The notes below the pieces were generated by a model. It worked only from the letters and a program-made list of their open reading frames with translations, was not told the origin of the DNA and searched no databases. From Pontixanthobacter rizhaonensis (lineage in GTDB: Bacteria; Pseudomonadota; Alphaproteobacteria; Sphingomonadales; Sphingomonadaceae), in NCBI RefSeq assembly GCF_012972675.1, contig NZ_JABCRE010000003.1:372001-436000 (forward strand): DNA of 64,000 nucleotides, given 5' to 3'. Each line of letters opens with the position of its first letter. The first letter of the stretch is position 1. Positions 1 through 64,000 of this stretch are shown in pieces. Both the position numbers and the translations under genes were made by a program.

Positions 1-35
1 TTTGCGGATATGCCGACCCAAGGGGAGACAAGACA

Positions 36-416
36 ATGATTATTGCACTGCGCGCTATTCTGGTTTTGGGCGGCTTATTACTGGGCTTTTTGGGAGTCGG
101 CTTTTTGACTGACCCCGTAGCGTCCGGTGTTGATTTCGGCATCTCTGCCGCGGGCGCGCACGGGCTTACATCCATTCGTTCCGATTTTACCGCCTTTTTC
201 ATGGTCGGCGGGGCTTGCCTCATTTGGGGTGCGATAGCACGCCGCCGCGATCCCCTGATTATTGGCGGAGCATTGATGTTGGTCACCTTGGCAGCCCGGC
301 TGGTCAGCCTGTCCATTAACGGCAGCTTTCTAGGCTATATTCCGCCAATGGTTGTCGAGTTGGTGCTTGGGGTGGCGGCGCTGATCGGTGCGCGGATCTT
401 ACCCCAGCGCGGCTAG
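36..416 (+). CDS. DUF4345-like small membrane protein
   Basis: The product has 126 residues and is very hydrophobic, with about four predicted membrane helices (roughly residues 5-25, 47-66, 73-92 and 100-120). Polar loops lie between them, including a basic RRRD segment near residue 70. The size, the helix pattern and the conserved central phenylalanine/glycine stretch resemble DUF4345 proteins, whose function is unknown. A GGGGAGA ribosome binding site 8 bases upstream supports this ATG. It converges on ubiB with only 3 bases between the stop codons, so the two genes share no promoter. The function cannot be inferred from context. Confidence 0.7.
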   Translation: MIIALRAILVLGGLLLGFLGVGFLTDPVASGVDFGISAAGAHGLTSIRSDFTAFFMVGGACLIWGAIARRRDPLIIGGALMLVTLAARLVSLSINGSFLGYIPPMVVELVLGVAALIGARILPQRG

Positions 417-419
417 AGA

Positions 420-1976
420 TTACCCCAGCAGACCTGCAGAAGCGGCAGCCCAAACGGCTCCGCCGCCGATAATCGCGGCAATCACATAACCACCAATCCC
501 GGCAGAGCGCTTGTCTCGCTTGTCCCACATCAGTGGGACATCGGGCAGCGGCGCCTGATCGGGTGCACCGCCTTTGGGCGGGAACTTGTCTTCAATCCGC
601 CGGATCAACGCCGGAAGACGCATCAACGTATCTGTGTCTTCCTTCAGCCGGTCAGCCACCAGCGATTCGGGGCCAAGCTCATCGCGGATCCATGCCTGCA
701 CATAGGGGCCGGACGTGTCCCACATATTGATTTCGGGGTTGAGCTGAGTCGCAATTCCTTCGACCATCACCATCGTTTTTTGCAGCAGCAGCAAATGCGG
801 CTGTGTTTGCATGTCAAAATCGCGGGTGATGGCAAACAGGCCGTCCAGCATCTGCCCGACGCTGAGTTCTTTGACCGGCTTGCCGCGCATGGGCTCGCCC
901 ACGGCACGCAAAGCTGTCGCGAACTCACCGACGGAATGATAGCTCGGCACATATTGCGCCTCAAAATGGATCTCTGCCACGCGTTTATAATTACCGGTGG
1001 TCAAGCCGTAGAGGATTTCTGCCAGCCATGCCCGCGCCTGCCGGTCGATCCGCCCCATGATCCCGAAATCAATCGCGACAATCGTGCCATCCGCTTTCAC
1101 GAATAAATTGCCCTGATGCATATCCGCATGGAAGAAGCCGCCGCTGATTGCCTGGGTCAGGAAAGCCAGGACCAGTCGCTGCGCCATTTCCGATAGATCG
1201 TGGTCTGCCTCAACCAACGCCTGCCGGTCGCTGATTTTGGTGCCGTCGACCCAAGCGACGGTCATCACGCGGCCATTGGTCCGGTCCCAATCGACGTCGG
1301 GCACTTCATAGCCCTCTATCGCCTTCATGCTTTCCATCAATTCGCTGGCGGAGGCCGCTTCACGGCGCAGATCCAGCTCGCGATTGGTCCAACGTTCGAA
1401 ATTGGCAATCGTCATGCGCGGGCGCAAACGAGCCGCCTCGCCGCCCAAACCTTCCAGATGGGCAGCTGCCCAATGATAGGTCTGGATATCCCGCTCAAAT
1501 TTTTCCCGGATACCGGGGCGCATGACTTTTACCGCTACTTCGCGGCCATCTGTCGTCGTTGCGCGATGGACCTGAGCAATAGACGCCGCGCCCACAGGCA
1601 CTTCTTCAATAGTGCTAAACAGGTTTTCCAGCGGCTGCCCGAAGCTGGTTTCAATAACTTTGCGAATTTCGGCAAAGTCCACTGGCGGCAAATTATCTTG
1701 CAGGGAAAGCAGGTTCTCCGCCGCCTCTTCACCCACCAGATCGGGCCGGGTTGCCAAAGACTGCCCAAGCTTAATTGCCGCCGGCCCAATCGCCCGGAAC
1801 GCGCTGGCATAATCAGGCACTCTAGGCTGGATCGTGCCAAACCGCGCCAACCGCATCAAACGGCGAACGGGCGGCGGCGTATTAGGATCAGATTCTAACC
1901 CGCGCAAAGCACCGTGCTTTGCCAGCGTCCGGCCCCATTTTAAGAGCCGCCAAATATGCGTTGCAGGGCGTGTCAC
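420..1976 (-). CDS. ubiB: UbiB, atypical kinase/ATPase of ubiquinone biosynthesis
   Basis: This is an ADCK/UbiB-family protein (518 residues) needed for ubiquinone biosynthesis at the inner membrane. Hallmarks are visible: the KLGQ motif of the KxGQ helix near residue 70 that occludes the protein-kinase site, the AVKV lysine near 150, HADMHQGN near 283, the AIDFG metal-binding motif near 300, and a hydrophobic C-terminal anchor over the last 25 residues. I place the start at the GTG 4 bases after the ubiE stop, giving the family-typical N-terminus MTRPATHIWRLLKWGRT. The longer frame reaching back to 2057 would overlap ubiE and lacks family character. It is the second gene of a ubiE-ubiB operon, consistent with acting in one pathway. 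Confidence 0.95.
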   Translation of the reverse strand: MTRPATHIWRLLKWGRTLAKHGALRGLESDPNTPPPVRRLMRLARFGTIQPRVPDYASAFRAIGPAAIKLGQSLATRPDLVGEEAAENLLSLQDNLPPVDFAEIRKVIETSFGQPLENLFSTIEEVPVGAASIAQVHRATTTDGREVAVKVMRPGIREKFERDIQTYHWAAAHLEGLGGEAARLRPRMTIANFERWTNRELDLRREAASASELMESMKAIEGYEVPDVDWDRTNGRVMTVAWVDGTKISDRQALVEADHDLSEMAQRLVLAFLTQAISGGFFHADMHQGNLFVKADGTIVAIDFGIMGRIDRQARAWLAEILYGLTTGNYKRVAEIHFEAQYVPSYHSVGEFATALRAVGEPMRGKPVKELSVGQMLDGLFAITRDFDMQTQPHLLLLQKTMVMVEGIATQLNPEINMWDTSGPYVQAWIRDELGPESLVADRLKEDTDTLMRLPALIRRIEDKFPPKGGAPDQAPLPDVPLMWDKRDKRSAGIGGYVIAAIIGGGAVWAAASAGLLG

Positions 1977-1980
1977 GCAG

Positions 1981-2712
1981 TCAGACTTTCCAACCGGAAT
2001 GGATCGCGACGGCCCCGCCAAAAATTGGCTCGACCCGTGTACGGCTGAAACCGGCATCGCGGATCATTTGTTCAAATTTCGGCATAGGCGGGAAGCGGCG
2101 GATGGATTCGGCCAGATACCGATAGCTGTCTTCATCTTGCGCGATCATCCCGCCAAATTTCGGCATCACCTTGTGCGAATACAGGTCATAGATCTCTTTG
2201 AAACCGGGCCATTCAGTGGTCGAAAATTCCATACAATAGAACCGGCCACCATATTTCAGAACGCGGTGCGCCTCTTTCAGCGCCTTATCGATGTGAGTGA
2301 CATTCCGGATACCAAAGACGATCGTATAGGCATCAAAAACATTTGAAGAAAAGGAGAGTTCTTCTGCGTTTTGGCGCGACCAAACCAGCCCGTCGATCCC
2401 GCGGTCCATTGCCCGTTCGATGCCGACATCCAGCATTTCCTGATTGATATCCGATACCGTGATGTCGGCATTATGCTCCGCCATCCGGAACGCGACATCG
2501 CCAGTACCGCCAGCCATATCCAATATCGCCTCGCCATTTTGAGGCTTCACCCGGCGGACAAAGCGGTCTTTCCAGACACGGTGCATCCCGCCGGACATGA
2601 CATCATTCATAATGTCATATTTGGCGGCGACTTTAGAAAATAACTGGCCCACCATCGCGGTCTTTTCTGACACATCGACATCTTGGTAACCGAAAGACAC
2701 TCTATCATTCAT
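1981..2712 (-). CDS. ubiE: UbiE, demethylmenaquinone/2-methoxy-6-polyprenylbenzoquinol C-methyltransferase
   Basis: This is a class I SAM-dependent methyltransferase carrying out the C-methylation of the quinone ring in ubiquinone (and, where present, menaquinone) synthesis. SAM motif I reads LDMAGGTGDVAF near residue 65. The ubiE signatures around YDIMNDVMSGGMHRVWK (residues 35-50) and the late RVLKYGGRF segment are clear. Two in-frame ATGs lie two codons apart. The second (2712) is preceded by AAGG at a spacing of 8 bases, whereas the first has only 2, so I use the second (243 residues). The gene leads the ubiE-ubiB operon and diverges from mutM across about 68 bases. Confidence 0.96.
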   Translation of the reverse strand: MNDRVSFGYQDVDVSEKTAMVGQLFSKVAAKYDIMNDVMSGGMHRVWKDRFVRRVKPQNGEAILDMAGGTGDVAFRMAEHNADITVSDINQEMLDVGIERAMDRGIDGLVWSRQNAEELSFSSNVFDAYTIVFGIRNVTHIDKALKEAHRVLKYGGRFYCMEFSTTEWPGFKEIYDLYSHKVMPKFGGMIAQDEDSYRYLAESIRRFPPMPKFEQMIRDAGFSRTRVEPIFGGAVAIHSGWKV

Positions 2713-2780
2713 GCGCATATCCTTATGCCGGCGTCCTTAGGAGGAATTGCCAGCATGGCAAAGGGTGTTAGGAAGCCCTT

Positions 2781-3596
2781 ATGCCAGAGCTTCCCGAAGT
2801 AGAAACAACGGTCCGCGGCCTTGCCCGGTTCCTCGATGGTCAGCAGATTGTTCGGGCGGCCGTCAATCGGCCTGATATGCGTCGCCCTTTTCCAGTGGAT
2901 TTGGTGCAGACGCTTACCGGTGCCACTGTGACTGGATTGGGCCGTAGGGCGAAATACGGCCTGATCCACACCGACCGCGACCGGACGATAATATTCCATC
3001 TCGGCATGAGCGGTAGATGGCGCATCGACCCCGACACGCCGGATAAGCATGATCACTTTGTCATCGAAACAGCAGACCACCACTTTGCGCTGTGCGATCC
3101 GCGGCGCTTCGGCTGGGTTGATCTGGTAGACTCCCCTGGGCTGGAGAATTGGCCCTCCTTCGCTGCCATGGGGCCAGAGCCGTTGGGCCCGGATCTAACC
3201 GCTGATCATCTCAAAGCGTCGCTAAAAGGGCGCAAACAGGCGATTAAGCTGCTGCTGCTGGACCAGCGCATCGTGGCAGGGCTGGGTAACATCTATGTTT
3301 GCGAGGCGTTGTTTCGGGCAGGCATCAGCCCGCGCCGTGCAGGTGGCCGTGTGACACGCGCAGCTTTGGATCGGCTGGTACCCGCTATAAAAGAGGTTCT
3401 GTCCCAATCTATCGAAGATGGTGGCTCGTCACTCAGAGACTATGCCCGGCCGGATGGAGAGCTAGGGTATTTTGCGACCCGGTTCGACGTTTATGGCCGA
3501 GAGGGTGAGGCGTGTTCCAATGCCGATGGCGGCATCATCAAACGCGTGGTTCAAGGGGGCCGCAGCACATGGTATTGCACCACCTGCCAGAAGTGA
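2781..3596 (+). CDS. mutM: MutM, formamidopyrimidine-DNA glycosylase
   Basis: This bifunctional base-excision-repair glycosylase/AP lyase removes 8-oxoguanine and related lesions. The N-terminus PELPEVETTVRGL contains the catalytic Pro2 (Schiff base) and Glu3. The H2TH region with LLLDQRIVAGLGNIYVCEALF lies near residues 155-180, and the C-terminal zinc-finger region ends in WYCTTCQK. The C-terminal finger is odd: Cys245, Cys266 and Cys269 are present, but the expected partner of the first cysteine, two or three residues on, is Asn/Ala (CSNADGG). AGGAAG upstream gives a good ribosome binding site. The mutM-rpsT-dnaA order is common in alphaproteobacteria. Confidence 0.96.
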   Translation: MPELPEVETTVRGLARFLDGQQIVRAAVNRPDMRRPFPVDLVQTLTGATVTGLGRRAKYGLIHTDRDRTIIFHLGMSGRWRIDPDTPDKHDHFVIETADHHFALCDPRRFGWVDLVDSPGLENWPSFAAMGPEPLGPDLTADHLKASLKGRKQAIKLLLLDQRIVAGLGNIYVCEALFRAGISPRRAGGRVTRAALDRLVPAIKEVLSQSIEDGGSSLRDYARPDGELGYFATRFDVYGREGEACSNADGGIIKRVVQGGRSTWYCTTCQK

Positions 3597-3659
3597 CTGC
3601 AAACAACATATTGACGATTCGGGCATGCGGACGTAAAGGGCGCGCTTTCCGGCGAGCAA

Positions 3660-3688
3660 TTGCCGCTTCTGAACAAACCAATTTATAT
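3660..3688 (+). promoter_or_regulatory. Possible sigma-70 promoter of rpsT
   Basis: TTGCCG (3660-3665) is followed after 17 bases by TTATAT (3683-3688), about 40 bases upstream of the rpsT start. This gives rpsT its own promoter candidate separate from mutM. The call rests on hexamer similarity and spacing only. Confidence 0.4.
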
Positions 3689-3727
3689 ATTCCGGCCGCT
3701 GATACGGCAGCCTGATAAAGGACGAAC

Positions 3728-3988
3728 ATGGCCAATACGCCGCAAGCACGCAAACGCATCCGTCGCAACGATCGCCGCGCCGAAATCAATGGCGCACGGG
3801 TAAGCCGCATTCGCGGTTTCGTTAAGAAGGTCGAAACTGCCATCGAAGGCGGGGACAAGGCCGTGGCAGCAGACGCATTGAAAGCGGCTCAGCCAGAAAT
3901 CGCTCGCGGTGTGGCACGCGGCGTTATGCATAAGAACACAGCTGCTCGGAAAATGTCGCGCCTCTCGAAACGAGTTGCAGCGCTCTGA
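3728..3988 (+). CDS. rpsT: 30S ribosomal protein S20
   Basis: An 86-residue, highly basic protein begins [17 protein letters not shown], the classic S20 N-terminus that inserts between 16S rRNA helices. Helical repeats containing [28 protein letters not shown] match the family's C-terminal half. Length is normal for S20. It lies between mutM and dnaA and is followed by a clear hairpin terminator, so it is probably monocistronic or the end of a mutM transcript. Confidence 0.98.
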
Positions 3989-4028
3989 TTCGTGTAAAAT
4001 GTGGGTGAAAGTCCCGCTATATATGACA

Positions 4029-4060
4029 GAAGGTCGGTGCCTCGGGCTCCGGCCTTTTTT
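4029..4060 (+). terminator. Intrinsic terminator after rpsT
   Basis: AAGGTCGG pairs with CCGGCCTT around a short GC-rich loop, and a run of six T follows at 4055-4060. It lies 40 bases past the rpsT stop and separates rpsT from the dnaA leader. Confidence 0.75.
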
Positions 4061-4445
4061 GTTGCAGCGCAGCGATTCCAGGATGATCGTGCCATGCCAT
4101 GAATATGGCACCTCCCAAACCTAGGGATTTCCACGATTCGCGGTGCTGGGACATGACAAAATCAAGCTAAACAATAGGTTAAACGGAGCTCTGCGGGGTT
4201 TGCTGAGTCAACCGAAATATTTCAAATTTTTTACGCCCGAATCGCTTGCGGAAAATGCTCAGCCGTTCATAACTCCACCATGCTTTGAACCGGACAGTTC
4301 AGAGCTTACGAAAATTAAAGAGCGATGGGGGGCTGGATTCACGCGATTCCAGTTAGGGGCGAAGCTTTGCCATCGATAAATACGTAATTGTCGAGGGTCC
4401 CGGCAGGGACCTGGCTGTGTGCAAGATGTGGGATGGCGAGTTGTA
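4061..4445 (+). promoter_or_regulatory. dnaA upstream region rich in GANTC sites
   Basis: This 385-base stretch contains no convincing gene. It holds six GANTC (CcrM methylation) sites at 4074, 4135, 4205, 4239, 4336 and 4345. The last two sit inside the near-palindrome CTGGATTC-ACGC-GATTCCAG (4333-4352). A perfect 6-bp hairpin, GGTCCC-GGCA-GGGACC (4396-4411), lies just before the gene. I find no DnaA box close to TTATCCACA and no paired CtrA motif, so I do not call an origin here. Confidence 0.5.
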
Positions 4446-5915
4446 ATGGCGACGAAGGGTAAATCGGGATCCAAAATGGGCAAAGACGGCATGGAAGATC
4501 TCGAAGCGGTAAATTTGGCCGCTGATTGGTCGGACATTAGCCAAGGCCTGCGTAAGGATCTGGGCCATCAATTGCACAGCCAGTGGATTAAGCCGATCCA
4601 GGTTGGTGACTTCTGCAAGGAAACCGGCACGCTCAACCTGTTCTTGCCAACAGAATTCTCTGCCAATTGGGTGCAAGACCGGTTTGCCGACCGTCTTTCA
4701 TTGGCTTGGAAGATCGCGAAAAGCGATATTCGCAATGTGAAGATTCAGGTCCATCCCGGACGCCGGAAATTGCCTGATATCAGCTTGAATGGTGATGGGT
4801 ATGGCGGCGGCCCGATGGCGGCCAATGACCGCAACGATTCATCGATGATCGCTGTTGCTGCCGGTACGATTGGCGAACAAGGTTTCACATCATCCGTGGG
4901 CCTCGACCCTTCATTGACCTTCGCCGCATTTGTGACGGGTGAAACCAATATTCTGGGCTGCAATGCCGCGCAGCGTATGGCTGCGACCGAAACCCCGCAA
5001 TTCAGCCCGCTCTATCTCAAAGCCGCGACGGGACAGGGCAAGACCCACCTGATGCACGCCATCGGGCATTCCTATCTGGCGGCGCACCCGCGCTCACGCA
5101 TTTTCTACTGCAGCGCAGAACGCTTCATGGTGGAATTTGTGCAAGCGCTGAAACAAAATCAGATGATCGAATTTAAAGCGCGGCTGCGCAGCTTTGATCT
5201 GCTGCTGGTGGACGATATTCAATTCATCATCGGCAAAGCCTCCGCTCAGGAAGAGCTGCTCTACACAATCGATGCATTGCTGGCAGAAGGCAAACGGTTG
5301 GTATTTGCTGCCGACCGCGCACCGCAAGCATTGGACGGCGTTGAACCGCGTTTGCTCAGCCGCCTGTCTATGGGTCTGGTCGCTGACATTGCGCCTGCGG
5401 ATATTGAACTGCGCCGCAAGATTCTCGAATCGAAACTGACCAAATTCGCTCCGCTGGAAGTGCCCGGCGATGTGATCGAATTTCTGGCCCGCACCATTAC
5501 GCGCAATGTCCGCGAACTGGTAGGCGGTCTGAATAAGCTCATCGCCTATGCGCAGCTTACCGGGCAAACCGTGTCGTTGCAGCTGGCCGAAGAACAATTG
5601 ACCGATATTCTGTCGGCCAATCGCCGCCGGATCACGATTGATGAAATTCAGCGTACCGTCTGCCAGTTCTACCGGATCGACCGGAGCGAAATGAGCAGCA
5701 AACGCCGCGCCCGCGCTGTGGTGCGTCCGCGTCAGGTGGCGATGTATCTGTCGAAAGTGCTCACGCCGCGCAGCTATCCGGAAATTGGCCGCAAATTTGG
5801 CGGTCGTGACCATTCGACAGTCATCCATGCAGTGCGTTTGATCGAAGATCTGCGTCAACGCGATGCCGATATGGACGGCGATGTACGGAGCCTGCTGCGC
5901 CAGCTCGAGAGTTAA
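4446..5915 (+). CDS. dnaA: DnaA, chromosomal replication initiator
   Basis: This is the AAA+ initiator that binds DnaA boxes and melts the origin. The N-terminal oligomerisation domain (about residues 25-105) contains a DLGHQLHSQWIKPI segment typical of sphingomonads. The AAA+ core has Walker A ATGQGKTH near 195-203, Walker B LLLVDDIQ near 253 and an arginine-containing LLSRLSMGL sensor. The C-terminal domain IV carries the DNA-binding signature GRDHSTVIHAVR near 452-464. The start is uncertain. ATG 4446 gives 489 residues, while GTG 4419 and ATG 4485 are also in frame. The region upstream is dense in GANTC sites, suggesting methylation-linked control as known in Caulobacter. Confidence 0.96.
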   Translation: MATKGKSGSKMGKDGMEDLEAVNLAADWSDISQGLRKDLGHQLHSQWIKPIQVGDFCKETGTLNLFLPTEFSANWVQDRFADRLSLAWKIAKSDIRNVKIQVHPGRRKLPDISLNGDGYGGGPMAANDRNDSSMIAVAAGTIGEQGFTSSVGLDPSLTFAAFVTGETNILGCNAAQRMAATETPQFSPLYLKAATGQGKTHLMHAIGHSYLAAHPRSRIFYCSAERFMVEFVQALKQNQMIEFKARLRSFDLLLVDDIQFIIGKASAQEELLYTIDALLAEGKRLVFAADRAPQALDGVEPRLLSRLSMGLVADIAPADIELRRKILESKLTKFAPLEVPGDVIEFLARTITRNVRELVGGLNKLIAYAQLTGQTVSLQLAEEQLTDILSANRRRITIDEIQRTVCQFYRIDRSEMSSKRRARAVVRPRQVAMYLSKVLTPRSYPEIGRKFGGRDHSTVIHAVRLIEDLRQRDADMDGDVRSLLRQLES

Positions 5916-6063
5916 ATTTGGTGTTTGCTTAGCCTCAAGCGCCGGCGGTCGCGTCCGCTCCCTTAGGCTACCGCGCTAACCGCGCGTCGAGCGCCAATGA
6001 GTTCAGGCACCCTCTGACTGCGGTGACCAAGAGTGGGTTCTAACATCGATGACTTGGAATGGT

Positions 6064-6142
6064 CCGGTCGGCAATCAGCCGACCGCAAGGCCGACCGGCC
6101 GCCCGAGCTTATGCGAGGAAGCAAGCGATGCGGATGCATCGC
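6064..6142 (+). repeat. Tandem perfect hairpins downstream of dnaA
   Basis: The 294-base gap between dnaA and the next gene contains CGGTCGGC-AATCA-GCCGACCG (6065-6085), then a third copy of the arm, GGCCGACCGG (6089-6098), which could pair alternatively with the first arm. After it comes a second perfect hairpin, GCGATGC-GGAT-GCATCGC (6125-6142). An A-rich tract follows rather than a T run, so this is not a standard plus-strand terminator. It could be a structured RNA end or a small RNA. Nothing else is seen in this gap. Confidence 0.5.
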
Positions 6143-6209
6143 GCCCGCAGGGACCAAAACAAAAAACTCACCCGCTTGAGGCAATACAAAAAACGTCTAC
6201 AGCCTATTC

Positions 6210-6986
6210 ATGGCCCTATCCCCCGACCGTCTTGATCGCTTTGCCCGTCATATCGTGATCCCGGAGATCGGCGGCGCGGGGCAAGTCGCGCTGAGCGAGG
6301 CGCGGATTACTCTGGTCGGGCTTGGCGGGATCGGTAGCCCTGCACTGCAATATTTGGCGGGCGCAGGTATCGGGCATATCACCCTGATCGATGACGGCGA
6401 TGTCGAGCTATCGAATCTCCAGCGCCAAACAATCTATACCCAACGCGATATCGGCCATTCCAAAGCCGTGAGCGCGAGGCGCTGGCTCGCCAATTTTGAC
6501 AGCGAGATCGTGGTGGATGTGCGCGATGACCGGATTGGCCGCGATAATGCCGCAGAGATTCTGGGCGGCACGCATCTGGTAATCGACGGAACCGACAATT
6601 TCGCCACGCGACTGGCCGTATCCGATGCCTGCGTGGCTATCGGTGTGCCGCTGCTGAGCGCGGCAGTGGGCCGCTTCCAAGGCCAAATCGCGGCATTCGC
6701 AGGGCATTTGGACGGGCACGCCTGCTACCGCTGCTATGTCGGCGATGCGTTCGACAATGATGATTGCGACACCTGCGCCGATGACGGAATGCTGGGCGCA
6801 ATGGCCGGATGGGCCGGCAGCTTCGCCGCAATCCAGGCGGTGCGGATTCTGCTCGACGGCAAATCGGCGCTGGGCGATCCCGGATGGGGTAAGCTGCATA
6901 TGTTAGACGGCATAAAGCCGGGTATGCGGACGCTCAATATTGCGAAAGATCCTGAGTGTGGGGGCTGTGGTCAAGGGACCGTATAG
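6210..6986 (+). CDS. HesA/MoeB/ThiF family adenylyltransferase
   Basis: This E1-like enzyme adenylates the C-terminus of a small sulfur-carrier protein (MoaD or ThiS type). The nucleotide-binding GLGGIGSPALQYLAGAG motif lies near residues 35-50. The DGDVELSNLQRQ signature, DGTDNFATR and a CDTCADDGMLGAMAG segment near the family's catalytic-cysteine loop are all present. Two CxxC pairs (CYRC and the C-terminal CGGC) form the structural zinc site. The 258-residue length fits a MoeB without a rhodanese domain. Whether it serves molybdopterin or thiamine synthesis cannot be told, because neither pathway has other genes here. Its tail overlaps the convergent lipoprotein gene by 16 bases. Confidence 0.88.
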   Translation: MALSPDRLDRFARHIVIPEIGGAGQVALSEARITLVGLGGIGSPALQYLAGAGIGHITLIDDGDVELSNLQRQTIYTQRDIGHSKAVSARRWLANFDSEIVVDVRDDRIGRDNAAEILGGTHLVIDGTDNFATRLAVSDACVAIGVPLLSAAVGRFQGQIAAFAGHLDGHACYRCYVGDAFDNDDCDTCADDGMLGAMAGWAGSFAAIQAVRILLDGKSALGDPGWGKLHMLDGIKPGMRTLNIAKDPECGGCGQGTV

Positions 6987-7462
6987 GTTTCCATCGAAAT
7001 CAGTTCATCAACTACGATCTCATGGGCAAAATAACCGTAGTGGCCGAAACTGTCTGGTTCTTTTGTCCGTCTACCCAAAAATTGAACTTTGTAGATTGTG
7101 CCATCTCCGTAAGGGTGAGCAGCTTCAGGCCTTTCCCCTTCAGCAAATGAAAGCCAAATACCTTCCCCAAATTCTGGTTGATCGCAGTCGCTACGCGGAC
7201 TGGGACAAAATCTTGATCCTTCAAACTCGTTTACCCATAGCCCTGTCCACGGTCGTGCACTCTGCATTGGGAAACAGATATCGACGCTTACGTTGATTGC
7301 GGACGCTCCCTCGTATCGGGCCCTTTCAACACACGCATCGTTGATCGTCGGATAAATCTCTTTCACCAAAGCAATATCCTCCTCTGACATCACAGGAGTT
7401 CGGGTGTCGCAGCCGGTCAGCACAAGCGCGGTAAAGATGATTCCACGGTATAAATTCTTCAC
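6971..7462 (-). CDS. Unrecognised lipoprotein downstream of sirtuin
   Basis: The 163-residue product has a lipoprotein signal, with the lipobox LVLTGC ending at residue 18. The mature part is rich in acidic residues and holds four further cysteines (ACVER, ICFPM, RFCPSP, SDCDQ) that could form two disulfides in the periplasm. I recognise no family. Its ATG overlaps the sirtuin stop in an ATGA, so translation is probably coupled to that gene. Its 3' end overlaps moeB by 16 bases on the opposite strand. Confidence 0.75.
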   Translation of the reverse strand: MKNLYRGIIFTALVLTGCDTRTPVMSEEDIALVKEIYPTINDACVERARYEGASAINVSVDICFPMQSARPWTGLWVNEFEGSRFCPSPRSDCDQPEFGEGIWLSFAEGERPEAAHPYGDGTIYKVQFLGRRTKEPDSFGHYGYFAHEIVVDELISMETYTVP

Positions 7463-8184
7463 GCCAAAATCTCATCCACCCATTCGGGCACCAGCACGCT
7501 CGCCGCGCCGAGCCGTGTTTCATCGAACCACCCTGACCCTTCGCTGCGCTCAAGGTTAAGCTCCAATGTTTGGACACCCATCGACCGCGCATCCTGCACA
7601 AACCCCGCCGCCGGATAGACTGCGCCCGATGTGCCGATGGACACGAACAGGTCGGCACCGCGCAGCGCGCCGTAAATACTCTCCATGTCATAGGGCATTT
7701 CGCCAAACCACACGACATCGGGGCGCAAAGCTGTCTCGCCGCATTGGGGACAAGCGGGGCGGCCTATCATCGGCCCCGTCCACGGCGAGCGCTCCAAACA
7801 GGCCGAGCAGAGCGCGCTCAGCAGTTCCCCATGCATATGATGGACGCATTGCGCACCGGCGCGCTCATGCAGATCATCGACATTCTGTGTCACGATCAGC
7901 AGAGCACGATCCGCCCGCGCATTCCATTCGCGGTCCAGCCGCGCCAAAGCGTGATGCGCAGCGTTTGGCTGTTTCGTCTGCACATCGGCGCGGCGCATAT
8001 CGTAGAAGTTCAGCACCAGATCGGGATCACGCGCGAATCCTTCCGGCGTGGCGACATCCTCTATCCGGTGCTGTTCCCACGTTCCTTGTTTCTCGGGCCT
8101 GCCATCCGACCGGAACGTATCAATCCCGCTTTCCGCGCTGATTCCGGCGCCGGTCAGTATCACTATGTTTTGTGGTTTATGCAT
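7459..8184 (-). CDS. cobB: Sir2-family NAD-dependent protein deacylase
   Basis: This sirtuin removes acyl groups from lysines using NAD. From the ATG at 8184 (241 residues) it reads VILTGAGISAESGIDTFR (NAD-binding loop), then TQNVDDLHERAG, the catalytic-histidine segment HMHGEL, and a four-cysteine zinc ribbon (CSAC ... CPQC). DVVWFGEMPYD and GTSGAVYPAAGF follow. This start places the Rossmann motif at the N-terminus as in the family; a longer frame to 8316 would run into the divergent acyltransferase. It lies upstream of and overlaps the lipoprotein gene by 4 bases. The deacylated substrate is unknown. Confidence 0.93.
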   Translation of the reverse strand: MHKPQNIVILTGAGISAESGIDTFRSDGRPEKQGTWEQHRIEDVATPEGFARDPDLVLNFYDMRRADVQTKQPNAAHHALARLDREWNARADRALLIVTQNVDDLHERAGAQCVHHMHGELLSALCSACLERSPWTGPMIGRPACPQCGETALRPDVVWFGEMPYDMESIYGALRGADLFVSIGTSGAVYPAAGFVQDARSMGVQTLELNLERSEGSGWFDETRLGAASVLVPEWVDEILA

Positions 8185-8226
8185 GTGGGGGGAATGTTTA
8201 CCATCTGCGGCTATCGCGCAAGCGTA

Positions 8227-10086
8227 ATGAGCAGCAGACCCCATCCAAATTACCGCCCCGATATTGACGGGCTGCGCGCGCTCGCCGTGCTGCCTGTGCT
8301 GCTTTACCACGCGCATGTCCCCGGATTTAGCGGCGGTTTCATTGGCGTCGATATATTTTTCGTCATCTCCGGCTATCTGATCACCGGGATTATCGCCCGC
8401 GAAATTGATGCGGGTGATTTCTCTATTCTGAAGTTCTACGAACGCCGCGCACGCCGGATATTACCAGCCCTGTTTGCCGTGATTGCCTTTGTATTGATCG
8501 GCGCCAGCTGGCTCTATCTACCCGGCGATTTTGAAGGCGTTCCCCGATCCGCTCTGGCTGCGCTGGGCTTCCTCGCCAATGTCTGGCTGTTTATGGAAGC
8601 CGGGTATTTTCAGGCCGCTGCCGAAACCATGCCGCTGCTGCACACATGGTCTTTGGGCGTGGAAGAACAGTTCTATATTATCTTTCCGGTGATCCTGATC
8701 GTCATCGCAGGGATAGCGCCCCGCTGGCGGCTGCGCGCTGTCATCGCATTGACGATCGGCAGCTTTATTTGGGCGGTGGCGAAGCAAGCTGACACGGACA
8801 GCTTTGCCTTTTATTTGCTCCCCCCGCGCGCATGGGAGCTGTTGATCGGATCGCTGCTGGCATTGGGTGTGGCCCCGGTGATCAAAAACCGCTGGATCAA
8901 CGAAGTGCTATGCGGCGGCGCTCTGATCGCCATCATCGGTGCAACGATATTCTACAGCAAAGACACGATCTTTCCCGGCCTTACCGCCCTGCCCCCCGTG
9001 CTGGGCGCTGCCATTTTGATCCATTGCGCCAGGGGGACCGTGACCGGCCGGTTATTGTCAATGCGCGGACCGGTCGCAATCGGTCTGATCAGCTATTCGC
9101 TTTATCTGTGGCATTGGCCGCTGATTGTATTCACGCAATATGCCCAAGACGCCCCGCTGAGCGGGTGGCAGCCTGCTGCTGTGATCGCCGCATCGCTGGT
9201 TGCAGCATGGGCCAGTTGGCGGTTTATCGAAAGGCCGTTTCGCAACCCGGCCAGTTTCGGCCGAAAACGGGTTTTCCAATGGAGCGCAGCGGGCATGGGC
9301 GCGCTGTCACTGGCGGCAGTGCTCATGATTATGCAAGGGGGTTGGACAAGCCGTTTTCCCGCGGAAACTGTACGCTTTGCAGCAGCCGTCAATGATATTA
9401 GCCCGGTTCGCGATGCGTGCATTACCAACCAGATTGGCGGCGACAGACCGCAATGTACCCTGGGCGCAGATGCCCAGCCCCAGGCCGTGATATGGGGCGA
9501 CAGCCACGGGGTCGAGCTCGCTTGGGAACTGGGGCAGCAATACAGCAAAGACGGGCGCTCCATCGCGCAACGCACCCGCGCCAGCTGCGCGCCTGCTATC
9601 GGATATGATGATGTACGCGATCCGGACTGCCTCACTTTCAACCAAGCGGTATGGGCAGAGCTGGCCGATAGCCCTTCGATACAGACTGTGTATCTTGCCG
9701 CATTCTGGGCGCGCGACAATTACCGCGATGCCGATGCCGGGAAATTGATGGATGACACAATCGGGCAGTTACAATCCTTGGGGAAATCCGTGGTCTTGAT
9801 TGGCCCCGTACCGCCACAAACATCGTCCGTGCCGCGCCGGCTCGCCTTGCACGGCGCAAACGCGCAGACAGCCTCACGGTCTACTTTCAAAGCGCAAACC
9901 GATTGGTTCACACAGCACTTCGCCAAATGGCGCAGCGAAGGTGTGCGAATAATTGAACCAGCCAATATGTTGTTCACCGGAAACAACAGCATCATTGTCG
10001 CAGACGGCCAACCGCTCTATTTCGATTCGCATCATTTGAGCCTGGCCGGCGCGCGGCGCGTATTGGCAGAAGGCACTGCAGACTAA
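8227..10086 (+). CDS. Acyltransferase 3 / SGNH membrane protein (OafA-like)
   Basis: The protein has 619 residues. The N-terminal half is an acyltransferase-3 domain with about ten membrane helices. It begins RPDIDGLRALAVLPVLLYHA, and its catalytic-type histidine lies in that last segment. Further marks are GVDIFFVISGYLI and the LLHTWSLGVEEQFY loop. The C-terminal half (from about residue 380) is a periplasmic SGNH hydrolase-like domain with WGDSHG (nucleophile serine) and a terminal DSHHLSLAG (Asp/His). Proteins of this layout O-acetylate surface polysaccharides. ATG 8227 is preferred for its family-like N-terminus, although ATG 8197 has a richer upstream GGGGGGA. It diverges from the sirtuin with 42 bases between. 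Confidence 0.9.
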   Translation: MSSRPHPNYRPDIDGLRALAVLPVLLYHAHVPGFSGGFIGVDIFFVISGYLITGIIAREIDAGDFSILKFYERRARRILPALFAVIAFVLIGASWLYLPGDFEGVPRSALAALGFLANVWLFMEAGYFQAAAETMPLLHTWSLGVEEQFYIIFPVILIVIAGIAPRWRLRAVIALTIGSFIWAVAKQADTDSFAFYLLPPRAWELLIGSLLALGVAPVIKNRWINEVLCGGALIAIIGATIFYSKDTIFPGLTALPPVLGAAILIHCARGTVTGRLLSMRGPVAIGLISYSLYLWHWPLIVFTQYAQDAPLSGWQPAAVIAASLVAAWASWRFIERPFRNPASFGRKRVFQWSAAGMGALSLAAVLMIMQGGWTSRFPAETVRFAAAVNDISPVRDACITNQIGGDRPQCTLGADAQPQAVIWGDSHGVELAWELGQQYSKDGRSIAQRTRASCAPAIGYDDVRDPDCLTFNQAVWAELADSPSIQTVYLAAFWARDNYRDADAGKLMDDTIGQLQSLGKSVVLIGPVPPQTSSVPRRLALHGANAQTASRSTFKAQTDWFTQHFAKWRSEGVRIIEPANMLFTGNNSIIVADGQPLYFDSHHLSLAGARRVLAEGTAD

Positions 10087-10097
10087 ACGGGGGGCAT

Positions 10098-10826
10098 ATG
10101 GCCCGTATTGGCGTAATTGGCAGCGAAGGCCGCATGGGGCAGGCCCTGATGGCAGCGATCACACAAGCCGGTCATGAATATGTCGGCGGTGTCGACAAAG
10201 GCGGCGATGTTACGGCGCTGGCGGCGCAGTGCGATGCATTGGTGGATTTTTCCGCCCCCGCGGCGCTGGAAGATAATCTTTCCGCAGCCCGAACTGCTGG
10301 CTGCGCTTTGGTGATCGGCACCACCGGTCTGGAGCCAGCACATCACACGCATATCGATTCAGCAGCCCGGCAGATCGCAGTGCTACAAACGGGCAATACC
10401 TCGCTCGGTGTGACATTGCTGGCGCATCTGGTGCAGGAAGCCGCCGCACGGCTTGGCACCGACTGGGATATCGAAATCGTCGAAATGCATCACCGGATGA
10501 AAGTGGATGCGCCATCAGGCACCGCTTTGCTGTTGGGGGAAGCCGCTGCGAAAGGCCGCGGGGTTGATCTGGATCACGTAAAAGACAGCGGGCGCGATGG
10601 CCAAACCGGCGCCCGCGAAACAGGCGCAATCGGATTTGCGGCCCTACGGGGCGGGACTGTCGCTGGCGATCACAGCGTCATTCTGGCAGGTGACGAGGAA
10701 CGGATCACCCTCACCCATAATGCTGAAAACAGGATGATCTTCGCGCGCGGTGCAGTGAAAGCCGTAGAGTGGCTGATTGGTAAGAATGCTGGCCGATACA
10801 CCATGAATGACGTGCTTTCTCTGTGA
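10098..10826 (+). CDS. dapB: DapB, 4-hydroxy-tetrahydrodipicolinate reductase
   Basis: This enzyme reduces hydroxy-tetrahydrodipicolinate with NAD(P)H in the diaminopimelate/lysine pathway. The N-terminal dinucleotide loop reads GVIGSEGRMGQAL. The catalytic block EIVEMHHRMKVDAPSGTALLLGE lies near residue 130, with the His-His and Lys general acid/base residues. HSVILAGDEERITLTH follows. At 242 residues the length is normal. It starts 11 bases after the acyltransferase and is followed 10 bases later by nth, so the three may be co-transcribed. dapE, another step of the same pathway, lies about 0.7 kb downstream on the other strand. Confidence 0.97.
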   Translation: MARIGVIGSEGRMGQALMAAITQAGHEYVGGVDKGGDVTALAAQCDALVDFSAPAALEDNLSAARTAGCALVIGTTGLEPAHHTHIDSAARQIAVLQTGNTSLGVTLLAHLVQEAAARLGTDWDIEIVEMHHRMKVDAPSGTALLLGEAAAKGRGVDLDHVKDSGRDGQTGARETGAIGFAALRGGTVAGDHSVILAGDEERITLTHNAENRMIFARGAVKAVEWLIGKNAGRYTMNDVLSL

Positions 10827-10836
10827 CTGTATCAGC

Positions 10837-11487
10837 ATGACAAAAGACCAAATCTTTGAGTTTTTTCGCCGTCTTGCAGAAGACAATCCAGAACCGGAAA
10901 CAGAGCTGGAATATGGCAATGCCTATCAGCTGGTGGTGGCCGTCGCTTTGTCCGCTCAGGCGACCGATGTCGGCGTGAACAAAGCCACTCGCGCGCTATT
11001 TGTCAAAGTCACCACGCCTGAACAAATGGTGGCGCTGGGCGAAGACGGGCTGAAAGAGCATATCAAAACCATCGGGCTGTTTAATTCCAAAGCCAAGAAT
11101 GTCATTCTACTCTCCCAGCGGTTGATTGATCATTATGGCAGCGAAGTGCCGAATGACCGCGACGCGCTCGTGACTCTGCCCGGTGTGGGCCGCAAGACCG
11201 CCAATGTCGTTCTCAATTGCTGGTTCAAGCAAGAAACATTCGCGGTCGACACCCATATCCTCCGGCTTGGTAATCGCACCGGCCTCGCCAAAGGCAAAAC
11301 ACCCGAAGCGGTTGAGGCCAAGCTGGAAAAGCGTGTGCCCCAGCCTTTCCGGTTGCACGCGCACCATTGGATGATCCTGCATGGCCGCTATATCTGCAAA
11401 GCGCGGACGCCGGAATGCTGGCGCTGCCCGCTGACCGATCTGTGCAGCTTCCGCAAGAAAGTGCTGACCGATCCCAAAGCGGCCTAA
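10837..11487 (+). CDS. nth: Nth, endonuclease III
   Basis: This is a bifunctional DNA glycosylase/AP lyase for oxidised pyrimidines. It contains the helix-hairpin-helix LPGVGRKTANVVLN with the catalytic lysine and the FAVDTHILRLGNRTG segment with the catalytic aspartate. A C-terminal [4Fe-4S] motif with spacing C-x6-C-x2-C-x5-C is also present (CKARTPEC, then WRC, then PLTDLC). I start at ATG 10837 (216 residues), after the dapB stop. A frame reaching 10807 would overlap dapB without family support. The stop overlaps the convergent dapE stop by 4 bases. Confidence 0.96.
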   Translation: MTKDQIFEFFRRLAEDNPEPETELEYGNAYQLVVAVALSAQATDVGVNKATRALFVKVTTPEQMVALGEDGLKEHIKTIGLFNSKAKNVILLSQRLIDHYGSEVPNDRDALVTLPGVGRKTANVVLNCWFKQETFAVDTHILRLGNRTGLAKGKTPEAVEAKLEKRVPQPFRLHAHHWMILHGRYICKARTPECWRCPLTDLCSFRKKVLTDPKAA

Positions 11488-12608
11488 GCAGACAGAACCG
11501 CTTTACCAATCCGCGTATAAATCCGCGCAAGCACATCCAGATCAGCAATCGCAACCGCTTCATCGCGCTTATGCATTGTTGCATTGCACAGACCGAATTC
11601 GATCACCGGACAGACCGCGCGCAGGAACCGTGCGTCAGACGTTCCGCCGGTGGTGGATGGTTCCGGATCGATCCCCGTTTCGGCTTTCACCGCATCTGCA
11701 ATAATCTGCGAAAACTCACCCGGCGGGGTTAGGAACGGTTCGCCCGAAATGATCGGTTTGGCCACCCCGCCATGCTTTTCGGCAATCGCGGCCACCATGT
11801 CGGACAAAGATGTACCGCTATGCGTGTCGTTGAAACGGATCGAAAGCCGCGCGGTGGCTTTGGCCGGGATAACATTATGCGCCGGATTGCCGACTTCCAG
11901 ATCGGTAATTTCCAGATTGGATGGCTGGAACCAATCGGTTCCTTCATCCAGCACCAGAGCATCCAGCTCAGCCAAAATCGCGACCAGTTTAGGCAAAGGA
12001 TTATCTGCCAGATGCGGATAGGCCACATGGCCCTGCGTGCCGTCTACCTCGATCCAGATATTGACCGAGCCGCGCCGCCCGATTTTCATCATATCGCCCA
12101 GCTGGTTGACCGACGTGGGTTCCCCCACCAGACACAGATCAGGCTCCATATTGTGCTCGCGCATGAAATCGATGAGCGCGCGCGTTCCATAGACCGCAGG
12201 GCCTTCTTCATCGCCGGTAATGATAAAGCTCACTGTGCCGGCATCTGCCGGAATATCCGCCATTGCGGCAATCATACAGGCGATCGAGCCCTTCATATCG
12301 ACCGCGCCGCGCCCATACAGCAAATCGCCCCGCCGTTCCGGCGCAAAGGGTGCGCTGGTCCAGCCATCACCCGGCGGCACGACATCCAAATGGCCAGCAA
12401 AGGAAAAGTGCTTCGATCCTGCCGGTCCGCGCCGAATGGCAAACAGATTTTCCACCGGGCCATCGGGCGCTTCACCCTTGATAAAACGATGGACTTCAAA
12501 ACCCATTGGTTTCAGCAGCTCTTCCATCACATCGAATACCAAACCCGTGGCAGGTGTGACGCTGGGTGCCGCAATCAGTTTTTCAGCATAGTCTAAGGCA
12601 GTGGTCAT
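11484..12608 (-). CDS. dapE: DapE, succinyl-diaminopimelate desuccinylase
   Basis: This M20-family dinuclear zinc amidohydrolase forms LL-diaminopimelate and succinate. Metal-ligand motifs appear in order: FAGHLDVVPPGDG (His), GRGAVDMKGSIA (bridging Asp), TGDEEGPAVYGT (catalytic Glu plus Glu ligand), and the late GGTSDARF and CNATMHKRDE segments. Its 374 residues are typical. The start overlaps the stop of the S1/P1 nuclease gene in an ATGA, so it is the last gene of a coupled GST-nuclease-dapE unit, an unexpected partner set for an essential lysine/cell-wall gene. Confidence 0.96.
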   Translation of the reverse strand: MTTALDYAEKLIAAPSVTPATGLVFDVMEELLKPMGFEVHRFIKGEAPDGPVENLFAIRRGPAGSKHFSFAGHLDVVPPGDGWTSAPFAPERRGDLLYGRGAVDMKGSIACMIAAMADIPADAGTVSFIITGDEEGPAVYGTRALIDFMREHNMEPDLCLVGEPTSVNQLGDMMKIGRRGSVNIWIEVDGTQGHVAYPHLADNPLPKLVAILAELDALVLDEGTDWFQPSNLEITDLEVGNPAHNVIPAKATARLSIRFNDTHSGTSLSDMVAAIAEKHGGVAKPIISGEPFLTPPGEFSQIIADAVKAETGIDPEPSTTGGTSDARFLRAVCPVIEFGLCNATMHKRDEAVAIADLDVLARIYTRIGKAVLSA

Positions 12609-13513
12609 CGGCGGCGACGCTCCGGTTCTGGCAAGGCGCCTGGTTCAAAGGCTTGATCGAGCATAGCGGCCATGCGGATACCCGCCTGCCGAATGCGCTT
12701 TTGGGCAATCGGCACAGCGGCCACGATATCTTCCTGGCTCAACGCTGTTTCATCAGGCAAATCCGTGGCGCAGGGGTCGGTATCAAATGCTGTAGCGTAG
12801 ACAAAATCGCGCGCAGTCTGCCAGCTTTCACGGCCCCAATCGGCAGGTTCCCCACCGCCCAGCTCCCCGCGCTCTGCATCGCTGTAACGGCGCGCAATCG
12901 GACGCTGGGTGGATGTGATCGCACGCTCTGCAAGTGCACCGTCCCAAATCCAATGCAAATTCATATTGGGGACGTCGCCGTAAGCCGCTGTGCGGTCATT
13001 CCCGCCGCGATCATCCTTGTCGCCCGAATGCAGCGGCATATGAATATCGCCGACGAAATGGACCATAAATGCCAACGCCTCCAACCGGATCGGACCAGGC
13101 AAACTTTCATCCGCCAGCAGGCGCTGATTACGTTCTATCTGGCCAGTCACGCAATTTCCGCCGCTGCAATTGCGCCACGGCTGATAGTCTTCGCAGATAG
13201 GTGTCGTGCGGTAATGCCATGCAGCGGTATAGCCCCAGCGCCACCGCGTCCGGCGCACACAATCCGCCCATACAGTCGCATCTTGCAGCGTCTTTAAAGC
13301 ACATTCCGGCGTGCCCAGATCTTTCTCATACCGCATCAACCGGTCAATCGCGGCGCGTGTCTCAGGCTTCACATTGGCCAGCGCGATATCGCCCGTTGTC
13401 CGGTGCCCAAAACCGCCCCACGCGGCAGCGCCGCTGGGGGTCAAGCCGGTGACAACCAGCGCGAGGGCAGCCGCCAAATTGCCTATGGCCCGCTTTGTAA
13501 TTGTGGTGGTCAT
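12605..13513 (-). CDS. Secreted S1/P1-type nuclease
   Basis: The product has 302 residues with a signal peptide of about 30 residues ending ...TPSGAAA. The mature chain would begin WGGFGHRTTGDIA, so the N-terminal Trp and the following His supply zinc ligands as in P1 nuclease. Other conserved ligands lie in WADCVR, WHY, MVHFVGDIHMPLH and NLHWIWD. The family hydrolyses single-stranded DNA/RNA and 3'-nucleotides outside the cytoplasm. The ATG overlaps the GST stop (ATGA) and the stop overlaps the dapE start (ATGA). The residues after the last motif are arginine-rich (PERRRR). Confidence 0.9.
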   Translation of the reverse strand: MTTTITKRAIGNLAAALALVVTGLTPSGAAAWGGFGHRTTGDIALANVKPETRAAIDRLMRYEKDLGTPECALKTLQDATVWADCVRRTRWRWGYTAAWHYRTTPICEDYQPWRNCSGGNCVTGQIERNQRLLADESLPGPIRLEALAFMVHFVGDIHMPLHSGDKDDRGGNDRTAAYGDVPNMNLHWIWDGALAERAITSTQRPIARRYSDAERGELGGGEPADWGRESWQTARDFVYATAFDTDPCATDLPDETALSQEDIVAAVPIAQKRIRQAGIRMAAMLDQAFEPGALPEPERRRR

Positions 13514-14178
13514 GCTGCTGGCGGGGCCGTTTCGAATTGTTCCAACACCCATTGTTCGTCTTCTGCGCCGGCAATCCATTGCTGCATCCATTCATGTTCC
13601 CAGACCGCTTGCATATAAGCCTCTGCGAAACCGGGAACACCAATTCCATAAGTCAGAAACCGGCTGACTATCGGCGCGTAGAAGATATCCGCCGCACCAA
13701 AGGTTCCAAACAGATACGGGCCGCCCTGCCCGAAGCGAGCGCGGGCCTCTGCCCATAATTGCAAGATCCGGACAATATCGTTCTTCGCGTCTTCAGAAAT
13801 GGATACGCCTTCAAAGCGCTTACGCACATTCATCGGACATTCGCGGCGCAAAGCGAGATAAGAACTGTGCATTTCGCCAACCATGGCGCGCGCCATACCG
13901 CGGGCCGTCTCATCTTTGGGCCAGAACCGGTCGCGGCCAACCTTGTCGCCCAGATATTCCATGATGGCGCTGGAATCCCATACAACCGTCTCGCCGTCCC
14001 ACAGGATCGGAACCTTGCCTGCGGGCATGATCTCGCCCGACTCTTTCTTGGCTGCGGCCCATTCCTCGCCGCCAATATTGACAGTGATCTCTTCAAAATG
14101 AAGGCCGGATTGCTTCGCCGCCAACCAACCGCGCAGCGACCAGCTGGAGTAATTCTTATTGCCTATAATCAGCTTCAA
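13510..14178 (-). CDS. Glutathione S-transferase family protein
   Basis: The protein has a thioredoxin-fold N-terminal domain (residues 1-80), beginning KLIIGNKNYSSWSLRGWLA and including KVPILWDGETVVWDSSAIMEYL, the glutathione-gamma-glutamyl binding segment. An all-helical C-terminal domain follows. The conserved SSWSLR start resembles bacterial GSTs that use a serine at the active site. No ATG fits this N-terminus. I choose the TTG at 14178, preceded by AAGG, giving 222 residues. In-frame ATGs further upstream (14280, 14367) would add an arginine-rich extension not seen in GSTs. It is the first gene of the GST-S1/P1-dapE unit. Confidence 0.85.
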   Translation of the reverse strand: MKLIIGNKNYSSWSLRGWLAAKQSGLHFEEITVNIGGEEWAAAKKESGEIMPAGKVPILWDGETVVWDSSAIMEYLGDKVGRDRFWPKDETARGMARAMVGEMHSSYLALRRECPMNVRKRFEGVSISEDAKNDIVRILQLWAEARARFGQGGPYLFGTFGAADIFYAPIVSRFLTYGIGVPGFAEAYMQAVWEHEWMQQWIAGAEDEQWVLEQFETAPPAA

Positions 14179-14248
14179 CGTCTGTACCTTATGTCCACCT
14201 GATATACGGCGTACCCGTTCATCCTTTCTGTGTCGAGACTGAACGAAA

Positions 14249-14276
14249 GGGACAGGTGGGACAGAGTACTGGGACA
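14249..14276. repeat. Three GGGACA repeats upstream of the GST operon
   Basis: GGGACA occurs at 14249, 14258 and 14271 in the same orientation, with GTACT between the second and third. The cluster lies about 70-100 bases upstream of the leftward GST start, in a 264-base gap (14179-14442) that otherwise shows no gene. It may be a regulator site; no factor can be named. Confidence 0.35.
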
Positions 14277-14442
14277 CCATTTCCCGAAAAGCAGTGCGCC
14301 GCGACCGTGTCTTGGACTGCTGCCGAAAAGCGCGGGCAACGGACGGCATTTGGTCAGTGTTGTTCATCCATGATTATATGACTGGCGGACGACAAGTAGG
14401 AAAATGGTTTGGCCATCAGCAATTACTGATTAGGATAGCGAT

Positions 14443-14862
14443 ATGACGCTACGCCCGTTCCATCTCGCCTTTCCCGTCAATGACCTCGACGCCGCCCGCA
14501 GCTTTTATGGCGGCACACTAGGCTGCGCAGAGGGGCGATCCAGCGCGCAGTGGATTGATTTCAATTTCTACGGTCATCAAATCGTGACCCATTTGGTAGA
14601 AGGCGCGCGGGAAGATACCGCCAAGAACCCGGTTGACGGCCACGGCGTACCGGTGCCGCATTTCGGCGTGGTTCTGACGATGGAAGCCTGGACCGATCTG
14701 GCCGCCAAGCTGCGCGCCGCGGGAACGCAGTTTGTAATCGAACCCACCGTTCGGTTCAAAGGCAAGCCGGGCGAACAAGCAACAATGTTTTTCCGCGATC
14801 CATCGGGCAATGCGCTGGAGATGAAGGCATTTGCGGATGACGCGGCGCTATTCGCGAGTTAG
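14443..14862 (+). CDS. VOC (glyoxalase/dioxygenase-fold) family protein
   Basis: The 139-residue single-domain protein has the paired beta-alpha-beta-beta-beta modules of the vicinal oxygen chelate fold. It contains [18 protein letters not shown] at the N-terminus, [12 protein letters not shown] in the middle, and [15 protein letters not shown] near the end. The two His and the terminal Glu (residues near 7, 74 and 125) are in the right places to bind a metal. The substrate cannot be deduced; the family includes glyoxalases, dioxygenases and fosfomycin-type resistance enzymes. The acyl-CoA dehydrogenase gene follows 32 bases downstream on the same strand. Confidence 0.85.
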
Positions 14863-14894
14863 TCTGATATCCAACCATTGGATGGACCCGCGAT

Positions 14895-16085
14895 ATGAAC
14901 CTCGATTACGATCCCGAACTCGTTAAATTCCGCGAAGATGTGCGGTCCTATTTTGAACGCGATTATCCCAAGGATATCCTCGATAAAGTCGCGCGCGGGG
15001 CCAGCCTGACCACCCCTGAAGTACGCAAAGCGGAAATGGCACTGGGCGCAAAGGGCTGGCTGGCCAGTGCATGGCCTGCTGAATATGGCGGTCCGGGTTG
15101 GTCGATCGAAGAGCAATATATTTTCGATGATGAGTTAGAGCGCGCGGGCGCACCCACTGTTACGCCAATGGGCGTCGTCTATGTCGGACCAGTGGTGTAT
15201 ACATTCGGCACCGATGAACAAAAGGCACAGTGGCTGCCCGGTATTGCCGACGGTTCGGTTGGCTGGGCACAAGGGTATAGCGAGCCGGGGGCCGGATCAG
15301 ACCTCGCCTCCCTTCAATTTTCCGCTGTGCGTGACGGGGACGAATATATACTCAACGGTACCAAAATCTGGACCTCTGCTGCCAATCATGCGGATTGGAT
15401 TTTCCTGCTCACCCGCACATCGCAGGAAGCGAAAAAGCAGATGGGCATCACGTTCATCTGCGCGCAGCTGGATCAACCCGGCGTCACGGTGAAGCCGATC
15501 ATCTCCATCGACGGGAAATATCATTTAAGTCAGGTGGATTTTGTGGATGTCCGTGTGCCAGTCGCCAACCGCATCGGTGAAGAAGGCAAAGGCTGGACCT
15601 ATTCGCAATATCTGCTGGGGAATGAACGGACATCCTATGCGCGGATTGGCGGCAAACGCAGCCAGCTGGCCAGCATCCGTGCCATCGCCAGCCAAATACC
15701 CACCGGCGGCAATCAGCGGCTGATTGATGACCGCGCATTCGCCGCGCGGCTGAGCGCTGCCGAAATGCGGGTGGATGCGCTGGAGATTACCACTTTGCGC
15801 GTGCTGTGTTCGGTAAAAGATGGCGGATCGCCGGGCAATGAAGCCTCGATCCTAAAAATCATGGCGACCGAGACCGCGCAGGAAATTACCGGGCTGTTTT
15901 GTGTCGCGGCGGGCGAGCACGGAATGCGCAAATTTGCCGATAGCGTCAGCCCGGCATGGACGGGCAAGGCAGCCTTCGCCGCACCGGGCGTAGCGACCTA
16001 TCTGGGCACCCGCGCGCAAAGCATCTACGGCGGAACCAACGAAATTCAGCGGAATATTATCGCGAAGCATGTGCTGGGATTGTGA
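14895..16085 (+). CDS. Acyl-CoA dehydrogenase
   Basis: This 396-residue flavoenzyme of the acyl-CoA dehydrogenase fold introduces an alpha-beta double bond into an acyl-CoA. Motifs include the FAD-contacting WAQGYSEPGAGSDLASLQ (residues 116-133), GTKIWTSAANHADW, the helical-domain segment NERTSYARIGG, and the C-terminal SIYGGTNEIQRNIIAKHVLGL. The specific acyl chain is not evident. It follows a VOC gene by 32 bases, so a shared transcript is possible but no pathway is implied. Confidence 0.93.
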   Translation: MNLDYDPELVKFREDVRSYFERDYPKDILDKVARGASLTTPEVRKAEMALGAKGWLASAWPAEYGGPGWSIEEQYIFDDELERAGAPTVTPMGVVYVGPVVYTFGTDEQKAQWLPGIADGSVGWAQGYSEPGAGSDLASLQFSAVRDGDEYILNGTKIWTSAANHADWIFLLTRTSQEAKKQMGITFICAQLDQPGVTVKPIISIDGKYHLSQVDFVDVRVPVANRIGEEGKGWTYSQYLLGNERTSYARIGGKRSQLASIRAIASQIPTGGNQRLIDDRAFAARLSAAEMRVDALEITTLRVLCSVKDGGSPGNEASILKIMATETAQEITGLFCVAAGEHGMRKFADSVSPAWTGKAAFAAPGVATYLGTRAQSIYGGTNEIQRNIIAKHVLGL

Positions 16086-16117
16086 TTGGGTTGGGAACCG
16101 GGCGCATTTGATGGCCT

Positions 16118-16546
16118 TCAATATCGCGATTTATGGCGAATAGAATTGGCACCTGCCGCATTGTCACCACACGCCCACAGGTCCAAATCGTCATTTGCGA
16201 TGTGATAGTTCGCAAAGGCGACAAAGTAAGACCGGCTATCAAAAGAACCGAAATTGGATTGTCCTTTGATGATTATTCCGCCTGGTAGATCATCCCAGCC
16301 AGCCTCTTGAACCCTAATGTCGATCAGCTCTCGAATTTCTTTTCCGTCACGCATCCCATACCGATACTCTCTTCGCATAGTCGCGATATCTTTGAGGCAG
16401 GTGTCACGTGACAATCGCTCTTCGATTTCCAGAACCAGTTCGAGAGCAGGTCCATCTGCTGTCTCAAGAGTCACATTATTGTTGGGTGCGGGCGAACACG
16501 CTGCGACGAACAGCACGGACGAAAGTGTTAAAGGAAAGAGCCTCAT
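16118..16546 (-). CDS. Unrecognised small lipoprotein
   Basis: The 142-residue product has a lipoprotein signal ending in VAAC at residue 17, followed by a Pro/Asn-rich linker (SPAPNNN). The mature domain has a helical ELVLEIEERLSRDTC segment and two further cysteines that may pair. No family is recognised. It lies 60 bases past the engB stop on the same strand, so it may be read through from the rpmH-engB unit. Confidence 0.65.
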   Translation of the reverse strand: MRLFPLTLSSVLFVAACSPAPNNNVTLETADGPALELVLEIEERLSRDTCLKDIATMRREYRYGMRDGKEIRELIDIRVQEAGWDDLPGGIIIKGQSNFGSFDSRSYFVAFANYHIANDDLDLWACGDNAAGANSIRHKSRY

Positions 16547-16606
16547 GGGACGCGAGATTAACTATCCGTGGCAACTTCCGCAATTGGGTCGTTGGCGGAC
16601 GCCCGC

Positions 16607-17287
16607 CTAAACCCCCGCATCCCCCAGCACGGCGGCGCGCAGTTCCGCGATGCCCATACCTTTTTCGGCGCTGGTGATGTGGAGTTCCGGAAAAGCGGCG
16701 GGGTGCTTGGCCATTTCTTCGGCGGTTTTGGCAGCCACTGCGTCCAATGCGCTGGCTTTGATCTTATCCGCTTTGGTGAGGACCACCCGGTAGCTGACGG
16801 CGGTTTCATCCAGCATCCGCATCATATCGCGGTCCACTTCTTTCAGGCCGTGGCGGCTATCCACCAGCATCAGCGTGCGGTGCAGAACCTGCCGCCCGCG
16901 CAGATAGGTCTTGATCAGCTTCTTCCACTGCTCAACCACTTTGAGCGGGGCTTTGGCATAACCATAGCCGGGCATATCCACCAGCCGGAACACAGTCGGA
17001 TCGCCCACCTCAAAGATGTTCAGTTCCTGCGTCCGGCCGGGCGTGACAGAGGCGCGCGCAATCGCCTTGCGCCCCGTAATGGCATTAAGCAGGCTGGATT
17101 TTCCGACGTTAGACCGCCCGCAAAAGGCTATTTCCGGCACGGTTGGTTCGGGCAAAAATTTCAGTTGCGGCGCGGAGAGCAGAAAATCCACCCGTCCGGA
17201 AAAAAGCTTCGACGCACGGCGTACCAGCTCCTCCCGCTCCGCTTCTTCGTGAGCCTCCAGCTCTTCAAGGCTCAATGCTTTGCTCAC
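16607..17287 (-). CDS. engB: EngB/YihA/YsxC ribosome-biogenesis GTPase
   Basis: This TRAFAC GTPase is needed for late 50S subunit assembly. The G motifs are all visible: G1 GRSNVGKSSLL, G2 TPGRTQ, G3 DMPGYGYAKAP, G4 TKADK and G5 in the ITSAEKG region. The N-terminal 35 residues are charged and helical. It begins with GTG only 3 bases after the yidC stop, so it is translationally linked to yidC. Length (226) is normal for the family with a short N-terminal extension. Confidence 0.95.
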   Translation of the reverse strand: MSKALSLEELEAHEEAEREELVRRASKLFSGRVDFLLSAPQLKFLPEPTVPEIAFCGRSNVGKSSLLNAITGRKAIARASVTPGRTQELNIFEVGDPTVFRLVDMPGYGYAKAPLKVVEQWKKLIKTYLRGRQVLHRTLMLVDSRHGLKEVDRDMMRMLDETAVSYRVVLTKADKIKASALDAVAAKTAEEMAKHPAAFPELHITSAEKGMGIAELRAAVLGDAGV

Positions 17288-17290
17288 CGG

Positions 17291-19060
17291 TTATCCCTTT
17301 GCCTCATTCGCTGCCGCAATGGCTTTGTCGGCCTTCTCTTTTTCCGCCGCCGCTCTCAATTGCGGGTGTTTGGAATAAAGATAGCTTTGCTGCGCCAGCG
17401 TGAGGACGTTGTTGGTTACCCAGTAAAGCAGCAGACCTGCGGCAAACGGCGCCATCACAAACATCAGCATCCACGGCATGATGTTGAAGATCTGCTGCTG
17501 GATCGGGTCCATCGCTGTCGGGTTCATTTTGAATGTCATCCACATGGTGACACCCAGCAAAATCGCTAATGGGCCGATGGCCAGCAAGCTGGGTACATCG
17601 AATGGCAACAGGCCGAACAGGTTCAGAATATGCGCCGGATCGGGCGCAGACAAATCTTTGAGCCACAGGACAAACGGCTGATGGCGCATTTCAATCGACA
17701 GCAGCAGCGTTTTATACAGCGCGAAGAAGATCGGGATCTGGATCAGGATCGGCAGACAACCCGCAAGCGGATTGACCTTCTCCTCCTTATACAGCGCCAT
17801 AATCTTCTGCTGCTGTTCCTGCTTATTGTCTTTGTAGCGTTCCTGGATCGCCTTCATCTTCGGCTGGATCGCTTTCATCGCGGCCATGCTGGCAAACTGC
17901 TTTTGCGCAATCGGGAACAGCGCCCCGCGAATGATCACAGTCAGCAGGATAATCGCGACACCGAAGTTACCGACGAGGCCGAACAGATGAGTCAGCAGCC
18001 ACCAGATCGGCCATGCGATAATCTCGAACCAGCCCCAGTCGATGGACTTACCGAATTTATCGACACCGGCATCTTCATATTCGCTCAGGACATTGCTTTC
18101 CTTAGCGCCCGCAAACAGCCGTGTGGTTTTGGATACTTGCTTACCCGCTGCGACGGTGACGGGTTGATAAATCAAGTCAGCGCGGAACAGGCCATTGCCC
18201 AGAGAACGGAAATCCGCATCCGCGTCGCTGCCATCTTCGGGGATCAGCGCGGATAACCAATAAATATCGGTAAAGCCCAGCCAATGCGCGCGGCCTTCCG
18301 TTTTTCCTTCGGCAATATCTTCCGCCAAATCATCATAATCAGGGCCGAACTGAACCGCATCCCCAAAATTGCCGATTGGGCCGGAATGCACGTTCCATGT
18401 GTCAGAACTTGCGGTCTTGCTGGCCCGGTTAATCAGGCCGAATGGCCGTGCAATAATTGCGTTTTCAGACAGGTTGGCAATCGTCTGTTTGGCAGTGATC
18501 ATATAGTGATCATCAATCGACAGCTCGATCGTCATCACTTGGCCGTTACCATTGTCATGCCGCAGCGTAACCGGACTGCCCGGGGCGAGCGGGCCGCCTT
18601 CGGATTCCCAAACAACGTTTTGGGCAATCCGTTCTTCATTCACGATAAAGCCAAACTCAGCAAAATGCTGTGCGGGCGTGCCATTGGGCGAAAGGATACG
18701 CACCGGGCCGCTATCTTTCTTAACCGTCTGGCGGTGTGTCTTCAGCGTAATGTCATCGATCCGCGCGCCCACCGGATTGATCGAACCGGTAACTTCGGGC
18801 GAATCGATCTGCACGCGTTCTGCCGAAACCAGTTCTGTTTCCAGATCGGCTTCCTCTTGGGCAATATCCGCTGGGTCGGTCAGCCCGCCTTCGCGGGTTC
18901 CGGATGTAGCTGCGGCATCCACTGCATCAGCTTGAGCCACCACTTCTGCTTGTGCTTCCACGGCGGGTTGCGGGTAAAAATACCGCATACCGGCGTCCCA
19001 ACCGAGCAGCATAAGGCCGCAAAGCACCACTGCGAGCAGAAGATTACGCGTATTGTCCAA
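17291..19060 (-). CDS. yidC: YidC membrane protein insertase
   Basis: This Oxa1/YidC insertase (589 residues) folds membrane proteins with or after SecYEG. The first helix is at residues 5-22 (NLLLAVVLCGLMLLGWD), a large periplasmic beta-sandwich domain spans about 60-350, and five C-terminal helices follow. These carry the conserved core WGWFEIIAWPIWWLL, the basic cytoplasmic hairpin QKQFASMAAMKAIQPKM, and NPLAGCLPILIQIPIFFALY. The periplasmic linker (35-75) is rich in Ala and acids. The gene sits between yidD and engB, the classic order. Confidence 0.97.
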   Translation of the reverse strand: MDNTRNLLLAVVLCGLMLLGWDAGMRYFYPQPAVEAQAEVVAQADAVDAAATSGTREGGLTDPADIAQEEADLETELVSAERVQIDSPEVTGSINPVGARIDDITLKTHRQTVKKDSGPVRILSPNGTPAQHFAEFGFIVNEERIAQNVVWESEGGPLAPGSPVTLRHDNGNGQVMTIELSIDDHYMITAKQTIANLSENAIIARPFGLINRASKTASSDTWNVHSGPIGNFGDAVQFGPDYDDLAEDIAEGKTEGRAHWLGFTDIYWLSALIPEDGSDADADFRSLGNGLFRADLIYQPVTVAAGKQVSKTTRLFAGAKESNVLSEYEDAGVDKFGKSIDWGWFEIIAWPIWWLLTHLFGLVGNFGVAIILLTVIIRGALFPIAQKQFASMAAMKAIQPKMKAIQERYKDNKQEQQQKIMALYKEEKVNPLAGCLPILIQIPIFFALYKTLLLSIEMRHQPFVLWLKDLSAPDPAHILNLFGLLPFDVPSLLAIGPLAILLGVTMWMTFKMNPTAMDPIQQQIFNIMPWMLMFVMAPFAAGLLLYWVTNNVLTLAQQSYLYSKHPQLRAAAEKEKADKAIAAANEAKG

Positions 19061-19122
19061 GATCGAATTCCGTTATGTCTATCTGTCTAATCAGAGCTAT
19101 CATGTCATGGGGATCACACGAT

Positions 19123-19332
19123 TTATGGTACTGGATCATGCCCGTGTCCGCCCCAAGGATGGCAGCGCAATATACGCTTAAGCGCCAACCATCCACCCTT
19201 GATTGCACCATATTTGCCCAGCGCCTCTATCGCGTACTCGCTGCATGACGGCATATAGCGGCACGTCGGCGGCAAAAGCCGCGATGGGCCAAGCTGCCAC
19301 AGCCGTGCAATCCAGATGAAAATCGTTTTCAC
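19123..19332 (-). CDS. yidD: YidD membrane protein insertion efficiency factor
   Basis: The 69-residue protein has a membrane-associating N-terminal helix and the invariant cysteine motif [19 protein letters not shown] (residues 24-42), ending in [12 protein letters not shown]. YidD assists YidC-dependent insertion. It lies between rnpA and yidC with 62 bases to yidC, as in most bacteria. Confidence 0.95.
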
Positions 19333-19400
19333 AAATCGTCAAATAGGGATGATCAGGTGATTTACGAGAGCAACACAGCTGAGCGGTTTACGCAGGTGCA

Positions 19401-19793
19401 TCACTTACGCCCCTTACCGCCGGGCCGGCGCGGTCGGCGCGGTGGATCGCCTTTACCCTCGCGTGCGCTTTTCAGGGCGTAACCCAGTTCTTTGCGCATC
19501 GTCGCGAAATCACGGGTCAGCGCTGCATCGCGGCCAATCAGGATGTGATCGTGATCGGGTAGGCCTTCAGCCGGTAACGCTTCCCAAAGAAGTTCGCGGA
19601 AACGGCGTTTGATACGGTTGCGCACCACCGCATTGCCGATCCGTTTGGTTACTGTGATACCGAATCGTGTGCCTTGGCCGTAGTTCGGGTTAGCCAGCAA
19701 AACGAAAGCGGGCCGCGCAACGCGCAGCCCGTGATTGGCAGCCAAAAAATCTTTACGCTGCCGGATAACCGCCGGTTTGGGCGGTGTGTCCAT
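19401..19793 (-). CDS. rnpA: RnpA, ribonuclease P protein component
   Basis: A basic 130-residue protein supports the RNase P RNA in maturing tRNA 5' ends. The family signature RNRIKRRFRELLWEALP lies near residues 55-72, preceded by GTRFGITVTKRIGNAVV. The C-terminal tail is strongly basic (RRPRRPGGKGRK). It starts 8 bases after the rpmH stop, the usual tight pairing. Confidence 0.95.
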   Translation of the reverse strand: MDTPPKPAVIRQRKDFLAANHGLRVARPAFVLLANPNYGQGTRFGITVTKRIGNAVVRNRIKRRFRELLWEALPAEGLPDHDHILIGRDAALTRDFATMRKELGYALKSAREGKGDPPRRPRRPGGKGRK

Positions 19794-19801
19794 CGTATGG
19801 A

Positions 19802-19936
19802 TTAAGCTGAGAGCTTCTTACGGCCACGAGCGCGGCGAGCGCGCAGAACCTTGCGGCCACCGACTGTAGCTTTACGCGCGAAGAAGCCGTGACGACGGGC
19901 GCGAACCAAGTTGCTGGGCTGAAAAGTACGCTTCAT
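19802..19936 (-). CDS. rpmH: 50S ribosomal protein L34
   Basis: The leftward 45-codon frame encodes [19 protein letters not shown] and continues with [18 protein letters not shown]-type residues to KKLSA, a typical L34 of 44 residues. It is the first gene of rpmH-rnpA-yidD-yidC-engB. An upstream transcription terminator of the preceding gene ends about 20 bases before it, so an rpmH promoter must overlap or follow that terminator. Confidence 0.97.
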
Positions 19937-19954
19937 GAGAACACCTAAAATATC

Positions 19955-19986
19955 AAATAAAAAGGGCCGCCCAATCGGGGACGACC
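19955..19986 (-). terminator. Leftward terminator between the ClpP-like gene and rpmH
   Basis: Read on the minus strand, GGTCGTCC pairs with GGGCGGCC (two G-U pairs), and a CTTTTTATTT tract follows. It lies just beyond the stop of the gene at 20004 and isolates it from rpmH. Confidence 0.6.
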
Positions 19987-20003
19987 TCCGTATGCAGTGC
20001 CCG

Positions 20004-20801
20004 CTACGGCAGAGCGCGGTCTAAGTCAAGATAAGCCAGCATGGGTGCGGCCTGAATTTTCGGCTGCGCAATCTGGACAAAACCTTCTTGCGATTGGTTC
20101 GTCTCGGCACCAATCCAGCTTCGCATATCCTGCGCTGTCAGCCATTTTGCATCCGTAAATGCAACAGAGTTGGTCATATCATAGAATGCCCGCGCTTCAC
20201 CTGCATCCATCCCCATATCTTGGTAATAGTCGAGGTAGATGCTGTTTTCCGGTGCGTTCATCGCAAAGTCTTGCGGCTGACGGCCATATTCATCGCGCCA
20301 CGAATGGACCGCAAATTCCGCGCCATCATCGATTCGCCGGGTTTCGCCGGCGAGGAACAATTCCACCGCGCCGGACCGTACTGATCCGCCGGCGGGAACG
20401 TGCGTTTCCAGACCAGCCTCGCGGATCATACGCCCGACTTTGAGGTTGGCGCGGTCATCATCGGTGCCCGGTGCATCAATCAACCGGAGCGTTTGGAGCT
20501 GCGGGTAATCCCGTACCATCGCTGCAAACTGGCTGGGTGATGTGCGATCGGTAACACCCACCATTTCGGCAGTGCGGTCATCGACGATCCGGAACGGGCC
20601 GTACGCCTCAACCGCGGTGCTGGGTTTTGCCGGGCGGGCATGAACGAAACGATCTGCGCCGTCTTCGATACGCACCCAGCGCTGCGCCTGCTCATCCCAT
20701 TCTTCAACATATGTCTCGACCGACAGGACCTGAGCCGAGGCGGGGACAGCGAAGAATGTCGCAAGAGCAATAAAGAGGGCCACAAGAGTGCGCATACCCA
20801 T
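20004..20801 (-). CDS. Secreted ClpP-fold-like protein (COG3904-like)
   Basis: The 265-residue product has a clear Sec signal peptide ([18 protein letters not shown]). The middle part resembles secreted proteins of the ClpP/crotonase fold: [11 protein letters not shown], then [32 protein letters not shown], then [11 protein letters not shown]. The serine in RSGAV (about residue 143) and the histidine in AVHSW (about 166) sit where such proteases have their nucleophile and base. This is a pattern-based inference, and the usual ASAC motif is altered. ATG 20801 has AGGCG eight bases upstream. An alternative ATG lies two codons later. Confidence 0.6.
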
Positions 20802-20959
20802 TCTATGACGCCTGTGGTGTTGCACAAACCCCAAGCGATACAGTTTCTTGGCCGTTAACTTTCTTTTTCGTACTGTGCCGTTTTGGTACGTTTGACGGGT
20901 CGACAGCTAACAATTTTACGGTCAGAACAGTTAGCGGTGAGGACCAGTCAATTTGTGGG

Positions 20960-22477
20960 GTGGTGCGCGTGGTCGCATTGGTCAGGACGGTCGCTTATCT
21001 AGGTCTCGAAGCGCGTGCGATCGAGGTGCAATGTCAGATTGCACCGGGAATGCCGCGCTTCGCCATTGTCGGGTTGCCGGATAAAGCAGTGGGCGAAAGC
21101 CGCGAGCGCGTGCAATCTGCCCTGTCAGCGATGGGGCTGTCGCTACCGCCCAAACGGATCACGATTAACCTGTCGCCAGCCGACTTACCCAAAGAAGGAT
21201 CACACTATGACCTGCCCATTGCCCTCGCCTTGCTGGGGGCGATGGGCGTCACCGATGCGGAGCAATTATGGGATTGGGTGGCAGTGGGCGAACTGGCGCT
21301 GGATGGCCGCATAGTGGCATCGCCGGGAGTGCTGCTGGCCGCGCTCCATGCCAGCCAAGAAAATGTCGGCCTGATCTGCCCCGCAGCCCAAGGGGCGGAG
21401 GCGCGCTGGGCCAGCGGTATTCCCATCTGCGCCGCGCCCAATCTGGTCAGCTTGCTCAACCATTTGAAAGGCACACAGCGACTGCCCGACCCGGAACCCG
21501 GAACGATCGAGCCGAGAACCCCCGGGCCGGATTTGAAGCGCGTGAAAGGCCAAGAAACCGCCAAACGCGCGCTGGAAATTGCGGCGGCTGGCGGTCATAA
21601 TCTGCTGATGAATGGCCCGCCTGGTGCTGGCAAAAGCCTGTTGGCATCATGCTTACCCGATATTCTACCGGAATTATCACCGAGCGAAGCGCTCGAAGTC
21701 TCGATGGTCCAGTCTGTGTCCGGCCTGATCGAAGGCGGCGCGATCAGCCGCACCCGCCCATTTCGCGCGCCGCATCATTCCGCCAGCATGGCTGCGCTGA
21801 CCGGTGGCGGATTGAAAGTGAAGCCGGGCGAGGTCAGTCTGGCACATCTGGGCGTCTTGTTTCTGGATGAACTGCCCGAATTCCAGCGCGCGGTGCTCGA
21901 TTCTCTGCGCCAACCACTGGAAACCGGCAAAGTCGATGTGGCGCGGGCGAACGCCCATGTGACCTATCCAGCCCGTGTCCAGTTAATTGCCGCAATGAAC
22001 CCTTGCCGATGCGGACATTTGGGCGATCCCGCGCTTGCCTGCTCGCGCGCGCCCAAATGTGCCGCCGACTATCAAAGCAAGGTAAGCGGGCCGATGCTCG
22101 ACCGGATTGACCTGCATGTTGATGTCGACCCGGTGAGCGCAGCAGACCTGGCCTTGCCGCCTCCTGCTGAAGGCAGCGCAGAAGTGGCAGAGCGTGTCGC
22201 TGCAGCCCGGAAAATTCAAAGCGCACGGTCTAACGAAAGCGGGGCACGCACCAATGCAGAATTGGAAGGGGACGCGCTCGATTTGTTTGCCAGCCCGGAT
22301 GAAGACGGCCGGAAACTATTGATGCAGGCGGCGGAAACGATGCGGCTGTCAGCGCGGGCCTATACACGGATATTGCGCGTCGCGCGGACCATCGCCGATC
22401 TTGACGGATCAAGCGGCATTCACCGCATCCATATTGCCGAGGCGCTGAGCTACCGGAGGCAACCACCGCGCGCTTAA
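20960..22477 (+). CDS. YifB/ComM-family Mg-chelatase-like AAA+ ATPase
   Basis: The 505-residue protein has a Lon-protease-like N-terminal domain (residues 1-170, FAIVGLPDKAVGESRERVQSA). It is followed by a magnesium-chelatase-type AAA+ module with Walker A NGPPGAGKSLLA near 215 and Walker B GVLFLDELPEF near 298. A cysteine-containing AMNPCRCGH loop and a C-terminal helical domain come next. Related ComM is a DNA helicase that assists branch migration in natural transformation; the exact role here is inferred. The GTG at 20960 is one of several closely spaced GTG candidates, so the N-terminus may shift by a few residues. Confidence 0.88.
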   Translation: MVRVVALVRTVAYLGLEARAIEVQCQIAPGMPRFAIVGLPDKAVGESRERVQSALSAMGLSLPPKRITINLSPADLPKEGSHYDLPIALALLGAMGVTDAEQLWDWVAVGELALDGRIVASPGVLLAALHASQENVGLICPAAQGAEARWASGIPICAAPNLVSLLNHLKGTQRLPDPEPGTIEPRTPGPDLKRVKGQETAKRALEIAAAGGHNLLMNGPPGAGKSLLASCLPDILPELSPSEALEVSMVQSVSGLIEGGAISRTRPFRAPHHSASMAALTGGGLKVKPGEVSLAHLGVLFLDELPEFQRAVLDSLRQPLETGKVDVARANAHVTYPARVQLIAAMNPCRCGHLGDPALACSRAPKCAADYQSKVSGPMLDRIDLHVDVDPVSAADLALPPPAEGSAEVAERVAAARKIQSARSNESGARTNAELEGDALDLFASPDEDGRKLLMQAAETMRLSARAYTRILRVARTIADLDGSSGIHRIHIAEALSYRRQPPRA

Positions 22478-22543
22478 AACCCGTCATTTGATTATTGCAA
22501 CGGTGGTTGATTTTTATTCAAGGCTTGCTTAGGCAACACAACT

Positions 22544-22720
22544 ATGAGTGAGGACAAAAACAAAAATTTTAAGCGGGATGAGGACGATATAAAACCCAGC
22601 CCCATTAAACTGATAGAACAGTCACTGAAAGACTGCTTATCTCAAGCTGACGAATTGGAACTGCACCGTGTCAGCGCCAAAATTAGCGAAGCTATAGATG
22701 CTCTCCGCGTTGATAAATGA
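22544..22720 (+). CDS. Small hypothetical charged protein (58 aa)
   Basis: The ATG frame encodes MSEDKNKNFKRDEDD, then a predicted amphipathic helix (KLIEQSLKDCLSQADELE), and ends in ISEAIDALRVDK. The charged N-terminus and heptad-like helix look like a real small protein. No family is recognised. It lies 66 bases after comM and about 100 bases before the winged-helix gene, on the same strand. Its codon use is more AT-rich than its neighbours. Confidence 0.55.
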   Translation: MSEDKNKNFKRDEDDIKPSPIKLIEQSLKDCLSQADELELHRVSAKISEAIDALRVDK

Positions 22721-22827
22721 TATTTCTGCTGTAGATTAGTTTTTTTGCACTGGCATTGATCACGCCTTATTGCTATCTGCGACACCGGTGTCATTTTAGG
22801 GTGGTGGGATTGACTAGCAACGAAAAT

Positions 22828-23283
22828 ATGATCGCCTCTGTGAGGTCGCTTGCCCGGCAAATCGCCGATCTCACAAACCGTCTCGGCCAATCAGGCGAGA
22901 AGGTAGATAAACGCGATTTCAGCAAGCGCAGCGAGCGGGTGATCCACGAGCGTGATCAGAAATTGATCGCCACTATTGCAGAGCGCGAATACAAAAACCG
23001 GCAGCAACGCAGGGCGGAATTCGGCTGCCAGATATTTGGCGAACCTGCCTGGGATATGCTGCTGGATATGGTTGTCCACTATGCCTGCCAGCGGCGGGTC
23101 AGCGTTTCCAACGCATGCCTTGCATCGGGTGCCCCCGCTACCACGGCCTTGCGGTGGATCAACTATCTGGAAGAAGAGGGTCTGGTTACGCGGATCCAAT
23201 GCGAGACCGACAAACGTATTGCTTTTCTCGAGCTGTCCGACGCCGGATGGCAGAAAATGGCGCGGTATCTCTCAAGCCTGTAG
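22828..23283 (+). CDS. MarR-like winged-helix regulator
   Basis: The product has 151 residues from ATG 22828. An N-terminal helix rich in charge (residues 15-50) precedes a winged-helix domain: WDMLLDMVVHYACQRRVSVS, then the recognition region ASGAPATTALRWINYLEEEGLV, then the wing DKRIAFLELSDAGWQKM. This matches the MarR-type replication/winged-helix proteins of sphingomonads. A TTG at 22810 has the better ribosome binding site (AGGGTGG) and would add six residues. A Popeye-like cNMP-binding gene follows 110 bases downstream. Confidence 0.75.
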   Translation: MIASVRSLARQIADLTNRLGQSGEKVDKRDFSKRSERVIHERDQKLIATIAEREYKNRQQRRAEFGCQIFGEPAWDMLLDMVVHYACQRRVSVSNACLASGAPATTALRWINYLEEEGLVTRIQCETDKRIAFLELSDAGWQKMARYLSSL

Positions 23284-23394
23284 AACCGCAGAACCGAATT
23301 TGATGCGCAGAATAGCTGGGCCCCTATTGCCGCCGGGCCGATTTGTGCACATGAACATAGTTGAGAAGCTGCACCAAATGGCGGGAATTGCATT

Positions 23395-24108
23395 TTGTCG
23401 ACTATCCTCGATGTATCCTTACTGATTCATTTGGGCGCGGCATTATATATTGCCGCCTTTCTGGTTCGTGATGAATTGTGGCTGCGTGTGCTGGTCCTCG
23501 CCGGGTCAGGCTTCTACATTCTGTACTATTTCCTGTTCCCCGCCGAACCATTGTGGGACGCGATCATCACCAGCCTTATTCTGGTGCTCGCCAATCTGAT
23601 CGTACTGGCCCAAATCATTTTGGAGCGGACAACCCTTCGCTTGAGTGGAGAGGAAAAACAGCTGTTTGATGCGTTTGAAACGCTGGCGCCGGGGCAGTTC
23701 CGCCACGTAGCCAAATTGGCGCAGTGGAAGACCGCGACAGATCCGGACGGGACTGTCATGACCCGCGAAGCGGAACCTTCGCGGGCGCTGTTTTACGTAT
23801 TTAAAGGCGTAATATCGGTCGATAAATCGGGGCGGCAGTTCCGCTTGCCCGAAGGCAATTTTGTGGGTGAAATTGCCTATGTTCTGGGCCGGGACACAAC
23901 GGCCACAACAGTCGCCCCGGAAGGCGTGCGCTATGTCGAATGGTCGGCTGACGCCCTGCGCAAGCTCAGCAAAAAGAAACCCAATCTGGGCAATGCAATC
24001 ACCGCGCTGTTGACGCGCGATCTGGCTAAGAAATTGAGCACCAGCTATCGGCCAAATTCGGCCATGCCGGCCAATAGCGAAACGGAAAAATTGCTGGCCG
24101 ACGCATAG
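23395..24108 (+). CDS. Popeye-like membrane protein with cyclic-nucleotide-binding fold
   Basis: The 237-residue protein has three N-terminal membrane helices (about residues 6-23, 30-50 and 57-78) and a cytoplasmic beta-roll domain. That domain includes FYVFKGVISVDKSG and LPEGNFVGEIAYVLGRDTTATTVAPEGVRYVEW, similar to the phosphate-binding cassette region of cNMP-binding proteins. The helix-helix-helix-cNMP order is that of Popeye-domain proteins. The arginine normally contacting the cyclic phosphate appears altered (GRDTTATT), so ligand binding is uncertain. The start is a TTG with GGGA upstream. Confidence 0.7.
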   Translation: MSTILDVSLLIHLGAALYIAAFLVRDELWLRVLVLAGSGFYILYYFLFPAEPLWDAIITSLILVLANLIVLAQIILERTTLRLSGEEKQLFDAFETLAPGQFRHVAKLAQWKTATDPDGTVMTREAEPSRALFYVFKGVISVDKSGRQFRLPEGNFVGEIAYVLGRDTTATTVAPEGVRYVEWSADALRKLSKKKPNLGNAITALLTRDLAKKLSTSYRPNSAMPANSETEKLLADA

Positions 24109-24112
24109 GCCT

Positions 24113-24124
24113 GCCCGCGCGGGC
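24113..24124. repeat. GC-rich palindrome between convergent genes
   Basis: GCCCGCGCGGGC is a perfect palindrome 4 bases after the Popeye-like gene and before the end of the convergent HxlR gene. It may stop transcription from either side, but no T run follows it. Confidence 0.3.
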
Positions 24125-24146
24125 TGGTACCGCCCCGCCCGTTCAA

Positions 24147-24701
24147 TCAGCCATTGACGGCGCGTGCAGATGTTCCCGCCAGATGCGCGACATTGCCATT
24201 CTTGCCAAATTTTCCCGGAACGGCAGTGGTGCCGTCTGCCCGGACACCTAGATTTTCAGGCTCCGTCAGTCGCAAATCCTCAGGCCCCAAAATACGGCCA
24301 TCATGTGACAAGATGGATACCGGGCCGATGGGCAACCGATCTACTTCATCAACAAGTACCGGGTTTTCGGTAATCTCTACGCCGTATTTCTGACCCCATT
24401 GGCGCAGCGCCAGCATGGCAGGCAATAAATCGAAGCCCTTTTCTGTCAGACGGTATTCGATCCGGCGTTTATCATCGGCGCAAGGCTCCCGATTGAGAAT
24501 GCCATGCGCCACCAGATTGGCCAGCCGGTTCGACAAGATATTACGAGCGATACCGAGCTCTGTCAGGAATTCTTCAAAATGGTGCAGCCCGTTAAAGCTT
24601 GCGCGCAGGATCATGAATGACCAGCGTTCGCCCATTACTTCCAATGCGCCCGGTAGACCGCAATCGGTCAATTCGTTCAGCGGCTCTCTTAGATCGCCCA
24701 T
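24147..24701 (-). CDS. HxlR-family transcriptional regulator
   Basis: The 184-residue protein has a winged-helix HxlR domain in residues 10-105: CGLPGALEVMGERWSFMILRASFNG, FEEFLTELGIARNILSNRL and a wing with RIEYRLTEKGFDL. The cysteine at residue 14 is in the position of redox-sensing cysteines in some HxlR proteins. The C-terminal 80 residues are an extension of unknown role. It diverges from a secreted CC_3452-type gene, and a 16-bp palindrome lies between them. Confidence 0.88.
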   Translation of the reverse strand: MGDLREPLNELTDCGLPGALEVMGERWSFMILRASFNGLHHFEEFLTELGIARNILSNRLANLVAHGILNREPCADDKRRIEYRLTEKGFDLLPAMLALRQWGQKYGVEITENPVLVDEVDRLPIGPVSILSHDGRILGPEDLRLTEPENLGVRADGTTAVPGKFGKNGNVAHLAGTSARAVNG

Positions 24702-24771
24702 ATTTTTCTTTCCTTATGGGAACACTCTAACGCGCTTTGCGTATCCCTCAATATCCAAATTAAGTTTTTAG

Positions 24772-24801
24772 TTGCAACTTGCAATCTATCTAACTAGGTA
24801 G
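24772..24801. promoter_or_regulatory. Candidate HxlR operator
   Basis: CTATCTAACTAGGTAG (24786-24801) is a palindrome with arms CTAnCTA/TAGnTAG, all six arm positions matching. Just upstream lie two direct TTGCAA copies at 24772 and 24779. It sits between the divergent HxlR and CC_3452 genes, where an autoregulatory operator would be expected. Confidence 0.5.
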
Positions 24802-24878
24802 TGATTCGCAACTGGTTATCTAGATCGGCCAGTTGGAATATATTTCAACAACCAACACTCTCTCTAAAGGAAGCTGAC

Positions 24879-25235
24879 ATGACCCTCTCCCCTTCACTGT
24901 CGAATAAGCTGTTCCGCACTGTAGGCGCTGCCTCAGTTGCTCTGCTTTATAGCACTCTCACTATCGGCGCCGCTGTGACCCCCACCGCCGCCGAAGCGCG
25001 CTCAAGCGGCCCATATTACACAGTTGAGCTGGCCCAGCCGGCTAGCGAATCCCGCATGATTGTGCGCGGCACTGTATTCCGCTGCGAAGGCACCAGCTGC
25101 GTAGCCGGCAAAGGCACATCGCGCCCGGTCGTTATGTGTCAGCGTCTGGCCCGTGAAGTGGGCACCATCACGAAGTTCACCAGCAAAGGCAACGAGCTGG
25201 CGGCAGACAAGCTGGCCAAGTGTAACGGCAAGTAA
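24879..25235 (+). CDS. CC_3452-family secreted protein
   Basis: The product has 118 residues with a signal peptide (FRTVGAASVALLYSTLTIGAA ... AEA). The mature domain is about 75 residues and begins YYTVELAQPAS, with three cysteines and FRCEGTSCVAGKGTSRPVVMCQ, the hallmark of CC_3452-type proteins found in sphingomonads and caulobacters. Their function is unknown. ATG 24879 has AAAGGAAG nine bases upstream. The gene is divergent from hxlR, so it may be a target of that regulator. A strong terminator follows. Confidence 0.75.
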   Translation: MTLSPSLSNKLFRTVGAASVALLYSTLTIGAAVTPTAAEARSSGPYYTVELAQPASESRMIVRGTVFRCEGTSCVAGKGTSRPVVMCQRLAREVGTITKFTSKGNELAADKLAKCNGK

Positions 25236-25303
25236 TCCCCACCCCCTGAACTATCACGACCCTATCCTCACCCTCATCCTCTTAAATGATAGGGTTACTT
25301 CAG

Positions 25304-25335
25304 CGGCCTCCGGTATGATCCGGGGGCCGTTTTTT
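25304..25335 (+). terminator. Intrinsic terminator after CC_3452 gene
   Basis: CGGCCTCCGG pairs with CCGGGGGCCG (one G-U) around a TATGAT loop and is followed by six T. Confidence 0.85.
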
Positions 25336-25355
25336 ATCAGCCAGCATAGGCCCTG

Positions 25356-26000
25356 TCAGAGTATAAGACCGCGCGCCTTAAGGTCTGCTTCCAAGGTGGG
25401 TGCATCGGTGAACAAATGTGTTTGCCAACCAAGCCTGTCCGCGCTGGCAATATTGGCGGCGTTATCATCAATGAACAGCATATCCCTCGCCGGAAAACCA
25501 AACCGCTGCTCCGCCAATTGGAAAATCGCCGGATCAGGCTTCACCAGCTTTTCCGTACCGGACACTACCGTATCGCGCAGCAAATCCAGTTCGGGCCGTG
25601 TCGGCCGGAATTGCGCCCAAAACTCGTCCCCAAAATTGGTGATCGCAAACAGCGGCACCGCGGCTGCATCAAGCCGGTTCATCAAATCAGCAGTACCGGG
25701 GATCGGCCCTGGGATCGTCTCCAGAAAGCGATCCCGATAGGCCTCTATCAAGCTGGCATATTGAGGAAACTCAGCCTGCCGTTCGGGCACCATATCCGCA
25801 AGATCGCGGCCGGCATCGTGCTGAAAATGCCATTCCTCGGTTACAACATTGGTCAAAAACCAATCAAGCTCGTCCGCATCCTCAATCAACCGGGCAAACA
25901 GATAGCGCAGATTCCATCTGACTATCACCCGCCCGACGTCAAACACCACGGCAGCAATCTGGCCGTTTTTCTGCATATCGCTGAAACCTGCCTCAGACAT
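25356..26000 (-). CDS. HAD-superfamily hydrolase (HAD-IA type)
   Basis: The 214-residue protein has HAD motif I VVFDVGRVIVRWN (nucleophile Asp; the second Asp replaced by Gly as in the YihX/epoxide-hydrolase N-domain group). It also has motif II AITNFGDE, motif III lysine in EKLVKPDPAIF, and motif IV FIDDNAANI. A helical cap lies between motifs I and II. It is likely a small-molecule phosphatase of unknown substrate. It stands alone between two terminators. Confidence 0.87.
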   Translation of the reverse strand: MSEAGFSDMQKNGQIAAVVFDVGRVIVRWNLRYLFARLIEDADELDWFLTNVVTEEWHFQHDAGRDLADMVPERQAEFPQYASLIEAYRDRFLETIPGPIPGTADLMNRLDAAAVPLFAITNFGDEFWAQFRPTRPELDLLRDTVVSGTEKLVKPDPAIFQLAEQRFGFPARDMLFIDDNAANIASADRLGWQTHLFTDAPTLEADLKARGLIL

Positions 26001-26001
26001 A

Positions 26002-26028
26002 CAAAAAGCCCCCGCTTTCGCAGAGGCT
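26002..26028 (-). terminator. Leftward terminator after rpmJ
   Basis: On the minus strand AGCCTCTGC-GAAA-GCGGGGGCT forms a nine-pair stem (two G-U) with a GAAA tetraloop, followed by TTTTTG. It lies 56 bases past the rpmJ stop. Confidence 0.75.
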
Positions 26029-26083
26029 CCTGTAATTAATGATGTGATCTATGCCGCCGCGAGACCATCGCGGCGTAGGCATA

Positions 26084-26209
26084 TTAGCCCTGACGCGCCT
26101 TGAAACGGCGGTTGGTTTTGTTGATCACATAGGTACGACCACGGCGGCGAATAACGCGGCAATCGCGGTGACGGTTTTTCAGCGACTTGAGGCTGTTACG
26201 GATTTTCAT
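26084..26209 (-). CDS. rpmJ: 50S ribosomal protein L36
   Basis: The 41-residue frame encodes [20 protein letters not shown], continuing with [21 protein letters not shown]. It matches the cysteine-poor L36 form of alphaproteobacteria. Only one Cys remains, so the zinc-binding set is absent. It is monocistronic with its own terminator. Confidence 0.95.
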
Positions 26210-26333
26210 CGATCGATTTCCAAAAAGAAGGGCACCGGAGACAGACCCCGATGCCGGAATTTCAGTCGCGCAGTTAGGCGGCGAATCATAATCAGTCAAG
26301 GTATTGTCGGCGCAATATCTGCCTTTCGCCGCC

Positions 26334-27335
26334 CTATTCGCCGCGAATTTCACCCAGCTTGCGTTCCCATTGCAATGCGTGGGCGATAATCTCGTCCAGA
26401 TTGGCGTGTTTTGGCTGCCACGGCAGAGTGGCGCGAATACGCGACGGGTCCGAAATAAGCGCCGCAGGATCGCCGGCGCGGCGCGGCTCCATCACCCGGG
26501 TGATTGTCCGGTTTGTGACACGGTCCACCGCATCCAGCACTTCCAATACAGAGAACCCATCGCCATAGCCGCAATTCATGGTGAGCGAACGCTCCGGCTG
26601 TTCAATCAGCGCCTCCAGCGCCAGCACATGCGCCGCCGCTAGATCGGAAACATGGATATAGTCGCGGACGCCAGTGCCATCTGCGGTGTCATAATCAGTG
26701 CCGAAAACAGCAACGGACTCGCGCTTGCCCAATGCGGCCTCAACCGCCACTTTAATCAGGTGGGTAGCCCCCGCCGTGGATTGCCCGCTGCGCGCCTGCG
26801 GATCTGCCCCGGCGACGTTGAAATAGCGCAAAGCACAAAAATTCAGATCATGTGCAAAGGCTGTGTCACCCAGCATCTGCTCGGTCATCAGCTTTGACCA
26901 GCCATAGGGGTTGATGGGTTTTTGCGGGGTATCCTCTGTTACCGGCGACACTTCTGGCACGCCATATGTCGCGGCGGTCGAACTGAAGATGAAATGGGGC
27001 ACGCCGCCGGTTACGGCAGCGTCAATCAACGCCCGACTTTTGACGGTGTTGTTGTGATAATATTTGAGCGGGTTCTCGACCGATTCGGGGACCACAATCG
27101 ATCCGGCAAAATGCATGATTGCCCCGACCTTCTGCTCGGCAATGATGCGAACCAACAATGCGCCGTCTTCGATGTCACCTTCATAAAACTGGACCGCATC
27201 TGGAACGGCGAAACGGAAACCCGTGGTAAGATTGTCCACCACAGCCACGGGCCAACCCGCATCCAACAATGCCAGCACTGCATGGCTTCCAATATATCCA
27301 GCACCGCCGGTAACGAGGACTGTTGGTTTCGACAT
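26334..27335 (-). CDS. galE: UDP-glucose 4-epimerase
   Basis: The 333-residue short-chain dehydrogenase-fold enzyme interconverts UDP-glucose and UDP-galactose (or N-acetyl forms) for surface polysaccharides. The NAD loop is [15 protein letters not shown] at the N-terminus. The catalytic serine lies in [11 protein letters not shown] and the Tyr/Lys in [14 protein letters not shown]. The late [19 protein letters not shown] is highly typical. ATG 27335 gives the family N-terminus, with 14 spurious residues removed. Confidence 0.95.
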
Positions 27336-27487
27336 AACGTTAAGCGCCTTCCCGTAAAATTTGGCCTTCATTAGCAATTCAGGCCAAGCGATTAGTTAAC
27401 GCCGGACAAGTTTGTTTACCAGTCTTTGCCTCAGGCAGTCTGGCATCGGCTGGCTAAGCCGCGTATGGGGATTTCAGGAGACGTCTT

Positions 27488-28099
27488 ATGAAAATGCAGA
27501 ACTTTGCCGCTGCCGCTATTCTTGCAGCCACCTTGTCGGCCTGCGTCGCTGGCCCGCGGGTCAGCCCGGTTGAAATCACGCGCTTCCATCAAACTGCCAC
27601 CGTTGCCCAGTTGGGTACAGGAACAGTCTTTATCGAAAGCGCCCCTGATGATGGAGTGATTGCGGTTGATCTGTCGCCTTACAAATCCGCGCTCGCGGCT
27701 GAACTGACAGAGCTGGGTTACCGCGAGGTTGCCCGCGATGATGCGCAATATATCGCGCAAGTTTCTGTAGATCGCTATATCGCGCAGGAAGAGCGTAAGC
27801 AAAACCCCGTCAGCGTCGGTGTTGGCGGGTCAACCGGTTCTTACGGCTCAGGTCTGGGATTGGGCATTGGCCTCAATCTTGGCGGCGGACAGCGAGAAAT
27901 GGTTGGCACGGACATGGCGGTTCGCATTCGCGATGCAGCGTCTAGTGATGTTTTGTGGGAAGGCCGCGCCAGCTTTGCGGTAAGTGACAATTCATCTTTG
28001 TCCGATAGCGCATCCAACGCGTCTGCAATCGCAGACGCTCTGTTCCGCGAGTTTCCCGGCAATAATGGTGAAACCGTTGAGGTAAGGGTCGCAAATTGA
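27488..28099 (+). CDS. DUF4136-like lipoprotein
   Basis: The 203-residue protein has a lipobox ending LSAC at residue 19. The body has the alternating beta pattern of DUF4136: [33 protein letters not shown], then a Gly/Ser-rich stretch ([25 protein letters not shown]) and [21 protein letters not shown]. It probably sits on the inner face of the outer membrane. Its TGA overlaps the TTG start of the carboxypeptidase (TTGA), so the two are translationally coupled. Confidence 0.8.
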
Positions 28100-29226
28100 C
28101 ACAGATTCATATCGATGCCGCATTCGACAGCGGCAATATCGAAGTATTGGCCATTGATGGCACAACAGCCCGTCTGGCGATCAAGCACGATCACCAGTCG
28201 GAGTTTAAGCAGTGGTTCCATTTCCGCGTCTGCGGAGCGGCCGGGCAAGAAATCGAACTCAAGATGGAGCAGATGGAAAGCTCTGCCTATCCGGGCGGCT
28301 GGCCAAATTACAATGCCCGCGTAAGCGAAGACCGCGAATATTGGGGCGTTGCAGCGACAACCTATGACCCAAAGCAAAATGGCGGGACGCTGACCATTCG
28401 CCACACCCCGGCGAGCGACATTGCCTATTTTGCGTACTTCGCGCCGTATTCAATGGAGCGCCATCATGATCTGGTGGCAGAATGCGCAGCCAGCGAAGAT
28501 GTGACGTATGAACGGATCGGCGAAACGCTCGATGGCCAACCGCTCGACTATCTCAGCTTTGGCGAGGGTGACACACAGGTCTGGCTCTATGCCCGCCAGC
28601 ACCCCGGCGAAACGCAAGCAGAATGGTGGATGGAAGGCGCGCTGGAATGCCTGACCGACCTCAGCGATACAGTGGCCCGCGAATTGCGCCGTAAATGCAC
28701 ATTCCATGTGGTACCCAACTGCAATCCTGACGGGTCACGCCGCGGCCATCTGCGCACCAACGCGGTGGGTGCCAATCTCAACCGAGAATGGCTGGATCCG
28801 GCGGATAACCGCGCACCGGAGGTAAAAGCCATTTTGGCCAAGATGGACCAAACCGGCGTCGATTTTGCGATGGATATTCACGGCGATGAAGCCATTCCCG
28901 CAGTATTTCTTGCAGGGTACGAGGGCATTCCCGGCCTGACCCAGGACCATCTTGACCAGTATAATCGCTACGAAGCGATCCTTGATCGGCGCACACCCGA
29001 TTTCCAAACCAAGCTGGGTTATCCCAAAACTCCGGCGGGCAAAGGCAATTTGGGGATGTCGACCAATCAAGTAGCGCACCGTTTCGGCTGCCCCGCGATG
29101 ACGCTGGAAATGCCGTATAAAGACAATGACGATGCGCCGGATGCAGAGCAGAACTGGTCGCCTGAACGCTGCAAAATGCTGGGCCGCGATTGTCTGGCTG
29201 CCTTGCTTGAATTTCTGGACGGCTAA
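28096..29226 (+). CDS. M14-family zinc carboxypeptidase (cytosolic CCP type)
   Basis: The 376-residue protein has an N-terminal beta-sandwich domain (residues 1-120, with [16 protein letters not shown]) followed by an M14 catalytic domain. Zinc ligands are in [16 protein letters not shown] (His and Glu) and [12 protein letters not shown] (His). The catalytic Glu is in [11 protein letters not shown]. This arrangement is that of cytosolic carboxypeptidases (Nna1/AGBL-like), which trim C-terminal acidic residues in eukaryotes; the bacterial substrate is unknown. The TTG start overlaps the lipoprotein stop. No signal peptide is seen. Confidence 0.88.
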
Positions 29227-29334
29227 CAGGCTCCCAGTCATCTACGCTTCATCAATGTAAACTCGTTTGCGCCCAACTTACCTTCTGGCCCGCTTTCCGC
29301 TACACTTTAGCGCGGGGATAGAAGGAGAATGACA

Positions 29335-30015
29335 GTGCAGAAGCAGGCAACCTTTGATCGGCGGCGGTTTATAATTGGCACAGCGGCAGTCGGCGCGCTC
29401 TTGCCATTTGGTTCTTTGGCGCAAGCACAAGGCCTCAATATTGGCAGCTTGCTGGGTTCCGCATCGGATGGCGCGCTGGATAAGCTATCGGTCCCCGGCG
29501 CTTTCTACGGCGACAAAGATGTTCGCATCGGCCTGCCATTTGTCGGCAATAGCGGCGGTTTGCTTGGATCGATTCTGGGCGCAGGGCAGAAGCTGGGCAT
29601 TCTTGATGGGCTGATTAAGTCGGTCAATAATGCCGCTGGTCTCGCTGCCGGAGAAGCCAAGCCGATCTTCCGCAACGCGATCAACGATATTTCCTTCAAC
29701 GATGTCCCCGGAATCGTCAAAACTGGCGATGGCGGAACGCAATATCTGCGCAGCAGCGCCAATGATGATCTGCACAGCAAATTGAAGCCGCTGATCGACA
29801 CCGCTTTGGGCGATCTGGGTGCCTATCGGCAGCTCGATTCTCTATCGCAGCAACACAGCTTTGTCCGCAAAGTCGGCCTGTCACGCGATGGCATGAGCAC
29901 GACCGTGACCGATCAAGGGCTGGACGGTATCTTCAACTATATGAGCAAGGAAGAGCGCAGCCTGCGCGCCAACCCCTTGGACACCGTCGGAAAAGTCTTC
30001 AAGGGTCTTTTCTAA
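29335..30015 (+). CDS. DUF4197 family exported protein
   Basis: The 226-residue protein carries a twin-arginine-like signal (DRRRFIIGTAAVGALLPFGSLAQA). The body matches DUF4197, with GLIKSVNNAAGLAAGEAKPIF, ISFNDVPGIVKTGDGGTQYL and a C-terminal LDGIFNYMSKEERSLRANP. Function is unknown. I prefer GTG 29335, which has AAGGAG seven bases upstream. The ATG at 29329 is only 1-2 bases from the same site. Confidence 0.85.
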   Translation: MQKQATFDRRRFIIGTAAVGALLPFGSLAQAQGLNIGSLLGSASDGALDKLSVPGAFYGDKDVRIGLPFVGNSGGLLGSILGAGQKLGILDGLIKSVNNAAGLAAGEAKPIFRNAINDISFNDVPGIVKTGDGGTQYLRSSANDDLHSKLKPLIDTALGDLGAYRQLDSLSQQHSFVRKVGLSRDGMSTTVTDQGLDGIFNYMSKEERSLRANPLDTVGKVFKGLF

Positions 30016-30045
30016 GACGCAGCCAAGACGGCTATCTGAGGCTGG

Positions 30046-30450
30046 TTAGGTGAGGCTGGCGGGGCCGAATGCCTCTGGCAGCAGCACGCTTAACTTCACG
30101 CGCCTTACGGTATCCGCGCCGACACACAGAATGTCCGGATCGGTACTGCCGAGCTGCGCCAGCTCGTTCAGAACCTGACGGCAGCGGCCGCAGGGGGTGA
30201 TGGGATCCGCCGCGGGGCCGGTCACTGCCACCGCTTCCAAGCCGCCGCGCACACCCTGTGCCATCGCATTCGCCACGGCGACAGTTTCTGCGCATAGCGC
30301 CAAGCCATAGCTCGCATTTTCGATATTGGTGCCAGTCACAACGCTGCCATCAGCAAAACGAAGCGCGGCCCCAACCGCGAAGTTGGAATAGGGTGAGTAT
30401 GAATTGTCAGCCGCAGCGCGGGCTGCGGCGATCAGATTGTCATCGGTCAT
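30046..30450 (-). CDS. cdd: Cytidine deaminase
   Basis: The 134-residue pyrimidine-salvage enzyme deaminates cytidine/deoxycytidine. It contains PYSNFAVGAALRF, NIENASYGLALCAETVAVANA (zinc Cys and catalytic Glu) and TPCGRCRQVLNEL (two zinc Cys). It is the last gene of a UPF0262-GH25-cdd run, 21 bases after the GH25-like gene. Confidence 0.95.
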   Translation of the reverse strand: MTDDNLIAAARAAADNSYSPYSNFAVGAALRFADGSVVTGTNIENASYGLALCAETVAVANAMAQGVRGGLEAVAVTGPAADPITPCGRCRQVLNELAQLGSTDPDILCVGADTVRRVKLSVLLPEAFGPASLT

Positions 30451-30471
30451 ATGCCTGTACCCATAGCCCGA

Positions 30472-31173
30472 TCATGGCTGCACGGCGACCCATTCGATGG
30501 GCTGTTCAGACGCGGCAGACTGCAAATGCTGATTGGCCGACCAGAGCAGCCAGGGGCGCTGCGTATAAGTCGGCGCAAAACGCGTCTGGCTGACCCACAA
30601 ATTGCGTTCCAGCTTGGCAGAGATCGCGTATTGCTCCTCAAATTCCGCAGATATCTTCAGGATCGCTGGCTTGCCGGTATGGTTCTCGATCTGGTTGATC
30701 AAGGTCATCAACTCGCTTTCAATCGCGGCATCGCTCACGCGTTTGGGACAATCCTTGGCAGTGATCGTCAATGCAATTGCAGACGGTAGCAGATCGCCTT
30801 GGCGGGGGACCATGGTTGCAAAATTGGCCGACTGGCCATCAGCCAGCACACACGGATCGAAATTATGCGCCGCCCCGACCTGTAAACCGGCTTCTTTGGC
30901 CGCAGCGTAATTGCGGGTGAACCGGGCGTCTTGTCCCTTGGCACCCTCACTCGCTTCCAGATAGACAAAACTAGCACCGATCGCGCCCAAGGTCCGAAAG
31001 TTCACCAAGCCATTACCGGCACCGACAAATGCGCCTTGGTCGGGATAGACACTTTCTTCCGGCGTCCAGTGCTGCACATCCCACCACAGCCACACTGCCC
31101 CCGCAGCAACCAATAGCAGCAGCAGGGCAATTGCGCGCCACAGCCACCCACGGGATTTTCGTTTGCGCGCCAC
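30472..31173 (-). CDS. Membrane-anchored GH25-like protein, probably inactive
   Basis: The 233-residue protein has a cytoplasmic basic N-terminus (ARKRKSRG) and one membrane helix (residues 10-32). Its exported domain has GH25 muramidase landmarks: FVYLEASEGAKGQDARFTRNY, AAKEAGLQVGAAHNF and a late LWVSQTRFAPTYTQRPWLLW. At the strand where GH25 enzymes carry the catalytic Asp-x-Glu, this protein reads AIALTITAK (residues 132-140), and the N-terminal GIDxS motif is also missing. It may bind rather than cut peptidoglycan. Its start lies 7 bases after the UPF0262 stop. Confidence 0.72.
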   Translation of the reverse strand: MARKRKSRGWLWRAIALLLLLVAAGAVWLWWDVQHWTPEESVYPDQGAFVGAGNGLVNFRTLGAIGASFVYLEASEGAKGQDARFTRNYAAAKEAGLQVGAAHNFDPCVLADGQSANFATMVPRQGDLLPSAIALTITAKDCPKRVSDAAIESELMTLINQIENHTGKPAILKISAEFEEQYAISAKLERNLWVSQTRFAPTYTQRPWLLWSANQHLQSAASEQPIEWVAVQP

Positions 31174-31180
31174 TGCCCAG

Positions 31181-31678
31181 CTATCCCTTAATATGAAGCA
31201 CGCAGATCAGCGTAAACAGTCGGCGCGCAGTCGCAAAGTCGGTTTCTACTTTGCCTTCCAGCCGTTCCAACAGCAATTCCGCTGCGCCATTATGAACACC
31301 CCTGCGTGCCATATCGATCGTTTCGATTTCTGTTGGAGTCGCTTTGCGGATCGCTTGATAATAACTATCGCAAATCGCAAAATAATCCCGGATGGGGCGG
31401 CGAAAACGGGCCAGACCCAAGATCAGCGATTCGAGCAATTGCCCCTCTGGCGTGGTAATCGTGAGCGCCAAACGGCCATCCTGCACGGCCAATGCCAAAT
31501 GGTACGGGCCATTATGCCCGGCCTCTGCCGCGCGAACCGGTTTGAAGGTATTTTCTTCGATCAAATCGAAGATTGCGACTCGCCGTTCCTGCTCAATATC
31601 CGCGCTGCGCCACAGGATCGTATCCTCGTCGAGCGTGATATCGGCAATCCGCCAATTTGGGTTTGGAATATCCGGCAT
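31181..31678 (-). CDS. UPF0262 family protein
   Basis: The 165-residue protein matches UPF0262 of alphaproteobacteria: WRIADITLDEDTILWRSADIEQERRVAIFDLIEENTF, FRRPIRDYFAICDSYYQAIRKATPTEIETIDMARRGVHNGAAELL, ending near LFTLICVLHIKG. It is probably cytoplasmic and of unknown function. ATG 31678 (MPDIPNPNW) is used because the longer frame lacks family character. First gene of the UPF0262-GH25-cdd unit, divergent from dnaB. Confidence 0.87.
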   Translation of the reverse strand: MPDIPNPNWRIADITLDEDTILWRSADIEQERRVAIFDLIEENTFKPVRAAEAGHNGPYHLALAVQDGRLALTITTPEGQLLESLILGLARFRRPIRDYFAICDSYYQAIRKATPTEIETIDMARRGVHNGAAELLLERLEGKVETDFATARRLFTLICVLHIKG

Positions 31679-31804
31679 AGAGCGCCTCCCTTCGCAGATG
31701 CAGAGGGGGCGGCGCAACCCTTTCGGCAGTCATCCCCACTATCCACAAACCGATTTGTCGCAATTGCCTTGCCATTGGGTGCTCGGCCCGCGCAAAGACG
31801 CCCC

Positions 31805-33331
31805 ATGACCGAGCATGATCTTCTTGAGCGCCCTTCCCCTGATACCAACGATGTGACGGTAAAAAGCCCTGCACTGCCCGCGAATATAGAGGCTGAGGCG
31901 GCATATTTGGGTGCCGTGCTGATCGACAACCGGGTGATTGAAGAACTGCCGACGACGATTCGCCCCGAGCATTTTTTTGAACCGGTCCATCAGCGCGTCT
32001 ACGAACGCGTGCTGACCTTGCTCGATCGCGGTGCGGTTGTGACGCCCGTTACGCTGAAACCTTATTTTGAGGCAGATGAAGCGTTGAAAGAGCTGGGCGG
32101 GATCACTTACCTCGCCCGCCTGACAGCAGACGGCCAGGGCCTGCTCGCCCCGCGTGAATTGGCGCAGCAAATTTACGATCTGGCATTGTTGCGGGAACTG
32201 GTCAGCGTCGGGCGCAATCTGGTCGAGGGCGCTCTGGATACGTCGGTAGACGTCGCGCCGATGCAGCAGATTGAATTGGCTGAAGCGTCTCTGTTCAATG
32301 TCGCAGAAGGCGCCGGCGGACAAAGCGAAGCCTCTTCCTTCAGCCTGGCATCGCATAAAGCGCTGGGCCTGATTGAAACCGCGATTAATTCTGGCGGCAG
32401 TATCTCCGGCAAGACGACCGGTCTGACCAGTATCAACCAGAAGATCGGTGGCTTGCACGATTCCGATTTGATCATTCTGGCTGGCCGCCCCGGCATGGGT
32501 AAAACCTCGCTCGTCACCAATATCGCATTTAACTGTGCGGACAGATTTTTGCGCGATCAGGCAGACGGGATTGAAAAGTCGGTTGGAGCGCCGGTCGCCT
32601 TTTTCAGTCTGGAGATGAGCGCAGACCAGCTGGCCACGCGTATTTTGTCGGAACAAGCGGGTATTTCATCAGAAGCGTTGAGGATGGGTAAGATTAGCCG
32701 CGAGGATTTCCAACGGCTCAGCTTTGCCAGCCAGCGCCTTGCCGATCTGCCGCTATTTATCGATGATACGCCTGCGCTGACGATCGCAGCGTTGCGCACG
32801 CGCGCACGGCGTCTGAAACGCAAACATGACATCGGTTTAATCGTGGTCGATTACCTGCAATTGCTGCAAGGAACCGGCCGCGCGAATGACAACCGGGTCA
32901 ACGAGATTTCGGAAATTTCCCGTGGTTTGAAAACGCTGGCCAAGGAATTGGAAGTGCCCGTGATTGCGCTGTCCCAGCTCAGCCGGGCGGTGGAACAACG
33001 CGAAGACAAAACACCGATGCTGTCCGATTTGCGCGAATCCGGTTCGATTGAACAAGACGCGGATATGGTCTGGTTCGTCTACCGGGAGGATTATTACGTC
33101 CAATCAAAAGAACCCAAACGGCCCATCGAAACCGATGATCAAAAGGTTCATGAAGCGCACGCAGCATGGATGGCAGAAATGGAACAGGTATTCGGGCTCG
33201 CCGAACTGGTGGTCGCGAAACAGCGGCACGGTTCCACCGGCAAAGTGCGGATGAAATTTGAAGCGCGGATCACCAAATTCTCCGACCTTGCCGATGACGA
33301 TCCACGTGCCAATTACGACAGCTCGCTTTAA
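31805..33331 (+). CDS. dnaB: DnaB replicative DNA helicase
   Basis: The hexameric RecA-fold helicase (508 residues) unwinds DNA at the fork. The N-terminal domain contains PANIEAEAAYLGAVLIDN and EHFFEPVHQRVYERV. The C-terminal domain has Walker A AGRPGMGKTSL near residue 226, FFSLEMSADQLATR, Walker B IVVDYLQLL near 348, and DLRESGSIEQDADMVWFVYR. ATG 31805 is used; the frame stays open 214 codons further upstream but only as a shadow of UPF0262. A near-match to a DnaA box (CTATCCACA, 31739-31747) lies 58 bases upstream. Confidence 0.97.
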   Translation: MTEHDLLERPSPDTNDVTVKSPALPANIEAEAAYLGAVLIDNRVIEELPTTIRPEHFFEPVHQRVYERVLTLLDRGAVVTPVTLKPYFEADEALKELGGITYLARLTADGQGLLAPRELAQQIYDLALLRELVSVGRNLVEGALDTSVDVAPMQQIELAEASLFNVAEGAGGQSEASSFSLASHKALGLIETAINSGGSISGKTTGLTSINQKIGGLHDSDLIILAGRPGMGKTSLVTNIAFNCADRFLRDQADGIEKSVGAPVAFFSLEMSADQLATRILSEQAGISSEALRMGKISREDFQRLSFASQRLADLPLFIDDTPALTIAALRTRARRLKRKHDIGLIVVDYLQLLQGTGRANDNRVNEISEISRGLKTLAKELEVPVIALSQLSRAVEQREDKTPMLSDLRESGSIEQDADMVWFVYREDYYVQSKEPKRPIETDDQKVHEAHAAWMAEMEQVFGLAELVVAKQRHGSTGKVRMKFEARITKFSDLADDDPRANYDSSL

Positions 33332-33345
33332 TTAATCCGCTACAC

Positions 33346-34518
33346 CTAATTCCCGGCATTCAGACTGCGGGTGACGGTGTAATCCAGCGTCGTCACCAAA
33401 AACCATCCCAGCCGCCATTTCAGCTGGGTCCAGGGGTTGCTGCGCTGTTTGTGCACGGCATAGGTGACGTGCTGTGACGCGTCTGCCAGATCATCGATAA
33501 ATTCCCGCATCCGCTGCGCCAAGGCCGCATCCTCCACCCGGAACATCATTTCCAAATTCAGCCTGATGGATCGGTGATCAAAATTGGCGCTGCCGAAATA
33601 GGTAATGTCATCAATCACGATCAGCTTCATATGAAGCTTGCTCGGCTGGAATTCATAAATGTCCGCGCCTTTGCGCAGCATCCCGCCATATAGCGCACGC
33701 GCAGCGCCAATGGTCGCTCCATTATCCGATTTACCCGCCATTATCAGGCGCGCCGCACCCCGTTTTGCAATCCGCTTGATTAATCGCCGGAAGCTCAGCG
33801 GTGGGGAGAAATACGCCATCACCAGATCGAGCCGTTTGGCCCGTATCAAGTCCCGTTTAACCCGCCGCGCCCAATTGCTGGGGGCCCGGGTGGGGCCGCC
33901 CACGGTAAGCTGCACCGGGCCATCGCCGGGCTCCCAATCGCGCACCAGTTGGCGCACGGCACGGAACTGGCTGGTCCCGTCGGTTGCCCAGCTCCAAAGG
34001 TTCTCGAACCAATCGCACAACGGCTCGGTTGCGCCGCCAACCATCCGGACCCCAAGATCGGTCCATCCGTTTTCACTTGGGGGGGCAAAGTAATGTTCCG
34101 ATACGTTGAACCCGCCGACCAATGCCGTTTCCTTATCCGCCACAACCATCTTTTGATGGTTCCGGATGAAGTAACGGCGCGACCATTTGGCAGAGAAGAC
34201 AGCGAACGAGCCGCCCGCTTCGATGATCGGGGCAAAGAACCCATCGCTGGCATCGGTGCCAAACCGATCAACCAGCAGCCTGACATCGACACCGCGCTTG
34301 GCCGCATCAGCAAGCGCATCGCGCACTTGCCGCCCGGCTCCGTCATCTTGAAACATATAGTAGAATACGCGCAGCGACGTCTGCGCCTGTGTGATTACAT
34401 CCAGCAACATTTGCAGGCGATCACGCCCGGATGGCAAGAAGGTGAAAGCCGTGCCTTGGGCGTCGACCGAAAACGGTGACGGGTCGCTATATTCGAGAGA
34501 GGAAGCTGTGTCGGGCAC
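33346..34518 (-). CDS. Phospholipase-D family cardiolipin-synthase-like protein
   Basis: The 390-residue protein has two HKD modules: HQKMVVADKETALVGGFN near residue 140 and HMKLIVIDDITYFGSANFDHRS near 305. These make one active site for phosphatidyl transfer. Unlike classic ClsA it has no N-terminal membrane helices, which resembles ClsB/ClsC-type enzymes. GTG 34518 is preferred, being preceded by AGGA; a TTG at 34542 would add eight residues. It converges on dnaB with 14 bases between the stops. Confidence 0.87.
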   Translation of the reverse strand: MPDTASSLEYSDPSPFSVDAQGTAFTFLPSGRDRLQMLLDVITQAQTSLRVFYYMFQDDGAGRQVRDALADAAKRGVDVRLLVDRFGTDASDGFFAPIIEAGGSFAVFSAKWSRRYFIRNHQKMVVADKETALVGGFNVSEHYFAPPSENGWTDLGVRMVGGATEPLCDWFENLWSWATDGTSQFRAVRQLVRDWEPGDGPVQLTVGGPTRAPSNWARRVKRDLIRAKRLDLVMAYFSPPLSFRRLIKRIAKRGAARLIMAGKSDNGATIGAARALYGGMLRKGADIYEFQPSKLHMKLIVIDDITYFGSANFDHRSIRLNLEMMFRVEDAALAQRMREFIDDLADASQHVTYAVHKQRSNPWTQLKWRLGWFLVTTLDYTVTRSLNAGN

Positions 34519-34634
34519 GTTTCCTATCTGGCGATGCCGCAACGCCGCGGCAACCCCCCATGCTGTTGCCCCAATGCTATTGCCTCCCTGCTGCTGATCT
34601 CATGCTGTTGACTGCGGCGATGGCCCGCAAATTC

Positions 34635-34663
34635 TTGACTCGCGCGCAAGCTCTGCCTATTTG
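34635..34663 (+). promoter_or_regulatory. Possible sigma-70 promoter of rpoZ
   Basis: TTGACT (34635-34640) and TATTTG (34658-34663) are separated by 17 bases, with the rpoZ ATG 38 bases downstream. This rests on sequence resemblance only. Confidence 0.4.
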
Positions 34664-34701
34664 GCGTTCTTTCCCGAAACACTTGTTTTATCGGAGTGCC
34701 C

Positions 34702-35046
34702 ATGGCGCGCGTTACCGTCGAAGATTGCGTTGATAAGGTTCCTAACCGTTTTGATCTTGTTTTGCTTGCCGCACAGCGCGCACGCGAGATTTCTGGCGGT
34801 GCTGAACTGACCCTCGACCGTGACCGGGATAAGAACCCGGTTGTTGCTCTGCGCGAAGTTGCCGAGCAAACGATCAAGCCGAAAGACTTGAAAGAAGGCG
34901 TCGTCACCAGCTTGCAGAAAATCCTGCCGGACGATGAAGACGAAGCGGATGAAGTCGCATCGCTGAGCCAATCTGCGGAAGCATTGCGGATTACGGCATC
35001 TGCGCCGACCCGCTCAACCTCGATCGGTTCCGATTACGAGGGCTAA
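34702..35046 (+). CDS. rpoZ: RNA polymerase omega subunit
   Basis: The 114-residue omega chain aids assembly of beta-prime into RNA polymerase. It starts [30 protein letters not shown], the conserved omega core, and includes [15 protein letters not shown]. The C-terminal third is acidic and Ser/Thr-rich, as in other alphaproteobacteria. GGAG precedes ATG 34702. No spoT/relA gene follows, unlike in many genomes; a terminator comes about 65 bases later. Confidence 0.96.
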
Positions 35047-35112
35047 TAGCTCCGGCGGCCCACCGGGTTTGATCCCGCTTATACGCTGGACATAGGCCCC
35101 GCCAGGTCATGA

Positions 35113-35143
35113 GAAGGCCGCTCCTTATCGGGGCGGCCTTTCT
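35113..35143 (+). terminator. Intrinsic terminator after rpoZ
   Basis: AAGGCCGCTCC pairs with GGGGCGGCCTT around TTATC and is followed by TTTCTC. Confidence 0.75.
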
Positions 35144-35194
35144 CGTTCGGACAACATACTCGCCTTCTGAAGCAGCCTTCGCTACGTTGCCAAT

Positions 35195-36283
35195 ATGAGC
35201 GGGGACGGCATCGAAGCAGTGGGGCAAATTGCAGAGGGCGGCTTGGCTGCCCGGGCAGTGGAAAATGAACATGGCGAAGGTGCAGCGCAGGCGGCCACCA
35301 AAGGCCACTTCGATGAAAGCGAATGCCTGAATTGCGGGGCCGCCATCACCGGCCCGTATTGCAGCCAGTGCGGGCAGAAAGCCCATTTACACCGTACCTT
35401 GGCTGCGTTTGGCCACGATCTGATGCACGGTGTGTTGCATCTGGATGGGAAGCTGTGGCGGACCTTGCCTTTGCTGATGTTCAAGCCCGGCGAAATTACC
35501 CGGCGCTATATCAATGGGGAACGGGCCAAATTTGTATCGCCCATGGCGATGTTCCTGTTTTCGGTCTTTCTGATGTTTGCGGTATTCCAGCTGGCCGGGA
35601 TAACCACGCCAACGAACATCGAACAATCGGCTGATCTGCAGCCGGATTTAACGCAGGCCCAAGCCAACGCCGAACAGCAAATAGACGAAGCGCGGGCCAG
35701 CCTATCCGAATTGTCACCAGATGATCCGGAACGGGCAGAAGCGGAACGCAGATTACAAGATCTGGAAACTGCGGCGAAGGGAATTGGGCAGCTCACTGAT
35801 GTGCTGGGCCAAGGCGATAATTCTGAAGTCAGCTTTAATGGCACCGGGATCAAGAGCTTTGACGATGGCATCATCAAGAAATGGCGCGAAAACCCCAGCC
35901 TGATGCTGTATAAGATGCAAAATAACAGCTACAAATTCTCGTGGTTGCTTATTCCCATTTCAGTCCCGTTTGTGTGGGTGCTATTTTTCTGGAAGCGCCG
36001 TTTCAAAGTCTATGATCACGCGATTTTCGTTACCTATTCGCTGGCGTTTATGTCGCTATTATATCTGGCATTGTCAGTTTTGGGGATCGTCGGGGTACCG
36101 CTGCAGATTGTGATATTGTCAGGCATATTCGTGCCCATTCTGCACATCTACAAACAGCTCAAATACGGCTATGAATTGTCACGCCGCGGGGCATTGTGGC
36201 GCACAATATCGCTCGCCAATATGATCCTGTTTGGCGTGGTGTTCATATTCCTGTGGCTGTTGCTGCTGCTGGGCGCGCTTTAG
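35195..36283 (+). CDS. DUF3667 zinc-ribbon membrane protein
   Basis: The 362-residue protein has an N-terminal zinc ribbon CLNCGAAITGPYCSQCGQK (residues 44-62), followed by the DUF3667 segment HDLMHGVLHLDGKLWRTLPLL and KPGEITRRYINGERAKFVSP. Then come one or two helices, a charged coiled-coil stretch (residues 150-195, rich in Glu/Arg/Ala) and four more helices to the C-terminus. Function is unknown. The stop overlaps the convergent small secreted gene by 4 bases. Confidence 0.83.
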   Translation: MSGDGIEAVGQIAEGGLAARAVENEHGEGAAQAATKGHFDESECLNCGAAITGPYCSQCGQKAHLHRTLAAFGHDLMHGVLHLDGKLWRTLPLLMFKPGEITRRYINGERAKFVSPMAMFLFSVFLMFAVFQLAGITTPTNIEQSADLQPDLTQAQANAEQQIDEARASLSELSPDDPERAEAERRLQDLETAAKGIGQLTDVLGQGDNSEVSFNGTGIKSFDDGIIKKWRENPSLMLYKMQNNSYKFSWLLIPISVPFVWVLFFWKRRFKVYDHAIFVTYSLAFMSLLYLALSVLGIVGVPLQIVILSGIFVPILHIYKQLKYGYELSRRGALWRTISLANMILFGVVFIFLWLLLLLGAL

Positions 36284-36654
36284 CAGGGGTATTTCTTCTT
36301 CATTAGATCGAAGAACGCCATACGAACGGTCGTGCTGCTCCGGCGGGATACGGGGTATGTGCTGAAGTGCTTCATCAATTCACCACTGTCCATCGCGCCC
36401 TTCTTCGGCGGGCAGCTATGCGGGGCCTTACCGGCTTTCTTGTCGCTCGTAATCCGCGCGCGATAGGTCTTGGCAGCGCCCTCCACTTCACCTTTAACGA
36501 TGCCCATCTCGCTGGACATAACAGCCAGCGGCCCCTTCGCCATCAACGCCTCAGCCTTGGGCATAAAGACGGCCAGTGACATATCGCCAGCCTTGGCCGC
36601 GAGCGGTGATGCAGCAAGACTGGCAGAGAGAACAGCGAGGGCAACATAGCGCAT
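36280..36654 (-). CDS. Hypothetical small secreted protein
   Basis: The 124-residue protein has a signal peptide (VALAVLSASLAASPLAAKA). The mature part has MSLAVFMPKAEALMAKGPLAVMSSEMGIVKGEV, then a Lys/Pro-rich patch HSCPPKKGAMDSGELMKHF and a C-terminal KKKYPC. The two cysteines probably pair. I do not recognise the family. It lies just downstream of the ftsH terminator. Confidence 0.65.
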   Translation of the reverse strand: MRYVALAVLSASLAASPLAAKAGDMSLAVFMPKAEALMAKGPLAVMSSEMGIVKGEVEGAAKTYRARITSDKKAGKAPHSCPPKKGAMDSGELMKHFSTYPVSRRSSTTVRMAFFDLMKKKYPC

Positions 36655-36659
36655 AGAGA

Positions 36660-36687
36660 AAGGGCTCCTGAATAATCAGAAGCCCTT
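36660..36687 (-). terminator. Leftward terminator after ftsH
   Basis: On the minus strand AAGGGCTTCTGA-TTAT-TCAGGAGCCCTT forms a 12-position stem with one mismatch, followed by TCTCT. It lies about 50 bases past the ftsH stop. Confidence 0.7.
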
Positions 36688-36733
36688 GTCTTGGATTAGC
36701 ATTGAATATCGGGTGAACCGGTATTGGCCGGTA

Positions 36734-38683
36734 TCAGGCACCTTGCGGCGTTGCACCGCCCGATCCACCGAATTTTTTCCCGGCTTTGGGAATGGTGGAA
36801 CCAGAAACAGGTTTCACTGTACCCGTTCCCGTGGGTTGGTCAGGCCGGTCCATCTTGCCCGTTTCCATCAGCTGGTTAATCTCATCGCCGGTGAGCGTTT
36901 CATATTCCAGCATCGCTTGAGCCAGCAGATGCAGCTTGTCTTCCTGCGATTTCAGCACGTCTTCTGCACGCTTCAGACCGCCTTCAACCAGCGCTTTGAT
37001 CTCTGAATCGATCAGCTTGTTGGTCTCTGCACCGCCCATTGTGCGCTGCGTCTGACCCATGCCCAGATAACCTTCCTGGCTGGCTTCATATTGCAATGGG
37101 CCAAGCTTTTCAGACATACCCCACTTGGTCACCATATTCCGCGCCAGGTCGGTGGCGTATTGGATATCTGACGATGCCCCGCTGGAGACTTTGTCGTGCC
37201 CGAAAATGATATCTTCTGCGACACGTCCGCCCATCGCGACCGCCAGGTTGGCGTGCATTTTATCGCGGTGGTACGAATAATTGTCCCGTTCCGGCAAACG
37301 CATGACCATGCCCAATGCGCGGCCGCGCGGAATGATAGTCGCCTTGTGAATCGGATCCGATGCCGGCTCGTTCAGCGACACCAGCGCGTGGCCGGCCTCG
37401 TGATAAGCAGTCATCTTCTTTTCTTCTTCTGTCATGACCATGCTGCGGCGTTCTGTGCCCATCATGACCTTGTCTTTGGCGTCTTCAAATTCCTGCATAG
37501 CGACCAGACGCTTGTTACGGCGCGCGGCCAGCAACGCGGCTTCATTGACCAGATTGGCCAGATCAGCACCGGAGAAACCGGGTGTCCCGCGCGCGATCGT
37601 GCGTGCATTTACGTCAGGCGCCAAAGGCGTTTTCTTCATGTGAACGCCAAGGATCTTTTCCCGTCCATCAATATCTGGGATCGGGACAACCACCTGACGG
37701 TCGAACCGGCCCGGACGAAGCAACGCAGGATCGAGTACATCGGGGCGGTTGGTTGCCGCGACAATGATGATACCTTCATTGGCTTCAAAACCGTCCATCT
37801 CGACCAGCAATTGGTTGAGTGTCTGCTCGCGTTCATCATTGGAATTTCCAACGCCATTACCGCGGTGGCGGCCAACAGCGTCAATCTCGTCGATAAACAC
37901 AATGCACGGCGCATTCTTCTTCGCCTGTTCAAACATATCGCGGACACGGCTGGCGCCGACACCGACAAACATTTCAACAAAGTCAGAGCCCGAAATTGTG
38001 AAGAACGGCACGCCTGCTTCACCCGCAATAGCGCGGGCCAGCAGCGTTTTACCGGTACCAGGCGAACCGACCAGCAATGCGCCTTTGGGGATTTGACCGC
38101 CCAGTTTGGAAAAACGCTGCGGGTCTTTTAGAAACTCGACAACTTCTTCCAGTTCTTCGCGCGCCTCATCAATACCGGCGACATCGTCAAAGGTAACTTT
38201 GCCCGAGCGCTCGGTCAGCAACTTGGCTTTGGATTTGCCAAAGCCCATCGCACCACCAGCGCCGCCACCCTTTTGCACCTGACGCAGAGCAAAGAATGCA
38301 ATGCCCAAAATCAGAATGAATGGCAGGGACTGGATCAAGATATAAAGCAGCGGATTCATCGTATCGCGTGCTGCGCCGGAATAGGTTACGCCTTTTTCCT
38401 CCAGCAGCTCGGTCAACTTACTGTCCGTTGCGACAGGCACGGTGGTGAAATATTCACCGTTTTTCAGCTTGCCGGTAATCTTGTCCGGACCGATCTGGAC
38501 TTCCTCCACAGAGCCTTCCGCGACTTTATCGCGGAAACCCGAATATTGGATCTCGGTCGAGGCGGGCTGGCCAGCGCCGCCAAACATGGTCACCACCAAT
38601 AGCAGTGCCATAAAAATACCACCCCAGATCATCAAACTCTTGATCCATGGGTTGGGTGCTTGTGGTTCGTTATCGTCGTTCAT
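36734..38683 (-). CDS. ftsH: FtsH ATP-dependent zinc metalloprotease
   Basis: This inner-membrane AAA+ protease (649 residues) degrades misassembled membrane proteins and short-lived regulators such as LpxC and sigma-32 in relatives. Two membrane helices lie at about 14-34 and 108-127. The AAA module has GSPGTGKT near 205, [15 protein letters not shown], and the SRH region with [18 protein letters not shown]. The protease has zinc motif HEAGH near 430. The C-terminal tail is Gly/Thr/Pro-rich. It is usually downstream of tilS, but here a TetR gene precedes it. Confidence 0.97.
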
Positions 38684-38776
38684 CGGCGAAGGAGTCCTTT
38701 CTCACCTTGATAATGTAGGGTGGGACAAGTGAATGGCAAGCTAATGCAAGGATAAGCGGACCGGTTTGTTTTTCGA

Positions 38777-39394
38777 TTACTCTGATCGACCATAGGTTTT
38801 GAGGAACACATGGACCGCGCCATCAATCCTTTCCTGATTGCGCTGCGCATCCATTACAGCGCCAAAACGCCGTTCCAGATCGGCAAAACCCTTGCACATC
38901 GAAACAAATTGTTCGGCGGCCAGATACAGATCATCGATCTCCAAGCGGCCGCATTCCACTTCATTCGCCAGCCAACCTGCAAAAGTCTGACGCATATTAT
39001 ATGGGCCTGCCTGCAAGAACGAGCGGCCGATTTCCGGTTCATGCTCGGTTTCAGCGGCGATGCGCAGTTCAAACCGGGTCATTTCCGGACGAGCCAAAAA
39101 CGCCGTCATGGCTTCACCCAGTTCGCGCAAACGCAGGCTCAGATCTTTGCCCTCGCTCACATCCAGATCGAAATAGTCGCGCATTTTTTCGCACTCATGT
39201 TCGACCGTGGCTTTGAACAGCCCCCGCTTATCTCCGAAGTGATTATACACTGTCACCTTGGAAACACCCGCCTTGCTGGCAACTTGCTCAATCGCAGTTG
39301 CCGCGAACCCTACCTCGAAAAACATTCGGGATGCTGCCGCGATTATCGCCTCGCGCTTGGCCGCATCGGCAGGCCTGCCGATACGCGAATTCAT
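38777..39394 (-). CDS. TetR-family repressor of the adjacent ABC exporter
   Basis: The 205-residue protein has a helix-turn-helix in the N-terminal 60 residues (AAASRMFFEVGFAATAIEQVASKAGVSKVTVYNHFGDKRGLF). A ligand-binding helical domain follows with a TetR_C-type pattern (GYADLERRFG-like C-terminal segment). ATG 39394 is preferred; a TTG at 39418 would place the start in the middle of the divergent promoter. Two matching palindromes lie 27-60 bases upstream. Repression of itself and of the exporter genes is inferred from that layout. Confidence 0.88.
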   Translation of the reverse strand: MNSRIGRPADAAKREAIIAAASRMFFEVGFAATAIEQVASKAGVSKVTVYNHFGDKRGLFKATVEHECEKMRDYFDLDVSEGKDLSLRLRELGEAMTAFLARPEMTRFELRIAAETEHEPEIGRSFLQAGPYNMRQTFAGWLANEVECGRLEIDDLYLAAEQFVSMCKGFADLERRFGAVMDAQRNQERIDGAVHVFLKTYGRSE

Positions 39395-39420
39395 TTTTTC
39401 AGCGGGCTCTCTTGACAAAG

Positions 39421-39454
39421 TGAACGGCTCCGTTCAGTTAAACGATACCGTTCA
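39421..39454. promoter_or_regulatory. Two tandem TetR operators in divergent promoter
   Basis: TGAACG-GCTC-CGTTCA (39421-39436) is a perfect inverted repeat. TAAACG-ATAC-CGTTCA (39439-39454) is the same motif with one arm mismatch. The centres are 18 bases apart. TTGACA (39412-39417), just before them, could be the -35 of the rightward exporter promoter. Confidence 0.7.
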
Positions 39455-39509
39455 ATATGTAGGGTAGTGATGTACGAATCACAACCCGCATCAACCGAGA
39501 GGCATCTGC

Positions 39510-40646
39510 GTGCTCTGGATCGCCATCCGAATGCTCACCGGCGACAAGCAAAAGTTCTATGGCTTGCTGTTTGGCATTGCCTTCTCAACCTTGCTTATCA
39601 CCCAGCAGCTGACGATTTTCGTCAATCTGGTCGAACGCGGGGCGAGCGGCGTGTATAACGTCACAGAGGCCGATGTGTGGGTGATGGACGAAGTCAGCCG
39701 GACCACCGAGGTCAACTTTGCCATGCCCTCAACCGCGCTGGACAAAGTGCGCGGCGTAACCGGAGTTGACTGGGCGGTGCCGCATTTACGCGCGGTTGCA
39801 TCGGTGCGCACGAAAGATGGCGATCTTGAAGGCGTCGAGATTATCGGCGTGGATGATGCCACTTTGATCGGCCTGCCGCCCAGTATGATTGAAGGCAGCA
39901 AGTCGGTTCTGTTTCAACCCGACAGCGTCATTATTGATGATGTCGGCACCACGCGTATGTTTGAAGGCGGCATCAGCCCGGTGGGCGAGCGGCTCGAACT
40001 GAACGATCAGCGCGCGGTGATACGCGGCGTCGCGGATACGATACCGAGCTTCACCAGCCAGGTCGCTCTCTATACCAAATATAGTCAGGCGCTGCGTTAT
40101 GTCCCGGGATCACGCAACCGGTTGAGTTTCGTGCTGGTCGGCACATCGGACGGGGTTTCGAGCGAAGAACTGGCCGCGCGCATATCGGAAAAGACCGGCC
40201 TCAAGGCTCTCCCGCGTGAAAAGCTTGCCCAGAACGGCATCGATTTCATTATGGAAAATACCGGAATTCCGCTGAATTTCGGGATAACGGTTATTCTCGG
40301 CTTCATTGTCGGGGTGGCGATTGTCGGGCTGACATTCAGCCTGTTCATCCGCGACAACATCAAACAGTTCGGCGCTCTCAAAGCGATTGGCGTCACCAAC
40401 CGCAAAATTGCCGGAATGGTTGCCGCACAGGCATTTATGGTCGGAATGATCGGCTATGGTTTGGGTGTGCTGGGCACGGTCGCATTCATCTACTCCTTCT
40501 CCGGCGATCCGACGTTCAAAGGGTTCTATATCCCGTGGCAAGTGCCTCTGATTTCGCTGGTCGCCATGGTGCTGATCATTGTGCTGACCGGATGGATTGC
40601 CCTGCGCGGAGTGATGAAAACAGAACCGGCGGCGGTGTTCAGATGA
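39510..40646 (+). CDS. DevC/MacB-type ABC transporter permease
   Basis: The 378-residue protein has one N-terminal helix (residues 18-40), a large periplasmic domain (about 45-255) and three C-terminal helices, the FtsX/MacB_PCD-type fold. It starts at GTG with GAGAGG upstream. MLWIAIRMLTGDKQKFYGLLFGIAFS is close to DevC-like permeases that work with HlyD-type and TolC-type partners. First gene of a four-gene exporter operon; its stop overlaps the ATPase start (ATGA). Confidence 0.88.
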   Translation: MLWIAIRMLTGDKQKFYGLLFGIAFSTLLITQQLTIFVNLVERGASGVYNVTEADVWVMDEVSRTTEVNFAMPSTALDKVRGVTGVDWAVPHLRAVASVRTKDGDLEGVEIIGVDDATLIGLPPSMIEGSKSVLFQPDSVIIDDVGTTRMFEGGISPVGERLELNDQRAVIRGVADTIPSFTSQVALYTKYSQALRYVPGSRNRLSFVLVGTSDGVSSEELAARISEKTGLKALPREKLAQNGIDFIMENTGIPLNFGITVILGFIVGVAIVGLTFSLFIRDNIKQFGALKAIGVTNRKIAGMVAAQAFMVGMIGYGLGVLGTVAFIYSFSGDPTFKGFYIPWQVPLISLVAMVLIIVLTGWIALRGVMKTEPAAVFR

Positions 40647-41365
40647 GCGTTTCCGATACCAAGCCCCAACCCGCCATCCGCACCCGCGGTGTCACGCGCG
40701 ATTTCAAAGCCGGACAGCAGACCATCCGCGTCCTGCACGGCATTGATCTGGACGTCTGCCCGGGAGAGCTGACCTATCTGGTGGGCGAATCCGGATCGGG
40801 CAAAACCACCATGATTTCGATCATGTGCGGGATTTTGTGGCCGACCGACGGCGATGTGGAAGTTTTCGGCACCGATATCTATGCGCTGTCGGACAATGAG
40901 CTGGTCAATTTCCGGCTGCAAAATATCGGCTTTATTTTCCAGCAATATAATCTGATCCCCTCGATTGATGCGGCCTCGAACGCCGCCGTGCCCTTGATCG
41001 CCCAAGGCATGAACCGGCTCGAAGCGCGCGAGCGCGCCGTGGCGATGCTGGAGAAGCTCAATATTGGCGATCAGGCGGCCAAGCTGCCCAACCAGCTATC
41101 GGGCGGACAGCAGCAGCGGGTCGCAATTGCCCGCGCTCTGGTTCACGAACCAAGACTGGTCGTCTGCGATGAACCGACCGCTGCCCTCGATGCAAAATCG
41201 GGCCGCAAAGTGATGGATCTGCTGCGCGAAGTGGGCGTGGCGGAGGACCGCTCGGTCATTATCGTCACCCATGATAACCGCATTTTCGATCTCGCCGACC
41301 GTATCCTCGTTCTGGAAGACGGACGCATCACCCATGACGGCACCGACATGCCGGACGACCATTAA
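40643..41365 (+). CDS. ABC transporter ATP-binding protein (DevA/LolD-like)
   Basis: The 240-residue nucleotide-binding protein has Walker A GESGSGKTT, a Q-loop in FIFQQYN, the signature LSGGQQQRVAIARAL, Walker B LVVCDEPTAALD and the H-loop IIVTHD. It energises the permease encoded just upstream. ATG 40643 overlaps the permease stop. The 31-base gap to the HlyD-type gene suggests one transcript. Confidence 0.92.
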   Translation: MSVSDTKPQPAIRTRGVTRDFKAGQQTIRVLHGIDLDVCPGELTYLVGESGSGKTTMISIMCGILWPTDGDVEVFGTDIYALSDNELVNFRLQNIGFIFQQYNLIPSIDAASNAAVPLIAQGMNRLEARERAVAMLEKLNIGDQAAKLPNQLSGGQQQRVAIARALVHEPRLVVCDEPTAALDAKSGRKVMDLLREVGVAEDRSVIIVTHDNRIFDLADRILVLEDGRITHDGTDMPDDH

Positions 41366-41396
41366 CCCCGCCCGATAAAGCCCAAGGAACCAACCG

Positions 41397-42449
41397 ATGG
41401 CATTGCTCCCTGAAAATTTCAGCTTCTCGCGCAAAGTGCTACCCGTCATTGCGGTGATTGGCCTCATTATCGCCGCCATCTTTATCTGGAATGGCTTGCC
41501 CGACCGTGAATTGTCGGACCCCGATCAGGAGCCGCCGCGCGCCAGCGGTCAACTCGCAGATTCCGCGCGCGTTGCCGGAGCCGGTCTGGTGGAGCCGTCC
41601 AGCGAACTGGTCGATATCGGCACCGCACTGCCGGGCATCATTACCGACCTGCGTGTGCAGGCCGGTGACTTCGTGGAAAAAGGCCAAGTGCTGTTTACGG
41701 TCGATGACCGCGCGATCCGGTCCAGTCTGAACGAAAGCAACGCCGCCATCGCCGAAGCGCGCGCCTCGATCAATGAAGCGCAAACCGCGCGCCGCACAGC
41801 GCAGCAGCAATTGGCTTTGTACCGCCAGGTTGAAGATGCCGCCGCTGTCTCGCGATCCGAAGTCATCCGCGCCGAGGGCGAAGCGAGCGCCGCGAATAGC
41901 CGCCTGCAGCTCGCCCGTTCGCGCCTCAATGCGGCGGAAGCCCGCGCGGGAAGCGCACGGACAGAGCTGGGCCGTTTGACCGTTCGCGCACCAATGGCGG
42001 GGGAAATTCTCGCCGTGAATATCCGTCCGGGCGAATTTGTTTCCACGCAGGGCGGCGGGAATAGTGCGCCCTTTATCCGCATGGGTGAAACGCGCCCGCT
42101 CTATATCCGGATCGATATTGACGAGGCGGATATCAACCGCGTCAGCATGGGCGCGCCCGCCACCGTCTCCCCGCGCGGCGCGGCAGGTGAGCAAGTGCAA
42201 GCCAGCTTTGTCCGGGCGGAACCGCTGGTTGTGCCCAAAACATCGCTGACAAATTCAGCCGCCGAGCGGGTCGATGTGCGGGTGCTGCAAGTGCTCTATC
42301 AATTGCCCGAGACAGACGGGCTTTTCCGTGTCGGGCAGCAAGTCGATGCGTTTATTCCGGCCAAGGGAGACAAGACTGCTGAAGACGGGCCCGCTGAAAA
42401 AACCGCCGAAAGCGGTGACAAGGGCGCAGAACAGGGCGACGGCGAATGA
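41397..42449 (+). CDS. HlyD-family periplasmic adaptor of ABC exporter
   Basis: The 350-residue protein has an N-terminal membrane anchor (residues 15-33), a lipoyl half-motif, and a long alpha-helical hairpin (about residues 105-190, IRSSLNESNAAIAEARASINEAQTARR and on). The second lipoyl half RLTVRAPMAGEILAVNIRPGEFV and a beta-barrel domain follow. The C-terminus is an acidic, low-complexity tail (AEDGPAEKTAESGDKGAEQGDGE-like). It joins the inner-membrane ABC pair to the outer-membrane channel. The stop overlaps the start of the channel gene (ATGA). Confidence 0.9.
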   Translation: MALLPENFSFSRKVLPVIAVIGLIIAAIFIWNGLPDRELSDPDQEPPRASGQLADSARVAGAGLVEPSSELVDIGTALPGIITDLRVQAGDFVEKGQVLFTVDDRAIRSSLNESNAAIAEARASINEAQTARRTAQQQLALYRQVEDAAAVSRSEVIRAEGEASAANSRLQLARSRLNAAEARAGSARTELGRLTVRAPMAGEILAVNIRPGEFVSTQGGGNSAPFIRMGETRPLYIRIDIDEADINRVSMGAPATVSPRGAAGEQVQASFVRAEPLVVPKTSLTNSAAERVDVRVLQVLYQLPETDGLFRVGQQVDAFIPAKGDKTAEDGPAEKTAESGDKGAEQGDGE

Positions 42450-43867
42450 GACGCGCGCATCTATTGCTAACCGCTGCGGCTAGTCTGGCTGTGAGCGCCT
42501 GTGTCGCGGGACCGGCCCCCGAGATCGCGACACCGCCGCCCGAACTGCCGCAAAGTTTTGCCTTCAGCGCCGCCGCCAGCGACACGGCCACAGTCGCAGC
42601 ATTGCTGCCGGTGTCCGATCCGGCCTTCACAGCCTTGGCGCAGGCAGCCTTGGACAACGGGCCGAGCATTCTGGAAGCCGCCGCACGGGTCGATAGCGCG
42701 AGAGCGCGCGCCTCGGGTGCAGGCGCAAACCGGATGCCATCGGTGAGCGGCAGCGTATCGGCCACTGGCACGCGGACCAATGCCGCGCAATTTGGCGACA
42801 ATCTGCCCGGCGGATTTTCCATCGATACCGAGCAATTATCCTATGGCGGAACATTGTCCGCCGCGTGGGATCCCGATCTGTTTGGCCGCTTGCGCGCGCA
42901 GGAACGATCTGCCCTCAGCCTGACCGAAGCCGCCGGAGCCGACGCCGCCGCCGTGCGTATTTCGATCCTTGCGGAAATTGCCGGGGCGGTGATTGACTGG
43001 CGTACTTTGTCAGCGCGCGAGGATGCTCTGGGCGAGGATCTGGTTGCAGCCGAATCGCTCGTCGCTCTGGCCGATATTCGCGAGCGCGCCGGAATTGCGC
43101 CCGGCTTTGACCGGGTCCGCGCAGAAACCGCTGCCGAGCAAAGCCGAAGCCGGATCAGCGCATTGGATAGCCAGCGGGCGCAGATTATCGGGCGATTGGT
43201 GGCATTAACCGCGCAATCCGGCCAGCAAGTCCGCGATGCGTTGAGACTGCTTGCCCCCGGCGCGAGTACACCCGCAGCACCCGCAAGCGCACCATCTGCA
43301 TTGCTCACCAGCCGTCCCGATGTGCAGGCAGCCGCCGCACGGCTCGCCGCGAGTGACGCGGATCTCTACGCCGCTGCTGCAAACCGTTTCCCGCAATTGA
43401 CGCTATCGGCGGCGCTTGGTCTGCTGACTTTCGACACCAGCACTCTGCTTGATGATGATGCGATAGCCGGTTCGGCGGGCGGATCGCTGCTTGCGCCATT
43501 GTTTGATTTTGGCCGGATACAGGCGCAAATCGACAGCGCGGCGGCGGATAAACAGGCCGCCTTCCAAGCCTATCGCGGCGCGGTATTTGGCGCGCTGGGC
43601 GATGCCGAAGCGGCATATGGCCTGGTCGCGGCAGCGGACCGGGAGCTGCAAGCCGCGATGCGCGAGGAAGCCAGCGCGACCCGCGCCGCAGAACTTGCCG
43701 ATGTGCGTTTTCGCGCCGGTCTGGCCAATTTCCTCACCGTACTCGATGCGCGCCGCGTGGCCGATAGTTCGGGCGAACGGGCCGCTGCCGCACGCGGCCG
43801 GGCAGAGCGGGCGCGGGTTCTGTTATGGCAGGCATTGGGCGGCAATGAAGGACGTATCGCGCGCTAA
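42446..43867 (+). CDS. TolC/NodT-family outer-membrane efflux lipoprotein
   Basis: The 473-residue protein has a lipobox ending VSAC at residue 19. Two homologous repeats, each with long coiled helices and beta strands, follow, as expected for trimeric outer-membrane channels: FTALAQAALDNGPSILEAAARVDSARARASG in the first, LLTSRPDVQAAAARLAASDADLYAAAANRFPQL in the second. It completes a tripartite exporter with the permease, ATPase and adaptor. The exported substrate is unknown. Its stop overlaps that of the convergent HupE-like gene by 4 bases. Confidence 0.92.
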   Translation: MRRAHLLLTAAASLAVSACVAGPAPEIATPPPELPQSFAFSAAASDTATVAALLPVSDPAFTALAQAALDNGPSILEAAARVDSARARASGAGANRMPSVSGSVSATGTRTNAAQFGDNLPGGFSIDTEQLSYGGTLSAAWDPDLFGRLRAQERSALSLTEAAGADAAAVRISILAEIAGAVIDWRTLSAREDALGEDLVAAESLVALADIRERAGIAPGFDRVRAETAAEQSRSRISALDSQRAQIIGRLVALTAQSGQQVRDALRLLAPGASTPAAPASAPSALLTSRPDVQAAAARLAASDADLYAAAANRFPQLTLSAALGLLTFDTSTLLDDDAIAGSAGGSLLAPLFDFGRIQAQIDSAAADKQAAFQAYRGAVFGALGDAEAAYGLVAAADRELQAAMREEASATRAAELADVRFRAGLANFLTVLDARRVADSSGERAAAARGRAERARVLLWQALGGNEGRIAR

Positions 43868-44871
43868 ATCGCCACCCGGTCGATCAGCCAATAGGCGCCG
43901 GTAATGCCGATGCCGTAAGATGCAATCCGGACCGCTGGTTCCATCGCGGCGCTGGCGGCTTTGCGAATAAGGGCGAGCAGCGCCAGCACCGCCGCAACCA
44001 CTAGCAATTGGCCCGCCTCAACCCCCACATTAAACGCCAGCAATGCGGCGACAATATCTCCCTCCGGCAAGCCAATTGATGTCAGCGCACCGGCAAAGCC
44101 GAAGCCGTGCAGCAGGCCAAACAGAAACGCCACAATCCACGGGAAGCGCCGCGTCCATGTGCGGGGTGTGCGGATATCAAGATGCGTGTCGGCGGCTTCG
44201 TCTGCGCCGCGCAAAATTTCCACTGCAAGGAACACAATCGACAGCGCGATCAACGCCTCCACCGGCCCGCCGGGCAGACCGACAAAGCCTAGCGCAGCCG
44301 CCGCCAGCGTGATGGAGTGCGCGAGGGTAAAGGCAGTCGCAGCCGCCACAACCATTCGCCAGCTCTGCACCAGCAAGACCAATGCGATCACAAACAGCAA
44401 GTGATCCCAGCCCGCCAAAATATGCTCGACCCCCAATATGAAATAGGTTTTGAGCACCTGCGCAGTGTCGGGCTGCACTGCGATCACTGCCTCAGGATTG
44501 GCCGCCGTCAGCCGCAATGCCTGCGCCGGTTCTTCCAGCGGTTGGATCCGGACCAGCATATCTGCTTGGCCGGTTAAGCCGGGCATGGAAAATGCTTTAC
44601 CGGCAATAGACCCTTCGCACCCGGCAGTCGCTGACCCGATGATCGCAGCTGCTGCGGTACCGACCTTTGCCTCGCCCGAATATTCGCAATTATCCGGTAG
44701 AATGGGCGGAGAAGGCGCGTCGGTAGGCGGGGTGGTATAAGGCAATTTCCAACCGATCGACCATATGCCGGATTGGGTTTCGGTCAGTTCAAGATAGCCG
44801 GGCCTCAGCTCATCAGCTTGGGCTGGCACCGAACACATCATCGCCAACAGAAAGGCGGCAATCCATCTCAC
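43864..44871 (-). CDS. HupE/UreJ-family membrane protein with periplasmic domain
   Basis: The 335-residue protein has a signal peptide (RWIAAFLLAMMCSVPAQA), an extracytoplasmic domain of about 130 residues with two cysteines (residues 57 and 84 approx.), and a HupE/UreJ-like six-helix domain. The latter carries GVEHILAGWDHLLFV, TLAHSITL and FGLLHGFGFAGAL, whose histidines are typical of this metal-permease-like family. Nickel/cobalt transport is the usual annotation for relatives but is unproven. Last gene of the DUF3604-PPIase-HupE unit; its start overlaps the PPIase stop. Confidence 0.83.
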   Translation of the reverse strand: MRWIAAFLLAMMCSVPAQADELRPGYLELTETQSGIWSIGWKLPYTTPPTDAPSPPILPDNCEYSGEAKVGTAAAAIIGSATAGCEGSIAGKAFSMPGLTGQADMLVRIQPLEEPAQALRLTAANPEAVIAVQPDTAQVLKTYFILGVEHILAGWDHLLFVIALVLLVQSWRMVVAAATAFTLAHSITLAAAALGFVGLPGGPVEALIALSIVFLAVEILRGADEAADTHLDIRTPRTWTRRFPWIVAFLFGLLHGFGFAGALTSIGLPEGDIVAALLAFNVGVEAGQLLVVAAVLALLALIRKAASAAMEPAVRIASYGIGITGAYWLIDRVAI

Positions 44872-45677
44872 TTTTGGATATCCACCTGATAGGCATCGCG
44901 CAGCAATTGATAGGCATCATCGCGCCGCTGGGCCAGAGTTTCATTGCGCCAGTCACTTTCCACCCGGCCCCGAATATCGACCAAAGGGGGCACGCGGCCC
45001 GCAGTCCGGGCGCGCAGCCGGATAAGATGCCAGCCGAACCCTGATGGCACCGGCCCGGTCCAATCCGGTGATGGCTTACCGCCGTTCAAGCCCTCCAGAA
45101 ACGCAATGCCAAACTGCCTTTCGATGGCCCCGGCCGTGCCAGCATCCATCGTCCCCGGCAGAGAAATGGTGTCGCCCATATCCGCCCCGTTCTGGCCGCC
45201 TGACAGGCTTTCCAAAGCTGCAATGGCAGTATCCTTGTCAGCGAAATACAGCTGATCAAAGCTGTAGGTAGTATCGTCTGCAAAGCGGTGCGGATTGTCC
45301 GCCAGCCATGCTTCCAATGTGCGATCGGAAGGCTGGGCGGTTTCCGCGATACTGGTCGCCAAATAGTCCATCTTATTGGCGAGCCGTTTGCGGACCACTG
45401 CATCATCGCGGTCTAAACCCAGCCGCAACGCCTCGCGGTACAGCACCTCTTCCCGCAGCCAGGTTTCGGTCAGGCTGTCCAGCTCTGCATCGGTGGGCGG
45501 GCGTTGCATCATCTGTTCCCACTGCAAAGACAGTCGCGCGCGATCTTCCTGCGTGATGGTGATATCGCGGCTGGCCGGATCAGCGGGTTCGCCTTTCCAG
45601 ACAAAGAACGCAAAAACCGCAGCACCGGCGACCAAAAAATGCACCAATGGCTCACGGGCCCAGTTGGGTAACGTCAT
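44868..45677 (-). CDS. Membrane-anchored parvulin-like peptidyl-prolyl isomerase
   Basis: The 269-residue protein has a single N-terminal helix (REPLVHFLVAGAAVFAFFVW) followed by a SurA/PrsA-like chaperone helix region (LTETWLREEVLYREALRLGLDRDDAVVRKRLANKMDYL). A divergent PpiC-type parvulin domain then ends GPVPSGFGWHLIRLRARTAGRVPPL. It is likely to fold exported proteins at the outer face of the inner membrane. It lies between DUF3604 and the HupE-like gene, with a 30-base gap and a 4-base overlap. Confidence 0.82.
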   Translation of the reverse strand: MTLPNWAREPLVHFLVAGAAVFAFFVWKGEPADPASRDITITQEDRARLSLQWEQMMQRPPTDAELDSLTETWLREEVLYREALRLGLDRDDAVVRKRLANKMDYLATSIAETAQPSDRTLEAWLADNPHRFADDTTYSFDQLYFADKDTAIAALESLSGGQNGADMGDTISLPGTMDAGTAGAIERQFGIAFLEGLNGGKPSPDWTGPVPSGFGWHLIRLRARTAGRVPPLVDIRGRVESDWRNETLAQRRDDAYQLLRDAYQVDIQK

Positions 45678-45707
45678 GATATTTTTGCCCCGATATCAGG
45701 CCGTGAT

Positions 45708-47639
45708 CTAGCTTTCTTGCGTTGCATCGGTTGCTGGCGGCCCGACCCATATGGGTGATGTGTACGCCCGTTCCTGAGACACAGAATCGGCCAGCGCCTC
45801 CGCGCTCAATTCAAAACCGAACCGGACCGCGTCAAACAGGGTCCAGCGCGGAGTCGGGATTTCCAGCACGCGGACATAATAAAACGCATTCTGCCCTTCG
45901 CTATATTCCGGATCGGCCCAGACTGTCTGCAATTCAGGGGCCCCGATATCATTGGTATAGGTCGCTGCCGCGCGATCTACTGTATCGCCAACGCCGGGCA
46001 CTTTGCCGCCCACGGGCCGGCGGGAATCCATGTCGGACCAGACAACATCGAACACTTTCTCGCGCAGCGCGCCATCGGCTGTGATCCAGCCTTTGACAAT
46101 TTGAACGCGGTCCAGATGGGCACCGTCGGGGTCTTTCAAGGCTGATACAATGAATTGCGGAGCGCTGCCATTATCAGACAATTCCCCGCCCATTGGCACG
46201 CCTTTAGTATAGGCGTTTTCCACCCAATCAGCAGTGAAATCATTGTCGGAAAAATCATATCCGCCAAAGAAACGCACCACCATGCGCGGGCCGGTGGTGG
46301 CGTACACTTCCCGCCGCATCATGGCATCGAAAATTTCGGCTCTGGTGTTTCCCTTGGCCCAAACCGCCGCATAACCGCTGGCGAGATAATGCCAGCCAAA
46401 ACGGCCCACCCGGGTTCCCAAATTTTGCGGCGCATTGGCCCGCTCACCATTGGGTTCATTGCCGGTATGCTTGCCGAAGAAATTATCCTCGTCAGCCGTG
46501 GCCAGACTGGTGTGGCTGTCGGTCGAGCCGATCATCCCGAATTTATACGGGTTCACACCGGTTTGCTGTTCAATCGACAGTCCGCGCTTCAACGCTTCAC
46601 GCAGATATTCACCAGCCAGTTGAGAATCTTCTTTGGCTTCGGTCAAAGACAGATTGCCAATCTCCCACCCGACATCGCCAAAGTTCGCGAATTCATCATT
46701 GGGTGAAAGAAACGGATGCGATTCGCTGTCGCCCTTGATCTGTGTTGCCTCAACCACCGGCTCTCTTTGCGCACGTTTGCGCGCATATTCCGCCGTCATC
46801 GGGCCACCATCAGGGGTAGTCAGCTCAAACATCAAGCCATTGGACAGGTTGGAATTATGCGGGATTGCCAGCACCCGGCCGCCGGTTGCCTCTTCATAAG
46901 CGTCCATATAATCGAACAAGCCATCAACCTGCCCGTCCAGCCCGGGGAAAGGCAATGTTTTGGATGTCTTGTCATAGCCATCCCGGTACATCACCACGCG
47001 GTGCAAATTGTTCCCGCCCGGCATCAATGTCCATTCATAGCCTGCAATCGGCGTGAAAGTGCCGGGATCATAAAACTTGTCGAGTGTGGCCAGATGCTTG
47101 GTCCAGATAGTCCGCGTCGCCTTTTCCTGATTTTCAGGATCGCGCAGCGCCTCTGGCAAGGTGCCATTGGAGGCAGCAGTAATCAGTTCGCCAATCGCCC
47201 GTTGCGATTGTTCTGGCGATTCGTGCATCATGTCGTGCCACTTGAGCAGGGTCGGATCCTGAATGGCGATACGCGGTGCATCATATAACCGGCGCGTTGC
47301 ACCAAGCCCGTCGCTGTGATCGGCAATCACCAAGAAATCGAGCGGCCGCGCAATCTGGGCCTCCATACCGCTGGTCGCGGTTACTTTTTCGCCGCGCGCG
47401 AACCGCAAAGCCGCCTCAGGCCCAAGCCGGGTACCAAACCCGAATGCATCGATCGAATTGTCTGTGTGAAGATGGGTGTCACCCCATAAAACCTGCTGCG
47501 GATAGGGGGTCAGTTCAACGCTGGCTTCGGCATTGGCAACCTGACGCGCTGTCGCCTCTGGATTATCACGGCCAAACAACCACCAGCCTGCCCCAGCAAT
47601 CAGTACAATGACTGCCGCGATTCCAAGATACTTCTTCAC
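45708..47639 (-). CDS. DUF3604 membrane-anchored PHP-type hydrolase
   Basis: The 643-residue protein has an N-terminal anchor (LGIAAVIVLIAGAGWWLF) and a large exported domain. PHP-phosphoesterase metal motifs are visible: GDTHLHTDNS (HxH, about 56-58), VIADHSDGLG, and GSTDSHTSL in the C-terminal half. DUF3604 proteins are predicted metal-dependent phosphoesterases but none is well characterised. GTG 47639 has GGAGGGGC just upstream; ATG-like starts further out lack this. First gene of the DUF3604-PPIase-HupE unit. Confidence 0.83.
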   Translation of the reverse strand: MKKYLGIAAVIVLIAGAGWWLFGRDNPEATARQVANAEASVELTPYPQQVLWGDTHLHTDNSIDAFGFGTRLGPEAALRFARGEKVTATSGMEAQIARPLDFLVIADHSDGLGATRRLYDAPRIAIQDPTLLKWHDMMHESPEQSQRAIGELITAASNGTLPEALRDPENQEKATRTIWTKHLATLDKFYDPGTFTPIAGYEWTLMPGGNNLHRVVMYRDGYDKTSKTLPFPGLDGQVDGLFDYMDAYEEATGGRVLAIPHNSNLSNGLMFELTTPDGGPMTAEYARKRAQREPVVEATQIKGDSESHPFLSPNDEFANFGDVGWEIGNLSLTEAKEDSQLAGEYLREALKRGLSIEQQTGVNPYKFGMIGSTDSHTSLATADEDNFFGKHTGNEPNGERANAPQNLGTRVGRFGWHYLASGYAAVWAKGNTRAEIFDAMMRREVYATTGPRMVVRFFGGYDFSDNDFTADWVENAYTKGVPMGGELSDNGSAPQFIVSALKDPDGAHLDRVQIVKGWITADGALREKVFDVVWSDMDSRRPVGGKVPGVGDTVDRAAATYTNDIGAPELQTVWADPEYSEGQNAFYYVRVLEIPTPRWTLFDAVRFGFELSAEALADSVSQERAYTSPIWVGPPATDATQES

Positions 47640-47704
47640 ATGCCCCTCCACGATCACGCTTATCGGTGATTCCAGCGCAAACAGTGCCAGAGTTTACGCT
47701 TAGG

Positions 47705-48157
47705 TCAAGGCTGGGACTTTTTGAGCAATGCGGAACGGCTGCACCGGACAACCACTTCGTTACGCTGATTAAGCAGTTCATGTTGGAACGTTACAATCCC
47801 CGCAGTGGGGCGTGACTTGGACTCTTTCAAAGCTGTCACTTCGCTGGTCGCTCGCAACGTATCGCCGATGAACACCGGCTTGGGCATCACCAAGGCATCA
47901 TAGCCCAGATTAGCGACCAATGTTCCCAAGGTCGTGTCGCCCACGGACAGGCCAACCATCAAGGAGAAAGTGAAAGTGCCATTGACCAAAATCTGGCCAA
48001 ATTCGGATTCCTTCGCCGCTTCTGCATCCAAATGCAGGGGCTGCGGATTGTGGGTCATGGTGGAGAATAACAGATTGTCTGTTTCCGTAACGGTGCGGCG
48101 AATTTCGTGATCAATCCGGTCGCCAATCGCCCACTCGTCAAAATACCGTCCGGCCAC
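47705..48157 (-). CDS. MaoC-family hot-dog dehydratase
   Basis: The 150-residue hot-dog-fold protein has the hydratase-2 segment [40 protein letters not shown], in which the His/Asn pair and the following loop form the enoyl-CoA hydratase-like active site. [19 protein letters not shown] follows in the second half. It likely hydrates a CoA thioester; the pathway is not evident. It sits alone, about 65 bases upstream of the DUF3604 gene on the same strand. Confidence 0.87.
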
Positions 48158-48277
48158 ACGCGCTCTCCTTACAATTCACTTTTCATCCATGCGCCAGCCG
48201 CCCGCGCGTCACAAGACTTGATTGCAATTGAAACTAGGTCCAGATCGCTGGAAATACCATCATAGAAAGAGTCGCTG

Positions 48278-51200
48278 ATGACCAAACCCGCGCCGCTTGA
48301 TCGTACCCAGTTTCGTTTGGCCTATCGCCAAGACGAGAATGCGTGTGCGGAGGAGCGAATACAGCAGGCAGCACCTGCTAGCAAACTCCATCAAGAAGCC
48401 GCCGAATTGGCGATCAGCTTGGTGGAAGGCGCGCGTAAGCGAAAAGCCAGTGGGATCGATGCATTCCTCCATCAGTTTGGCCTCAATACTGAAGAGGGCA
48501 TTGCTCTGATGTGCTTGGCAGAGGCCCTGCTCAGGGTGCCAGATGTAGAGACTGCGGATGCGCTCATCCGGGACAAGATTGGCGACATTGATTGGAGCGA
48601 GCATCTGGGGGAAAGCTCTTCCACCTTCGTCAATGCGGCCACTTTCTCTTTGATGATGACCGGCGAAGTTCTGGAACGCCCGGATGAACATCAGCGCGGA
48701 ATGGGCGCGACATTGAAACGCACCGTGGGCCGGCTGGGGGAACCCGTTATCCGGAAAGCCACATTGCAGGCCATGCGCATTCTGGGCGGTCAATTTGTCT
48801 TTGGCCGGACCATTGAAGAGGCGCTGAAGCGCGCAGCACCGGAGCGTAAACAGGGCCTGACCCATAGCTTCGATATGCTGGGCGAAGCGGCGATGACGTT
48901 TGCCGATGCGGAACGATACCGTGTGTCATACGAAGCGGCGATTGAACGTCTGGCGCAGGAAGCTGCCGGCGGTGTCGGGCAATCACCCGGCATTTCGGTG
49001 AAGCTGTCTGCGCTATATCCCAAATATGATTATCTCCACGCAGACGCTGCCAAGGCGGCGCTGCTGCCGATCCTGAAAGCGCTCGCCATCAAAGCGCGCG
49101 ATGCGGATATTCACTTCACCATTGACGCCGAAGAAGCAGACCGGCTTGAGCTGTCGATGAACATCATCGAAACGCTTGCAGCGGATGATCATGTGTTCGC
49201 CAATGGCACCCCCACCGGCTGGCAAGGGTTCGGCCTGGCGATCCAAGCCTATCAGAAACGCGCAGCGCCGCTGTGCGATTGGGTGATCAAGCTTGCCCGC
49301 CGATATGACCGGCAATTTATGGTTCGTCTGGTCAAAGGCGCCTATTGGGATACCGAAATCAAGGTCAGCCAAGTCGGCGGGTTTACAGATTATCCGGTGT
49401 TTACCCGCAAAGTGGCGACCGATGTCTCCTACCTCGCTTGCGCGGCGAAATTGCTGAATGCCCGCGATGCAATTTATCCGGCATTCGCCACCCATAACGC
49501 TTACACTGTGGGCGCGATCAAAGCCTTGGCTGGCGCACACCAAGGGGCGTTTGAATTCCAGCGTCTGCACGGCATGGGCGAAGATATTTTTGAAGAGCTT
49601 GCCAAGCGCGAGGCACCCAGCCCGACACCGGTTCGCATCTATGCACCGGTGGGCGGACACAAGGATTTGCTGGCCTATCTGGTGCGCCGATTGCTGGAAA
49701 ACGGTGCCAATTCATCCTTCGTCAACCGGATGGCAGACGCCGAAGTGCCCGCGATAGAACTAGCCGGAGATCCCGTAGCTGAACTGTCTGGCCTCAACCC
49801 CAAACGCAATCCGGCCATCCCGCTGCCCGCAAATATATTCCCGGGCCGGATCAATAGCGCCGGGATCGATCTGTCCAATCCGCTGGAGCATGATCCCTTG
49901 GCAGCGCGGCTTGCGGAATTGGACGATGTACACTGGACTGCCGAGCCAACCTTTTGCAGCGATGACCCTGATTTTGAGGCAGAGATCGCTCCGATCAACA
50001 AGCCACAAGATCTGGGCAAAGAGGTCGGCACGCGGCGGGATTCGCTGCCCGAAGAAATCACCAACGCCATCACACAGGCATCCGACATTCAGGCGGGCTG
50101 GAATGGCCTCGGCGGTGAAAAACGCGCGCTCTTGCTGGAGGCGGCTGCCGATCTGTTTGAACAGAACAGCGCCGAATTTCTATCGCTGTGCCAGCGCGAA
50201 GCGGGCAAAACTCTGGTTGATGCTGTGCTGGAACTCCGCGAGGCAGTGGACTTTCTGCGCTATTATGCAGGTGAAGCCCGGCGAATGTTTACGCAGCCGG
50301 TAATGCTGCCCGGCCCGACCGGGGAAGAAAACCGGCTGAGCATGGCCGGGCGCGGGGTATTTGCCACTATCAGCCCGTGGAATTTCCCGCTGGCTATCTT
50401 TATCGGCCCGGCCGCAGCGGCCCTGGCAGCGGGCAATACCGTGGTCGCCAAACCTGCTGAACAAACCCCTTTGATTGCGGCCTTGGCGGTGAAGCTCTGC
50501 CATCAGGCGGGCATTCCTGAGGCTGTATTCCAATTGCTGCCGGGGGCAGGCGATGTCGGCGAGATGATCACGTCCGACCCGCGCCTTGCCGGTGTCGCGT
50601 TCACCGGATCAACCGATACGGCCCGCGCGATCAATCGTTCGCTGGCCGCCAGGGAGGGGCCCATCGCTACCTTCATTGCGGAAACCGGAGGGCAGAACGC
50701 GATGATTGTCGACAGTTCCGCCCTGCCCGAACAGGTGACGCGCGATGTAATCGCCAGCGCTTTCCAAAGCGCGGGGCAGCGCTGTTCCGCGCAGCGGATG
50801 CTCTATCTGCAAGAGGACATTTTTGACGAAACCCTCGCCATGATCTGGGGCGCGTTTGATGCGCTGGATATTGGTGACCCTACCCTGCTTTCTACCGATG
50901 TCGGTCCCGTTATCGACCCTGATGCAAAGGCCGCGCTCGAACGCCATGTTGCGCGCCGCAAGAAGGCTGGCCGCACTGTATGGCGGCGCAAATTGCCCAA
51001 GGGTACCGGCACGACCGGCTGCTTTGTCGCGCCGACCATTATCGAAATCGATTCTATCCTTGATCTCAAGCGCGAGAATTTCGGGCCGATCCTCCACGTC
51101 GCACGCTTTAAGGCGGATGAGCTGGAACAGGTGATAGAGGACATCAACGCAACCGGCTTTGGCTTAACGCTGGGGCTGCATAGCAGGATCGAAGCAACAC

Positions 51201-51418
51201 GGCGGCTGGTGGAAGCCAAAGCAAAGGTCGGCAATTTCTACGTCAACCGCAACCAGATCGGCGCGGTGGTGGAAAGCCAGCCATTTGGCGGGGAAGGCCT
51301 ATCAGGAACCGGCCCGAAAGCGGGCGGGCCGCATTATGTCGCGCGCTTCGCAACCGAGCGCGTTGTGTGTATCGACACGACAGCAGCGGGCGGGAATGCC
51401 AGCTTGCTCGCCAGCTGA
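48278..51418 (+). CDS. putA: PutA bifunctional proline dehydrogenase / P5C dehydrogenase
   Basis: The 1046-residue enzyme oxidises proline to glutamate. The helical arm and PRODH barrel lie at about residues 60-480, with FTIDAEEADRLELSMNIIE, WVIKLARRYDRQFMVRLVKGAYWD and the late DLLAYLVRRLLENGANSSFVNRM (FAD site). The aldehyde dehydrogenase half (about 560-1035) has the catalytic Glu in IAETGGQNAM near 800 and Cys in GQRCSAQRM near 836. No ribbon-helix-helix DNA-binding domain is present at the N-terminus, so unlike E. coli PutA it should not repress its own gene. Confidence 0.96.
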   Translation: MTKPAPLDRTQFRLAYRQDENACAEERIQQAAPASKLHQEAAELAISLVEGARKRKASGIDAFLHQFGLNTEEGIALMCLAEALLRVPDVETADALIRDKIGDIDWSEHLGESSSTFVNAATFSLMMTGEVLERPDEHQRGMGATLKRTVGRLGEPVIRKATLQAMRILGGQFVFGRTIEEALKRAAPERKQGLTHSFDMLGEAAMTFADAERYRVSYEAAIERLAQEAAGGVGQSPGISVKLSALYPKYDYLHADAAKAALLPILKALAIKARDADIHFTIDAEEADRLELSMNIIETLAADDHVFANGTPTGWQGFGLAIQAYQKRAAPLCDWVIKLARRYDRQFMVRLVKGAYWDTEIKVSQVGGFTDYPVFTRKVATDVSYLACAAKLLNARDAIYPAFATHNAYTVGAIKALAGAHQGAFEFQRLHGMGEDIFEELAKREAPSPTPVRIYAPVGGHKDLLAYLVRRLLENGANSSFVNRMADAEVPAIELAGDPVAELSGLNPKRNPAIPLPANIFPGRINSAGIDLSNPLEHDPLAARLAELDDVHWTAEPTFCSDDPDFEAEIAPINKPQDLGKEVGTRRDSLPEEITNAITQASDIQAGWNGLGGEKRALLLEAAADLFEQNSAEFLSLCQREAGKTLVDAVLELREAVDFLRYYAGEARRMFTQPVMLPGPTGEENRLSMAGRGVFATISPWNFPLAIFIGPAAAALAAGNTVVAKPAEQTPLIAALAVKLCHQAGIPEAVFQLLPGAGDVGEMITSDPRLAGVAFTGSTDTARAINRSLAAREGPIATFIAETGGQNAMIVDSSALPEQVTRDVIASAFQSAGQRCSAQRMLYLQEDIFDETLAMIWGAFDALDIGDPTLLSTDVGPVIDPDAKAALERHVARRKKAGRTVWRRKLPKGTGTTGCFVAPTIIEIDSILDLKRENFGPILHVARFKADELEQVIEDINATGFGLTLGLHSRIEATRRLVEAKAKVGNFYVNRNQIGAVVESQPFGGEGLSGTGPKAGGPHYVARFATERVVCIDTTAAGGNASLLAS

Positions 51419-51439
51419 CGGCAGATTAAGCTACTGCAT

Positions 51440-51970
51440 ATGATCCGTCTATTCTCGCTTATTGCCGCATTGCTGGTTTCGGGATGGTCACTGCCTGCTG
51501 CGGCGGAAGTAACCATGAGCTTCCATAGCTTTAACGGCTCGGTTCTGTTTGGCCGGTACCCGCACACTTTCGTGGTCCTCAAAGGCACGATGCAGGGCAG
51601 CGGCGCTGCGGTGGACGAGAATTACGGCTTCACTGCCAAGAAAGTCTCAACCGCCATTCTGTCCGGCCCGGTTGAACATGACATCATGGTGGAAGACCAG
51701 AAATACATCAAAAAGACCAATCGGCATTTCTCTGTCACGTTAACCGATGCACAGGTGGAACGGGTGCGCGCCACAATGCGCGCATGGCGTGATCAGCCGG
51801 GCAAATATTATGATCTGGATACGCGCAATTGCATCCATTTCGTTGGTGCGATGGCAAAAATTGCCGGTTTGAAGGTCGATTATCCCAAAAAGATGCTGCG
51901 GCGGCCCAAGAAATGGCTCAACCATATTGCTGCGCTTAATCCCGATCTGGGTGCCAAACGTATCCGGTAG
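51440..51970 (+). CDS. Secreted Cys/His protein, possible permuted NlpC/P60-like fold
   Basis: The 176-residue protein has a signal peptide (FSLIAALLVSGWSLPAAA). His42 in PHTFVVLKG precedes Cys131 in DTRNCIHFVGAMAKIAGL, the reverse order of ordinary NlpC/P60 enzymes but like the circularly permuted YiiX/LRAT group. The rest is basic, ending RRPKKWLNHIAAL. This is an inference from a His...Cys pattern, and no family is certain. It starts 21 bases after putA on the same strand. Confidence 0.55.
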   Translation: MIRLFSLIAALLVSGWSLPAAAEVTMSFHSFNGSVLFGRYPHTFVVLKGTMQGSGAAVDENYGFTAKKVSTAILSGPVEHDIMVEDQKYIKKTNRHFSVTLTDAQVERVRATMRAWRDQPGKYYDLDTRNCIHFVGAMAKIAGLKVDYPKKMLRRPKKWLNHIAALNPDLGAKRIR

Positions 51971-52052
51971 GCCATACCCGTTCCGGAACGAATCCGGCAA
52001 AAAAGACCGCGCATGACTTGCTCCGTCTGCTTGCTTCGGGAATCACAGCAGC

Positions 52053-52607
52053 ATGGCGATTCTCAACGATAAATGGATCCGCGCTCAGGCGCAGGACAAT
52101 GCAATGATCGAACCGTTTGTGGAAGCACAACGGCGTGACGGATGTATTTCTTACGGGCTCAGTTCCTTCGGCTATGATGCGCGCGTGGCGCCCGAGTTCA
52201 AGATATTCACCAATGTCGACAGCAGCGTGGTTGATCCCAAGGAATTTGATCCCAAAAACTTTGTCGACCGCGAAACCGATGTCTGCATTATTCCGCCCAA
52301 CAGCTTCGCGCTGGCGCGGACGGTGGAATATTTCCGTATCCCAGAAGACGTTTTGGTGATCTGCCTTGGCAAAAGCACCTATGCACGCTGCGGCATCATT
52401 GTGAATGTGACACCGCTGGAGCCGGGCTGGGAAGGCCATGTCACGCTGGAATTTTCCAACACCACCCCGCTGCCTGCGAAAATATACGCCAATGAAGGCG
52501 CGTGCCAGTTCCTGTTCCTGAAAGGCAATGACCGGCCCGAAGTGACCTATGCCGACCGCGCGGGCAAATATATGGGCCAAAAAGGCGTGACGCTGCCGAA
52601 GTTGTGA
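52053..52607 (+). CDS. dcd: dCTP deaminase
   Basis: The 184-residue trimeric enzyme converts dCTP to dUTP for thymidylate synthesis. Motifs: [47 protein letters not shown]-like block (split here as [10 protein letters not shown] and [11 protein letters not shown]), and [11 protein letters not shown]. Its TGA overlaps the GTG start of the next gene. Confidence 0.96.
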
Positions 52608-53440
52608 TCGCCAAAGCGCCTTTCTGGCACACACTGCCCGATCCGCACGGGCACGCAGATGCCGGGCGCTTTATTTTACCGGTTACACGGCCCGCTACCG
52701 TTGGGCCTGACGGCAACCCCTTTGTCATGGGCGGCGTCGCTTTGGCTGCCGGAATCGATGCTTTGCAGCAGGCGAGCGAGATGCCCTTGCTGTGGGCTAC
52801 CATCCAATTTCTGGCACCATCACACGGCGCTGAAACATTGGAAATCAGCTGCGAGCAATTGGGCGGCGGGCGCAGTATCGGCCAATGGGCCGTCGATATC
52901 ACATCTGGCGAACGGCACTTCCAACGGATTAGCGCCGCTGTGGGTGCGCGCGAACCGTCCGATAGCCATATCTTTGCCCGGATGCCCGCCGTGCCGCACC
53001 CCGATGATCTGGAGCAGAAACTTCCTGATCCTAACGGGACGGATGACAATCTGATTGGCCAAGTGGAGCGCCGCGTTGCGTTGGATGATCCGGATCGCGG
53101 TATCGAAGCGGTGTGGACACGGTCCCGCGCCGGATTCGCGCTGGATGCGCCGTTCCTTGCATTGGTATCCGACTTTTTCTTGGGCGCGCACCCGCGAACA
53201 CGCACCGGCTCCAGCCTCGATGCGACCTTCCGTTTCATTCAAGCCGCCCCGCCGGGATGGGTGCTGACCGTAACCGAACTCGCCGCGTTTGATCGCGGCA
53301 CCGTGTCCGGGCAAGCCCGGCACTACGCAGAAGACGGCACGCTGCTGGCAATATCCAGCCAAACCGGCGTGCTGCCGCGTGTGCCAGTGGAACATTGGGA
53401 GCCCGACAGCGCAATTGGGGGCGCAATCGGGAACGCATAG
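52604..53440 (+). CDS. Acyl-CoA thioesterase-like protein (double hot-dog)
   Basis: The 278-residue protein looks like two consecutive hot-dog units, as in TesB-type thioesterases. It has [18 protein letters not shown] near residue 40, [22 protein letters not shown] in the first half, and [23 protein letters not shown] plus [24 protein letters not shown] in the second. It probably hydrolyses acyl-CoA. The GTG start overlaps the dcd stop, so it is coupled to dcd although the pathways are unrelated. Confidence 0.75.
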
Positions 53441-53505
53441 TGCCGTAGCGGCTTTGACTCTCTGACATTGCGCGCCCATTCAGGTGGCAACTTAGGAGAG
53501 TATGC

Positions 53506-54672
53506 ATGAACGAATTTGATATCGTTGTTTATGGAGCAACCGGCTATACTGGGCGCTTGGTCGCTGAATATCTGTCCAACCATTATGGCAGCCGTGATGA
53601 TGGCCCTAAATGGGCGATGGCGGGCCGTAGCCAAGCCAAATTGGAAGAAGTGCGCGATTTGATCGGTGCACCGGCAGATACTCCGCTGATCGTGGCCGAT
53701 GCGGCCGATCCAGCCAGCTTGGAAGCCATGTGTAACCGGACCAAAGTGGTTCTGACCACGGTTGGGCCATATCAGGTTTACGGCAATGAACTGGTCGAGG
53801 CCTGCGTCAAAACCGGCACTGATTACGCTGATCTCTGCGGCGAGCCGGGCTGGATGCGCGAAAAGATTGACCAACATCACGAGGCAGCCAAAGCCAGCGG
53901 CGCGCGCATCTGTTTCTCCAGCGGGTTTGATTCGATCCCGTTCGATCTGGGCGTCTTGATGCTGCAGAAAGAAGCTGTCGCAAAGTTCGGCAAGCCCGCA
54001 CCGCGGGTTAAGGGCCGCGTGCGCGCGATGCAGGGAACATTTAGCGGCGGCACCGCAGCCAGCCTGACCGAAACGATGAAGTCGATCGCCAAAAACCCCA
54101 AACTGATCCCGATTTTGCAAAGCTCTTTCGGTCTGACGCCGGGCTTTGAAGGGCCCAACCAGCCCAGCGGCATGATCCCGGAATATGACGCGGGTCTGGG
54201 CAAATGGGCCGCGCCTTTCATCATGGCTGCGATCAACACCAAAAACGTGCATCGCACCAACTTCCTGCTGGGCCACCCCTATGGCGAAGATTTCAAATAT
54301 GATGAAATGATGCTGACCAGCGCGGGTGAAATGGGCGAGAAAGCCGCCAAGGCCGCAGCCGAAATGCTCAAAAACCCGTTTGGGGCAAAACCGCCCAAGC
54401 CGGGCGAAGGACCCAGCAAGGAAGAGCGTGAGAACGGTTTCTATGATGTGCTGTTTGTTGGTGAAATGGCGGATGGCGAAAGCATCCACTTTGGCGTTAA
54501 AGGCAAATATGATCCGGGCTATGGCTCAACCAGCCGGATGATCACAGAGACCTGTATTGGCTTACTGTCCTGCGACAAGGAAGGCGGCATTGGCACGCCG
54601 GGTTCATTCCTGGGCGAAGCGCTGGTCCAGCGTCTCGAAGATCATGCAGAGATTACATTCTCGGCCGAGTAG
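53506..54672 (+). CDS. Saccharopine dehydrogenase-like / trans-acting enoyl reductase family protein
   Basis: The 388-residue NADP-binding protein begins DIVVYGATGYTGRLVAEYL (Rossmann loop), then GRSQAKLEEV, GPYQVYGNELVEACVKTGTDYADLCGEPGW and SSGFDSIPFDLGV. This is the saccharopine-reductase-like family, which includes mycobacterial trans-acting enoyl reductases for lipid synthesis. The substrate here is unknown. It starts about 65 bases after the thioesterase and ends before a strong bidirectional terminator. Confidence 0.85.
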   Translation: MNEFDIVVYGATGYTGRLVAEYLSNHYGSRDDGPKWAMAGRSQAKLEEVRDLIGAPADTPLIVADAADPASLEAMCNRTKVVLTTVGPYQVYGNELVEACVKTGTDYADLCGEPGWMREKIDQHHEAAKASGARICFSSGFDSIPFDLGVLMLQKEAVAKFGKPAPRVKGRVRAMQGTFSGGTAASLTETMKSIAKNPKLIPILQSSFGLTPGFEGPNQPSGMIPEYDAGLGKWAAPFIMAAINTKNVHRTNFLLGHPYGEDFKYDEMMLTSAGEMGEKAAKAAAEMLKNPFGAKPPKPGEGPSKEERENGFYDVLFVGEMADGESIHFGVKGKYDPGYGSTSRMITETCIGLLSCDKEGGIGTPGSFLGEALVQRLEDHAEITFSAE

Positions 54673-54708
54673 GCCCGGTAGAACCAGTTAACAGGTAGTA
54701 CCATGATA

Positions 54709-54742
54709 AAGGGGCGCGGCAGATATCTCTGCCGCGCCCCTT
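54709..54742. terminator. Bidirectional terminator with 15-bp perfect stem
   Basis: AAGGGGCGCGGCAGA and its exact reverse complement flank a TATC loop, between the reductase gene and the convergent TonB receptor gene. T-rich sequence follows on the plus side (TTATGCTTTTTG). Confidence 0.88.
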
Positions 54743-54770
54743 ATGCTTTTTGTCTTTGTCCGCAATGCGC

Positions 54771-56951
54771 TTAGAAACTGGTGCGCACGCTCACTTTGAA
54801 ATTACGCCCGATATTGGGGACGAATTCTTTAGTGAAGCTCGTGTGACGACGGCCTTCTGCATCAAAGATATTGTCCGCCTGGACCATCACCGTCACATTC
54901 GACCGGTCTTGCAAGGGCCGCCAAGCGAGCGATGCGTTCACCAATGTGAAGCTGTCTGTCGCGGTTTCAAATGGCGCAACATCAGTCTGGCTGTCGAACC
55001 ATTGCGTTTCAATTCGCGCGTCAAACGGGCCAGTTTGCGCTTCCAAAGCACCAAGGAAATTCAGCGCCGGAATACGCGGCAGCGGTGTTCCGTCAGACAG
55101 CTCTGCCTGAATATAGTCGCCGCGTAGATCGGCCAGCAATGTGAATGGACCGCTATCGATCAGCGGCACAGTGATTTGCCCCTCAATACCGAAATAGTCA
55201 GCATCTTCCTGACGGAATTCAAAAACTGGCAGATCGTCTTCTTCCAGACCTGTGCCAGACAGGAAGATGAAGTCATCAAATGAATTATGGAACACGGCAA
55301 AGTTGACGCTTGCCGGGCCGATATTGCCGCGCAGGAAGGCTTCGATGCCCCATGCTTTTTCGGTGTCCAGATTAACATCGCCGATTTCAAAAGTCTGCGT
55401 GGCGATATGCGGACCATCGGCAAACAGTTCCTCAGCCGCTGGCGCCCGTTCTGCGCGGGAACCGGTGATACCAAAGCGCAAGCCCCCTTCGGTTTCATAC
55501 GCCAATGACACAGCGCCTGAAACAGTATCAAAGTTGCGGTCAACGGCCAGTGTGTCGGAACTGACGTCGGTTTGTTCAAAGCGCAGTGCGCCTTCCAACT
55601 GGATATTGTTGGTCAGGTCGAATTCTTGCAAACCGAATACCGCGAATTGGTCTGTACGGTTCGGCTGGACGAAAGCCTCTTCACCAATCGCTTCAAAATC
55701 ACGGTAGGTGTATTGAAGGCCCCATGACCCGCGCCAATTGTCTCTTGGTGTCTGGATCAGTTCTGCGCGGGCTTCAAAACCCTGCACCTCGAACACGGTG
55801 CCAACTTCGTCGCCTTCAAATTCCGTGTGGGTATAGTCGCTATAGCCAACCCGCGTGCGCAGCTCTGAGAAAAAGCCGCCGCCAAGCGCAACCGTACCGG
55901 CCATCTCAGCGCGGTATTGGCGCAGATCGATGGTGACGACCTCTTCGCCCTCTTCCTCTTCACCGCCTTCGCCTTCTTCTTCGCCATGATGGTGGCCGCC
56001 ATCCGGGTTTCCGGGCACGCCGTACAGCGTATCATACACGCCGAAGGATGCGCCGATGCTGCTGCCACCTTGAATGAACGCAAAACCGACATTGCCGGTC
56101 CATGTTTCGACGGCGCTGTTGGGCAATCTGCCGCTTTGATTGGCGGCTTCACGTAGCTCTTCAGCTTCTTCCAGCTCGCCTTCGCCTTCTTCTTCCAAGG
56201 CATCAGCCAGCAGATCTGCACGCAAATCGGGGCTGGCGGTAAAGCCCGGCACATCAATATCGCCGCTATCGCGGTAAGAACCGTTCACGTGCACAACAAA
56301 GTTTTCGCCAATCGGAACATCCAGCGACGCCCCGCCTTGCAAAAGGTTAGAAGCAGTGTCTGCCGTGAGCACGGTATCAAGATGAAACGCCTCTTGCGGA
56401 ATGCGCTGCGGGATCCGTTTATCAATCACGTTGACGGCCCCGCCAATGGCCTGACTGCCATAGAGAATAACCGCAGGCCCGCGCAGAACTTCGATCCGCT
56501 CCACGTTCAGGGGATCAATCGACACCGCGTGGTCATCCGACGTGTTGGAAGCATCGATTGCACCGATACCGTTGATCAATACTTTCACCCGCTCGCCTGA
56601 AAAACCACGTAGGATCGGACGTGATGCACCGGGGGCAAAACCGCTTGACGATACGCCGGGCAGCTTTTCCAACACCGTGCCAAGCTGGCCATCCAGATTA
56701 CGCTGCAAATCAGTGCTTTCCAAAATGGCGCTACCGGCAAGAATATCGAGCTGGGTAATACCCACTGCGCTCACCACAATCTCCCCATTCGCATTGAGGC
56801 GGCGATTGTGAAGGTCGTCTTCGATCTGGCCGTCTGCCGGCTGACCGGCTGTGGCTGTATCCTGCGCGAAGGCGGTGGCTGGCGCCATCGCCATGCATAT
56901 TGGCAGCACAGAGGCACTCAAAAGTAAGCGGGAAGTGTTGAGAGGAATCAC
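54771..56951 (-). CDS. TonB-dependent receptor with His/Glu-rich loops (ZnuD-like)
   Basis: The 726-residue outer-membrane receptor has a signal peptide, a plug domain (LEKLPGVSSSGFAPGASRPILRGFSGERVKVLINGIG near residue 95-130, VLRGPAVILYGSQAIGGAVNVID near 155) and a 22-strand barrel ending ...RTSF. Two loops are unusually rich in metal-binding residues: acidic EEEGEGELEEAEEL near residue 255 and HHHGEEEGEGGEEEEGEE near 320. This resembles zinc receptors such as ZnuD. The start is GTG with AAAGG 7 bases upstream; a possible Zur box lies just upstream. Confidence 0.88.
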   Translation of the reverse strand: MIPLNTSRLLLSASVLPICMAMAPATAFAQDTATAGQPADGQIEDDLHNRRLNANGEIVVSAVGITQLDILAGSAILESTDLQRNLDGQLGTVLEKLPGVSSSGFAPGASRPILRGFSGERVKVLINGIGAIDASNTSDDHAVSIDPLNVERIEVLRGPAVILYGSQAIGGAVNVIDKRIPQRIPQEAFHLDTVLTADTASNLLQGGASLDVPIGENFVVHVNGSYRDSGDIDVPGFTASPDLRADLLADALEEEGEGELEEAEELREAANQSGRLPNSAVETWTGNVGFAFIQGGSSIGASFGVYDTLYGVPGNPDGGHHHGEEEGEGGEEEEGEEVVTIDLRQYRAEMAGTVALGGGFFSELRTRVGYSDYTHTEFEGDEVGTVFEVQGFEARAELIQTPRDNWRGSWGLQYTYRDFEAIGEEAFVQPNRTDQFAVFGLQEFDLTNNIQLEGALRFEQTDVSSDTLAVDRNFDTVSGAVSLAYETEGGLRFGITGSRAERAPAAEELFADGPHIATQTFEIGDVNLDTEKAWGIEAFLRGNIGPASVNFAVFHNSFDDFIFLSGTGLEEDDLPVFEFRQEDADYFGIEGQITVPLIDSGPFTLLADLRGDYIQAELSDGTPLPRIPALNFLGALEAQTGPFDARIETQWFDSQTDVAPFETATDSFTLVNASLAWRPLQDRSNVTVMVQADNIFDAEGRRHTSFTKEFVPNIGRNFKVSVRTSF

Positions 56952-56967
56952 AGAAATGCCTTTAATT

Positions 56968-56986
56968 AATGTTACAACGTCTCATT
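56968..56986. promoter_or_regulatory. Possible Zur box upstream of the TonB receptor
   Basis: AATGTTAC-AAC-GTCTCATT is a 19-base imperfect palindrome (6 of 8 arm positions match), 17 bases upstream of the receptor's GTG. AATGTTA-type arms recall alphaproteobacterial Zur sites. It is a weak match and stands on the gene context. Confidence 0.4.
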
Positions 56987-57133
56987 CGCTCTAGAGAATG
57001 CCAGCCGGGATGCAAGCGCCAATCGTCGCGAAGCCGACAAAACGCGGCAATTCGTCGATCAACCGCAAGATGGATGCCGCGTTAGCGAAGCCGCAATGGA
57101 GCTGGGGATCACGCCATCGGGGTTGCCCTTGCA

Positions 57134-57445
57134 TTATCGCTGGGCGAGCAACTCCTCCAGCCGCTTCACTTCCCGAATAATACGGTTGGCTTGCAGGCTC
57201 GGCCATAGGGTCAGCTTGGTCAGGGTCGCAATGATCAGCAGCGTGGCGGAGGGTAGGCCCCAGCGGAGCGCTTCCAGAACATCTGTCGCCTGAAAGAACC
57301 GACACGCTGCATAGAGAGACGCGGCGAACAGTATCAGTTGCGCTGCCATCAGAAGCCAGCTGACCCAGCCCAACTCTCCGCGAAACAATTCCGCGATTTG
57401 GCGGAAATATCCGGGCTCTTGTTCGGGTGTACTTTCTCTATCCAT
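57134..57445 (-). CDS. DUF6768-like small membrane protein
   Basis: The product has about 103 residues, an acidic N-terminus (DRESTPEQEPGYF), two predicted membrane helices (LGWVSWLLMAAQLILFAASLYAAC and GLPSATLLIIATLTKLTLWP) and a basic tail RIIREVKRLEELLAQR. It resembles DUF6768 proteins, which often lie next to sigma-factor genes in other genomes; no such neighbour is present here. The second of two consecutive ATGs is better spaced from GGAGGG. Between 57000 and 57133 no gene is seen. Confidence 0.65.
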   Translation of the reverse strand: MDRESTPEQEPGYFRQIAELFRGELGWVSWLLMAAQLILFAASLYAACRFFQATDVLEALRWGLPSATLLIIATLTKLTLWPSLQANRIIREVKRLEELLAQR

Positions 57446-57544
57446 CATATCCCTCCGTTAGAAAAATCGCTCAATTGCCGGGGCTGCTCTTGTCGCGCGC
57501 TGCATAATGCGGTCTTTAGGCTGCAAGATATACCGGAGAGAGCA

Positions 57545-58429
57545 ATGCCACAAATCACCGCCAACGGAATTCCGATCCACTATGAGGAGCACGGTGACCC
57601 GTCACATCCGCCAATGCTGCTTATTATGGGCTTCGGCGCGCAATTGACCTTGTGGCCTATCGAATTGGTCGACGCGCTCGTCTCGCGCGGTTTTCGCGTT
57701 ATCCGGTACGACAATCGCGATGTCGGGCTCAGCCATAAGTTTGACGGGGTGAAAGCGCCCGGCATTATCAAGATGACGATCCTCACCAAATTGGGGATCA
57801 CGCCCAAAGTGCCATACACTTTGTCTGATATGGCCGATGATGGCGCCGGGCTGCTCGATGCGCTCGGGATCGAGAAGGCGCATATCGTTGGCGCAAGTAT
57901 GGGCGGTATGATCGCCCAGCATTTTGCCGTGAAACACGCCGCCAAAACGCTGTCTTTAACCTCGGTCTTTTCCAGCACGGGCCACGCCAAACTGCCCCCT
58001 GCTAAAAAGGAAGCGATGAAAGTCCTGATCACTCGCCCGGCCAGCATGGAAGAAGAGGCGTTGGTCGATCACGGGGTGAAGCTGTCGCGTACCATTGGCA
58101 GCCCCGGCTATCCGGCCGAAGAAGAAAAGTTGCGCGCCCGGGTCCGTCAAAGCGTCCAGCGCAGCGTCTATCCCGAAGGCGCGACACGCCATCTTTCAGC
58201 GATCGTCGCTGATGGTGACCGGCGCAGCATGATCAAAAATATCACTGTGCCTACCTTGGTACTGCACGGTGAAGATGATCCGCTGGTACCCGTAGAAGGC
58301 GGCCGCGATACCGCCGCGCATATTCCCGGCGCAGCTATCAAGACCTATCCGGGATGGGGGCATGATCTGCCGATGGAACTGGTCGATACCATAGCGGATG
58401 ATATCTCCGCGCACGCACAGTCAGCGTAG
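57545..58429 (+). CDS. Alpha/beta hydrolase
   Basis: The 294-residue protein has the nucleophile elbow GASMGGM near residue 120, the oxyanion-side IMGFGAQLTLWP near 25-36, an acid in HGEDDPLVP, and a terminal His in GWGHDLP. The NANGIPIHYEEHG-like start and length match non-lipase alpha/beta hydrolases (haloperoxidase/3-oxoadipate enol-lactonase type). ATG 57545 is preceded by GGAGAG; a frame to 57338 is not supported. The substrate is unknown. Confidence 0.88.
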   Translation: MPQITANGIPIHYEEHGDPSHPPMLLIMGFGAQLTLWPIELVDALVSRGFRVIRYDNRDVGLSHKFDGVKAPGIIKMTILTKLGITPKVPYTLSDMADDGAGLLDALGIEKAHIVGASMGGMIAQHFAVKHAAKTLSLTSVFSSTGHAKLPPAKKEAMKVLITRPASMEEEALVDHGVKLSRTIGSPGYPAEEEKLRARVRQSVQRSVYPEGATRHLSAIVADGDRRSMIKNITVPTLVLHGEDDPLVPVEGGRDTAAHIPGAAIKTYPGWGHDLPMELVDTIADDISAHAQSA

Positions 58430-58476
58430 GGCGGGCAACCGGACGTCAGCGTCCGTTGATGGCGGCGCGGACAGGT

Positions 58477-58488
58477 TGACACTTGTCA
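58477..58488. promoter_or_regulatory. Palindrome upstream of serine hydrolase
   Basis: TGACA-CT-TGTCA is a perfect 12-bp inverted repeat overlapping a TTGACA hexamer (58476-58481), 50 bases before the hydrolase start. It may be a repressor operator overlapping the -35 box. Confidence 0.45.
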
Positions 58489-58537
58489 TTCCCCATAAGT
58501 GTATTACGTTAGTAAATCACCTATGGGAGAAATGATC

Positions 58538-60229
58538 ATGGTATCACGTGCGCCGCTCGTCCTCGCTGCCGCTTTAGCCAGCGTTAGCTTTATACCTCAT
58601 GCGGCGCTGGCCGCGCCCGACACTCTGGCGGCCGATGTCGAAGCCTTGCTCGACAAATCCTATGCCGAAGACGGACCCGGCGCGGCGGTGGTTGTGACCG
58701 AAAATGGTGAAGTGATATACAGCGGCGGGCAAGGCGTCGCCAATCTGGAAACAGGCGCGCAAGTGACGCCCGACACGGTCTTTCGCTTTGCATCGATCAC
58801 CAAGCAATTCGCCGCTGCGGTGATTTTGCAATTGGCTGATGAAGGCGAGCTGTCGCTTGATGATCCGCTGTCAAAGTTCCTGCCCGACTATCCCGGTGCT
58901 GGGAAAGAAGTAACAGTGCGGCACTTGCTCAACCACACATCTGGTATTCAATCCTACACCGGCATTCCTGGATGGATGGGCGAAGTGAATACACAGAAGG
59001 CGTTCACCACGGCCGAATTGATCGCCGAATTTAGCGATCAACCGATGGAGTTCCAGCCGGGTTCCAATTTCAATTATAATAATAGCGGTTACGTGCTGAT
59101 CGGTGCGATTATCGAAGCAGTAACGGGGAAGACATGGGATCAAGCGATTGTCGACCGCATTTCCGCACCGCTGGGCCTGACCACCATCGCCAGTTTTGAA
59201 GATGAAGCCAGCGTGCCCAATATGGCAATTGGTTATTCCGTTCGCGGCGAAGACGGGGCCTTCCGCCTATCGCAAAAAGTGCACGCACAGGTCCCGCACG
59301 CAGCAGGCGCGTTACGCGGCAATGTGCTGGATATGGCAAGCTGGGCCAACGCACTACATAGCGGCAAAGTGCTGAGCCAAACGAGCTACACAGCGATGAA
59401 TTCGCCCACCGTTTTGCCAGATGGCACAGATATCGATTACGGATATGGCATGGGGCAAAGCGATGTTCGCGGCGCCAAAGCCTTTGGCCATAGCGGCGGT
59501 GTCTTCGGATTTTCGACCGACAGCGTATATCTGCCAGAGCATGACGTGTTCGTCGCGGTTTTTGCCAATTCTGATGCACCGCAAACCAGCCCCGGCATGG
59601 TGATGAACCGGATTGCTGCAATGGCAATCGAGAACCCCTATCCCGAATTTAGCCAAGTAGAAGTCGATATGGCGGCGGTGGAACCGCTATTGGGTGTCTA
59701 TCAAATCAACGGGGAAGATACCCGGCAGTTCTTTGCCCGCGACGGTAAATTCTACACCCTGCGCAGCGGCGGTTCTGAAAGTGAAGTGTTCCCCGCCGGC
59801 GGCAATCGCTTCTTCTACGGCCCGAACAGCCTGACATGGATGCAGATCGAAGCTGAAGAGGGTGGTCAGCTGGTCATGCAGATGCACCAGAACGGCGCGG
59901 AAAAGGCTGAGCTTGCCAAATATGTCGGACCTATGCCCGAAATAGCGGACATTACCGTCTCAGAAACCGTATTGGCACGGTACGTCGGTACATATGAAAG
60001 TCCCGCAGTCGGAAAATTGGTCATCGCGCCGCGCGAAGGCGGCGGTATCACTGGCAAGCTTGGCGGACAGCCGGCGCTCGTGCTGCGGCCGGAAAGCGAG
60101 ACGGAGTTTAACGTCCAAGGTGTCAGTGCGAAAATCGTGTTTACGGTAGACAATGATATCGTCACCAAACTGACTATCGAGCAAGGCGGCCAGTCCATTG
60201 ATCTGACGCCAATGACCGAAACAGACTAA
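58538..60229 (+). CDS. Secreted beta-lactamase-fold serine hydrolase
   Basis: The 563-residue protein has a signal peptide (VSRAPLVLAAALASVSFIPHAALA) and a class-C beta-lactamase-like domain: SITK (SxxK nucleophile) near residue 83, YNNSGY (YxN-like) near 183, and FGHSGGVFGFS (HxG) near 320. A C-terminal beta-rich extension of about 190 residues (LLGVYQINGED and RYVGTYESPAVGKL) is typical of esterase/D-aminopeptidase-like relatives. ATG 58538 is preferred for spacing to GGGAGA; ATG 58532 is also possible. An esterase or peptidase is more likely than a resistance enzyme. Confidence 0.87.
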   Translation: MVSRAPLVLAAALASVSFIPHAALAAPDTLAADVEALLDKSYAEDGPGAAVVVTENGEVIYSGGQGVANLETGAQVTPDTVFRFASITKQFAAAVILQLADEGELSLDDPLSKFLPDYPGAGKEVTVRHLLNHTSGIQSYTGIPGWMGEVNTQKAFTTAELIAEFSDQPMEFQPGSNFNYNNSGYVLIGAIIEAVTGKTWDQAIVDRISAPLGLTTIASFEDEASVPNMAIGYSVRGEDGAFRLSQKVHAQVPHAAGALRGNVLDMASWANALHSGKVLSQTSYTAMNSPTVLPDGTDIDYGYGMGQSDVRGAKAFGHSGGVFGFSTDSVYLPEHDVFVAVFANSDAPQTSPGMVMNRIAAMAIENPYPEFSQVEVDMAAVEPLLGVYQINGEDTRQFFARDGKFYTLRSGGSESEVFPAGGNRFFYGPNSLTWMQIEAEEGGQLVMQMHQNGAEKAELAKYVGPMPEIADITVSETVLARYVGTYESPAVGKLVIAPREGGGITGKLGGQPALVLRPESETEFNVQGVSAKIVFTVDNDIVTKLTIEQGGQSIDLTPMTETD

Positions 60230-60250
60230 GCCCCGCTTTAGGAATGTGAT

Positions 60251-60292
60251 TGACCCTGTGAGCGACAAACGGCTCGCAGGGTCAGTATTTTT
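60251..60292 (+). terminator. Intrinsic terminator after serine hydrolase
   Basis: TGACCCTGTGAGC pairs with GCTCGCAGGGTCA (one G-U) around GACAAACG and is followed by GTATTTTT. Confidence 0.8.
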
Positions 60293-60848
60293 CAGCATAC
60301 GGTCAAACGTGGGGATCAAATCGCACGGTAATTTAGCCGCTGCCTGAGGCCGTCTCGCGCACAAAAATTACGCGCCTCGATTCGATTGAATCAAAGCCCT
60401 GAAATTCACTTTTCCCGCAAAATATTTTTTCCCAGATTCATTTAAGGTCTTGCGCTGCGCAAGACCTGAGGATTTCTGCCGCGTCGCTGCGTTGCAGCAA
60501 CCTAACACACCCCCAATCATGGCAGGCTGAAGGTGGTTAATTTCGATTTACCCTCTTGCGCCAGAGTCGCCATTGATTCACTATCTAGTGGTTAGGCCTG
60601 AGGGGGCACCTACTAGACCTTGTTGTTCACCGAAACGGACTGAAAAGCCTGCGGGGGGATGATTCGGTCTGGATTTGGGCGGTAAAGGCAGGGCAAATGC
60701 AGGTCTGGGGGTATCTACGGGGATAAGTAATTCCCCCGCGGTCGGCGCAGAAATGCTAAGGTGGAGCATACTCCGCCGAATCGAACGGAATGAGAACATC
60801 GGCCATCAGGAAACGGATGGCGACAATTTGGTAAGGCGGGCAGCACAC
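60293..60848 (+). promoter_or_regulatory. Long nrdA upstream region with GANTC cluster and palindromes
   Basis: This 556-base stretch has no convincing gene. It contains seven GANTC sites (60379, 60388, 60435, 60564, 60575, 60661, 60778), a perfect 21-base palindromic hairpin GGTCTTGCGC-T-GCGCAAGACC (60446-60466), and the palindrome CACTATCTAGTG (60579-60590). The last resembles an NrdR box but is 2 bases too short. I see no riboswitch consensus. Confidence 0.45.
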
Positions 60849-62897
60849 ATGGAATTACGGACTGGGGACGAAGCGGCAATGGGCCTTGAGGAAACAAACG
60901 AGACAACAACTCGTGAGGATACCGCCCCAGCCAACGCGCCTAAGGCACAACAGAAAGCAGCAGTGGCGATGGAAAATGATGATCTGGGCAGTGAAGAACT
61001 GATCGCCGCGAAAGCTGGCGAAGCGCTTGCTGGTGCCATGGGCGAAATGGCCAAAGCTGCCGCGCCCGAAGACGATAGTAAGAAGGTCAATGACCGCCGG
61101 TTCACCATCACGATTGATGAAAGCCGTGACGATCTGCTGACCGAGTTTGGCAAAGAAACGCTGATTGACCGCTATTTGTTGCCCGGTGAAAAATTCCAGG
61201 ATCTGTTTGCGCGTGTGGCTGATGCCTATGCGGATGATCAGGAACACGCCCAGCGCCTGTATGATTATATCAGCCGCTTGTGGTTCATGCCGGCGACACC
61301 GGTTCTGTCGAATGGCGGAACCGCGCGCGGCCTGCCGATCTCCTGCTATCTCAATTCCGTATCCGACAGCCTTGGCGGCATTGTTGATACGTGGAATGAA
61401 AACGTCTGGCTCGCATCCAAGGGCGGCGGCATTGGTACCTATTGGGGCAATGTGCGCGGTATCGGGGAACCGGTTGGCCTGAACGGCAAAACCAGCGGCA
61501 TTATCCCGTTTGTGCGCGTGATGGACAGTCTGACGCTGGCAATCTCGCAAGGGTCGCTGCGCCGCGGATCGGCCGCGTGCTATCTCGACGTATCGCACCC
61601 GGAAATCGAAGAATTCCTCGAAATTCGCAAAGCATCGGGCGATTTTAACCGCAAGGCATTGAACCTGCACCACGGCGTATTGCTGACCGATAAATTCATG
61701 GAAGCAGTCCGGTCCGGCGATAAGTTTGAGCTGCTATCACCCAAAACCGGCGAAGTACGCGGTGAAGTGGATGCGCGCAGCCTGTTCCAGAAACTGGTTG
61801 AAACACGCCTCGCCACGGGTGAGCCTTACATCGTCTTTAACGACACAGTGAACCGGATGATGCCCAAGCATCACCGCGAGCTGGGCCTGAAAGTGTCCAC
61901 CTCTAACCTGTGTAGCGAAATCACTCTGCCGACCGGTATCGACCACCTTGGCAATGACCGGACCGCCGTATGCTGCCTGTCATCGCTCAACCTTGAAAAA
62001 TGGGATGAGTGGAACGAGGAAAAAGGCTTCATCGAAGATGTGATGCGGATGCTCGATAATGTCCTTCAGGATTATATCGACCGCGCCCCGCCAGAAATGG
62101 AACGGGCCAAATATTCCGCGATGCGTGAACGGTCTGTTGGTTTGGGCGTGATGGGCTTCCACTCCTTCCTCCAATCGAAAAACATTGCGTTGGAAGGCTC
62201 CATGGCGAAGGTCTGGAACCTGAAAATGTTCAAGCACATTAGCGGCAAAGCAGAAGAAGCCAGCATGGTTTTGGCGCATGAGCGCGGCCCCTGCCCCGAT
62301 GCAGAAGAAATGGGCTCTATGGAGCGGTTCAGCTGCAAAATGGCGATTGCCCCGACTGCGTCTATTTCGATCATCTGCGGCGGCACCAGCGCCTGTATCG
62401 AACCGATCCCGGCCAATATCTACACGCACAAAACCCTGTCGGGCAGCTTCGTTGTGAAGAACCCGTATCTGGAAAAATTGCTGCGCGATAAGAGCAAGGA
62501 TTCCACCAATGTATGGAATTCCATTCTGGAAAATGGCGGCAGCGTCGCGCATCTCGACTTCCTGAGCGAAGAAGAAAAAGCGACCTTCAAAACCAGCTTT
62601 GAAGTCGATCAGCGCTATCTGCTCGAATATGCCGCCGACCGCGCGCCATTCATCGATCAGGCACAAAGCCTCAACCTGTTTATCCCGGCTGATGTCGATA
62701 AATGGGATCTGATGATGCTGCACTTCCAAGCATGGGAAAAAGGCATCAAATCGCTGTACTATCTGCGCTCCAAATCAATCCAACGCGCCGGTTTTGCTGG
62801 CGGTGTAGAGGCGGACAACACCGCTGACGCCGCAACAATCGAACTAATGGCCGCCGCACCGCAAACCGATTATGAGGAATGTTTGAGCTGCCAGTAA
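60849..62897 (+). CDS. nrdA: NrdA, class I ribonucleotide reductase large subunit
   Basis: The enzyme makes deoxyribonucleotides. Key residues are visible: the redox cysteine in LPISCYLNSV, the radical cysteine in SNLCSEITLPTG, the partner in AVCCLSSLNL, GFHSFLQSKN and APTASISIICGGTSACIEP, and the C-terminal swinging ECLSCQ. The N-terminal ~75 residues are acidic, Ala-rich and not an ATP-cone. ATG 60849 (682 residues) has AAGGCGGG upstream; ATG 60879 is also in frame. nrdB is not adjacent. Confidence 0.93.
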   Translation: MELRTGDEAAMGLEETNETTTREDTAPANAPKAQQKAAVAMENDDLGSEELIAAKAGEALAGAMGEMAKAAAPEDDSKKVNDRRFTITIDESRDDLLTEFGKETLIDRYLLPGEKFQDLFARVADAYADDQEHAQRLYDYISRLWFMPATPVLSNGGTARGLPISCYLNSVSDSLGGIVDTWNENVWLASKGGGIGTYWGNVRGIGEPVGLNGKTSGIIPFVRVMDSLTLAISQGSLRRGSAACYLDVSHPEIEEFLEIRKASGDFNRKALNLHHGVLLTDKFMEAVRSGDKFELLSPKTGEVRGEVDARSLFQKLVETRLATGEPYIVFNDTVNRMMPKHHRELGLKVSTSNLCSEITLPTGIDHLGNDRTAVCCLSSLNLEKWDEWNEEKGFIEDVMRMLDNVLQDYIDRAPPEMERAKYSAMRERSVGLGVMGFHSFLQSKNIALEGSMAKVWNLKMFKHISGKAEEASMVLAHERGPCPDAEEMGSMERFSCKMAIAPTASISIICGGTSACIEPIPANIYTHKTLSGSFVVKNPYLEKLLRDKSKDSTNVWNSILENGGSVAHLDFLSEEEKATFKTSFEVDQRYLLEYAADRAPFIDQAQSLNLFIPADVDKWDLMMLHFQAWEKGIKSLYYLRSKSIQRAGFAGGVEADNTADAATIELMAAAPQTDYEECLSCQ

Positions 62898-62905
62898 ATG
62901 CGCTC

Positions 62906-62923
62906 CGTTCATGTGAATGAACG
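62906..62923 (+). repeat. Small hairpin after nrdA
   Basis: CGTTCAT-GTGA-ATGAACG is a perfect 7-bp stem 8 bases after the nrdA stop, directly upstream of the terminator-like structure. Confidence 0.4.
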
Positions 62924-62933
62924 CGGGTAATCT

Positions 62934-62981
62934 GAAAAGGCCGTATCACTGACACTAGCCGTCATGTGGTTCGGCCTTTTC
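62934..62981 (+). terminator. Terminator-like hairpin after nrdA
   Basis: GAAAAGGCCG and CGGCCTTTTC form a 10-bp stem with a loop of about 28 bases. The TTTT is within the 3' arm, as in bidirectional terminators. Confidence 0.55.
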
Positions 62982-63035
62982 GGTTGTAGGTGGCCATGTT
63001 ACCTACATCTCGAATTTGGATTAAAGGAGAGACTT

Positions 63036-63326
63036 GTGAACCCGATCCGCACAGCCGCGGTTGCCATACTGCTGGCGGTCACCCTCTCCGCTTGTGCATC
63101 CCAAATTGATGCGGGCGTTACCAAAGAAGTTGGAACGCCCGGCTTTCTATGGGGCATTTGGCACGGCTTTATCTTTCCGTGGTCCTTTATCGGATCGCTC
63201 TTCAACCCCGACATTGCGGTCTATGCCGTACCCAATAAAGGCGGCTGGTACGATTTCGGCTTTTTCCTAGGCATTACGGTGCTGGGCGGCGGATCGTTCT
63301 TCGGCTCCAAAAAGAGCGGAGGCTGA
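63036..63326 (+). CDS. Small lipoprotein of unknown function
   Basis: The 96-residue protein has a lipobox ending LSAC at about residue 19. The mature part has aromatic GFLWGIWHGFIFPWSFIGSLF and GGWYDFGFFLGITVLGGGSFFG segments, possibly two short hydrophobic helices. GTG 63036 is chosen for AGGAGA at good spacing. It precedes a 57-residue membrane protein by 1 base, then a GntP-like permease. Confidence 0.72.
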   Translation: MNPIRTAAVAILLAVTLSACASQIDAGVTKEVGTPGFLWGIWHGFIFPWSFIGSLFNPDIAVYAVPNKGGWYDFGFFLGITVLGGGSFFGSKKSGG

Positions 63327-63327
63327 T

Positions 63328-63501
63328 ATGGTCGCACAGCTTGTTTTCAATGCGCTGAGTATTGCCGCGCTGTTATTTCTGGCCTTTGTCTTGTGGAGCG
63401 GGGTCGGCAAGAAACGCCCCTTGGTCGGGCGCGGTTTTGGCAGCGTGTGCGGCGGTCTTGCGGTGTTTCTGATATGGCAAAGTTTTGAATTATTGAGCTA
63501 A
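63328..63501 (+). CDS. Small membrane protein (57 aa)
   Basis: The frame encodes MVAQLVFNALSIAALLFLAF, then VLWSGVGKKRPLVGRGFGS, then VCGGLAVFLIWQSFELLS. Two helices are separated by a basic loop. It begins 1 base after the lipoprotein stop, suggesting coupling. No family is recognised. Confidence 0.6.
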   Translation: MVAQLVFNALSIAALLFLAFVLWSGVGKKRPLVGRGFGSVCGGLAVFLIWQSFELLS

Positions 63502-63591
63502 TCGTATGGCATCAGCGAGACAGAGGCGCAGAAAGCGTCCGCCGCTGATAGCCGGGTTTTTTGGAGTTCTAGGGTTTTAGAGGAGTTTGGG

Positions 63592-64000
63592 ATGATCGGA
63601 TTATTGGGCCTGCTGGCGGGCCTCGGTCTGTTGATCTGGCTGGCGCTGCGCGATGTGAACATCGTCTTCGCCTCTGTCCTGTGCTCTCTTGTCGTGATCG
63701 CCACCAATGCGCTGCCCCTGGCAGACAGCCTCTCCAATTCTTACGCCTTTGGTGATTTGGGCGCCTTTACCTTTGCCGGGCGGTTCTTTTTGCTGTTCGC
63801 GGCGGGCGCCATATTCGGGCGGCTGATGGGTGATAGCCACGCCGCCACCAGCATCGCGATGGCGCTGGTCCGGCGGCTAGGCGCGCACCGGGCTTTGTGG
63901 ATTACGGTGCTGTCTTGCGCGCTGCTGACCTATGGCGGAGTGGTGGTGTTCGTGGTCATTTTCGCGATGTACCCGCTGGGCCTGCGCTTGCTGAAAGAGG
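63592..64000 (+). CDS. GntP-family permease (5' part, cut by window end)
   Basis: The frame opens at ATG 63592 after GAGGAG and runs off the end without a stop (136 codons visible). MIGLLGLLAGLGLLIWLALR, then FFLLFAAGAIFGRLMGDSHAATSIAMALVRRLG and LTYGGVVVFVVIFAMYPLGLRLL, match the N-terminal half of GntP gluconate/H+ symporters. The substrate cannot be told from this fragment. Confidence 0.8.
   Translation, partial: MIGLLGLLAGLGLLIWLALRDVNIVFASVLCSLVVIATNALPLADSLSNSYAFGDLGAFTFAGRFFLLFAAGAIFGRLMGDSHAATSIAMALVRRLGAHRALWITVLSCALLTYGGVVVFVVIFAMYPLGLRLLKE

Follow-up and report, generated by a model that had tools for sequence, protein, structure and literature searches.

Three genes, encoding a DUF3604 protein, a parvulin-type PPIase, and a HupE_UreJ_2 membrane protein, are inherited together in at least eight bacterial phyla, and this joint inheritance points to a dedicated system for activating an exported DUF3604 hydrolase outside the cytoplasm. 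Each of the three families is known, but our search of an open-access library found no account of the trio itself. DUF3604 has a Pfam entry and next to no literature, with one passing mention in 5.39 million open-access papers.

We analyzed the trio in a stretch of 64,000 nucleotides from Pontixanthobacter rizhaonensis (hereafter, the window), in which an earlier note had placed three leftward ORFs for DUF3604, the PPIase, and HupE_UreJ_2. The ORFs were found at those positions, with the 30-base gap between DUF3604 and the PPIase and the 4-base overlap between the PPIase and HupE that the earlier note had given. The features are as follows:
45708-47657, minus strand: DUF3604 gene, predicted exported PHP-type metallohydrolase with an N-terminal membrane anchor (PF12228 in Pfam, E 4e-239)
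46293-47504, minus strand: PHP domain of DUF3604, residues ~52-455, with nine putative metal ligands (invariant residues and fold match)
45738-46286, minus strand: C-terminal beta-sandwich domain of DUF3604, residues ~458-640 (AF2 model, weak Ig-like matches at Z ~4)
44868-45677, minus strand: trio-type PPIase, predicted membrane-anchored periplasmic parvulin-type foldase (PF13145 Rotamase_2, E 1e-11)
43864-44871, minus strand: HupE_UreJ_2 membrane protein of the trio-type clade (PF13795, E 9e-47)
44482-44814, minus strand: extracytoplasmic beta-sandwich domain of HupE, residues 20-130, ZrgA/PA4063/Ang-1-like (structure matches)
44401-44424, minus strand: HX5DH motif (H150, D156, H157) at the start of the HupE membrane core (invariant in two alignments)

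Counted from their first starts, the ORFs for DUF3604, the PPIase, and HupE_UreJ_2 encode 649, 269, and 335 aa, respectively; for DUF3604, the GTG at 47639, with GGAGG just upstream, is a more convincing start than the first one (47657). The source genome contains one DUF3604, one HupE_UreJ_2, and one trio-type PPIase, and no NCBIfam name was obtained above cut-off for any of the three proteins. Promoter and terminator scans at the locus revealed nothing beyond chance. On the same strand, 47 bases upstream of DUF3604, lies a MaoC-like dehydratase gene (window 47705-48157), whose closeness to DUF3604 is kept in close relatives only. On the other side, genes for a MacB-type ABC exporter and an OEP/TolC-like protein (window 39510-43867) run toward the trio, and the stop codons of the OEP/TolC-like gene and the HupE gene overlap by 4 bases.

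The DUF3604 protein matched PF12228 over profile positions 3-591 of 591 with 795.6 bits, above the curated cut-off. No sequence relatives were found in the PDB at E values up to 1, and Foldseek alone gave no significant match for its AF2 model (pLDDT 92.4), the top rows being low-quality beta-domain matches. In a VIA comparison of the model with solved structures, the top 11 matches were all PHP proteins or domains, with Z scores from 15.8 to 7.6 and the next unrelated row at 4.2. The best were the PHP phosphoesterases 3e38 (BVU_3505; Z 15.8) and 2anu (TM0559; 15.4), followed by PsfC (7rty; 12.5) and Endonuclease Q (12.4). The HLH, ADH, and DSH motifs that had first suggested a PHP-like hydrolase are present and form part of nine residues (H62, H64, D113, H114, E208, H219, H267, D380, and H382 in the 649-aa numbering) invariant in 42 relatives, so that the PHP ligand set HxH, DH, E, H, H, DxH is complete in the window protein. 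By analogy with PHP enzymes, we take these nine putative ligands to represent the pattern of a multi-metal PHP site. Together with the fold, which supports the PHP-like reading, DUF3604 models as a PHP-fold metallohydrolase with putative hydrolytic activity. It shares the fold (Z 12-16) and the residue set with the PHP phosphoesterases but differs from them in being predicted to be exported and anchored, in its ~590-residue architecture, and in having its own C-terminal beta-sandwich. The CehA/McbA carbaryl-hydrolase type metallohydrolases (NF038032) are PHP-like, as is DUF3604, and one locus (L080) bridges both profiles; however, the window DUF3604 had no match to NF038032, and the true DUF3604 relatives scored at most 17.9 bits, far below its cut-off of 80 bits. 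The membrane anchor proposed earlier for the hydrolase corresponds to a single N-terminal hydrophobic segment (residues 5-23). Among 165 DUF3604 proteins, simple rules identified a lipobox in 67 and a hydrophobic N-terminal segment in 67, so that export is the rule and most of these proteins come with an anchor or signal of their own.

The window PPIase scored 46.2 bits against PF13145 Rotamase_2 (cut-off 27), and its single N-terminal hydrophobic segment (residues 11-29) likewise agrees with the membrane anchor that had been claimed for it. Its relatives in the PDB are SurA/PrsA/Cbf2 chaperones, with which it shares a parvulin domain and N-terminal chaperone-like helices, whereas the membrane anchor, the His/Gln variation at the first parvulin His, and the dedicated genomic partner set it apart from them. 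Gln replaces the first parvulin His in the window protein and in 10 of the 18 aligned PPIases, which makes the isomerase activity uncertain, and the C-terminal G-x-H is invariant in the alignment.

In the Pseudomonadota, full-length DUF3604 was found in 24 of 398 genomes, and all 24 encode a trio-type PPIase, called at E < 1e-60 with a profile built from trio-type PPIases. This PPIase search covered 80 of the 398 genomes, all taken from the subset in which HupE_UreJ_2 or DUF3604 had matched. Among the other genomes tested, the trio-type PPIase occurred only in G529, in which the PPIase-HupE pair is intact and DUF3604 is absent, and in G354, in which it lies beside a DUF3604 fragment; the remainder gave either background parvulin matches weaker than 1e-21 or no match at all. 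Both exceptional genomes also contain other PHP-like matches, one of them above the family cut-off in G354. The resulting association of DUF3604 with the PPIase (Fisher p 1.6e-36) refers to a PPIase search in 80 selected genomes of the 398. In the order sample, DUF3604 matches were present in 67 of 198 genomes, and the PPIase was detected in all 58 of the further DUF3604 genomes (weakly in G002) versus none of the 21 genomes without DUF3604. In the Bacteroidota, three of 198 genomes contained DUF3604, and exactly those three contained the PPIase. A genome may encode several DUF3604 paralogues with a single PPIase-HupE pair (four paralogues in G147), an arrangement that is easier to reconcile with a shared maturation pair than with a complex of fixed ratio. 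We also considered whether the PPIase is linked generally to all HupE_UreJ_2 proteins, but this was rejected because 37 of the 40 HupE_UreJ_2 loci not beside DUF3604 lacked such a PPIase; the three that had one were all trio-type.

The earlier note had suggested that these families are neighbors in other genomes and had proposed a gene-neighborhood search. The suggestion proved right, and the link much broader than the clade: the families co-occurred strictly in three samples and in several phyla, and their adjacency is conserved well beyond the clade. In 26 of the 30 best order-sample loci, the PPIase adjoins DUF3604 and is followed by HupE. Of 80 DUF3604 loci from the GTDB collection, 47 contained the full trio within 10 kb, and three further loci showed the PPIase before the contig end. 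Hosts among isolates include Xanthomarina spongicola (Bacteroidota) and Microseira wollei (Cyanobacteria), and the trio was also found in MAGs assigned, with possible contamination, to the Myxococcota, Nitrospirota, Verrucomicrobiota, Campylobacterota, and Krumholzibacteriota. The order is permuted to PPIase-HupE-DUF3604 in L186, L191, L196, and L213-L215, and the set is kept in G059, G083, G133, G182, G183, and G449 even though the genes are unlinked. Where a genome had a lone DUF3604 locus, a PPIase match was found elsewhere in 19 of 24 cases, 15 of them strong. These distributions bear on the idea that the trio co-travels only as one transferred operon, without functional need. Transfer would account for the mixing of taxa in the HupE tree (e.g., Nitrospirales with Microvirga), but gene decay would be expected to separate partners that are not needed, and all parts are kept in the unlinked and permuted genomes, which makes this idea barely credible.

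No natural fusions between the three genes were found. An apparent DUF3604-HupE fusion at L079 (9037-10023) was rejected: it is a deletion scar in which one reading frame runs from the N-terminal part of DUF3604 straight into the C-terminal half of HupE, a relic of the DUF3604-PPIase-HupE order. DUF3604-PPIase pairs without HupE occur at L241 (1-2154) and L198 (2395-5186), in a diverged DUF3604 subgroup. Around the DUF3604 loci, no fourth broadly conserved gene was found; sulfatase, DUF1254/DUF1214, TonB receptor, and MaoC genes were each rejected as a fourth member because they are local or clade-limited neighbors. DUF1254/DUF1214 proteins are encoded directly upstream of DUF3604 in several loci (L072, 7709-9403; L076, 7454-9112; L178; L210), and TonB-dependent receptors lie near several loci. 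Sulfatases (PF00884) are encoded near 11 DUF3604 loci (L208, 13756-15378; L187, 11808-14126; L069, 11838-13454; L204, 7773-9710; and seven others), several of them directly adjacent and on the same strand. These neighbors hint at ester scavenging, which we regard as a lead only.

The sulfatases, together with the two genomes that keep the PPIase-HupE pair without an intact DUF3604 and contain other PHP-like matches, could mean that the pair serves a wider range of exported metalloenzymes (e.g., neighboring sulfatases or other PHP proteins), of which DUF3604 would be the commonest client. However, the pair is near-perfectly restricted to DUF3604 genomes, and no sulfatase was found beside any of the 40 non-trio HupE loci, so this broader role seems highly unlikely.

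The window HupE scored 159.1 bits against PF13795 HupE_UreJ_2 (cut-off 24.5). Its AF2 model (pLDDT 89) consists of a signal-like N-terminal helix, a beta domain (residues ~24-130), and a helical membrane core, in line with the multi-helix protein with an extracytoplasmic domain that had been described from the letters. The HX5DH motif, which reads HILAGWDH at residues 150-157, is shared by 85 of the 88 trio-type HupE sequences, and other His and Glu residues are likewise invariant, variants aside. We take HX5DH to be a mark of HupE-type metal permeases. In a membrane-core tree of the sampled HupE_UreJ_2 proteins, the trio-type HupE formed one clade with 100/99 support. Two rows labeled "other" fell inside it; they come from the short loci L033 and L042, and L058 and L066, which cover those two places at greater length, do show the PPIase.

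The best structure matches of the outer domain were 8f1b (ZrgA of Vibrio cholerae; Z 10.3) and 7bgo (PA4063 of Pseudomonas aeruginosa; Z 9.1), whereas its match to the copper-bound Ang-1 domain 9gce, over 106 residues, reached Z 7.5, below the caution level of 8. ZrgA and PA4063 are periplasmic zinc-binding proteins that share this fold (Z 9-10), and ZrgA is part of a zinc ABC import system (PMC9820375). They are soluble, whereas the outer domain of the trio HupE lacks a His-rich loop and belongs to the same polypeptide as a membrane core. In the anglerases (Nat Commun 2025), a metal-fishing domain (Ang-1 or Ang-2) is fused to a HupE/UreJ-2 permease, and His1 is fully conserved (PMC12537917). 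The main text of that paper mentions neither DUF3604 nor the PPIase. The trio HupE shares with the anglerases a signal peptide, an outer beta-sandwich, and the HupE_UreJ_2 core, but it forms its own clade among the sampled proteins and is paired with the PPIase and DUF3604. Across this clade, the position of the Ang-1 His1 is mostly His or Asp. The window protein reads ...VPAQA-DELRPGYLEL, with Asp rather than His at the mature N-terminus (the cleavage site was judged by eye), which indicates that the published copper site is absent as such and that the window HupE is not a standard Ang-1 protein.

Variants with a lost or degenerate permease core (L180, L182, L207, L230, L248, and L263-L265) are rare and occur in some Gemmatimonadota and in delta-type, Desulfobacterota-like genomes. 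The HupE-like proteins of L182 and L207 retain the outer domain but have, in place of the seven-helix core, a short membrane part and a C-terminal domain. L180, L230, L232, and their relatives have a degenerate core without HX5DH (visible in full in L180) and the same C-terminal domain. This domain of ~145 aa contains an invariant H-x2-H-x-H and is preceded by either a degenerate HupE core or an outer domain resembling ZrgA; it obtained no Pfam name when checked on L182 and L180. It was located at L182 (12734-13807), L207 (3000-4115), and L180 (4197-6587), and also in L230, L232, and L249-L257; some carriers have no DUF3604 nearby. The core-lost or degenerate variants adjoin the PPIase in several genomes, and DUF3604 as well in L180, L182, L207, L264, and L265. 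The permease core is thus less faithfully conserved than the outer domain and a His-rich element, and its loss or degeneration means that metal permeation is not needed everywhere.

Two roles had been guessed for HupE, namely supplying a metal or anchoring a complex. Metal supply gains support from an outer domain that resembles zinc- and copper-binding domains, but its permeation part is weakened by the rare variants. A rival reading is metal acquisition, in which HupE would be an anglerase-type importer moving outside metal into the cytoplasm, DUF3604 would hydrolyze an outside ligand or ester and thereby free the metal or a product, and the PPIase would fold either. The published HupE/UreJ-2 anglerase model is indeed one of metal capture and uptake (PMC12537917), and the retention of HX5DH and the TonB-dependent receptors and sulfatases near several loci are consistent with import. 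We nevertheless consider it unlikely, given that variants with a lost or degraded core retain the PPIase and several also DUF3604, that one HupE-PPIase pair can accompany up to four DUF3604 paralogues, and that the clade varies at His1 of the anglerase copper site. The anchoring role is weakened by the many DUF3604 proteins with their own lipobox or hydrophobic N-terminal segment. The possibility that HupE is mainly a membrane platform or regulator, binding DUF3604 and the PPIase via its outer domain, with metal transport incidental or lost, would explain the persistence of this domain in L182, L207, and L180, whose core is lost or degenerate. However, DUF3604 has its own anchors, and HX5DH and the other His and Glu residues are otherwise invariant, which makes a platform less probable again.

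A maturation set, comprising a foldase and a metal-handling membrane protein, is the most economical reading of these results and the most likely one, although its chemistry is what we infer. DUF3604 would be the working enzyme, an exported PHP-fold metallohydrolase anchored by membrane segment or lipid, perhaps one that hydrolyzes phospho-, sulfo-, or carboxyl esters to scavenge nutrients. The membrane-anchored parvulin-like PPIase may be its dedicated folding factor, and HupE_UreJ_2, via its outer domain of metal-binding type and its membrane core, may handle the metal that fills the periplasmic PHP site. That the trio is an obligate functional module maturing DUF3604 in this way, with folding by the PPIase and metal handling by HupE, seems to us evenly poised. 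Against it stand the loss or degeneration of the permease core in some genomes, the PPIase-HupE pair without DUF3604 in G529, and, in the window, the Asp at the mature N-terminus of HupE and the Gln at the first parvulin His. We rate at somewhat below even odds the fuller proposal of an undescribed, widely transferred assembly system in which the foldase and a ZrgA/anglerase-type HupE metal-load periplasmic DUF3604, with the HxxHxH protein as an alternative third component where the permease core is lost or degenerate.

Through its strict genetic ties to a foldase and a permease of metal-binding type, the activity of DUF3604 becomes open to direct testing. If the maturation reading is true, the trio would reveal how PHP enzymes outside the bacterial cytoplasm acquire their metal, and the HupE/UreJ-2 "anglerases" would gain a role beyond uptake.
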